NCBI GenBank assembly: GCA_902826815.1
Contig: CADEGF010000059.1
Coordinates: 1 to 41,621 of the forward strand
Direction of reading: 5' to 3'
From: an uncultured Mycobacteriaceae bacterium
Lineage (GTDB): Bacteria; Actinomycetota; Actinomycetes; Mycobacteriales; Mycobacteriaceae
DNA: 41,621 bases
In this document: positions 1 through 41,621 of the stretch, piece by piece
Position numbering within the stretch: the first letter of the stretch is position 1
How the letters are laid out: each line of letters starts with the position of its first letter
Notes under the pieces: generated by a model
Database searches by the model: none
The model's input: only the letters and a program-made list of their open reading frames with translations
Told to the model about the DNA's origin: nothing
Translations under genes and position numbers: made by a program

Positions 1-24
1 CTTCTACCTAGGCGAGCTCTGACT

Positions 25-77
25 GCGATTTCGGCGCGCTGGCGCACCGTCAGCGTCGATAAGCGCGCCGAAATCGC
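25..77 (-). terminator. Long perfect stem-loop downstream of the ferredoxin reductase
   Basis: Bases 25-40 (GCGATTTCGGCGCGCT) are the exact reverse complement of 62-77, separated by 21 bases. The stem starts 8 bases past the stop codon of the minus-strand gene ending at 85, so it is placed as a transcription terminator. There is no T-tract after it, which fits the U-less hairpins common in mycobacteria, but a dispersed palindromic repeat is also possible. The far side of the structure lies near the window edge, so the downstream gene is not visible. Confidence 0.6.
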
Positions 78-84
78 TAGCTGG

Positions 85-1263
85 CTAAGCGGGGAGCACG
101 TCGGCGATCGGGGCGCCGTTGGCGATCTTCGCCCGCACCTTCATCACCTTGCCCGGCATCCCGCCGCCGACGACGCCGGCGACCACGCCGTCACGTTCGT
201 AGAACGCCAAGAACTTTCGGCCGTCATCCTCGACGACGTGCACGGTGTCGTCGGCCTGCGGTTCGCCGAGGCACTGGATTTTGACGTCGTACTGATCGCT
301 CCAGAAATAGGGCACCGAGACCGTCGCAGGGATCTCCTTGCCAAGCATCGCTGGCACCAGCACCCGCGCCTGGTCGGCGACGTTGCTCCAATGCTCAACG
401 CGGACTTGGTGTCCCACCGGATGCCGCCATGACGCGACATCGCCGATAGCCCATACGTGCGGGGTTGCGGTGCGGCCGACGTCGTCGCAGACCACGCCGT
501 TGTCCAGCTCGATGCCGCTGGCGTCGAGCCACTCGGTGGCCGGCTTCGACCCGATCCCGACGACGACCAGATCGGCGTCCAGCTCGGTGCCGTCCGACAG
601 CACAACCTTCTCCACGCGGTCGGTCCCGCGCACCTCGTCCACGCCGACGCCGCATCGCACGTCGACACCCTCGGCCTGGTGCAGCCGAGTGACCAGCGCG
701 CCGATCTGTTCGCCGAGGACCGATGCGAGCGGGGTCGGTTGCGGTTCCACCAGAACGACATTCACGCCCATGCCCCGCAGGCTCGCGGCAACCTCGCACC
801 CGATGAAGCCGGCGCCGACAACCACGACGCGATTGGCCGAACCCGCGTGTTCGCGCAGTGCGATGCTCTCATCAAGGGAACGCAGTACCCGAATGCCTTC
901 CAGATCCGGGAAGGACGGGATGGTCCTCGGCACGAGTCCGGTCGCAATGACCAGCTCGTCGTAGCCGAGCTCGCTGCCGTCGACCAGGGTCACGGTCTGC
1001 GCGGCGGGGTCCACAGAGCTCACCCCGTTGCCGAGGCGCATGGTGATGTTGTTCTCCTCGTAGAACTCGGCAGGCTTCAGGGTCACGTCGTCGACTTCGG
1101 CGCGCAGCACTTCCTTCGACAGCGGCGGCCGGTCGTAGGGCAGATGGTCCTCGTCGCTGACGATCGTGACGGCGCCGCCGAACTCCGACCGGCGTAGCTG
1201 TTCGGCGGTCCTTGCGGCGGCCAGACCGCCTCCGACGATGACGATGCCCGCAGATGTGCTCAC
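85..1263 (-). CDS. FAD-dependent ferredoxin reductase (pyridine nucleotide-disulfide oxidoreductase family)
   Basis: A 392-residue flavoprotein predicted to pass electrons from NAD(P)H to a ferredoxin or rubredoxin partner in the cytoplasm, as in dioxygenase and P450 electron chains. The N-terminal FAD motif is IVIVGGGLAAARTAE (about residues 7-21), the central NAD(P)H Rossmann motif is VVVVGAGFIGCEVA (about 146-159), and the late FAD motif is WAIGDVASW (about 270-278). There is no CxxxxC redox pair, so it is not a disulfide reductase. The C-terminal reductase domain is present, so the length is normal. It starts with GTG. No ferredoxin gene is visible beside it. Together with the SDR at 6404-7258 it resembles the pair flanking the mycofactocin locus in M. 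tuberculosis (Rv0687/Rv0688, from memory), so mycofactocin genes may lie just left of the window. Confidence 0.9.
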   Translation of the reverse strand: MSTSAGIVIVGGGLAAARTAEQLRRSEFGGAVTIVSDEDHLPYDRPPLSKEVLRAEVDDVTLKPAEFYEENNITMRLGNGVSSVDPAAQTVTLVDGSELGYDELVIATGLVPRTIPSFPDLEGIRVLRSLDESIALREHAGSANRVVVVGAGFIGCEVAASLRGMGVNVVLVEPQPTPLASVLGEQIGALVTRLHQAEGVDVRCGVGVDEVRGTDRVEKVVLSDGTELDADLVVVGIGSKPATEWLDASGIELDNGVVCDDVGRTATPHVWAIGDVASWRHPVGHQVRVEHWSNVADQARVLVPAMLGKEIPATVSVPYFWSDQYDVKIQCLGEPQADDTVHVVEDDGRKFLAFYERDGVVAGVVGGGMPGKVMKVRAKIANGAPIADVLPA

Positions 1264-1321
1264 GTGGGGTTTTCTACACGATGGCCGCGAGTCTTGTGTG
1301 CGCCACCCTGCACTTAAGGCC

Positions 1322-1768
1322 TCAGCCGCGCATCCGGTCGATGATGTTCGTCAGCACCACGATGCTCTCGCTGCGCTCGACGTCGGCGGCCGAGCGGATC
1401 CGCTCGAGGGCCTCTTCCAAGTGGCGCATATCGCGGGCCAGCACATGCAGAATCGCATCGGCGGTGCCGGTCACCGTAGCGGCGCTGATCACCTCGGGGA
1501 TGTCGACCCATGCCTGCCGAAGTTCGTCAGGAGCGATGGTGCCGTGGCGGAACACCTGCACGTAGGCCTCTGTCTCCCAACCAAGCGCGCTGCGGTCGAC
1601 AACGGTGGTGAAGCCGCGGATGACACCCGTGTTTAGCATGCGGTCGACCCGTCGCTTGACCGCAGGCGCGGACAGGTTCACCCGCTGACCGATCTCGGCA
1701 TATGTCGCGCGCGCATCCTGGGCCAGCTCGGCGAGAATCAGCTCGTCGGTCGCGTCCAGTCCCTCCAT
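1322..1768 (-). CDS. Lrp/AsnC family transcriptional regulator
   Basis: A 148-residue feast/famine regulator. The N-terminal winged helix-turn-helix runs from about residue 3 to 55 (core ATYAEIGQRVNLSAPAVKRR). A RAM/AsnC effector-binding domain follows (EVISAATVTGTADAILHV, then VERSESIVVLTNI). The start is set at the ATG at 1768 because a GGAGG lies 5 bases upstream; the ATG just before it is only 2 bases from that site. The gene is divergent from the DDAH-rocD-rocE-usp operon, the arrangement I recall for Rv2324 and Rv2323c-Rv2319c in M. tuberculosis. It is therefore probably the arginine- or ornithine-responsive regulator of that operon. Candidate binding sites lie in the intergenic region (1803-1889). 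Confidence 0.9.
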   Translation of the reverse strand: MEGLDATDELILAELAQDARATYAEIGQRVNLSAPAVKRRVDRMLNTGVIRGFTTVVDRSALGWETEAYVQVFRHGTIAPDELRQAWVDIPEVISAATVTGTADAILHVLARDMRHLEEALERIRSAADVERSESIVVLTNIIDRMRG

Positions 1769-1802
1769 CATCACCTCCACGCAATAAACCACTGCTCTTC
1801 CC

Positions 1803-1889
1803 ATTTTGGCACAACAAATCGTAGGTAGACACGCAACAGACGACGATTGATTGCAAAATCCATAGGAAATATCGTTTGATCATGACGAT
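1803..1889. promoter_or_regulatory. Divergent control region with repeated ACGATT/AATCGT half-sites
   Basis: This AT-rich stretch between the AsnC gene and the DDAH-like gene contains AATCGT (1817-1822), ACGATT (1843-1848), ATCGT (1871-1875) and ACGAT (1885-1889). The inner pair is enclosed by ATTTTG (1803-1808) and CAAAAT (1854-1859), making an imperfect large inverted repeat. Phased, degenerate half-sites of this kind suit oligomeric Lrp/AsnC proteins. That the adjacent regulator binds here is inference. Confidence 0.5.
1847..1875 (+). promoter_or_regulatory. Candidate promoter of the DDAH-rocDE operon
   Basis: TTGATT (1847-1852), a 17-base spacer and TATCGT (1870-1875) match a sigA-type promoter with the mycobacterial TANNNT -10 form. 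The ATG at 1882 starts 6 bases after the -10 box, and no Shine-Dalgarno sequence is present, so a leaderless transcript is predicted. Confidence 0.5.
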
Positions 1890-2745
1890 TTCAGATGTCG
1901 CCGCCAAAACGGCCCCGGTATCCGACATCGCAGCGATGACGCCGCGATCCGCCCGTATCCGCCACTACGCCATGACGGCACCGACCTTCTTCGCCGTCGA
2001 GTACGCCATCAACCCGTGGATGGATACCTCGAAGCCGGTGGACACACATCTCGCGATGAGCCAGTGGGAGAGTCTGCGCCAGACCTACAAGGAATTGGGG
2101 CACACCGTCGAGCTGGTCGAGCCCGTCGCCGGGTTGCCGGACATGGTGTACGCCGCCAACGGAGGCCTGATCGTCGACGGCAAGGCCGTCGTCGCCAGGT
2201 TCGCCTACCCGCAGCGCGCAGGAGAAGCCGCAGCCTACGCCGAGTGGATGGCCCGTCACGGTTTCGAACCCGTCGAGACTCGGTACGTCAACGAGGGCCA
2301 GGGCGATCTGCTCGTGGTCGGCTCGATCGTGTTGGCGGGCTACGGTTTCCGCACCGATCGTCGCGCACACGACGAGATCGCCGCCGCGGTCGAAATGCCG
2401 CTGGTCAGTCTCGAGCTCGTCGACCCACGCTTCTATCACCTCGACACCGCGCTTGCGGTGCTCGACGACGCCACCATCGCCTACTACCCGCCTGCATTCA
2501 GCGACGAGTCGCGCACGCGGTTGCTGGAACTCTTCCCCGACGCCATCGAGGTAGCCACAGCCGATGCCTATGTGCTCGGGCTCAACGCCGTCTCCGACGG
2601 CCGCAACGTCGTCCACCCGGCGGTCGCCACCGGCTTCGCCGAGCAACTCTCCGACGCCGGGTTCGTGCCGATCGGTGTCGACCTGTCGGAGCTGTTGAAG
2701 GGCGGCGGATCAATCAAATGCTGCACGCTGGAGGTGTATTCGTGA
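1882..2745 (+). CDS. DDAH-like guanidino-group hydrolase (dimethylargininase or arginine dihydrolase)
   Basis: A 287-residue member of the pentein guanidino-modifying superfamily (arginine deiminase, DDAH, amidinotransferase). Visible active-site elements are PDMVYAANGG (residues 86-95), NEGQGDLL (137-144), FYHLDT (184-189, catalytic His186) and GGGSIKCCTLE (274-284, nucleophile Cys280 or 281). At residue 93 there is Asn where arginine deiminases and DDAHs use Asp to hold the guanidinium. The same change is known from cyanobacterial ArgZ/AgrE, which turns arginine into ornithine. Because rocD follows directly and needs ornithine, an arginine dihydrolase role is attractive but unproven. The ATG at 1882 is preferred to an upstream TTG at 1876. 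It overlaps rocD by 4 bases. It corresponds to Rv2323c by context. Confidence 0.87.
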   Translation: MTISDVAAKTAPVSDIAAMTPRSARIRHYAMTAPTFFAVEYAINPWMDTSKPVDTHLAMSQWESLRQTYKELGHTVELVEPVAGLPDMVYAANGGLIVDGKAVVARFAYPQRAGEAAAYAEWMARHGFEPVETRYVNEGQGDLLVVGSIVLAGYGFRTDRRAHDEIAAAVEMPLVSLELVDPRFYHLDTALAVLDDATIAYYPPAFSDESRTRLLELFPDAIEVATADAYVLGLNAVSDGRNVVHPAVATGFAEQLSDAGFVPIGVDLSELLKGGGSIKCCTLEVYS

Positions 2746-4004
2746 CCATCCTTGACGCTGTGACCCTGACTACCGACGCGATCGCTGTCGACGACCGCTA
2801 CGCCGCACACAACTATTCGCCGCTACCCGTGGTCGCGGCCAGCGCCGAGGGCGCCTGGATCACCGACGTCGAGGGCAGGCGTTACCTGGACTGCCTTGCC
2901 GCCTATTCGGCGGTGAACTTCGGGCACCGCAACCCCGAGATCATCGCGACCGCACACGCTCAGCTCGACACCGTGACGTTGGTCAGCCGAGCCTTCCACT
3001 CCGACCGGCTCGGACCGTTCTGCCAGGCGCTCGCCGAGCTGTGCGGCAAGGACATGGTGCTGCCGATGAACAGCGGCGCCGAGGCCGTCGAAAGCGGGAT
3101 CAAGGTCGCCCGAAAATGGGGCACCGACGTCAAGGGCGTACCTGCCGGCCAGGGCAATATCGTGGTGGCGCAGAACAACTTCCACGGTCGCACGACGACG
3201 ATCATCAGCTTCTCCGACGACAACACCGCACGCCGCGGCTTCGGCCCGTACACGCCCGGCTTCCGTTCGGTTCCGTTCGGCCCCGACGATCCGCAAGCCG
3301 ACGCATTGGCCGCCGCGATCGACGACGACACCGTCGCCGTGCTGATCGAGCCGATCCAGGGTGAGGCGGGCATCATCGTCCCGCCCGGCGACTACCTGCC
3401 CCGCGTGCGCGCAGTCTGCACCGAGCGCAACGTGCTGATGATCGCCGACGAGATCCAGTCCGGACTCGCCCGCACCGGACGCACTTTCGCGTGCGACCAC
3501 TGGGGCGTCGTTCCCGACATGTATCTGCTTGGCAAGGCGCTCGGCGGCGGCGTGGTGCCGGTATCCGCCGTCGTCGCGAACAGCGACATCCTCGGAGTGC
3601 TGCACCCCGGCGAGCACGGCTCGACGTTCGGCGGCAATCCGCTGGCGGCGGCGATCGGTACCACCGTGGTGGACATCCTGCGCCGAGGCGAGTTCCAGTC
3701 TCGCTCAGCTGAACTCGGCGAGCGGCTGCACGGGCGGCTGCGTGCGCTGATCGGTCAGGGTGTGATCGCGGTGCGTGGCCTGGGACTGTGGGCGGGCGTC
3801 GACATCGACCCCTCCCTCGGAACCGGGAAGCAGATCAGCATGCGTCTGGCCGAGCGCGGTGTGCTCGTCAAGGACACCCACGGCTCGACGCTGCGCTTCG
3901 CGCCCCCGCTGGTGATCACCGCGGAGGAGATCGACTGGGCTACCGGTCAGTTCGCCGATGTTCTGACCGAATCGGGTTCACACTTATCCCCTACCGAGAT
4001 CTAA
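2742..4004 (+). CDS. rocD: Ornithine aminotransferase
   Basis: A 420-residue class-III PLP aminotransferase that converts ornithine and 2-oxoglutarate to glutamate semialdehyde and glutamate. The cofactor lysine is Lys265 in LLGKALGGG, and Asp236 in IADEIQSG binds the pyridine nitrogen. SGAEAVE (111-117) and NNFHGRT (145-151) are typical of the family. The GTG start at 2742 overlaps the upstream TGA (GTGA), which implies translational coupling. The same reading frame stays open upstream to 2016, but that part is antisense-like low-complexity translation inside the DDAH gene and is excluded. Here the gene is intact, whereas M. tuberculosis carries it as two pieces (rocD1/rocD2). Confidence 0.95.
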   Translation: MTILDAVTLTTDAIAVDDRYAAHNYSPLPVVAASAEGAWITDVEGRRYLDCLAAYSAVNFGHRNPEIIATAHAQLDTVTLVSRAFHSDRLGPFCQALAELCGKDMVLPMNSGAEAVESGIKVARKWGTDVKGVPAGQGNIVVAQNNFHGRTTTIISFSDDNTARRGFGPYTPGFRSVPFGPDDPQADALAAAIDDDTVAVLIEPIQGEAGIIVPPGDYLPRVRAVCTERNVLMIADEIQSGLARTGRTFACDHWGVVPDMYLLGKALGGGVVPVSAVVANSDILGVLHPGEHGSTFGGNPLAAAIGTTVVDILRRGEFQSRSAELGERLHGRLRALIGQGVIAVRGLGLWAGVDIDPSLGTGKQISMRLAERGVLVKDTHGSTLRFAPPLVITAEEIDWATGQFADVLTESGSHLSPTEI

Positions 4005-4020
4005 CGGCACAGGAGGCACC

Positions 4021-5523
4021 ATGACCGCTCCATCGACAAGCCTCTCCCAACAGATGCTGCGACGCCGGCCGGTGATCGGTGCGCCGGTCGCGCACGGCGC
4101 CTCCGACCACCTCAAGCGAAGTATCGGTACCTTCCAACTGACGATGTTCGGCGTCGGCGCCACCGTCGGCACTGGCATCTTCATAGTGCTGCAGCAAGCG
4201 GTACCGACGGCCGGTCCCGCGGTGCTGATCTCATTCGTGATCGCGGGCATCGCCGCGGGGCTTTCCGCCATCTGTTACGCGGAAATGGCGTCCGCCGTGC
4301 CGGTTTCCGGGTCCACCTACTCGTATGCGTACACCACGATGGGCGAAGTCGTGGCGATGGGCGTAGCCGCCTGCCTGCTTCTCGAGTACGGCGTCTCGAT
4401 GTCGGCGACGGCAATCGGCTGGAGCGGCTATCTGAACAAGCTGCTGGACAACCTCTTTGGGGTCACGATCCCGCATTCCCTGGCTGCGGCGCCGTGGGGT
4501 GAGACACCGGGCATCGTCAACCTGCCTGCGATATTGCTCATTGTCATGTGCGCACTGTTGCTGATCCGCGGCGCCAGCGAGTCCGCCACGGTCAATACCG
4601 TGATGGTGGTCATCAAGTTGGGTGTGCTTGCGCTGTTCGTCGCCATCGCGTTCACCGCGTTCACCACCGACCACTTCGCCGGGTTCTGGAACGCGGGCTT
4701 TGCCGGGATCACCGCGGGTGCGGCCACCATCTTCTTCACGTTCATCGGGCTCGACGCCGTCTCCACGGCCGGTGACGAGGTCAAGAATCCACAGAAAACC
4801 ATGCCGCGCGCGATCATCGCCGCGCTGATCGCAGTCACCACCATCTACATCCTGGTGGCGTTCGCCGGGTTGGGCACGCAGGACGCCGAGGCGTTCGGAT
4901 CCGACGAACAAGCCGAGGCGGGCCTATCGGTCATCCTGGAAAATGTTCTCGGCGGCTCGACCTGGGCCAGCACGATCCTCGCCGCCGGTGCGGTGATCTC
5001 AATCTTCTCGGTCACGCTCGTCGTGATGTACGGGCAGACGCGCATCCTGTTCGCGATGGGTCGCGACGGCCTACTTCCGGCGATGTTCGCAAAGGTCAAC
5101 CCGCGCAGCATGACACCGGTGAACAACACGATCATCGTGGCTGCGGTCACCGGCAGCCTGGCGGGGTTCGTCCCACTCGACTATCTGTGGGATCTGGTAT
5201 CGATTGGCACACTCGTCGCCTTCATCACGGTCTCGATCGGTGTGATCATCCTGCGGGTCCGCGAACCCGACCTGCCTCGTGGCTTCAAGGTTCCCGGCTA
5301 TCCGGTGACACCCATTCTGTCCGTCGCCGCCTGCGTATGGATCCTGTACGGCCTGCCACCCGATACCTGGCTGTGGTTCGGCATATGGGTGGTCGCGGTC
5401 CTCAGCTTCTACTTCCTCTGGAGCCGACGTCACAGCGCGCTGAACGACGGCGGCGACGGTCTCATCCCCACCGCCACACCCGACGAGGACGAGGTACTGA
5501 CCCCGCCGAAGGAATCGCCGTGA
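4021..5523 (+). CDS. rocE: Cationic amino-acid permease of the APC superfamily
   Basis: A 500-residue inner-membrane transporter with about 12-14 hydrophobic segments, starting near residue 36. The first helix carries the unwound substrate-binding motif GATVGTGIF (about residues 46-54). The overall sequence resembles the cationic amino-acid transporter (CAT) branch of APC permeases, so arginine or ornithine uptake is likely. It follows rocD by 16 bases with AGGAGG just upstream of the ATG, and its last 4 bases overlap the start of the stress-protein gene. Position and order match Rv2320c (rocE). Substrate is inferred from context, not from residues. Confidence 0.9.
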   Translation: MTAPSTSLSQQMLRRRPVIGAPVAHGASDHLKRSIGTFQLTMFGVGATVGTGIFIVLQQAVPTAGPAVLISFVIAGIAAGLSAICYAEMASAVPVSGSTYSYAYTTMGEVVAMGVAACLLLEYGVSMSATAIGWSGYLNKLLDNLFGVTIPHSLAAAPWGETPGIVNLPAILLIVMCALLLIRGASESATVNTVMVVIKLGVLALFVAIAFTAFTTDHFAGFWNAGFAGITAGAATIFFTFIGLDAVSTAGDEVKNPQKTMPRAIIAALIAVTTIYILVAFAGLGTQDAEAFGSDEQAEAGLSVILENVLGGSTWASTILAAGAVISIFSVTLVVMYGQTRILFAMGRDGLLPAMFAKVNPRSMTPVNNTIIVAAVTGSLAGFVPLDYLWDLVSIGTLVAFITVSIGVIILRVREPDLPRGFKVPGYPVTPILSVAACVWILYGLPPDTWLWFGIWVVAVLSFYFLWSRRHSALNDGGDGLIPTATPDEDEVLTPPKESP

Positions 5524-6401
5524 CGGTCGTCGTCGGCTACATAGCCGGAAAGAGCGGACGATCCGCGCTGCACCTCGGCGTCGAGGCGGCGCAGACTTTG
5601 AAGACCTCGATGGCGGTCGTCACTGTGGTGCCCAAGCCGTGGACCACACCGTCGCCCGCGCGCATCGATGCCGAATACGCCACGTGGGCAGAGCAATTGG
5701 GAGCGGATTCGCACCGCGAGGCGCAAGGATCCCTCGACCAGATCGCCAAGGACGCGGATGTCAGCTTCCACAAGTTCGCAAGCCGAACTGCGGGAGAGGG
5801 CCTTCTTGATGCCGTCGAACAGCTCGGCGCCCAAGTGTTGGTGACAGGCTCCTGCCCGCACGGCTCGCTGGGACAGGTGGTCCTTGGCTCGACCACCGAC
5901 TGGCTTCTGCACTCATCCCCTGTGCCGGTGGCGATCAGCCCCCGTGGGTACCGCGGCGCCAAGTCCGGCAAGCTCGTCCGCGTCACCTGCGCCTACTCGG
6001 GCACGCCGGAGGCCGTACACGTCGTGAAGCGAGTCGCGGCGCTTACCGAGGAACTCGACGTAGAGATGCGGGTCGTCACCTATGCGATCAGGGGCCGCAC
6101 CATGTTCCCGCCCGAAGTTGGTCTGCACGCAGAGGATTCGCTTCTACAGGAGTGGGCGCGTCAACTCCGCGAGATGCTCGCAAAACTGAAGGTCGACGGC
6201 GTCGTCGGCGACGAGGTCGCCCTGAACGTGGTCACGGGTAACGGTTGGGACGAGGCACTCGACGACACCGAATGGGATGACGGCGAACTGCTCGCGCTGG
6301 GAACGACGTCACGGCGCAGCCTCAAGACAGTTTTCCTCGGCTCACACGGCGCGAAGATCATCCGGCACAGCCCCGTACCGGTTCTGGTGCTGCCCAGCTG
6401 A
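5520..6401 (+). CDS. Tandem-domain universal stress protein
   Basis: A 293-residue cytoplasmic protein made of two UspA domains, roughly residues 1-141 and 153-293. Domain 1 opens with TVVVGYIAGKSGRSAL and ends with a GSCPHGSLGQVVLGSTTDW loop of the ATP-binding G-2X-G-9X-G(S/T) type. Domain 2 ends with GTTSRRSLKTVFLGSHGAK, which keeps part of that motif. USPs bind ATP or cyclic nucleotides and often modulate partner transporters or metabolism. It starts at GTG 5520 overlapping the rocE stop (GTGA), so it is the last gene of the roc operon, as I recall for Rv2319c. Confidence 0.88.
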   Translation: MTVVVGYIAGKSGRSALHLGVEAAQTLKTSMAVVTVVPKPWTTPSPARIDAEYATWAEQLGADSHREAQGSLDQIAKDADVSFHKFASRTAGEGLLDAVEQLGAQVLVTGSCPHGSLGQVVLGSTTDWLLHSSPVPVAISPRGYRGAKSGKLVRVTCAYSGTPEAVHVVKRVAALTEELDVEMRVVTYAIRGRTMFPPEVGLHAEDSLLQEWARQLREMLAKLKVDGVVGDEVALNVVTGNGWDEALDDTEWDDGELLALGTTSRRSLKTVFLGSHGAKIIRHSPVPVLVLPS

Positions 6402-6403
6402 TC

Positions 6404-8555
<2,152 letters not shown>

Positions 8556-8581
8556 CTGAGTTCCTCTCGCGCCGTCAGTCG

Positions 8582-10033
8582 CTAGATCTCAATCGCACCT
8601 GTTGCCAAGGACACCACACCTGCGATCGCGCCGAGGACGATCACGCCGAACAGCAGGGCCTCGGCAGGCCTGAATACCCGGAGACCGCGTTCACGGCGGG
8701 CCTTGAAGTACAGCGCGGCGGCAGGCGCGTACAGAATGCACGACAGGAGCAGCTTGTCCGGTCCCGCGGCGTAGATCAGGAAAAGGGTGTACACCGATGC
8801 AACCGCGGCGATGACCATGTCGACGACGAGAGACTTGCCGTCGCCGTAGGTTTCGCGGGTGGCGGTCAGCTTCAGCGCATATGCCGCTGCCAATAGGTAG
8901 GGAATCAAGGAGAGCGCGGCTGTCAGGTCGAGCATGAAGTCGAGGGCATCCCCGGCGAACAGCAATGCAACCAGCAGCAACGAGATCAGTCCTGCAGCCA
9001 TCACCAGAGCCGGCATCGGTGCACCGTGACGGTTGGTACGCGCCAGGAACTTCGGCATGTCGTCGGTGGTCGCGGGAATGAACAGCACCTCGGCGGCCAT
9101 CAGGGTCCAGGCCAGATAGGCGCCGAGGACCGAGACGATCACGCCGACCCGAATGAAGATCGATCCCCAGTGCCCGACGACGGATTCCAGCACCGCCGCC
9201 ATGGAGGGTTGGCTGATCTCAGCCAACTCGTCCTGCGGCATCACACCGTAGGACACCAGCGTGACCAGAGCGAAAACGCTGAGCACACTGAGGAATCCGA
9301 TCACGGTCGCACGCCCGACGTCTTCGCGTCTGCGCGCCATCCGGGAGTAGACGCTGGCTCCTTCGATACCAAGGAAGACGAACACCGTAATCAACATCGT
9401 GCCCGTGGCCTGATCCCATATCGACGACAACGAGTAGTCCGAGCCGCCCCAGAAGTTGTCGGCGAACACATCGGCCTTGAAAGCGATGGCGGCGATGACG
9501 ATGAACACCAGTATCGGCACGACCTTGGCGATCGTGACGATGTAGTTGATGACGGCTGCATCCTTGACGCCGCGAAGGACGAGGAAGCAGAACAGCCATA
9601 CGCCGATCAGGGATACGACAACGGCGAGAACGGTGTCGCCGGCACCGAAGGCGGGCACGACCGCGCTCATCGTCGCGGTGATCAGCACCCAGTAGGAGGT
9701 GTTGCCTGCACAGGCGGACGCCCAGTAGCCGATGGCCGAGTTGAAGCCGATGTAATCGCCAAAGCCTGCCTTGGCGTAGGCGAAGATCCCGGCATCCAGC
9801 TCGGGCTTTCGCATCGCCAGGCGCTGAAAGACGAACGCCAGCATCAGCATTCCGCTACCCGCGATGACCCAGGCGATGATCGCACCGAGCACGCCCGTCT
9901 CGGTGCCGAACCGCCGGGGTAGCAGGAATACGCCCGAACCGATCATCGAGCCGACCACCATCGCGGTGAGCGTGGGCAAACTGACTTTGTCGCTCGACTT
10001 CTCGGCGGAGGATGAAGGTGTCGTGGAGGTCAT
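8582..10033 (-). CDS. arcD: Basic amino-acid/polyamine antiporter, APC family (ArcD-like)
   Basis: A 483-residue integral membrane protein with about 12-13 hydrophobic segments. The first helix has [13 protein letters not shown] (about residues 27-39), the substrate-binding signature of the arginine/ornithine, arginine/agmatine and lysine antiporter group (APA). [16 protein letters not shown] is the conserved helix-6 region, with the Glu typical of that group. It sits directly upstream of arcA, so arginine import in exchange for ornithine or citrulline is the likely job. The start ATG is 30 bases from the stop of the SHOCT gene, so all of 10909-6404 may be one transcript. The symbol rests on gene context and family, not on proven substrate. 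Confidence 0.85.
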
Positions 10034-10063
10034 GGCCCCTATCTACGATTCGTTGGCGAGCGA

Positions 10064-10909
10064 CTACAGCTCGGAGAGGATCTGTGCCCGCTTGGCGGTG
10101 TATTCCTGTTCGGAGACAGCGCCGGTCGCGCGTAGGGTCTCCAGCTCCTGCAACCGCCGGGAGGTCGATGGCTCCGGCGCCATCGACGGATACTGAGGCG
10201 GTGGCGGCGCGCCTGCAGACGGTGCTGAGGCCTGTCCGGCGGGTGCCTGCTGCGCCGCGGCGCGCCGGACGACAGACTGAACCTGTTGACGCGCAGCGGG
10301 ATTGGAGCGCAAGTCGATCATGTTGTTCATGCCGATGCCGTTGGCCTTGAGGATCTGCAGGATCTCCATCAGCGCACCGGTCTGGCCGCTGAGGTCATAG
10401 GTCCTGTTGTCCTCGGCGACCGTGAACGTCGCCGGAACCAGCCCATTGATCAAAGCGCTGCGTTCCCAGTCGATTTGGTACTCCTGAGTGGCCGGATCAA
10501 CCAGCACCACCAGTTTGCCCTTGGTGAGGTTGCCCAGCCTTGTCACGCTGGCTATGACACGGTCCTGCGAAGTGAACGGGGCGAAGCCGGGGCCCTGGAT
10601 CTGTAGCTGCAGCTTCACCATCGGCTGATCATTGATGCGGGTGCCCGTTTCGCCCATACCGGTGATCTGGGCGAGCGCCAGCACGCCGGTCTGTTCGAGC
10701 GCCTGCGTCTTGGCCGCCGACTTCGCACCGAAATTGGCGATCGCCAACGCGATCAGAATGTCGGCGGCGGTGATGAGCAGGCCGACGTAGAACATCCATT
10801 TCAGCAGCGAGCTCTGTCCGGTGGCGAAGTACACGCCCACGAAGATCGGGCCGACGAGACCGCCGCACAGCAGAACCATGAGCTGAGCTTTGATGTAACG
10901 CCATACCAT
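10064..10909 (-). CDS. Membrane protein with C-terminal SHOCT domain
   Basis: A 281-residue protein of unknown function. Two transmembrane helices lie at about residues 8-30 and 36-60. A soluble middle part (70-150) looks beta-rich (VKLQLQIQGPGFAPF, KGKLVVLVDP). An Ala/Pro-rich linker (about 214-245) follows, and a SHOCT motif ends the protein (RRLQELETLRATGAVSEQEY). SHOCT domains are short oligomerising helices found at the ends of many actinobacterial membrane proteins. The central part resembles proteins that regulate lipid or envelope processes, but no enzymatic motif is seen. GAGGAG lies upstream of the ATG. It is the gene before arcD, perhaps by transcriptional read-through only. Confidence 0.75.
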   Translation of the reverse strand: MVWRYIKAQLMVLLCGGLVGPIFVGVYFATGQSSLLKWMFYVGLLITAADILIALAIANFGAKSAAKTQALEQTGVLALAQITGMGETGTRINDQPMVKLQLQIQGPGFAPFTSQDRVIASVTRLGNLTKGKLVVLVDPATQEYQIDWERSALINGLVPATFTVAEDNRTYDLSGQTGALMEILQILKANGIGMNNMIDLRSNPAARQQVQSVVRRAAAQQAPAGQASAPSAGAPPPPQYPSMAPEPSTSRRLQELETLRATGAVSEQEYTAKRAQILSEL

Positions 10910-10977
10910 CTGCCACGCTCCTCGCTTGACGCGGTTCGCGTGTCAGATTAACGCCAATAGGCGTTCTTGACGCCGAG

Positions 10978-11832
10978 TTACGACAGTGTGGTGACGCCCT
11001 CGGGCGCCTGCGGCTCCGGCAACTGCGGCGCGGGTTCCGTCGACGTCGACCCGAGAAGTTGCTTGACCATCCAGGTCCACATCTGTCCATCGCTGTCGGC
11101 TGTGGTGTAGCTGGTGTGAATCGCAACCGCGGCCGGCGACGTCTCTTCGGCGTCCGGGTCGTAGTCGCAGACGGCATCGCCCGCGTCACACACGCTGATG
11201 GTCCGAACGCCGATATTGGCAGGCAGTAGGGCCGGAGCATGCGCCAAGATCGGCCAGTCCTGCGCGGCGCCGCCCGTCTTCTCCGGATCCGTCGATGCCG
11301 TGCCGATGTTGACCGTGGTGTCGTCCGGGTGCCGATCGCCGTCGGCGATCAGCAGCGCGGCGGCGAGGTTCGGATTGGCTCCGATGGCCGCGAGGTTGCG
11401 GTGCACCACCATCGCGCCCTGCGAATAGCCGGCGAGCACGACCTTGGACTCTGGGCACCGCGCGGTGAAGTCCGCGTACTGGCCGCCCAGTGCGGCCGTC
11501 CCGACGTCCACGCTGCCCATGTAGTCGAGCCAGTCGCCCACGCCTGCATCAGGGGGCACATCCTTGGCCGGATAGTTGACCGCCTCGGCGGTGATGGTGC
11601 GGCCCTCTTGCGCGAGCTGCTGCTGCAGAGCCACGTACGACTGGTAGACGATGTCGCCCATGCCGCCGTTTGCGGCCATGTCGTACTCGGTCCGCTCACC
11701 AGAGCCCGCGGCACCCATCCAGTGGACATCGGGGCAGCCGGGCGCCGCGTTTGCGGTGCCGGCCGTCAACCCGACAAAAGCACTTCCTGCGACGACGACC
11801 GCACACGCAGCCGCACTCGTCAGACGAAACAT
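10978..11832 (-). CDS. Secreted cutinase-family serine esterase
   Basis: A 284-residue exported alpha/beta hydrolase. A signal peptide covers about residues 1-29 (cleavage near ANA/AP). The nucleophile elbow is GYSQGA with Ser137, followed by Asp219 or Asp223 in the Cys-bracketed CDAGDAVCDYD, and His239 in AIHTSY, giving the usual triad. Cys33, Cys126 and the Cys215/Cys222 pair suit the cutinase disulfides. A Pro-rich tail (about 267-280) follows. Mycobacterial cutinase-like proteins act as lipases, phospholipases or thioesterases outside the cell; the substrate cannot be told from sequence. It is divergent from the MFS gene, with a 131-base shared promoter region containing TATACATT on the minus strand. 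Confidence 0.92.
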   Translation of the reverse strand: MFRLTSAAACAVVVAGSAFVGLTAGTANAAPGCPDVHWMGAAGSGERTEYDMAANGGMGDIVYQSYVALQQQLAQEGRTITAEAVNYPAKDVPPDAGVGDWLDYMGSVDVGTAALGGQYADFTARCPESKVVLAGYSQGAMVVHRNLAAIGANPNLAAALLIADGDRHPDDTTVNIGTASTDPEKTGGAAQDWPILAHAPALLPANIGVRTISVCDAGDAVCDYDPDAEETSPAAVAIHTSYTTADSDGQMWTWMVKQLLGSTSTEPAPQLPEPQAPEGVTTLS

Positions 11833-11963
11833 AAAACCCCCAACCCGACCTGCACAAACAATGTATATGCGAGATCTATCGCCCCACAGGTCTCACGCGT
11901 TACAGATCCATCACAAAATCCGAGATCAGCGGCTTCGGCGGTTGCGGGTCGTATCGTCGGCGC

Positions 11964-13334
11964 GTGACTTCGCCGAATGGCGCCGCACGCACCGGCTGGA
12001 TCCTGGCCGCGGTGTCGACGGCGCTTTTCTGCGTCCAGATCGACTACTTCGCGATGAACCTGGCGCTGCCGCGAATGGCCGCCGAACTCCACAGCAATGC
12101 GACCGATCTGCAGTGGGTGATCAGCGTCTACATGCTGGCGCTTGGTGCGTTCATGGTCCCGGCGGGCCGAATCGGGGACATCTTCGGGCGCCGACGGGCG
12201 CTGCTGGCAGGCATCGCGTTGTTCGGGCTGGCATCGGCGATGTGCGCCGTCGCGCCGTCGGCCGCGCTGGTGATCGTTTTTCGCGCCGTGCAGGGCCTCG
12301 GAGCGGCCCTGATCTTCCCCGTGTCGGTCAGCGTGTTGACCAACGCCTTTCCCGCAGCGCGCGCAAGCCGCGCGATCGGGGTGGCATACGGCATCGCGGG
12401 GCTGGGGAACGCCGCAGGCCCGTTGGTGGGCGGCCTGCTGACGCAGACGTTGGGCTGGCGGTGGATCTTCTGGCTGTTGGTGCCGCTTGCGTTGGCGGCG
12501 TTCGTGATCACGGCTGTGACAGTGCCCGAGAGTTCGGACGACTCCGTGCCGCGCCGCATCGATGTCACCGGCCTGGCGTTGATCACCGTCGGAATCGGCT
12601 TGTTCACGTTGACATTCGACCGCGCACCGAGCTGGGGCTGGCTGTCGGCGGGCACGATTGTCGCGTTCGTCGGCGCGGTGGCGATTTTGGGGTTCTTCGT
12701 CGTCGTCGAGAACCGGGTGCGGTGGCCGCTGATCGACTTGTCGCTGTTCCGTAACGCGCGCTTCACCATTCTCGTTGTCGCGGGCACCGTCGCGAATATC
12801 GCTTACGCAGTGACCATTTACCTGTCCACTCTGAATCTTCAGCAGGTACGCGGCCTCGACCCGCTGATGGCCGGTTTGGCGTTCCTCGGCCCGTCCATCG
12901 GCGCGGCGCTCGGCGGTCCGCTGTCGGGTCGACTGGCGGCCAAGTACCCATCCGTTCTCATCATGGGACTCGGCTGTGTGGCCGCTGCCGTATCGCTGGC
13001 TGCGCTCGCGGTATCTCGCGGTTGGCTTGTTTACGTAATCGCGCTGACCGCATGCGGTTTCACGATGGGGTTGGTGTACGCGTTCACCACCGTCGCAACC
13101 CAGGCCGTGGTGCGGCCCGAGCGCGCAGGCGAGGCCGCCGGGGTGGCGCTGACGTCGTTGGTGACGCTGGCCGGTGTCGGCGTCGCGGTGTCCGGCACGA
13201 TGCTCGAGGTGCTGCGGAACGAGGGAATGTCCTCGCGCAGCGGAATCGAGGTCATCTTCCTGGCCATCGCCAGCGTGCTGCTGCCCGCCGGAGCGTTGGT
13301 GATGCTGACGGCGCGGTCTCGCGCCTGCGAGTAA
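11964..13334 (+). CDS. MFS drug/metabolite exporter (DHA2, EmrB/QacA type)
   Basis: A 456-residue inner-membrane secondary transporter driven by protons. The motif between helices 2 and 3 is GRIGDIFGRRRALLAG (motif A, about residues 69-84). The DHA-specific motif C occurs as GIAGLGNAAGPLVGG (about 146-160). About 14 hydrophobic segments are visible, as in the QacA/EmrB group. The GTG start at 11964 is preceded by TATCGT and a 6-base gap with no ribosome binding site, so a leaderless mRNA is likely. The next gene, an alcohol dehydrogenase, begins 10 bases after its stop. Substrate unknown. Confidence 0.9.
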   Translation: MTSPNGAARTGWILAAVSTALFCVQIDYFAMNLALPRMAAELHSNATDLQWVISVYMLALGAFMVPAGRIGDIFGRRRALLAGIALFGLASAMCAVAPSAALVIVFRAVQGLGAALIFPVSVSVLTNAFPAARASRAIGVAYGIAGLGNAAGPLVGGLLTQTLGWRWIFWLLVPLALAAFVITAVTVPESSDDSVPRRIDVTGLALITVGIGLFTLTFDRAPSWGWLSAGTIVAFVGAVAILGFFVVVENRVRWPLIDLSLFRNARFTILVVAGTVANIAYAVTIYLSTLNLQQVRGLDPLMAGLAFLGPSIGAALGGPLSGRLAAKYPSVLIMGLGCVAAAVSLAALAVSRGWLVYVIALTACGFTMGLVYAFTTVATQAVVRPERAGEAAGVALTSLVTLAGVGVAVSGTMLEVLRNEGMSSRSGIEVIFLAIASVLLPAGALVMLTARSRACE

Positions 13335-13344
13335 TGTCCCCGAC

Positions 13345-14358
13345 GTGGCAACGATGAGGATCGCCCGCGTGCCCGCGGCGAATGAGAAGTTCGAACTAGT
13401 CGACGTCGAGATTCCGGAGCCTGGCCCTGGACACGTCCGCGTCAAGGTCCACGCCTGCGGCGTCTGCCATTCGGACTCGATCACCGTGGTTGGCGGGTTG
13501 GGCAACTCCTTCCCGCGCGCGCCCGGCCATGAAGTCGCGGGTGTGGTCGACACCGTCGGCGACGGCGTGACGACATGGAAGGCAGGAGATCGCGTCGGGG
13601 TCGGCTGGTTCGGCGGCTGCGACTTCACCTGCGAACCTTGCCGCAGAGGCGATTTCATCTCATGCGAGAACGGCCAGATACCGGGCGTCGCCTACGACGG
13701 CGGATACGCGGAGTACATGGTTGCGCCGGCGGAAGCGCTCGCCCGCATCCCCGACGACCTCTCTGATGTCGACGCCGCCCCGCTGATGTGTGCGGGCATC
13801 ACGACGTTCAACGCCCTGCGGGAGTCCGTCGCACGGCCAGGCGACGTCGTCGCGATCCTCGGCGTCGGCGGCCTCGGCCACCTCGGCATCCAATTCGCGG
13901 CGAGGATGGGCTTCGAAGTGGTTGCCATCGCGCGGGGCACCGACAAGGAGTCGCTGGCGAAAGAGCTTGGTGCACATCACTACATCGATTCCAAAGCCTC
14001 TGACGTTGCCGAGGAGTTGAACAAGCTGGGAGGTGCGCAGGTGGTCCTGGCGACCGTCACCGTCGCCGATGCGATGTCGGTGACGCTGACCGGCCTCAAG
14101 GCACGCGGTCAACTCGTTGTCGTCGGCGCGCCCAGCGATCCGCTGCAGGTGCCCGGAGCGGCAATCATCTTCAAGTCCTCGTCCGTGCAGGGTCACGCCT
14201 CGGGAACATCGCAGGACTCCGAAGACACCCTGCGATTCTCGGCATACACCGGCGTGCGCCCGATGATCGAGACAGTTCCGCTGTCCGAGGTGCAGGCCGC
14301 CTACGACAAGATGATGAGCGGAGCAGCCCGTTTCCGCATGGTTCTGACCATGGACTAA
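13345..14358 (+). CDS. Zinc-dependent alcohol dehydrogenase (MDR superfamily)
   Basis: A 337-residue NAD(P)-dependent medium-chain dehydrogenase. Catalytic zinc ligands are in HACGVCHSDS (Cys near residue 39) and GHEVAG. The structural-zinc lobe is CDFTCEPCRRGDFISC with four cysteines. The Rossmann motif is GVGGLGHLGIQFA (about residues 173-185). It resembles the AdhA/cinnamyl-alcohol branch. The GTG at 13345 is used; an in-frame ATG lies at 13354. A TAATGT -10-like box overlaps the stop of the MFS gene, so the gene may have its own leaderless promoter as well as read-through. A strong bidirectional hairpin ends it. Confidence 0.92.
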   Translation: MATMRIARVPAANEKFELVDVEIPEPGPGHVRVKVHACGVCHSDSITVVGGLGNSFPRAPGHEVAGVVDTVGDGVTTWKAGDRVGVGWFGGCDFTCEPCRRGDFISCENGQIPGVAYDGGYAEYMVAPAEALARIPDDLSDVDAAPLMCAGITTFNALRESVARPGDVVAILGVGGLGHLGIQFAARMGFEVVAIARGTDKESLAKELGAHHYIDSKASDVAEELNKLGGAQVVLATVTVADAMSVTLTGLKARGQLVVVGAPSDPLQVPGAAIIFKSSSVQGHASGTSQDSEDTLRFSAYTGVRPMIETVPLSEVQAAYDKMMSGAARFRMVLTMD

Positions 14359-14381
14359 TTTGCTGCGGCGAAGCACGGAAA

Positions 14382-14419
14382 GGAACGGCGCTCACCCGGT
14401 GGGGGGTGAGCGCCGTTCC
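14382..14419. terminator. Bidirectional hairpin terminator between convergent genes
   Basis: Perfect 16-base arms (14382-14397 and 14404-14419, GGAACGGCGCTCACCC and its complement) enclose a 6-base loop. On the plus strand it is followed by GTTTTCC, an intrinsic-terminator tail. It separates the alcohol dehydrogenase from the last Asn/Gly-rich gene coming from the other side, and can serve both. Confidence 0.85.
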
Positions 14420-14432
14420 GTTTTCCAACCGG

Positions 14433-15434
14433 TTAGTTTTCGTTGGTGGTGTTGCCGCCACCGTTGGTGTTGTTGTTGCTGCCGCCGTTGCCGGTGTGGT
14501 TGGTGCTGTTGCTGCCGGCGTCCTCCGATCGGTTCGTCTTCGACGGACTCTGAGCGACGTTCTGACCGGCATTGCCGGTCGTCGTGGTGCGAGCGTTGGC
14601 TGAACCCGCGGTGCCAGCGGTGGCGCCGGCGTTGACGGTGGTATTACCGGATTGCTGGTTGGTTTGCGTGATGTTGCCGATGGAGTCCGCGAGTGAGGTC
14701 GACTGCTGTCCATTGGCCGCGGTGACATTAGTTGCGCCCGTCGTCTGCGACTGGGTCAGCTGATTGAGCGTCCCGTTGGTTTGGGTTCCCGCCGTGCCGT
14801 TAGCAGTGCCGCCTGTATTGGTGACCGCGCCGAGGCCCGTGTTGCACAGGCCGCAGACCACTGCATTCACCGGTATGGCAATGCCCACATTGACCGGGGC
14901 CGCTATCGGTGCCTGGGCGCCGATATTGAAGCCGCCGACACCCAGAGCCGCTCCCGCACCGACGTTGGCGGAAATCGAGGTTGCCGGGTTGAGGCCCGCG
15001 GTCAGTCCGACATTGCTGCCGTTGGCCACGGTGATCGGTAGCGCGATCGCGGTGCTGAAGCCGCCGACGCCCGCTGTCGCGCCCAGGTTGGCCGAGATGC
15101 CGCCGATGACCGGGTTGAGAACTCCCAGGCCCAACTGGTTGTTGATGCTGTTGCCCGAGGCCCAGGTCGACTGGTTCGTGTTGCCGTTACCGTGCACTCC
15201 TCCTATGTACTGATTGTTGTTGTTGTAGTTGTTGTTGCCGTTGCCGTTGCCGTTGCCGGAGAACGTGCCGTTACCACTGCCGTTCCCGCTGAGCGGGCCG
15301 TTCAGCAACCCGAACCAGTCGGCCTGCGCGGTGGGCGCAGCGATGGCGGCCAGCGCACCGAACCCGATGGCGACGGCACCGAGGGTGAGCGTGCGATTTC
15401 GCTTCACGGACTGTGACCTGCGATGAGTACCCAT
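14433..15434 (-). CDS. Exported Asn/Gly-rich repeat protein, copy 1 of 4 (last in cluster)
   Basis: A 333-residue protein of unknown function. A signal peptide (MGTHRRSQSVKRNRTLTLGA onward) is cut near AQA/DW at residue 38. After it comes a GNG/NNN-rich stretch (50-75), then the block GNGNTNQSTWASGNSINNQL (82-101) shared by all four proteins of the cluster. A hydrophobic Gly/Ala/Val part with regular alternation (107-192) may form beta strands, followed by a Cys194/Cys197 pair and a Thr/Asn/Gln-rich tail. No PE or PPE domain is present. It is closest to the next gene (copy 2), even at DNA level around the shared block. AGGAGCTCA precedes the ATG, as in copies 2 and 3. Cell-surface, structural or self-assembling roles are guesses. 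Confidence 0.82.
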   Translation of the reverse strand: MGTHRRSQSVKRNRTLTLGAVAIGFGALAAIAAPTAQADWFGLLNGPLSGNGSGNGTFSGNGNGNGNNNYNNNNQYIGGVHGNGNTNQSTWASGNSINNQLGLGVLNPVIGGISANLGATAGVGGFSTAIALPITVANGSNVGLTAGLNPATSISANVGAGAALGVGGFNIGAQAPIAAPVNVGIAIPVNAVVCGLCNTGLGAVTNTGGTANGTAGTQTNGTLNQLTQSQTTGATNVTAANGQQSTSLADSIGNITQTNQQSGNTTVNAGATAGTAGSANARTTTTGNAGQNVAQSPSKTNRSEDAGSNSTNHTGNGGSNNNTNGGGNTTNEN

Positions 15435-15479
15435 TGTCTGAGCTCCTTAGTTGTCTTTGATCGTGGATTTCGAGGGCCG

Positions 15480-16508
15480 TCAGTCGCCGTTGTTGCGGTT
15501 GGTGGTGTTGCCGCCACCGTTGTTGTTGTTGGTGTCGGTGTTGTTGCCGCTGGTGTTGGCACTGTTCCTGCCGCTGCCCGACTGCGTGTTGCTCTGCGAC
15601 GGGCTTTGAGCAACGTTGCCGCCGGCGTTGGCGGTCGTGTTGACCCGGGTGTTGGCGGCACCCGCAGTGCCGCTCACGGCGCCACCGGTGACGGTGGTAT
15701 CGCCTGCGACCTGGTTGGTCTGCGTGACGTTGCCGTTGGAGTGCGCCGTTGAGCTAGACACCTGTGAGTTCGTTGCGGCAGCGGTGACGGTCCCCTGGCT
15801 CTGGGTTTGCGACGCGCTGTTCAGTGGACCGGCGGTATTGGTCTGTACTCCAGCATTGGCTGTCGCAGATCCACCTGAGTTGGTACAAGCACCGCCGCCC
15901 GTTAGGCATTGAACCATCACAGTGGCGTTTATCGGCACGGCGGCGCCCACGTTGATTGGGATTGCCACCGGTATTTGGACGCCGACATTCGACCCGCCCA
16001 GACCCAGACCCACCGCCGCGCCGATGTTGGCGGACGCCGAGGTTGCCGCGTTGAGCGCCACTGTCCCACCAATGTTGGTGCCGTTGAGAGCGGTTACCGG
16101 TGCGGAGATCGCCGTGCTGAAGCCGCCGATGGACGCCGTCGCCCCCGCGTTGATGGCGATGCCGCCGACCACGGGGTTGAGGAACCCCACGCCCAACTGG
16201 TTGTTGATGGTGTTGCCCGAGGCCCAGGTGGTCTGGTTCACGTTGCCGTTACCGTGCACTCCACCGATGAACTGGTTGTTGTTGTTGTAGTTGTTGTTGC
16301 CGTTTCCATTGCCGTTGTTGTCGAAGAGGTCGTTACCGCTGGCATTGCCGCTGCCGAGCCCGCTGGCCCCTCCGAACCAATCGGCCTGTGCGGCAGGCGC
16401 GATCATGGTGGACAGCGCGCCCAACCCGATGGCTGTTGCGCCGGCGACGGCACCGAAGGCGAGCGTGCGATTCAACTTCCCGCTGTGCGAGTTGCGATGA
16501 GTACCCAT
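15480..16508 (-). CDS. Exported Asn/Gly-rich repeat protein, copy 2 of 4
   Basis: A 342-residue paralogue of copy 1, with the same architecture: signal peptide cut near AQA/DW at residue 42, NGNGNGNNNYNNNNQF (66-80), the shared block GNGNVNQTTWASGNTINNQL (86-105), a beta-like Gly/Ala/Ile region (110-195), Cys201 and Cys208, then a Thr/Ser/Gln/Asn-rich tail ending in GGGNTTNRNNGD. The hydrophobic region aligns with copy 1 without large gaps (for example GATASIGGFSTAI here, GATAGVGGFSTAI there). The spacer to copy 1 is 45 bases and has the same AGGAGCTC ribosome binding site, which indicates gene duplication within an operon. No enzymatic motif is seen. Confidence 0.82.
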   Translation of the reverse strand: MGTHRNSHSGKLNRTLAFGAVAGATAIGLGALSTMIAPAAQADWFGGASGLGSGNASGNDLFDNNGNGNGNNNYNNNNQFIGGVHGNGNVNQTTWASGNTINNQLGVGFLNPVVGGIAINAGATASIGGFSTAISAPVTALNGTNIGGTVALNAATSASANIGAAVGLGLGGSNVGVQIPVAIPINVGAAVPINATVMVQCLTGGGACTNSGGSATANAGVQTNTAGPLNSASQTQSQGTVTAAATNSQVSSSTAHSNGNVTQTNQVAGDTTVTGGAVSGTAGAANTRVNTTANAGGNVAQSPSQSNTQSGSGRNSANTSGNNTDTNNNNGGGNTTNRNNGD

Positions 16509-16553
16509 TTTCCTTGAGCTCCTCTGTTGATGTGACTGTTGTCTTGGGGCTGG

Positions 16554-17567
16554 TCAGTTGCCGTTGTTGGTGTTGCCACCACCGTTGTTGTTGCTGCTGT
16601 TGCTGTTGCTGCCGGTGCTGTTGCTGCTGTTGTTTCCGTTGCCAGACGAGGTGTTGGTGTTCGACGTGTTGTGGGAAACGTTGCCGCCGACCGTGTTCGA
16701 GTTGCTGATGCTGCCGTTGGCCGAACCGCCGGTGCCGCTGGTGGCCTGCCCGTTGACGAGGACGCTGCCACCGGTCTGGGTTGTCGACGTCGTGTTGCCG
16801 TTGGCGGTGGCAGACGACGATGCGATTTGCGTGTTGGTCGCCGTCTGGGTGCTGTCGCCCGTCGTCTGGGTGGCGCTTGCATCGTTGAGGTCGGTATTGG
16901 GCTGGTCTCCTCCGGTGCCTGTGGCAGTTCCGCCACCGCTGCTGCAACTGCCGCCGCCAACCGCGAAGGTGCAGCCACCCTGTGATGAGCTGTTGGTGGC
17001 GGTCGCGTTTCCGTTATTGGTAGGAGACGCGGTTTGCGTCTGGGTGCTGGTATTCGAGCCGGTCGAACCCTGGGCCAGCGCGTCACCGACATTGCCGGCA
17101 CTCGACGTCGCCGTGTTGTTGCCGAGGGTGCTTCCCACGTTGTTGCCGTTGCCCGTGGTGGTGGGCGAGGACGTCGCGGTGCTGGCGCCGCCGGTCGCGG
17201 TCACGTTTCCGGTGTTGGTGGCCGAGCCGCCGGTGACCGGGCTGAGCAGGTTGAGCTGGGTGTTCATGTTGTTGCCCGAACCCCAGGTCGTCTGGGTCGT
17301 GTTGCCGTTGCCGTTCTGGCCTCCGATGAACAGGTTGTTGTCGTTGAGGTTGCCGTTGGCGTTTCCGGTGCCGTTTCCGGCGAGGGTGTCGTTGCCGCTG
17401 GCGTTGCCGCTGCCCGGCCCGGCAATCAGTGCCCACCAATCGGCATGTGCCTCAGGAGCATTCATCGATGACAATGCGCCGAACCCCATCGCCGTCGCCC
17501 CGGCGACCGCGCCGATCGCAAGTGTGCGATTGAGCTTCGCGACTCGTGCTTTACGATGCTTACCCAT
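16554..17567 (-). CDS. Exported Asn/Gly-rich repeat protein, copy 3 of 4
   Basis: A 337-residue paralogue, more diverged. The signal peptide (MGKHRKARVAKLNRTLAIGA onward) is cut near AHA/DW at residue 42. The shared block is GNGNTTQTTWGSGNNMNTQL (86-105). Unlike copies 1 and 2, the middle part is not hydrophobic but Ser/Thr/Asn-rich (TSSPTTTGNGNNVGSTLGNN). A Cys199/Cys208 pair sits at the same relative place. The tail is almost only Asn, Ser, Gly and Thr. Spacing to copy 2 is 45 bases. AAGGAGCTC precedes the ATG. A long open frame on the opposite strand (16558-17607) is a by-product of the repetitive codon use, not a gene. Confidence 0.8.
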   Translation of the reverse strand: MGKHRKARVAKLNRTLAIGAVAGATAMGFGALSSMNAPEAHADWWALIAGPGSGNASGNDTLAGNGTGNANGNLNDNNLFIGGQNGNGNTTQTTWGSGNNMNTQLNLLSPVTGGSATNTGNVTATGGASTATSSPTTTGNGNNVGSTLGNNTATSSAGNVGDALAQGSTGSNTSTQTQTASPTNNGNATATNSSSQGGCTFAVGGGSCSSGGGTATGTGGDQPNTDLNDASATQTTGDSTQTATNTQIASSSATANGNTTSTTQTGGSVLVNGQATSGTGGSANGSISNSNTVGGNVSHNTSNTNTSSGNGNNSSNSTGSNSNSSNNNGGGNTNNGN

Positions 17568-17702
17568 TTTCTTGAGCTCCTTTTTCCTTATTGACTTGTC
17601 CCGCTAGATGGCAGATGTGTTGGTGTTGAACGAATTTCGGTCTATGTGGCCGGCCGGGCGGTCCCGTTGTCGTCACCACCCCGAGTCTCTTCCTGTTCCG
17701 CA

Positions 17703-19085
17703 TCACTCACCCGATTCCGATTCGTCCCCGCCGGGCGGGTCGCTGTCAGGCTGACTCGCGGTTGGACTCCCGCTCGGTGCGGGCTTGTCGATCCCGAGCG
17801 CTTTGTTGACAGCGTCCTTGGTTCGATCGACCGCGTCCTTGACGTGCTTGACGACACTGCTGAGCGGCCGGGGGCGATTGTTGGGGCCAGCCGTGTTCGA
17901 GGCCGCGGCGCTGGCGACACTGGCATTCGTGCCGTCGGCGATGGCATTCCCCTGGTCGACGAGCAACTCCAGGGGCTCGGGAACGGGCATCCCGGGCAAC
18001 CAAGTATTCGTGGCATTCGTGCCCTGGTCGTCGACATCGCCCGAGTTGACGACATCCGGCTCGGGTGCGGGAAGGGCCATCCCGGGAAGCCAGGTGCCCA
18101 GGCGAAGCTGGTCGTTGATGTTGTTCCCGGCGCCCCATGCGGTCTGGGTGGTGTTGCCGTTGCCGTTCGCACCGCCGACCGCACCGGTGCCACCCCCGTC
18201 AGATCCCATCTCGTTGTTGCTGTGGTTGCCGTTGCCGCCCGAGAGGTTGGTGGTGGCGTCGTTATCGCTCGTGTTCTTGCCCCCGAAGGTGAACTGCCCG
18301 TTGAAAATGTTGGTGACGCCTGCCGCGATCTGATTGGTGTTGCCGTTGCCCGTCAGCGAACCGAGGAAGCCCGCGAACCCGCTGCCGCCCGTCCCCGAGT
18401 TGTTGCTGAAATTGCCGTTGAACAGCGACACGTTGGTGACCGCGGTGTTGTTGCTGTAGTTGTCGCCGAACAAGGAGAACTGAGGGTTGAAGATGTTCCC
18501 CGAGAAGAGGGAGATCTGCTGTGTGTTGCCGTTGCCGATCGCGCCGCCGAACATCGTCGTGCCGCCCGACGACCCCGAATTGTTGCTGTAGTTCCCGTTG
18601 CCCACTGCGACGTTGCTGACGGTGGTGTTGTTGCTGTAGTTGTCGCCGTTGACGCTGACCTGCGGATTGAAGATGTTGAACGACAGGATATTGATCTGCG
18701 TGACATTTCCGTTGCCGCTTGCACCCCCGAGTGCGACCGGTCCGAACAATCCGCCGCCGGATGTGCCCTGCGAACTGTGATTCCCCTGTCCGAAGAAGAC
18801 GTCGGCAATGGTCGTGTTGTTGCTCACGTTGCCGCCGGCCCCGAACTGGGGGTTGAAGATGTTGCCTTCGAGAATATTGATCTGAGTCGCGTTGCCGTTC
18901 CCCGAGGGAAGCAGGATCGACAATGCTTCAGCGTCCGGAGCGTTCATGTCGGCCAGAAAGCCGATGCAGAGGGCCGCGCCGCCCACCGCAATCGTGCGAA
19001 CCACCAACGGTTGTTTCGACGACGCCCTGTGTGCATTCGCTTTTTGTCCTGCAGACAGGCCTGTGCCGGAAATGTTTCGGTTCAT
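17703..19085 (-). CDS. Exported 62-residue-repeat Asn-rich protein, copy 4 of 4 (first in cluster)
   Basis: A 460-residue protein of unknown function. The start is set at the ATG at 19085 (MNRNISG); a GTG-type extension to 19133 would overlap the promoter. A signal peptide runs to AEA (residue 54), also preceded by MNAP as in copy 3. GNGN blocks begin at residues 62, 124, 184, 246 and 308, so the repeat is 60-62 residues. Each of the first three units contains NIFNPQ and SNNT at fixed positions. Such Asn/Thr/Gln ladders suggest a beta-solenoid or curli-like fold. The shared block GNGNTTQTAWGAGNNINDQL is at 308-327. The tail has an amphipathic helix (VVKHVKDAVDRTKDAVNKAL) and an acidic, Pro/Ser-rich end. 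It is 135 bases upstream of copy 3. Confidence 0.85.
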   Translation of the reverse strand: MNRNISGTGLSAGQKANAHRASSKQPLVVRTIAVGGAALCIGFLADMNAPDAEALSILLPSGNGNATQINILEGNIFNPQFGAGGNVSNNTTIADVFFGQGNHSSQGTSGGGLFGPVALGGASGNGNVTQINILSFNIFNPQVSVNGDNYSNNTTVSNVAVGNGNYSNNSGSSGGTTMFGGAIGNGNTQQISLFSGNIFNPQFSLFGDNYSNNTAVTNVSLFNGNFSNNSGTGGSGFAGFLGSLTGNGNTNQIAAGVTNIFNGQFTFGGKNTSDNDATTNLSGGNGNHSNNEMGSDGGGTGAVGGANGNGNTTQTAWGAGNNINDQLRLGTWLPGMALPAPEPDVVNSGDVDDQGTNATNTWLPGMPVPEPLELLVDQGNAIADGTNASVASAAASNTAGPNNRPRPLSSVVKHVKDAVDRTKDAVNKALGIDKPAPSGSPTASQPDSDPPGGDESESGE

Positions 19086-19137
19086 CCTCGTCCCACCCTT
19101 CGGATGAAGCTGTGAAAAGGCTAAGTTGCGCAACGCG

Positions 19138-19167
19138 ACTTTAGATCTTTGCTGTTTGATGTGTCAA
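19138..19167 (-). promoter_or_regulatory. Candidate sigA promoter of the Asn/Gly-rich cluster
   Basis: On the minus strand TTGACA (19167-19162), an 18-base spacer and TAAAGT (19143-19138, TANNNT) form a good promoter about 46 bases before the ATG at 19085 allowing for the start site. The inverted repeat TGATG-N7-CATCA (19157-19173) overlaps the -35 box and could be an operator. Confidence 0.6.
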
Positions 19168-19624
19168 GCATCACACGAAGCAACTTAAAAACCGGTCCAT
19201 GCGATATTAGCTAAATCATTGATCCAAAGGTCGCAAAGGCGGCCTCGAGGCGGCAACGAGGCGGCGGCGACTCACTTGACCTGGGTCTATCGCATCTGCC
19301 ATGCTGTGTCGCTATCCAGTTAGCGATGCTTGGTTATTAGCAGATCCGTCAACTGGCTATGTGAGACGCTATAGAGTTTTTTGTCTCACCGGAACATAAT
19401 TGTCGTTTTCGTAATTAGCTCGTTACACGTCTGGTAGTGTGCTACGCCGCGCTTTTCGCGGGCCTCTCAGCTGCCACTCAGGTCCGCTACCCCGAAGGAT
19501 CAAACGCGCAGGTGGCGACATAATTCGCACCCGACCGACGCCGTTCGCGCGGATCTCGACGGCACACCGCCGACGGGCCGTCGGTTCCGTCGAACAAGTC
19601 GCGTTTTGCTTCGAAATACAAAAT
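19168..19624. other. AT-richer intergenic stretch upstream of the Asn/Gly-rich cluster
   Basis: No convincing gene was found here. The stretch is clearly less GC-rich than its surroundings between about 19300 and 19440. It contains the inverted repeats TCGCTA-N6-TAGCGA (19309-19326), GTGAGAC-N15-GTCTCAC (19361-19389) and the palindrome TTAGCTAA (19207-19214). On the minus strand TTGACG followed by TAATAA near 19350-19330 could be a second promoter. A regulatory region or a small RNA is possible; nothing in it decides between them. Confidence 0.4.
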
Positions 19625-19650
19625 GGCGCCCACCCTCGCGGGTGAGCGCC
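19625..19650 (-). terminator. Intrinsic terminator of tuf / str operon
   Basis: On the minus strand GGCGCTCACCC, a 4-base loop and GGGTGGGCGCC pair with one G-T mismatch, followed directly by ATTTTG. It starts 25 bases after the tuf stop codon. The inner stem sequence GGGTGAGCGCC is also found in the 14382-14419 terminator. Confidence 0.85.
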
Positions 19651-19674
19651 ACTCTGGCGTACTAGGTCAGAACG

Positions 19675-20865
<1,191 letters not shown>

Positions 20866-20955
20866 TTCTATGTCCTCCTGGACTGTGTTGGTGCTTGTTG
20901 TAAAGCAGGTTTGATCTTTGCAGTTGTAGTTCGCCGCGGTGGCAACAGGTCAGAA

Positions 20956-23061
<2,106 letters not shown>

Positions 23062-23136
23062 TGAAGTCTCACTCTTTCGGTTGCTGTAGTTGCTGTTGTC
23101 ATCAGGCCCGGCGGTCGCATCGCGCGCCGGCGTTTC

Positions 23137-23607
23137 TCACCAGCGGTAGTGCGCGAAGGCCCGGTTCGCCTCGGCCATCTTGTGGGTGTCTTCGCGCCGC
23201 TTGACGGCGGCACCAAGGCCATTGCTGGCGTCGAGGATCTCGTTCGACAGGCGCTCGATCATCGTCTTCTCGCGCCGCTGCTTGGAAAAGCTGACGAGCC
23301 AGCGCAGGGCCAGCGTCACCGATCGATCCGGCCGAACCTCGACCGGAACCTGGTAGGTGGCGCCACCGACGCGTCGGCTTCGCACCTCGAGCGAGGGCTT
23401 GACGTTGTCGAGGGCGCGCTTGAGGGTGACGACCGGATCGGTGCCGGTCTTGTCGCGGGCTTGCTCGAGCGCACCATAAACAATGCGTTCGGCCAGCGAT
23501 TTCTTCCCGTCCAGCAGAACTTTGTTGACCAGCTGGGTGACCAACTGCGATCCGTAGACCGGGTCGTTGACCAGCGGGCGCTTGGGCGCGGGTCCCTTGC
23601 GCGGCAT
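23137..23607 (-). CDS. rpsG: 30S ribosomal protein S7
   Basis: A 156-residue primary 16S rRNA-binding protein of the small subunit head. It starts [10 protein letters not shown] and has the conserved [11 protein letters not shown] and [10 protein letters not shown] regions. The ATG overlaps the rpsL stop codon by one base (TGATG), so the two are translationally coupled. Length is the usual one for actinobacteria. Confidence 0.99.
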
Positions 23608-23981
23608 CAGCTCTTCTCCTTCTTGGCGCCGTACTTGCTGCGCGCCTGCTTGCGCGCCTTCACGCCCTGCGTGTCCAGCGAGCCGCGGATGATCTTGTAG
23701 CGCACACCCGGCAGGTCCTTCACACGACCGCCACGCACGAGCACCATCGAGTGCTCCTGGAGGTTGTGGCCCTCACCGGGAATGTAGGCGGTGACCTCAA
23801 CCGCGCTCGTCAGCTTGACGCGCGCCACCTTACGAAGCGCCGAGTTCGGCTTCTTCGGGGTGGTGGTGTACACGCGGGTGCACACGCCGCGCCGCTGCGG
23901 GCTGCCCTTGAGGGCCGCGGTCTTGACCTTGGCGATCTTGTCGCGGCGACCCTTGCGGACCAGCTGCTGAATGGTTGGCAT
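23607..23981 (-). CDS. rpsL: 30S ribosomal protein S12
   Basis: A 124-residue decoding-centre protein. The two positions where streptomycin-resistance changes occur carry the wild-type residues: Lys43 (TTPKKPN) and Lys88 ([13 protein letters not shown]), so the allele is the sensitive type at these sites. The Asp in the VKDLPG motif is the position that is methylthiolated in some bacteria. First gene of the str operon; a candidate promoter lies about 200 bases upstream. Confidence 0.99.
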
Positions 23982-24178
23982 CTACCGGCTTTCTCTTCTT
24001 CGTTCTCTTCGTACTGCTCTAAGTCTCTGTACTGCAGTTATGTCCCGCTCGCTTACCCCGCGACCGGGAGTGTCGCGCGCGCCCGCACCGGGATTTTCTG
24101 ACGATCCGATTCGATGCTTCACGACGCGCGAATTGGCCCGGCGCGCGGCAACCGCCTACCTGCCAGGCACGGCGATCC

Positions 24179-24208
24179 ACGATACCAGGGCAGAGCACGT
24201 CGATCCAA
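24179..24208 (-). promoter_or_regulatory. Candidate str-operon promoter
   Basis: On the minus strand TTGGAT (24208-24203), an 18-base spacer and TATCGT (24184-24179) give a plausible sigA promoter with an expected start near 24171. This leaves a leader of about 190 bases before rpsL. No other strong candidate was seen in 23982-24252. Confidence 0.45.
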
Positions 24209-24252
24209 ACCCGTGACTGGGCGCCTAACCGCAGGTCAGCCCGTACGGACCG

Positions 24253-24849
24253 TCAGCGTCTCTGCATGCCTGCCGCCAGCCGCATGACCATGTCACTGAA
24301 CACAGTATCGGTGTCGGCGATTCCGTTCATCACCCCGGTCATCTCCAGCAGCACGAAACCGTGAAGCGCCGACCAGAACTCCAGCGCGGCATAGAAGGCC
24401 TTCTCGCCGTCCAGCCCGTAGGACGCCAGCACCGCGATGACGGGACCCGCCGCGGCTACGGTGGCGTCGGTGAACTCGGGATCGTCACCGCCGAGCGGCA
24501 TCCGGGTGAATGCGGAGTACCTTCCCGGGTGGTGGTGGGCGTAGCTGCGGTAGGAGCTGGCCATCGCCATCACCGCGTCGTCTCGGGTGCGGCCCTGGCC
24601 GACGGTGTTCAGCATCTCGATGATGTCGCCGACGACCCGCATCCGCACCGTGCGGCGGAGGTCTTCCAGGCTGTCGACATGGTTGTAGAGCGACGGGCCC
24701 TTGGTGCCGAGCTGGGTGGCCAGCGCGTTGATCGTCAACGAGTCCCAGCCGTCGCGGTCCAGGAAGGTCAGGGCGGCGTTGACGATGGAGTCCCGGCTCA
24801 GTTTCGCCGGTCGCCGACCGGACGATTGGGGCACTGGACGGGCTGTCAT
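24253..24849 (-). CDS. TetR family regulator
   Basis: A 198-residue repressor-type protein. The N-terminal helix-turn-helix (about residues 18-65; LTINALATQLGTKGPSLYNHV) is of the TetR kind, and the C-terminal ligand domain contains the W-H-G pattern (FWSALHGFVLLEM). It matches Rv0681 by place, between rpsL and small envelope genes. Upstream is an AAACTA/TAGTTT inverted repeat at 24856-24874 that could be its own operator. Inducer and targets are unknown; nearby DUF3558 lipoproteins are candidates. Confidence 0.9.
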   Translation of the reverse strand: MTARPVPQSSGRRPAKLSRDSIVNAALTFLDRDGWDSLTINALATQLGTKGPSLYNHVDSLEDLRRTVRMRVVGDIIEMLNTVGQGRTRDDAVMAMASSYRSYAHHHPGRYSAFTRMPLGGDDPEFTDATVAAAGPVIAVLASYGLDGEKAFYAALEFWSALHGFVLLEMTGVMNGIADTDTVFSDMVMRLAAGMQRR

Positions 24850-24855
24850 ATGCGA

Positions 24856-24874
24856 AAACTAACACCTCTAGTTT
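24856..24874. promoter_or_regulatory. Inverted repeat, possible TetR operator
   Basis: AAACTA (24856-24861), a 7-base spacer and TAGTTT (24869-24874) lie 6 bases before the TetR start codon. Its position and symmetry suit autoregulation. A 10-base tandem repeat GTCAGTTGAC (24882-24901) follows at the end of the upstream gene. Confidence 0.45.
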
Positions 24875-24892
24875 CTGCGAAGTCAGTTGACG

Positions 24893-25432
24893 TCAGTTGA
24901 CACGTTCCTGACTGAGCTGAGCCAACTGTTCGGTGACGCCGCACAGGTCGGGCAGCGTGGCCGGATTCATCGTCTGGATCGACCAGGTGATGACGTCGCC
25001 GCCCTTCGAGACGTAGATGCTGCAGGCGTTGGCGTCGAACGCCTTGAATCCCTTGTTGCCGTCGACGGACAGTTCGGTCAGCGTGCGGCCTGCCTGTTGC
25101 TCGAGGGTGCGCTCGGTATCCATATCGCTGCCGCGGTACCACCACGTCGAGATGCCCATACCCGCCCCGAACGAGCCGAGCATGGTGTTCTCCTGCCAGA
25201 AGCAGCCCGCGTCGCTGTCGACGACCTTGGTGAACGTCGACGATCCGACGGCCTCGGCGACATCGGCGTCGGTGACGTTGTTGCAGTCCCCGCTCTGGAA
25301 GCCGCCGCTGGGCGGCGGTGCGGCGGATGTCTCCGTCGTCGCGCGTCGATCCGGGGCGCCGCAGCCGGACGCCATCACGGCGACACCGGCCAGCAGTGTG
25401 GCGCAGAAGGCTCTGGATCTGGTCATGGTCAC
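24893..25432 (-). CDS. DUF3558 lipoprotein, downstream copy
   Basis: A 179-residue predicted lipoprotein. The signal sequence ends in the lipobox ASGC (Cys24). Four further Cys (in GDCNN, DAGCFW, ANACSIY and DLCGV) are spaced as in the DUF3558 family, suggesting two disulfides. The function of DUF3558 proteins is unknown; several sit in mycobacterial cell envelopes. The ATG overlaps the stop codon of the upstream homologue (ATGA), so the two are translationally coupled. Confidence 0.85.
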   Translation of the reverse strand: MTMTRSRAFCATLLAGVAVMASGCGAPDRRATTETSAAPPPSGGFQSGDCNNVTDADVAEAVGSSTFTKVVDSDAGCFWQENTMLGSFGAGMGISTWWYRGSDMDTERTLEQQAGRTLTELSVDGNKGFKAFDANACSIYVSKGGDVITWSIQTMNPATLPDLCGVTEQLAQLSQERVN

Positions 25433-25992
25433 AGGTCCGACGAGAGCGTTGCGGCGAGCAGTTTTTCGGCGTCCTTGCAGGTGTCGGCGTCGGCCTTACC
25501 GCGCGTCTGTACCCACCAGCTCAGCACGCCCGGGCCGGCTGCGGTGGTGGCCGAACAGCCCGCGCCGTTGGTATCGCGGCGGGCCAGGAATGATTCGTGG
25601 CGTTCGATGACCTTGTCGGTGACCTTCGCGCCACGCTCTTGTGCCAAGGTCCTTTCGCGGTCGAGGTTGCCGGTCTCGAACCAGGAGTAGACGACGTCGA
25701 TCGTCACCGGAGGCGCGCCGGCGCCGACATCAGGTCCCGAATCGCGCTCCAATATGTACTCGCACACCGCGCCGCTGTAAGGCCGCACGACGCTGTCGGC
25801 GCCCAGCATTTCCTGGATCGAGCTGTCCTCGAGTAGCCCGCAGCGGTTGTCGACGTATCCGTAGCTGCGATCTGGGTCGGGCACCGCGGCTTTTGCGCGC
25901 TGAGCGGTCCCGGTGGTGGTGTGCGCACATCCCGCGACGGTCACCATCGCTGTGACCGCCGCGATAGCAACCGCTTTGACACGCCAACGCAT
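25429..25992 (-). CDS. DUF3558 lipoprotein, upstream copy
   Basis: A 187-residue paralogue of the next gene. The signal sequence ends in VAGC (Cys22). Cys in NRCGLL, AVCEY, GAGCSAT and DTCKD match the partner's pattern. Both proteins share the D-[RT]-E-R-T-L-x-Q motif. The ATG at 25992 is chosen because it begins the lipoprotein signal; the frame stays open to 26235 but that part reads across the promoter. TAGCGT lies 8 bases before the ATG without a ribosome binding site, so a leaderless mRNA is likely. The gene is divergent from the DUF3060 pair. Confidence 0.85.
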   Translation of the reverse strand: MRWRVKAVAIAAVTAMVTVAGCAHTTTGTAQRAKAAVPDPDRSYGYVDNRCGLLEDSSIQEMLGADSVVRPYSGAVCEYILERDSGPDVGAGAPPVTIDVVYSWFETGNLDRERTLAQERGAKVTDKVIERHESFLARRDTNGAGCSATTAAGPGVLSWWVQTRGKADADTCKDAEKLLAATLSSDL

Positions 25993-26098
25993 CGTTGAAC
26001 ACGCTACCCAGCACAGTGCGGCGCCGCGACTCGTTCGACTCGGGCCGAACCGGGCAAGTACTGCCATCAACCATGCACACGACGTACGCTCTACAGCC

Positions 26099-26485
26099 AT
26101 GACCGCTGGGGGTTGGAGAACGTTGAGCCGGTCGGTGACCGCATGCCTGATCACAGTGCCGGTGGCGCTTGCGGTGGGCGTGCCGAGCGCGCAGGCCAAG
26201 AACGGCGATACCCACATCACCACGGTCGGCAGCACTCAGACGATTGACTGCAACGACTCGACGCTGATCGTCAACGGGTCCGGTAACACCATCAACGCCA
26301 TGGGCAGCTGCTGGGCGGTCACGGTGCAGGGTTCGGGGAACCTGATCGTCGCCGACAACGTGGTCAACGACATCACGGTCTACGGCTCCGACCAGACCGT
26401 CTTCTACAAGTCCGGCGAACCGGTCGTGTGGGATCGTGGACGTGAATTGGGCATGATGAATCGGATCGACCGCATCCCGGCCTGA
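26099..26485 (+). CDS. Secreted DUF3060 protein
   Basis: A 128-residue exported protein with a signal peptide ending AQA/KN near residue 34. The mature part has DUF3060 features: Cys in IDCND and SCWAV, and repeated N-x-I/V ladders (LIVNGSGNTINAMG, VQGSGNLIVADN) that suggest a small beta-helix. It resembles Rv0680c by size and place. The upstream TACGCT lies 8 bases from the ATG. The next gene is a lipoprotein of the same family, 42 bases on. Confidence 0.82.
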   Translation: MTAGGWRTLSRSVTACLITVPVALAVGVPSAQAKNGDTHITTVGSTQTIDCNDSTLIVNGSGNTINAMGSCWAVTVQGSGNLIVADNVVNDITVYGSDQTVFYKSGEPVVWDRGRELGMMNRIDRIPA

Positions 26486-26527
26486 TCGTCTTCGGTTCTG
26501 TTCGCCCCAATTCGGAAGCGAGGAACC

Positions 26528-26929
26528 ATGCACATGCACGTCTTGATCGGTGTCACAGCGGCCGTCGCGGTCTTCGGGCTTACCGGCTGCGGCGCCGATA
26601 GTGGCGACACCAACTCTCCGACAGCGACATTCGGTAACGAAGGTGGCCAGGTCGAGATCGGCAACACCATCAACTACAGCTCCGTCGGCACGACGACAGA
26701 ACTCGACTGCGCGGACGGCAAGTCGCTCAACATCGGCGGCAACAACAACAAGCTGACCGTCAAGGGCACGTGCGCCAACGCGAACATCGGCGGTGCCGAC
26801 AACACGGTCAACATGGACCGGGTCGACAAGGGTCTCAGCGTCGTCGGCTTCAACAACACGGTCACTTACAAGCAGGGCGATCCGAAGATCAACGACACCG
26901 GCTCGGGCAACAACATCAGCAAGGGCTGA
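26528..26929 (+). CDS. DUF3060 lipoprotein
   Basis: A 133-residue predicted lipoprotein with the lipobox LTGC (Cys21). The mature part repeats the DUF3060 pattern: ELDCADGKSLNIGGNNNKL, VKGTCANANIGGADNTVNM and VVGFNNTVTYKQGDP. It is the partner of the previous gene and resembles Rv0679c by context, a protein reported to associate with the envelope; the precise role is unknown. GAGGAA precedes the ATG. Confidence 0.85.
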   Translation: MHMHVLIGVTAAVAVFGLTGCGADSGDTNSPTATFGNEGGQVEIGNTINYSSVGTTTELDCADGKSLNIGGNNNKLTVKGTCANANIGGADNTVNMDRVDKGLSVVGFNNTVTYKQGDPKINDTGSGNNISKG

Positions 26930-26944
26930 CCCACGGATTTTTGG

Positions 26945-26981
26945 TGTCCATAACTGTGGACATCAAATATAGATTTGATGT
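26945..26981. promoter_or_regulatory. Two nested palindromes at the TetR-glycosyltransferase promoter
   Basis: TGTCCA-N6-TGGACA (26945-26962) touches a second, perfect inverted repeat ACATCAAAT-ATAG-ATTTGATGT (26960-26981, 9-base arms). The second covers a TAGATT -10 box. This is the best operator-like site in the window and is probably bound by the TetR protein encoded immediately downstream. Confidence 0.75.
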
Positions 26982-26995
26982 ACCTTCCAATGGAC

Positions 26996-27583
26996 ATGAA
27001 ATCGCGCAAGTACGACATGGGCACACGTCAGCAGGCCAAAACCGCGACCCGCGACGTGATCATCAGGGCCGCCATCGACACCTTCATGGCCGACCGTTCG
27101 TTCGCGATCACGCTGCCCGTCGTCGCCAAGCGCGCACAGGTAACCGTCAAGACGGTGCTCAGGCATTTCGGAAGCCGAGACGGCCTGATCGACGCTGCAT
27201 GGGCGCAGGCCTACGACGAGGTGATGGCCGAACGCGTCCCGCCCCCGGGTGTCCCCGATGCCGCGCTATGGGTGTTGATCGCCCACTACGAACGGCGTGG
27301 CGGCGTCGTGCTCGCGATGCTCGCTGACGAGACCGACCCGCGCGCCGCCCGGATGAACAGCGCGGGACAACTCGCCCATCGCGAGTGGGTGGAGGAGGTG
27401 TTCGCCGACCGGCTTCCTGAGCGGAGCGACGCGCGTTCCCGTTTCCTCGACGTCCTCGTGGTCGCCACCGACGTCTATGCCTGGAAGCTACTGCGGCTCG
27501 ACCGAGGACTGTCCGTCGACGACGTTCACGACCGGATGTCGCTGATGACCGAGTCGGTTATGGCTGAAGCGGCATTGCCGTGA
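26996..27583 (+). CDS. TetR family regulator coupled to a glycosyltransferase
   Basis: A 195-residue regulator if the ATG at 26996 is used; in-frame starts also exist at 26978 (inside the palindrome) and 27017. The helix-turn-helix is AITLPVVAKRAQVTVKTVLRHFGSR, broken here as residues about 29-53. The C-terminal domain is unassigned. The stop overlaps the glycosyltransferase GTG (GTGA), so the two are made together and the transferase is its likely target. Operator-like palindromes lie directly upstream. Confidence 0.88.
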   Translation: MKSRKYDMGTRQQAKTATRDVIIRAAIDTFMADRSFAITLPVVAKRAQVTVKTVLRHFGSRDGLIDAAWAQAYDEVMAERVPPPGVPDAALWVLIAHYERRGGVVLAMLADETDPRAARMNSAGQLAHREWVEEVFADRLPERSDARSRFLDVLVVATDVYAWKLLRLDRGLSVDDVHDRMSLMTESVMAEAALP

Positions 27584-28689
27584 AGATTCTCTTCGCGATC
27601 GTGGACGGCGGCGGCAACATCCCACCGCAGTTAGCAGTCGCACGAGCGCTTCAAGCCCGCGGCGTCGAGGTTCGGGTGCTCGGTCATCGCGGGATTCGCG
27701 ATCGGGTCGAGGCTGCCGGCCTCGCATTTGAACCATTTACCGGCGGAAAGCATTTCGATCCCACCATCCAGCGGTCGCTGGCCGCCATCATGACGGCCTT
27801 CACCAAAGTGGCGGCGGACCGACGCCTTGGGCAGTGCGTGGTGGAGGCCGCGCGGCGCCATGCTGTGGACGCCGTTGTTGTCGACATGATCCTCGCGGCG
27901 GGAATTCCCGAGATCGCCGACATTGGCCTCCCGACGATCGTTTTCGTGCACTGCTTCTATCGCGCGGTTCAGGACCTCGCAGCCAGCCCGGTGGGGTGGA
28001 TGCTTCGGCTGCGAGGCACGGATCCGCTTGCCGCAGAACACCGAGGGCTGCTCCAAGTGGTTTCTGCTCGCGCCGATCTCGACCCGGTGCGCGGAAGTCC
28101 AGCGGTGTGTCACACCGGCGTCGTGTGGCAGGCGCTGCCGAAAGCCGCCGCGCCTGGAGCTGTGCCGCGAATCCTGGTCAGCCTCAGCACATGTGCCTTC
28201 GCAGGCCAGCGTCGAATGCTGCAGAACATCCTCGACGCGATCGCGCCGCTGCCCGCCGAGGCGACGGTGACGGTGGGACCGGGCATCGACGCCTCCGGCC
28301 TGCGGGTGCCTCAGAACGCGGCGATGCACGCCTGGCTCGACCACGACGAAGTGCTCGCGACCGCATCTCTGGTGGTGGGACACGGTGGCCACAGCACGGC
28401 GATGCGGGCACTGTCGTTCGGGGTACCGCAGATCGTCATGCCTGCCAACCCGATGATCGACCAGAAGGGTGTCGGCGCCGCACTCGAGCGTGTCGGCGCC
28501 GGGATACTTCTGCGGAAACATGTTGGGCCGAAACGCATTCGGGCCGCGATACAGACCGTGCTGAACGACTCCGCATACCGCGAGGCGGCCGATCGGTTGG
28601 GAACTCAGATCCGGCAGCGCGACGGGTCCGAGGTGGCCGCCGACGCCATCGGCGACTTCGTCAGGAAGACGCAGCTGGTCGAGTCTTAA
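27580..28689 (+). CDS. UDP-glycosyltransferase-like protein (GT1, MGT type)
   Basis: A 369-residue GT-B fold protein resembling macrolide and sterol glycosyltransferases. The N-terminal acceptor part has DGGGNIPPQLAVARAL (residues 9-24). The C-terminal donor part has VVGHGGHSTAMRALSFGVP (about 267-285) followed by PANPMIDQKGVGAAL, the nucleotide-sugar signature of family GT1. A His usually found near residue 13 (GHxxP) is replaced by Asn here (GGNIPP), so catalysis could differ. The TetR partner suggests induction by a small molecule that it may modify. The stop codon shares TTAA with the convergent echA5 stop. Confidence 0.88.
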   Translation: MKILFAIVDGGGNIPPQLAVARALQARGVEVRVLGHRGIRDRVEAAGLAFEPFTGGKHFDPTIQRSLAAIMTAFTKVAADRRLGQCVVEAARRHAVDAVVVDMILAAGIPEIADIGLPTIVFVHCFYRAVQDLAASPVGWMLRLRGTDPLAAEHRGLLQVVSARADLDPVRGSPAVCHTGVVWQALPKAAAPGAVPRILVSLSTCAFAGQRRMLQNILDAIAPLPAEATVTVGPGIDASGLRVPQNAAMHAWLDHDEVLATASLVVGHGGHSTAMRALSFGVPQIVMPANPMIDQKGVGAALERVGAGILLRKHVGPKRIRAAIQTVLNDSAYREAADRLGTQIRQRDGSEVAADAIGDFVRKTQLVES

Positions 28690-29444
28690 GCCTTTGCCCC
28701 GTGGCGCCCGGCTCCCTTCGAGAAGCGTTGTGCGCCCTCGAGTGATTCGGCCGCGACGCGCGACAGGCTGCCGAACTCGAAGTCCATGGCATCGGTTTCG
28801 GGCAACCCCCACTGATTCAGCGCAGACGTGCGGTCGGCCCGCATGCACTGCTGCGGCAGGGCGGCAAGCTCCGCGGCGAGTTCTTCGGCCTTTTCCCGCG
28901 CCTTGCCCTTCGGCACCACGCGGTTGGCCAGGCCCATCGACAGGGCTTCGGCTGCATCGACACCGCGGCCGGTCAGGATCATGTCCATCGCGCGGCTGTG
29001 CCCGATCAGCCGCGGCAACCGGACGGTGCCACCGTCGATCAGCGGAACTCCCCACCGTCGGCAGAAGACACCCAACGTGGCGTCCTCCTCCACCACCCGC
29101 AGGTCGCACCACAGTGCCAACTCGAGCCCGCCGGCCACCGCGTAGCCGCTGATGGCGGCGATCACGGGTTTGGACAACAGCATTCGCGTCGGGCCCATCG
29201 GCCCGGGACCGGTGCGATGCGCGGGGTTGACGTCGGGCGTGCCGAACGCCTTCAGGTCGGCGCCCGCGCAGAAGGTTCCGTTGTCACCCCAGAGCACGGC
29301 GACCGATGCGGACTCGTCGCGGTCGAACTCGTCGAAGGCGGCGAACAGCTCCGCGGCGGTTGGGCCGTTGACGGCGTTGCGCGCCTCGGGCCGGTTCATG
29401 ATCACCGTGGCGACCGCGCCGCTGCGTTCGACTCGCACACTCAT
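28686..29444 (-). CDS. echA5: Enoyl-CoA hydratase/isomerase family protein (EchA5-like)
   Basis: A 252-residue crotonase-fold protein. The oxyanion-hole regions are FCAGADLKAF (about 58-67) and SGYAVAGGLELALW (about 98-111). The first catalytic Glu of crotonase is kept (GGLEL), but the second (PEI in true hydratases) is Cys here (LGVFCRRWG). Hydration by the usual two-Glu mechanism is therefore doubtful. The symbol follows synteny with Rv0675. The ATG overlaps the PaaX stop (ATGA). Last gene of the fadE8 operon. Confidence 0.87.
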   Translation of the reverse strand: MSVRVERSGAVATVIMNRPEARNAVNGPTAAELFAAFDEFDRDESASVAVLWGDNGTFCAGADLKAFGTPDVNPAHRTGPGPMGPTRMLLSKPVIAAISGYAVAGGLELALWCDLRVVEEDATLGVFCRRWGVPLIDGGTVRLPRLIGHSRAMDMILTGRGVDAAEALSMGLANRVVPKGKAREKAEELAAELAALPQQCMRADRTSALNQWGLPETDAMDFEFGSLSRVAAESLEGAQRFSKGAGRHGAKA

Positions 29445-30172
29445 TTCGCCTCCATCAGGTCGGATTCGTTTCGTAGGGCCACCAACTCGGCGGCGAATCG
29501 CGCATAAGACTCTCGCAGCTCGGTTCCCGGCCAGCCGTCGGGCAGCAACTCGGCGGGCAGAACGGGATCGGTCAGCAGATGGCGCACCATCCCAGCGGCC
29601 GCGGCGAACCGGCCGGGCACGTCGGTGGCTGCGGCCATGTCCTTGAGAAGTCTCTCGCCGATGCGCGCCCAAGCAGGCAGATCCCACAGTCGCCCGGCCA
29701 GGTCGGCGGGGTGGTCGTCGGAACCACGCATCACCCTGACACGCGACAGCACGTCGTCGGGCAGGGTGGGTCTCACGTTGTCCGGGCGCAGCCAGACACC
29801 TTCGCGCAATTCGGCGAACCTGTTCTGCTGCAGGGTCACCCGCAGTCCGGCACGGGTTCGCGCGTCGGTGCCGACGCTGGTGATCACCAACATCGTCCAG
29901 GCGCCGTCCCACGAGCCCAGCTGCGGGTTGATGGCATCGTCCTGGCGGCGCTGCCGCGCCAGCAGCCGGTCAGACAGCCGGTAGCCGTCCTCGGACCGGA
30001 CCAGGTCCCCCGCACCGACCATCCGGGTGAGTGCGACACGCAGGGTCGCTTCCCTGATGTCGAAATCCGCTGTGAGACGGATCAGCTCGGCGGCGGTAGC
30101 CCACGCCGGATGCGCGCCGAGCAGCACGCTCAGCACAACCGAACGCGCGGTCATCCGACTGAGCGCGGCCAC
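29441..30172 (-). CDS. PaaX-family transcriptional repressor
   Basis: A 243-residue regulator. An N-terminal winged helix (about residues 11-70; FDIREATLRVALTRMVGAGD) is followed by the PaaX central and C-terminal domains (DPVLPAELLPDGWPG near the end). PaaX proteins sense aryl- or acyl-CoA thioesters, for example phenylacetyl-CoA. The GTG at 30172 is chosen because GGAG lies 7 bases upstream, 2 bases after the echA4 stop; an ATG at 30154 is the alternative. It matches Rv0674. It probably controls its own acyl-CoA catabolic operon. Confidence 0.88.
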   Translation of the reverse strand: MAALSRMTARSVVLSVLLGAHPAWATAAELIRLTADFDIREATLRVALTRMVGAGDLVRSEDGYRLSDRLLARQRRQDDAINPQLGSWDGAWTMLVITSVGTDARTRAGLRVTLQQNRFAELREGVWLRPDNVRPTLPDDVLSRVRVMRGSDDHPADLAGRLWDLPAWARIGERLLKDMAAATDVPGRFAAAAGMVRHLLTDPVLPAELLPDGWPGTELRESYARFAAELVALRNESDLMEAK

Positions 30173-30174
30173 CG

Positions 30175-31113
30175 TCAGACTCCGGACGTCCTGCGGCCTG
30201 CGTCGCCGTAGGGCTCGTCGCGGCTCTTCACCGCGTCGCGGAAGCCGTGCTCTCTGGCCTCGGCGACGAACGCATGCCCCTCTGGGGTGTGCCGCGCGAC
30301 GCCGTCGAAGACGGTGCTCACCATGCGACTGGTCGCGACGCCCTGCTGCAGCAGTGCGGTATTGAGCGCCAGCTTCGCCATGATGAGCTGGTTGACCGGC
30401 ATCGCGGCGATGCGCTCGACGAGGCGTTCGGTGCGCTCGTCGAGATCGGCGGGCTCCGGCGCCTCGACGGCGAGCCCCCAGTCCGCCGCCTGCGCGCCGC
30501 TGATGCAATCACCGGTGAACAGAAGGCGTTTCGCGCGTTGGTCGCCGAGTCGGTGTGCCCAAAGGCCCGCAGCGGGCACCCCCCACACGCGCATCGGCGG
30601 ATAGCCGATCTTGGCGTCCGACGCGGCGATCACCTGATCGGCGTGCAACGCGATGTCGGTACCGCCTGCCACGCAATAGCCGTGGATCTTCACCACGGTG
30701 GGCTTGTCGCAATGCATCAGGCTGGAGAAGCCGCGGACGAAGCGGCTCATCATCTGGTAGTCGATCATCGGATCCCACGGCTGATCGGGGAGATGGTTGA
30801 TCGCCTGCGTCTTGCCGGACAGTACGGTGTCCGCGTACGGGTTGCCACCGCCCGCCGACGACGATCCCTCCGCGTAGGCGGACAGGTCGAAGCCCGCGCA
30901 GAACCCTTCGCCGCGTCCGGAGACGAGGATCACGTGGACAGCGGGATCGAGGTCGGCGCGCTCGACGAGGGCTGAGAGCTCCAGCGGGGTGTCGGCGATG
31001 ATCGCGTTGCCTTTTTCCGGGCGGTTGAACGTGATTCGGGCTACCCGGTCGGTGACCTCGTAGGTCATCGTCTTCAGGTTGTCGAAGTCGACCGGCCTGA
31101 TCGCGTGCGTCAT
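30175..31113 (-). CDS. echA4: Enoyl-CoA hydratase/isomerase family protein (EchA4-like)
   Basis: A 312-residue crotonase-fold protein, longer than usual owing to an insert near 95-130 (SSSAGGGNPYADTVL). The oxyanion-hole regions are FCAGFDLSAYAEG and HGYCVAGGTDIAL. Both catalytic Glu of crotonase are replaced: Asp in GGTDI and Pro in GYPPMR. The start MTHAIRP at 31113 duplicates MTHA encoded upstream next to the fadE8 stop (31210), where an ATGA overlap is still visible. A palindromic element therefore separates a formerly coupled pair. By synteny it is Rv0673. Actual reaction unknown. Confidence 0.88.
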   Translation of the reverse strand: MTHAIRPVDFDNLKTMTYEVTDRVARITFNRPEKGNAIIADTPLELSALVERADLDPAVHVILVSGRGEGFCAGFDLSAYAEGSSSAGGGNPYADTVLSGKTQAINHLPDQPWDPMIDYQMMSRFVRGFSSLMHCDKPTVVKIHGYCVAGGTDIALHADQVIAASDAKIGYPPMRVWGVPAAGLWAHRLGDQRAKRLLFTGDCISGAQAADWGLAVEAPEPADLDERTERLVERIAAMPVNQLIMAKLALNTALLQQGVATSRMVSTVFDGVARHTPEGHAFVAEAREHGFRDAVKSRDEPYGDAGRRTSGV

Positions 31114-31210
31114 TGGGTGGTCACCTTCCCCCGCGAGCAGACGCGAAGCCCCCCAAAATCGCGGCATTTTGGGGGTTTTCGCGTCTGCTCGGCGTCATCG
31201 CGTGGGTCAT
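31114..31210. repeat. Inserted palindromic element, copy A, with flanking duplication
   Basis: Arms 31134-31159 and 31166-31191 pair over 26 bases with two mismatches around a 6-base loop; the outer arm starts CGAGCAGACGCG. The direct repeats ATCGCGTGCGTCAT (31100-31113) and ATCGCGTGGGTCAT (31197-31210) flank it, 13 of 14 identical. One repeat unit plus the element accounts for 97 bases between the fadE8 stop and the present echA4 start. The same core appears at 37821-37876 and 38869-38920. Confidence 0.85.
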
Positions 31211-32835
31211 CCCTTGACCAGGACTCGCTCGAGGATCGGCGCGAGGTCCAGCCCGGCGGGCATGGTTCCGTAAGCGCCACCCCACTGGCCACCCATCCGG
31301 GTCGCGAGGAACGCTTCGGCGACCGCAGGATGTCCGTGCCGCACCAGAAGCGAGCCCTGCAGTGCGAGCCCGATGTCCTCGGTGACCTTGCGGGCCCGGT
31401 ACTGGATGGTCTCCAGGTCGTCGAGTTGGGGCTTGAGCGCGTCGACGTGGGCGTCCAGCCGCGGATCCTGACCGGCGGACTTCGCGAGCTCGCCGAACAG
31501 CACGTCGACGCTTTCCGGACGAGTTGCCATGGCGCGCAAGGTGTCCAACGCGCTGACGTTGCCGGAGCCCTCCCAGATGCCCATCAGCGGCGCCTCGCGG
31601 TACAGCCGGGGCATGCCGGACTCCTCGACATAGCCGTTGCCGCCGAGGCATTCCATCGCCTCCGCGGCGTGACCGGTCGCGCGCTTGCATACCCAGTACT
31701 TGCTCGCGGCCAGGGCGATGCGGCGGAATAGCGACTCGCGCTCGTCGCCCCGGACTGCCCGGTCGGTGGCACCCGCCATCCGCATCGCGAGGATGGTGGC
31801 GGCCTCGGCCTCCACTGCGAGATCGGCAAGCACATTGCGCATCAGCGGTTGGTCAATGAGATAGGCGCCGAAGGCCTTTCGATGCTGTGCGTGGTGGATG
31901 GCGCGCGTCAGCCCGGTCCGCATGCTGGTGGCGCTGCCCAGCGTGCAGTCGAGCCGGGTGAGGTTGACCATCTCGATAATGGTCGGCACGCCGCGGCCCT
32001 CCTCGCCGACCAGCCATGCGGTAGCACCGTCGTACTCGACCTCCGATGACGCGTTGGCGTGGTTGCCGAGCTTGTCCTTGAGGCGCTGCAAGAACATTCG
32101 GTTGCGGCTGCCGTCGGGGAGAATCCTGGGTAGGAAGAAGCACGACAGCCCGCCGGGAGCCTGGGCCAACACCAGGAAGACGTCGCACATCGGTGCCGAG
32201 GTGAACCACTTGTGTCCGGTCAGGCTGTAGCTGCCGTCGGCGTTGGGCGTGGCCTGGGTGGTGCCCGCACGGACGTCGGATCCGCCCTGCTTCTCGGTCA
32301 TCGACATGCCCGCGGTGATACCGGCTTTGGTAGCAGGCACTTTCAGCTCGGGGTCGTAGGAGCGGCTGGTCAGCAGCGGCTCGTACACATCGGCAAGTTC
32401 TTTGTTGAATCGGAGCGCGGGAACGACGGCGTAGGTCATCGAGATCGGGCAGATGTGGCCGGGCTCCGTCGTCCACACCGACGTTTTGGCGGCGCGGACG
32501 ACGTGGGAGCCCTCGCGCTCGTCGGCCCACGGCGCGGCGTGCAGCCCGTGGCCGATCGCCACGTTCATCAGCTCGTGGTAGGCAGGGTCGTACTCGACGT
32601 CGTCGACGCGATGGCCGTAGCGGTCGTGGGTGTGCAGCACCGGCTGGTTGCGGTCGGCCAGCTCGCCCCAGCGTTGCGCCTGCGCGCCGCCGGAAAGCGC
32701 ACCGAGCTCGGCGACCTCGTCGAGGCCCCATTCGCCGCCCTCGCGGATCAGCGCTTCGGTGAGCACCGGCGAAGACGCCGGGTTGACGTCCTCGAACGGG
32801 GGAACCTGGTTGGTGACGACATGCGTATCGGCCAT
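31207..32835 (-). CDS. fadE8: Acyl-CoA dehydrogenase, AidB-like
   Basis: A 542-residue flavoenzyme that oxidises an acyl-CoA at the alpha-beta bond. MTEKQGGSDVRAGTT (about residues 178-192) and HKWFTSAPMCDVFLV match the FAD-binding middle domain, and ECLGGNGYVEESGMPRLYR (about 397-415) contains the substrate/FAD region of the AidB branch. Its length also matches AidB rather than short-chain enzymes. It is the first gene of the fadE8-echA4-paaX-echA5 operon. A TAATAT box 7 bases before the ATG and no ribosome binding site predict a leaderless mRNA. Natural substrate is not evident. Confidence 0.92.
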   Translation of the reverse strand: MADTHVVTNQVPPFEDVNPASSPVLTEALIREGGEWGLDEVAELGALSGGAQAQRWGELADRNQPVLHTHDRYGHRVDDVEYDPAYHELMNVAIGHGLHAAPWADEREGSHVVRAAKTSVWTTEPGHICPISMTYAVVPALRFNKELADVYEPLLTSRSYDPELKVPATKAGITAGMSMTEKQGGSDVRAGTTQATPNADGSYSLTGHKWFTSAPMCDVFLVLAQAPGGLSCFFLPRILPDGSRNRMFLQRLKDKLGNHANASSEVEYDGATAWLVGEEGRGVPTIIEMVNLTRLDCTLGSATSMRTGLTRAIHHAQHRKAFGAYLIDQPLMRNVLADLAVEAEAATILAMRMAGATDRAVRGDERESLFRRIALAASKYWVCKRATGHAAEAMECLGGNGYVEESGMPRLYREAPLMGIWEGSGNVSALDTLRAMATRPESVDVLFGELAKSAGQDPRLDAHVDALKPQLDDLETIQYRARKVTEDIGLALQGSLLVRHGHPAVAEAFLATRMGGQWGGAYGTMPAGLDLAPILERVLVKG

Positions 32836-32842
32836 ACCGTCG

Positions 32843-32870
32843 ATATTACATTTTCTCGACAGTCGCTCAA
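32843..32870 (-). promoter_or_regulatory. Candidate leaderless promoter of fadE8
   Basis: On the minus strand TTGAGC (32870-32865), a 16-base spacer and TAATAT (32848-32843) precede the ATG at 32835 by 7 bases. The transcription start should fall on or next to the start codon. Confidence 0.6.
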
Positions 32871-33032
32871 CGTTTGTAACGAAATCACTCCACTGCGACC
32901 TGGCGGATAACTTTCAGCAAACGTGATTTCCACGTGAAAAGTAGGGAATCACCCCATTTCTTCAGCACCTTCGCAGACATACTTTTGATGCGCAGCAACG
33001 GCCCTGTTGCAGATGCCTTTTGGAGGTGTGCC

Positions 33033-33903
33033 ATGTCAACCAAGACGGTAGCCACGATGTTCGCCGCCACAGCATGCGCGAGCACGATGGGATTGTTCGC
33101 GGTCGAAGTGCCTGCACAAGCGGCCCCGCGAACTCCGCTACCACTTGCGCCGACCAACTGCGATTGGACGATGCAGAGCAACGAAATCGATGTCAGCCAG
33201 GACAACGGTCTCGTCGTGCACCTGGCTTACGACTTGACCGACACGAAAGACAAGGCTCATACCTCGCGAAGGATGGAAACACCTGGTCAGGACCGCTCAC
33301 CGGAGGAATCGTCAAGGGCACCAATCAGCTGAATTTCGTTGTTGACTTTGAACACACGGCGGGCCGTTCGGCAAACCTCCCGACCATTCCGAACCCTTCT
33401 CGAACCGCTACCCGGGCACGATCGACCCGGATGGCAATGGCGCGAGCGGCACCACGACGAACAGTGCCGGCGTTACCAATGGCTGGAGCACCGGCGCGCA
33501 GTTTCTCTGCATCGGGCATGCGCCCGCCGACGCTCCCCCGCCGCTGGATCCGAAGGTTCCAATCCAGGCGCCAGCGGCCCAGGCGCCACCGCCAGCGGAG
33601 AAACCACCGACAGACATGGTCAGGATGCTCATCACCCCCGCACTGCCCAACGTGAACGTGCACGTGTCGAGCACCGCCCCGATTGCCGGGCATTGCACGT
33701 ACCACGCGGACGAGGTCAATGGCCTTGGCCGGCCGATCGACGAGCCGTTCGACATCGCCAAAATGGGCTCAAAGGACCTGACGTTCTTGGCTCCTCTCGT
33801 CGGCCAGAGATGGCACGTGGTGTTGTCCTGCCGCGGCGACTTCAACGGCCAAGATGTCGAGTTCGGCCATCAGGAACAAGACGTGGCCGGCTTCGGCGGC
33901 TGA
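33033..33903 (+). pseudogene. Secreted mycobacterial protein gene broken by two frameshifts
   Basis: A signal peptide begins at the ATG at 33033 (MSTKTVATMFAATACAS, cleavage near AQA/AP), with GGAGG upstream. The frame breaks near 33254 (after LTDTKDK) and continues as GSYLAKDGNTWSGPLTGG. It breaks again near 33361 (after VVDFEHTA) and continues as GPFGKPPDHSEPFSNRYPG to a stop at 33903. Each break is explained by one missing G. The restored product would be about 290 residues, with a Pro/Ala-rich linker (about 180-200) and a C-terminal domain with two Cys. I do not recognise the family. Decay is likely, but two sequencing errors in G runs are possible. Confidence 0.7.
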
Positions 33904-33911
33904 GCTACCGA

Positions 33912-34439
33912 CTACTTGCAGAGTTCGGCGACCTTGTTCCTGCCGTCCTCGCCGGTGGTCAGCCTGGCAGCCTGCTGCGGGTCGTCGTTGGTCGCGCCAG
34001 CAAGGGCGTTGACGCCGATGTCTTGGAGGTTGTTCGCGAACAGGCGCACCGCGTCGGCAAGGTCCGGCGGCGTCTGGTCGTTCAGCCGGCTCAGCAGATA
34101 GTCGCCGCCACCGATCAATGACAGCCGGGCGTTGCTCGCCACCGCGGTTTGCGCGACCGGGTCGGGTCCGAGGTCGGCGTGCGTCTGCAGCTGTACTGCG
34201 TTACTCACGGTGTCGAAGGCCGCGCACACCTGCTGCTTCGACTCGGCCGTCGGCTCGACCTTCGCGTCTTTCTGCGGCCACGCCAACACCAAGGCATATG
34301 CGGCAACACCGATGGCGGTCAACGCGATGAACGGCGAGAGCAGCGACACCCAGCGGGCCCCTCCGCCGCCCTGACTCGCCGCGGGTTTCGCGTGTGATTG
34401 AGCCTGCGGGGGTTGCTGCACTGGTTCGGTGTCGGCCAT
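33912..34439 (-). CDS. Small membrane protein, Ala/Pro/Gln-rich N-terminus
   Basis: A 175-residue protein. A polar Pro/Gln/Ala-rich cytoplasmic part (1-28) is followed by one transmembrane helix (about 30-54, LLSPFIALTAIGVAAYALVL) and an extracytoplasmic domain of about 120 residues with two Cys (QQVCAAF and AELCK at the end). Proteins of this design are common in mycobacteria and have no known function. It is convergent with the pseudogene, 8 bases away. Confidence 0.8.
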   Translation of the reverse strand: MADTEPVQQPPQAQSHAKPAASQGGGGARWVSLLSPFIALTAIGVAAYALVLAWPQKDAKVEPTAESKQQVCAAFDTVSNAVQLQTHADLGPDPVAQTAVASNARLSLIGGGDYLLSRLNDQTPPDLADAVRLFANNLQDIGVNALAGATNDDPQQAARLTTGEDGRNKVAELCK

Positions 34440-34475
34440 GCGGGCATCGTAACGGCCAGTGATGCCACGACCGCG

Positions 34476-35228
34476 TCACGACGCCAGGCGGCCGGTCACC
34501 GCGGCCAGCACCTGGTCCGTGGCCGCAAAGAATGATCCGATGTGTGCTTGGTTGTCGATCACGTCGACGGTGGCGTCTAGAGCCTCGACGTCGGCGCGCA
34601 CGTACGGCACAATCCAATCCTCCGAACCGACGTAATAGGCTGCAGGACAACGGATCAACGATGGATCGACATACCGCGTTGGCCGTTTCGAGCCCTCGAT
34701 CGCCGCCGCAACGGCGAGCGCGTCATTGCTGTTTTCCATCATGTCTTGGAACGCAGGGTCGGTGACAGCGAGCGCCCGCCAGAGGCCGGACCAGTTCCCG
34801 TCCCGCAAGAATCCGGCGAGCGGTGTCAGCAGCCGACCGACCTCCGCCTCGTGGGCATGCATCGCATAGGCGCCGACGACAAGGCGGTTCACCCGGTCTG
34901 GACAGCGGCTAGCCAAGTTGCACGCCAGCCAGCCGCCGCGCGAGTAGCCCCAGACAGTCGCGCTGTCGACGCCCTCGGCGTCCAACACCGCGACTAGGTC
35001 CGCCGTCACTCCTGCGGCCTCGTACGAATCGGCATCGTGCGGTCTGTCGCTGGCCCCATGCCCAAGCGGATCGATGTTGATAACGCGCCAGTGCCGGGCA
35101 AGTGGTTCGACGTATCCGTACTGGACCCAGTGCCGTGCAGCACAAAGCGTCCCGGCGATCAAAACCAGAGGTGGACCCTCCCCTTCCACGGTGTAGTCGA
35201 TGCTGAAATCGCGCGACGTTACCTGCAC
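34476..35228 (-). CDS. Alpha/beta hydrolase
   Basis: A 250-residue hydrolase. The nucleophile elbow is WGYSRGGW (Ser96). An acid residue lies in YVGSEDWIVP and the His in DNQAHIGSF, so the triad is complete. An oxyanion region LIAGTLCAARHW (about 23-34) is present. The GTG at 35228 is used, which overlaps the PAP2 stop by 10 bases; an open frame further upstream to 35402 lies inside PAP2 and is not credible. Substrate unknown. The overlap suggests a shared transcript and perhaps a joint role in lipid turnover. Confidence 0.85.
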   Translation of the reverse strand: MQVTSRDFSIDYTVEGEGPPLVLIAGTLCAARHWVQYGYVEPLARHWRVINIDPLGHGASDRPHDADSYEAAGVTADLVAVLDAEGVDSATVWGYSRGGWLACNLASRCPDRVNRLVVGAYAMHAHEAEVGRLLTPLAGFLRDGNWSGLWRALAVTDPAFQDMMENSNDALAVAAAIEGSKRPTRYVDPSLIRCPAAYYVGSEDWIVPYVRADVEALDATVDVIDNQAHIGSFFAATDQVLAAVTGRLAS

Positions 35229-36283
35229 GCGCGGATCCGCCGCGACCTGAACCAGTGCATCGCCGACATCACAACCGCGGCCAACGCCCACCCCAACAGA
35301 ATGTCGATGACGTAGTGCTCGGCCGTGTACACCAACGTGAATGCCATCACGAGCACGTACACCGCGAGCACAGGTCGCCATCCGCGGTTGACCCGCTTCC
35401 ACAGGAATACCGCGATAGCCAACGTCATGCCTGCATGCAGCGACGGGATCGCGGCGACCAGGTTGACGCTGGCCTGGCCCGCATCAAGCAGGGCGGAAGC
35501 GGTGTGCAGATTCAGCTTGCCCCAACCACGTCCGACGATCCTCTCGACCCAGGCATTCGAACCGTCCTGGCTGGTCTGCATCGCACCGAGCAGGCCCCCG
35601 TCGGGCACGCCGCGCGCCGACTTGAACATGCAGCGCGGGCCCGACGGGCCACCGTCGACGTTGGCCGGCGTGCAGCGGGCCGCGGCCCACGGCGGCGCGG
35701 CGGGCACCAGCGCGTAGATCACCAACCCGGCGAATGAGAGGCCGACGAACAGCTTGACGAACGCCTTCCACTCATCGCGGTTCCGCAGCCAGAGCACCCC
35801 CGCAACGATGTAGGGAAGGATGAAGAACGACATGTAGACCGTGCTGAGCACGACTTCCCACCACGGCGGGAGCGGCGACTTTATTCGCTCCTGCAGCCAC
35901 ACCGTCGGCACGGTCCCGAAGAACAACCAGCGGTCGACGTCGGCGGGCCATTGCCACAGCGTGGGTCTGCCGATGATGTCGGCCGCTCCCCTGCTCAGGT
36001 CGTAGGCGAGCAGTACCAGCGCGAACGGCAGCCAGTCGCGGATGACGTAGAGCATGCGCCTGCCCTGCCCGATACTGGCGGCCAGCAGACCGGTCGCGAT
36101 GTAGAGCAGTAGCAGCTCGCGGTTGAATGCGAAGCCGTCGGTCAGGGTGCGGAAGATGACGACGAACGCCCAGACCGCAATCGCCACCCAGCGCAGGATC
36201 CTGAGCCAACGACGACGGGGTGCCGCGACGGGTTCGTCGACGACAGGGGTCAACGCAATTGGTGCATCGTCAATCGCGGACAC
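35219..36283 (-). CDS. PAP2-superfamily membrane phosphatase or inositolphosphotransferase (AUR1-like)
   Basis: A 354-residue integral membrane protein with about six to seven helices after a Pro-rich N-terminus. The PAP2 signature parts are AIPSLHAGMTLA (Pro-Ser-Leu-His-Ala, catalytic His) and TAEHYVIDILLGW (second His and Asp). The layout is like the PAP2_3 (AUR1/inositol phosphoryl) group, known from phospholipid head-group exchange. It starts at GTG 36283. A GGTGAA-TTTG-TTCACC palindrome lies 42 bases upstream. It overlaps the downstream hydrolase gene. Confidence 0.87.
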   Translation of the reverse strand: MSAIDDAPIALTPVVDEPVAAPRRRWLRILRWVAIAVWAFVVIFRTLTDGFAFNRELLLLYIATGLLAASIGQGRRMLYVIRDWLPFALVLLAYDLSRGAADIIGRPTLWQWPADVDRWLFFGTVPTVWLQERIKSPLPPWWEVVLSTVYMSFFILPYIVAGVLWLRNRDEWKAFVKLFVGLSFAGLVIYALVPAAPPWAAARCTPANVDGGPSGPRCMFKSARGVPDGGLLGAMQTSQDGSNAWVERIVGRGWGKLNLHTASALLDAGQASVNLVAAIPSLHAGMTLAIAVFLWKRVNRGWRPVLAVYVLVMAFTLVYTAEHYVIDILLGWALAAVVMSAMHWFRSRRIRACR

Positions 36284-36324
36284 CCGGAAGATAGTAGTTA
36301 ACCTCCGCGCTACCGCCCGTTATA

Positions 36325-36340
36325 GGTGAATTTGTTCACC
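36325..36340. promoter_or_regulatory. Short palindrome before the PAP2 gene
   Basis: GGTGAA (36325-36330), TTTG, TTCACC (36335-36340) is a perfect 6-base-arm inverted repeat between the end gene stop and the PAP2 start codon. Size and spacing suit a dimeric repressor; it could also be a short hairpin at the end of the end transcript. Confidence 0.4.
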
Positions 36341-36358
36341 AGATCGTGCCTGCCGGAG

Positions 36359-37111
36359 CTAGACGAGGTTCTCCCGCAGGAAGGCGATGTCGTCCTTTCG
36401 GCCCTCGTCGGCGGTCTCGCAAATGACCGGCGCATCGGCGGCCGTCACGACGGCAACCAGCAGGTCAGGGTCGATTTTGCCGGTGCCGAAGTTGGCGTGC
36501 CGGTCGGCCCCCGACCCCGCCGCATCCCTCGAGTCGTTGCAGTGCACCAGGTCGATGCGGCCGGTCAGGGCCTTGATGCGGTCGACGGCGTCGATCAGCG
36601 CCTCACCCGCCGCCCAGGCGTGGCAGGTGTCGAGGCAGAAGCCGATCCCGGTGTCGCCGATGTGGTCCCACAGCCTGCCGATGGTGTCGAAGTGGCGGGC
36701 CATCGCATGGTCCCCGCCCGCGGTGTTCTCGAGGTAGACGGGCACATCGGTTTCGAGGTACTGCAGCGCCTTGACCCAGCGCTCGAAGCCCGCCTCGATG
36801 TCGTTGTCGTCGGCGTGGCCGCCGTGCACGATCACCGCGGTGGCGTTGATCTCCGACGCCGCGTCGCAGGTGTCCTGCAGGATCTTGCGCGACGGGATGC
36901 GCACCCGGTTGTTCGCCGAAGCGACGTTGATCAGGTACGGCGCGTGCACGTACAGCGGCATGCTCGCCGACTTCAGCGTCTCGGCGTCATCGCGCGGTTT
37001 TGGCTTCTTCCAGCTCTGCGGGTTGCCGAGGAAGAACTGCACCACATCGGCGCCGTCAGCTTGCGCCGCTGCCAGGGGATCGTCTTGATGGACGTGGGAA
37101 CCAATGAGCAC
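36359..37111 (-). CDS. end: Endonuclease IV (AP endonuclease)
   Basis: A 250-residue TIM-barrel base-excision repair enzyme that cuts abasic DNA 5' to the lesion, using three metal ions. Metal ligands are in [50 protein letters not shown] and ICETAD, so the set (His, Glu, Asp, His, Asp, His, Glu) is complete. It starts with GTG, with TAGACT 6 bases upstream and no ribosome binding site (leaderless). It matches Rv0670 (end), two genes away from rpoC. The gene is divergent from the small protein at 37142. Confidence 0.97.
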
Positions 37112-37141
37112 GCGGCCAGTCTAGTGATGGGGCCGGACACG

Positions 37142-37801
37142 ATGAGTTCCGTCGGCATCACGGGTCTACCTGGCATGCCGAACGATGTCTGGCCGTTGGT
37201 CCATGCCGAGCGACGAGCGTTGGTCGACGACCTCGAAGGCCTCGACGAGGCGCAGTGGACGCAGCCGTCGCTGTGCGCCGGATGGAGTGTGCACGACGTG
37301 GTGGCGCATCTGGTCGACGTCGCATTGACCACGCGGCTGGGATTCGCAGTCGACATGGCGAGGGCGCGTTTCGATTTCGACCGACAGAACATCAACGGCC
37401 TCGAACGAGCCCGCGGCGCCACACCCGGCGAGACGCTCGAACGGCTGCGCGGCGTGGTGACACGCACCTCCGGGCCGCCTGCGCCGATGGACACCCGGAT
37501 CGTCGAGGAGGTCGTGCACGGCGAGGACATCCGACGGGTCGTCGGCCTCACGCGCCGCTACCCAGACGAGGCCGTCGTCAGGGCACTGCAGCAGCAGACC
37601 CGCATGCCTGCGTCGTTCGGCGGCGCCAAGGAGCTCGTCGCCCGCGTCCGCCTGAGGGCCACCGATCTCGACCTGTCGATCGGCGAGGGCCCCGAGATCA
37701 ACGGCCCCGCACTCGCTTTGCTGCTGGCCGTCACCGGCCGACGCGTCGCGCTGGACGAACTCGACGGGCCAGGAGTCGCGACACTCCGCGAGAAGGCATG
37801 A
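37142..37801 (+). CDS. Maleylpyruvate-isomerase/DinB-like family protein
   Basis: A 219-residue protein of the actinobacterial TIGR03083 type. The N-terminal four-helix part has LVHAERRALVDDLEGL, SLCAGWSVHDVVAHL (His for metal binding) and a third His in IVEEVVHGEDI, which is the DinB/MDMPI metal triad. Members are mycothiol-dependent isomerases or unknown enzymes. Several in-frame starts are possible (37127, 37142, 37175); 37142 is a compromise and the true start may be internal. A palindrome (copy B) follows its stop. Confidence 0.8.
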   Translation: MSSVGITGLPGMPNDVWPLVHAERRALVDDLEGLDEAQWTQPSLCAGWSVHDVVAHLVDVALTTRLGFAVDMARARFDFDRQNINGLERARGATPGETLERLRGVVTRTSGPPAPMDTRIVEEVVHGEDIRRVVGLTRRYPDEAVVRALQQQTRMPASFGGAKELVARVRLRATDLDLSIGEGPEINGPALALLLAVTGRRVALDELDGPGVATLREKA

Positions 37802-37820
37802 CGGGTCACTTTCTCACCGC

Positions 37821-37876
37821 GAGCAGACGCGTGGACCCCCAATTTGAGTGATTTTCGGGGGTCTACGCGTCTGCTC
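37821..37876. repeat. Palindromic element, copy B
   Basis: Arms 37821-37840 and 37857-37876 are complementary at 19 of 20 positions (GAGCAGACGCGTGGACCCCC). It sits between two convergent genes, 20 bases after the plus-strand stop at 37801, and overlaps the stop codon (37875-37877) of the minus-strand gene by two bases. It may act as a bidirectional terminator. Confidence 0.8.
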
Positions 37877-38783
37877 ATCCGGCCCGTAGGGCGCGATCGG
37901 CACGATCGAGATGGCCGAAGATACGGGCGACGAGTTGGTCCGGATGCTTGCGGACATCGTCGACGACCATGGCGACGGTCGTCCACCCGCACTCCTGCAG
38001 TCTCGCGGTCTTCATGCGGTCATGCTTCCAGCTGTCAGGGTTGGCATGCCACTCCACACTGTCGTACTCAGCGACGAGCCCGCAGTCCGGCCAGGCGAAG
38101 TCGACTCGCCACACTGAGCCGTGCAGGTCGACGATCTCGACCTGGAGTTCTGGCAGTGGCAGTCCGCCATCGATAAAGACGAGCCGAGCCTCGCTCTCCA
38201 TCGGTGACTCGGCACGCCCGTCGGCATGCTTTACGAGTTCGCGGACGTCGACGATGCCGCGTCGTCCCTTCTGCTCCGCTACTGCTGCATTCAATTCGAG
38301 ACGTGTGCAGGCTCCGCAGTGCAATGCAGCGTCGAGGACCGCGAGCGCTCGTGGACGGCGGACCGTCCTCGCGATCTCTACTGCCGTCCATCCCGGCGCG
38401 GTCGCAAGTCTGCCCGGAAACTTCCTCAGTGGCGCGCCAATTCGTTGATGCACCATGAGGTCGGCTGCCGGTCGCATACGGATGCCGGGATCGAGGATGT
38501 GCAACCGGTTGTCGGGTTCGGTATCAAAACCGTACATCTCGGCAGCGGTGTGCATGCATGCGACGATGTGCGTCCCCGAGGCCAGATCGAGCGCAGCGAG
38601 CCGGGCCGCCATGCCCGGCGGCCCCATGGCGTAGATACCGCGACGAACCCTGACGAATCTGCCTGCTCGGACGGCTACTTCCAACGCCTTGCGGGACATT
38701 ACGGCGAGGAGTTGTTGGGTCGTCGCGACGCCGCCGTTTGCGGCGAATATCGATTCGAATGCCTCACGGGCCATGCAACGCAT
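37875..38783 (-). CDS. AbiEi-type antitoxin-like protein fused to a DUF559 nuclease-like domain
   Basis: A 302-residue protein (start ATG 38783, or M4 at 38774). The N-terminal part (about 10-60) resembles the winged-helix AbiEi antitoxin of type IV toxin-antitoxin systems (GGVATTQQLLAVMSRKALE and VRRGIYAMGPPG). The C-terminal part (about 185-300) resembles the DUF559/Vsr-like fold: Glu196/198 in MESEAR, Asp228 in VDFAWPD and Glu239 in AEYDSVEW, which may form a PD-(D/E)xK site. No separate AbiEii toxin gene is next to it. It lies directly downstream of rpoC. Whether it cuts DNA or regulates transcription is not known. Confidence 0.78.
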   Translation of the reverse strand: MRCMAREAFESIFAANGGVATTQQLLAVMSRKALEVAVRAGRFVRVRRGIYAMGPPGMAARLAALDLASGTHIVACMHTAAEMYGFDTEPDNRLHILDPGIRMRPAADLMVHQRIGAPLRKFPGRLATAPGWTAVEIARTVRRPRALAVLDAALHCGACTRLELNAAVAEQKGRRGIVDVRELVKHADGRAESPMESEARLVFIDGGLPLPELQVEIVDLHGSVWRVDFAWPDCGLVAEYDSVEWHANPDSWKHDRMKTARLQECGWTTVAMVVDDVRKHPDQLVARIFGHLDRADRALRAG

Positions 38784-38868
38784 GCTTGCCGTAAGGCGCG
38801 CCCCGGGGAAGTGCGGTGTTGCGACGCTGTGGATAACTCCCGCGACGTCAGCCGCTCGCCTGCCGAAG

Positions 38869-38920
38869 AGACGCGAAAGCCCCCAAAACCGTAGGATTTT
38901 GGGGGCTTTCGCGTCTGCTC
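38869..38920 (-). terminator. Palindromic element, copy C, at the end of rpoC
   Basis: Perfect 20-base arms 38869-38888 (AGACGCGAAAGCCCCCAAAA) and 38897-38916 enclose an 8-base loop; GCTC (38917-38920) continues the consensus GAGC on the outer right arm. It starts 18 bases past the rpoC stop codon. It is the best-paired copy of the family and the likely terminator of the rpoBC transcript, although the T-rich part is inside the stem. Confidence 0.85.
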
Positions 38921-38933
38921 ACGCAGAAAACGG

Positions 38934-41621
<2,688 letters not shown>

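Follow-up and report, generated by a model that had tools for sequence, protein, structure and literature searches.

A gene module for Asn/Gly-rich, putatively exported proteins in environmental mycobacteria: a candidate fibre system

The curli protein CsgA is described as a solenoid of repeats with inward-facing ladders of Asn and Gln, built on a motif common to the major and minor curli subunits (PMC10192328). FapC is described as having imperfect repeats of 38-39 residues joined by flexible linkers, on an Asn/Gln/Gly framework, with three repeats in 94% of cases (PMC12392863). Among actinobacterial proteins, the rodlin RdlB is reported to be disordered in solution and to form amyloid fibrils (PMC5314377). 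A preprint on M. tuberculosis describes thioflavin-positive amyloid in mycobacterial biofilm, whose molecular identity 'remains to be definitively established' (PMC13251970).

The window studied here is a stretch of 41,621 nucleotides from an uncultured Mycobacteriaceae bacterium (contig CADEGF010000059.1). It contains a new module, found in some environmental mycobacteria, in which a gene for a repeat protein (A) is followed by genes for Asn/Gly-rich proteins (B) behind a conserved promoter, and which has no Pfam or NCBIfam match. A literature search gave no description of such a module among the matches listed, in agreement with the first-pass annotation, which knew of no characterised mycobacterial system of this kind. 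We consider A most likely to be a fibre subunit of the Fap or curli type, with B as an accessory protein of the matrix.

Four genes and two kinds of protein

The cluster consists of four consecutive minus-strand genes, as first annotated (Table 1). Gene A encodes a single five-copy repeat protein, and the other three genes (14433-17567) encode Asn/Gly-rich paralogues, B1 to B3. The claim that one block is common to all four proteins holds: GNGNxxQxxWxxGNxxNxQL occurs once in each (starting at residue 308 in A, 86 in B1, 86 in B2 and 82 in B3), and it never appeared in shuffled B1, B2 or B3 (0 of 20,000 shuffles for each protein). The same ribosome-binding site, AGGAGCTC, lies 5' of genes 2-4, and equal 45-base spacers separate genes 2 and 3 and genes 3 and 4, both as reported earlier. 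Each of the four proteins has a basic start and a hydrophobic stretch, together with an AxA motif, and from these sequence features we infer that all four are exported. Regular expressions found no LPxTG motif and no lipobox in any of them, bearing out the first reading on this point. None of the four had a Pfam match at E <= 10, which agrees with the reported lack of a PE/PPE domain, and NCBIfam gave only two matches, both below cutoff and both to B3 (E = 0.38 and 3.2). Known RNA elements were absent from positions 13000-21000 at the gathering threshold.

The repeats of A begin at residues 62, 124, 184, 246 and 308 (steps of 62, 60, 62 and 62), exactly as annotated, with further GNGN motifs at residues 162 and 284. 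Each repeat of ~61 residues is made up of about 44 conserved residues and a variable linker, with a sub-period of 12 residues. The looser pattern GxGNxxQx6NxxNxQ is found five times in A, compared to a maximum of one per shuffle (20,000 shuffles of residues 56-345). NIFNPQ, which had been placed at a fixed position in the repeats, is exact in repeats 1-3 but reads NIFNGQ in repeat 4 and NNINDQ in repeat 5. Among relatives of A the step ranges from 57 to 64 residues, so 62 is not a fixed value, and the A proteins here have 4-6 repeats. Tandem repetition in the DNA of gene A is limited to a single array of 1.8 copies (18393-18717), and the A repeats are therefore mostly a protein-level pattern. 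A stretch resembling the predicted C-terminal helix of A can also be read in the other A proteins at the str site.

The B proteins have one short shared block each, in an Asn/Gly-rich chain, and no repeat solenoid. A central Cys pair had been assigned to copies 1-3 in A, but the A repeats contain no Cys, and it is the three B proteins of the window that carry this pair (residues 199/208, 201/208 and 194/197). These are the only 3 of 16 B proteins with a central pair; five have a pair near residues 39-50, in two a lone Cys falls in the signal region, and six lack Cys altogether.

Table 1. Features of the A/B cluster and its promoter in the window.
Feature	Coordinates	Strand	Basis or remark
Gene A, 460-aa predicted exported repeat protein, putative fibre subunit	17703..19085	-	ORF, repeats, shuffles, AlphaFold2, relatives
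Gene B1, 337-aa predicted exported Asn/Gly/Ser/Thr-rich protein	16554..17567	-	
Gene B2, 342-aa predicted exported Asn/Gly-rich protein	15480..16508	-	
Gene B3, 333-aa predicted exported Asn/Gly-rich protein	14433..15434	-	
A repeat 1, residues 62-123	18717..18902	-	coordinates derived from ORF start
A repeat 2, residues 124-183	18537..18716	-	
A repeat 3, residues 184-245	18351..18536	-	
A repeat 4, residues 246-307	18165..18350	-	
A terminal half-repeat, residues 308-327, block version common to B proteins	18105..18164	-	
A C-terminal predicted helix, residues 409-429	17799..17861	-	DSSP of AlphaFold2 model
B1 shared block, residues 86-105	17253..17312	-	pattern and shuffle count
B2 shared block, residues 86-105	16194..16253	-	pattern and shuffle count
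B3 shared block, residues 82-101	15132..15191	-	pattern and shuffle count
B1 ribosome-binding site AGGAGCTC	17574..17581	-	read from sequence
B2 ribosome-binding site AGGAGCTC	16516..16523	-	read from sequence
B3 ribosome-binding site AGGAGCTC	15440..15447	-	read from sequence
Promoter element CTTGACACATCAAACAGCAAAGATCTAAAGTC (TTGACA, 18-nt spacer with AGCAAAG, then TAAAGT)	19137..19168	-	83 nt upstream of A start codon

Distribution of the module and its promoter

We found modules with A followed by B on the same strand in 14 genomes, all from a single genus, and at no fewer than three chromosomal sites. Carriers include the environmental species M. moriokaense and M. tusciae, which are available from culture collections. 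The module is rare (B in 10 of 297 genomes of the genus). In the order, 3 of 348 genomes matched the repeat profile, and in the phylum 2 of 396 did (the samples overlap and are small), every one of them from the same genus, and in a tree of A proteins the one from the window has no well-supported partner. We rejected a plasmid origin, with no relative among plasmids, and a viral origin, with no relative in viral_contigs (66 stretches fitted a pattern, none of which was confirmed). The flanking genes differ between the two main sites of the module and so offer no clue to its function by association, and a functional link to the neighbouring genes was discarded.

Upstream of A we found the element CTTGACACA-N6-AGCAAAG-N3-TA-N2-GTC at 13 of 13 loci examined. 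Its pattern of 21 specified bases was derived from these same upstream regions and fits them by construction: eight loci match at 21/21, two at 20, and one each at 19, 18 and 15, with shuffle maxima of 14-16. By eye, the element of the 15/21 locus (L073) is one base shorter. For agri, where the start codon is not fixed, the distance from element to start is rough. In ten module-bearing genomes we found only two other copies of the element, with one and two mismatches, and each precedes a gene for an exported protein rich in Asn or Gly; the expected numbers of chance matches in 65 Mb, assuming uniform bases, are 0.002, 0.058 and 1.1 at up to one, two and three mismatches. A promoter scanner found one site where 0.9 were expected, which is no evidence by itself. 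That the cluster has its own promoter, as first proposed, is upheld because the element is conserved and rare genome-wide, and not because of the scanner. The element apparently marks a small extracellular-matrix regulon. Its second member gave a probability of 15 and an E-value of 0.0017 against A in hhalign, and is present in 2 of 148 genomes of the genus, in one of them weakly. The small E-values linking this protein to A in BLAST searches with filters off were discarded as low-complexity inflation.

Predicted structure and competing explanations

AlphaFold2 predicts strands at matching places in every repeat of A (10-residue means up to 86), with low-confidence linkers. Of the solenoid proposed in the first-pass annotation, regular predicted beta repeats are upheld for A. 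The three B proteins are no repeat solenoids: they have one short block each, and the one modelled had a mean pLDDT of 32 and no confident fold. The formation of fibres or amyloid is something that we infer. In a Foldseek search of the PDB with A, the curli CsgA fibril ranked first and the FapC fibril 9u4u, in which each repeat is a Greek-key cross-beta layer, fourth (E = 4.0), neither of them significantly; the FapC fibril was not in the VIA table of the fold comparison, and a BFVD fold search gave nothing at E <= 0.001. The query P1 had only two matches among PDB sequences, both to Piwi (E = 1.5 and 1.6), which we dismissed as chance.

We see an even chance that the cluster is transcribed as one unit and encodes an extracellular structural system (a matrix or a fibre), with A a layered solenoid stacking into fibres and B docking on A. 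In this account the arrangement of the genes, the regularity of the repeats, the common block, the linkage of A to B, the conserved promoter and selection on the protein sequences have been demonstrated, whereas export, the layered fold (from AlphaFold2), the fibres, the docking of B and a role in the matrix are predictions. Once A was exported, each ~44-residue core would make up a single layer of the beta stack, shaped as a rung of several arcs and held together by ladders of Asn and Gln that point inwards, with the Gly/Ser-rich linkers lying outside the layers and remaining flexible. The monomer would be a solenoid of four to five layers with open ends, through which monomers could join head to tail and build a cross-beta fibre like those of FapC and CsgA. 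Each B protein carries one copy of the same block of 12+12 residues, in a chain that is nearly uncharged, rich in Asn, Gly, Thr and Ser, and otherwise probably unordered. Through this block it would most likely dock on the terminal half-repeat of A, as a minor subunit or coat. Only tentatively, we suggest that the module may be an actinobacterial functional amyloid with no sequence relationship to curli, Fap or chaplins. Its A/B cassette would be mobile by descent and have a promoter class of its own (with the conserved AGCAAAG spacer), which would control a small regulon whose products are Asn/Gly-rich and exported, and together these proteins would build an extracellular fibre matrix in some environmental mycobacteria.

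Alternatively, A may be a monomeric surface beta-solenoid (an adhesin, or a sugar- or ice-binding protein) rather than a fibre subunit, with the B proteins as cell-wall linkers or spacers. We think this rather doubtful: we see in A no binding site made of conserved charged or aromatic residues, what is invariant being the repeat-defining set of Asn, Gln, Gly, Ser and a few more, and the fold matches of A are all non-significant. An account in which A and B are a largely disordered, low-complexity secreted coat or hydrogel, and the AlphaFold2 rungs an artefact of repeat sequence, would fit the unstable models and low pTM of A and the lack of a confident fold in B. AlphaFold2 is reported to over-predict beta-solenoids from repeat sequences, although that paper deals with perfect repeats and those of A are imperfect (PMC11795689). 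Against disorder, the A repeats keep their residues at given positions from copy to copy and from one species to another (an alignment of 13 repeats, 63 columns wide, has 16 invariant columns) and the dN/dS of the repeats is low (0.15-0.26), unlike the free drift of low-complexity sequence, and we regard this account as unlikely.

If A does form fibres, as in the explanation that we prefer, the module would be a genetically defined two-component matrix system in environmental mycobacteria, and its promoter would point to a regulator and to more genes of the matrix. Fibres with Asn/Gln ladders would then have arisen independently once more, helping to separate the required from the historical features of curli and Fap. 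M. tuberculosis is not among the carriers shown here, so the module does not answer the amyloid question in that species.

Comparison with known systems

Sequence tests for membership of curli, the Fap motif, PE_PGRS and chaplins all failed. It is very improbable that the cluster is a curli, Fap or PE_PGRS system that has diverged, known in kind and family, despite predicted Asn/Gln ladders and repeats like those of CsgA and FapC (PMC10192328, PMC12392863), since Pfam has no match, the curlin spacings fall below their shuffle means in 12 A proteins (QX10Q, 2 observed and a mean of 7.9; NX5Q, 9 and 29.2), the published FapC motif GN-psi-G-psi-N...NqQN is absent from the same number of A proteins by regular expression, the repeat profile A5, compared by hhalign with CsgA of E. 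coli K-12, gives a probability of 0.1 (E = 0.76), and the repeat profile matches no PDB sequence at E <= 10. In those 12 proteins QX11Q occurs 57 times against 7.9 expected. A looser pattern, N[VILF][AS]xxxGN, which was picked after viewing the sequences, occurs 31 times in A proteins compared to 0.70. The four proteins had no curlin match in Pfam at E <= 10, and the link between the block and PE_PGRS that had been named as a possible refutation was sought, with no Pfam family matching. No CsgG, CsgE or CsgF was recognised by eye among the flanking ORFs, nor any FapA, D, E or F partner in the module flanks.

The M. tuberculosis curli pili protein MTP (Rv3312A) is small and is not known to have repeats like those of A. 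Compared by description, its likeness to A is that of a mycobacterial surface fibre called curli-like (PMC13251970). Rodlins and chaplins, of which the rodlins were compared by description, are likewise secreted actinobacterial surface proteins of two co-operating types (PMC5314377). They come, however, from Streptomyces aerial hyphae, and A and B match no Pfam family. Pfam includes a chaplin model, which none of the four proteins matched.

The likeness to curli (CsgA/CsgB, in Escherichia coli and others) lies in the solenoid predicted for A, which would have Asn/Gln ladders as in CsgA, in a motif common to both kinds of protein, and in CsgA being the top, though not significant, PDB match of A (PMC10192328). 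In contrast, the curlin unit is about 23 residues long with QX10Q, whereas A steps by 12 residues inside a ~61-residue repeat with linkers. Fap (FapC/FapB, in Pseudomonas) differs in its diderm pseudomonad host and in that B holds one short block rather than three repeats. FapC has three repeats in nearly all cases whereas A has more, but the two share long imperfect repeats with linkers (38-39 residues in FapC, and a core of about 44 in A), a conserved Asn/Gln/Gly framework, and an organisation with two kinds of exported repeat-bearing protein (PMC12392863). A looks built for stacking into fibres in the manner of known bacterial biofilm fibres, to which it shows no detectable sequence kinship.

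Protein A and the block that it shares with B

The first-pass annotation had read four consecutive minus-strand genes with a common block of about 20 residues (GNGNxxQxxWxxGNxxNxQL) as a cluster. They do form a module, in which the gene for A, a putative exported Asn/Gly-rich repeat protein, is followed by three genes for paralogous Asn/Gly-rich proteins, B1 to B3. None of the four proteins matched a Pfam family at E ≤ 10, and NCBIfam gave nothing above cutoff, with two sub-cutoff matches for B3 only.

Coordinates of features in the window and in related loci
Locus	Feature	Coordinates	Strand	Note
Window	A	17703-19085	minus	460 aa
Window	B1	16554-17567	minus	one block copy
Window	B2	15480-16508	minus	one block copy
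Window	B3	14433-15434	minus	one block copy
Window	flanking gene, presumably tuf (named from sequence)	19675-20865		
Window	alcohol-dehydrogenase-like gene, other flank	13345-14358	opposite to cluster	
Window	alcohol-dehydrogenase gene to A	13345-19085		gene order
Window	second upstream block	19411-19482	minus	
Window	predicted helix of A	17799-17861	minus	residues 409-429
L025 (M. stellerae)	alcohol-dehydrogenase gene and module	6524-10530		gene order
L072 (G108)	A remnant	9186-9524	minus	
L087 (G145)	element copy	7115-7146	minus	
L087 (G145)	Asn-rich protein	6306-6851	minus	181 aa
L087 (G145)	divergent ORF	7912-8322	plus	136 aa
L088 (G011)	element copy	7371-7402	minus	
L088 (G011)	Gly-rich proteins	4202-5530; 5665-7152	minus	

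As previously described, the repeats of A start at residues 62, 124, 184, 246 and 308. The pattern is indeed non-random: A has five occurrences, whereas none of its 20,000 shuffles had more than one, and the block turned up in 0 of 20,000 shuffles for each B protein. Excess identity among 11 A proteins peaks at lags of 60–63 and 12 residues, and the repeat unit reads GNGNxxQxxxxx / GNIFNPQxSxxG / xNxSNNxxxTNV / xxxNGNxS, followed by a variable-length Gly/Ser-rich linker (step between repeats 57 to 64; 16 of 63 columns invariant in an alignment of 13 repeats). The motif N-X4-Q-X6-N-X4-Q is found 44 times in 12 A proteins (shuffle mean 0.18, maximum 3). As the repeat is built of 12-residue units, the 20-residue block amounts to two of them. 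The version shared with B corresponds to A's last half-repeat, which is exactly where hhalign placed the A repeat profile on B3 (probability 12, E = 0.0023). Near its C-terminus A has a predicted amphipathic helix; a similar one ends the A proteins encoded beside the str operon, and could be an anchor.

Distribution and maintenance

Within the genus, A was found in 5 of 148 genomes by protein search, and B in 10 of 297 by a profile that matched 17, from which we dropped seven matching only the first 34–51 residues (signal region). Searching 348 genomes from the order with an A repeat profile gave 3 with hits, and 396 genomes from the phylum gave 2; the two samples overlap, and every hit is in the same genus. 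Carriers include M. stellerae, M. agri, M. moriokaense GAS496, M. tusciae, Mycobacteriaceae bacterium 1482268.1 and two metagenome assemblies (8 loci in 7 genomes). In M. agri the module is divided between two contigs. In total the module is present in 14 distinct genomes, the window's included, with a same-strand B after A in all except G108, where only A's last half-repeat remains beside an apparently intact B. This remnant suggests that B can outlast A. The module adjoins the str operon in seven genomes, lies in six at a second site between what we take to be amidase-like and HIT-like genes, and is elsewhere in one. The alcohol-dehydrogenase gene sits between tuf and A in M. stellerae and beyond the B genes in the window, so the order is swapped. 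The window's B1–B3 form one supported clade and are a local expansion. Most of the A tree lacks resolution.

By a simple counting method, dN/dS among three amidase-site orthologues is 0.28–0.34 for A and 0.09–0.16 for B. Within A it is lower in the repeats than in the C-terminal tail (0.15 vs 0.84; 0.26 vs 0.47), and the two pairs disagree on the signal region (0.65 and 0.18). Pairs of str-site A genes give 0.35–0.49 with dS saturated, and the window's own B paralogues 0.51–0.60. Therefore both A and B are maintained, B more tightly than A among orthologues.

A promoter element and a candidate regulon

The upstream regions of four str-site loci align poorly apart from two blocks. The gene-proximal block fits CTTGACACA-N6-AGCAAAG-N3-TA-N2-GTC at 13 of 13 A loci examined, with all 21 specified bases matched at eight, and lies 64–118 nt from the A start codon in 12 loci and 274 nt in one. 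Its conserved spacer suggests a regulator site besides a sigma factor. The second block (CCTGAGT...CTGAG...TAGCACACTACCAGA...GAGCTAATTAC) is partly kept in the four aligned loci; scanning did not find it ahead of any other A gene examined.

The pattern was derived from the A upstream sequences themselves, so a genome search is an independent test. Allowing ≤3 mismatches in 10 module-bearing genomes, we recovered the A promoter in eight; the misses were G1158 (element one base shorter) and G108 (most of A gone). Only two copies occur away from A, with 1 and 2 mismatches (chance expectation about 0.06 matches at ≤2 mismatches and 1.1 at ≤3), and a reversed control pattern had no matches in the same genomes. 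The copy in G145 is upstream of an Asn-rich putative exported protein with a two-copy motif of form SGNNINAQFSGFGPNAS, resembling SGNIFNPQFSLFGDNYS of A; a divergent ORF there is also Asn-rich and putatively exported. The copy in G011 precedes two tandem, very similar Gly-rich putative exported proteins with the C-terminal end FAALIEAFTSFLPF, and the one scanned had no Pfam match. Both copies end about 220–265 nt from the downstream genes, farther than at A, so we grade their link to these Asn- or Gly-rich protein genes as likely. Of the new evidence for a structural matrix system, the dedicated promoter with its apparent small regulon is the strongest.

Comparison with known fibres

A limited literature search found no earlier description of the module. 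The proposal of a solenoid or fibre is plausible for A but lacks support for B1–B3. B has no confident predicted fold despite its tighter maintenance among orthologues; it would act as a minor or coat protein and dock through its single block. FapC is described as having three imperfect repeats of 38–39 residues separated by flexible linkers, each repeat forming one cross-beta layer framed by Asn and Gln (PMC12392863), and curli as contiguous units of ~23 residues with N and Q ladders (PMC10192328). A resembles FapC in its architecture of core plus linker, although the FapC motif is absent from 12 A proteins, and shares with curli a succession of two short N...Q motifs, although curlin spacings are under-represented and the motif spacing of A is its own. 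Alike in architecture but not in motif spacing, A would work like these fibres while standing outside both families, if it is exported, folded and assembled as we infer.
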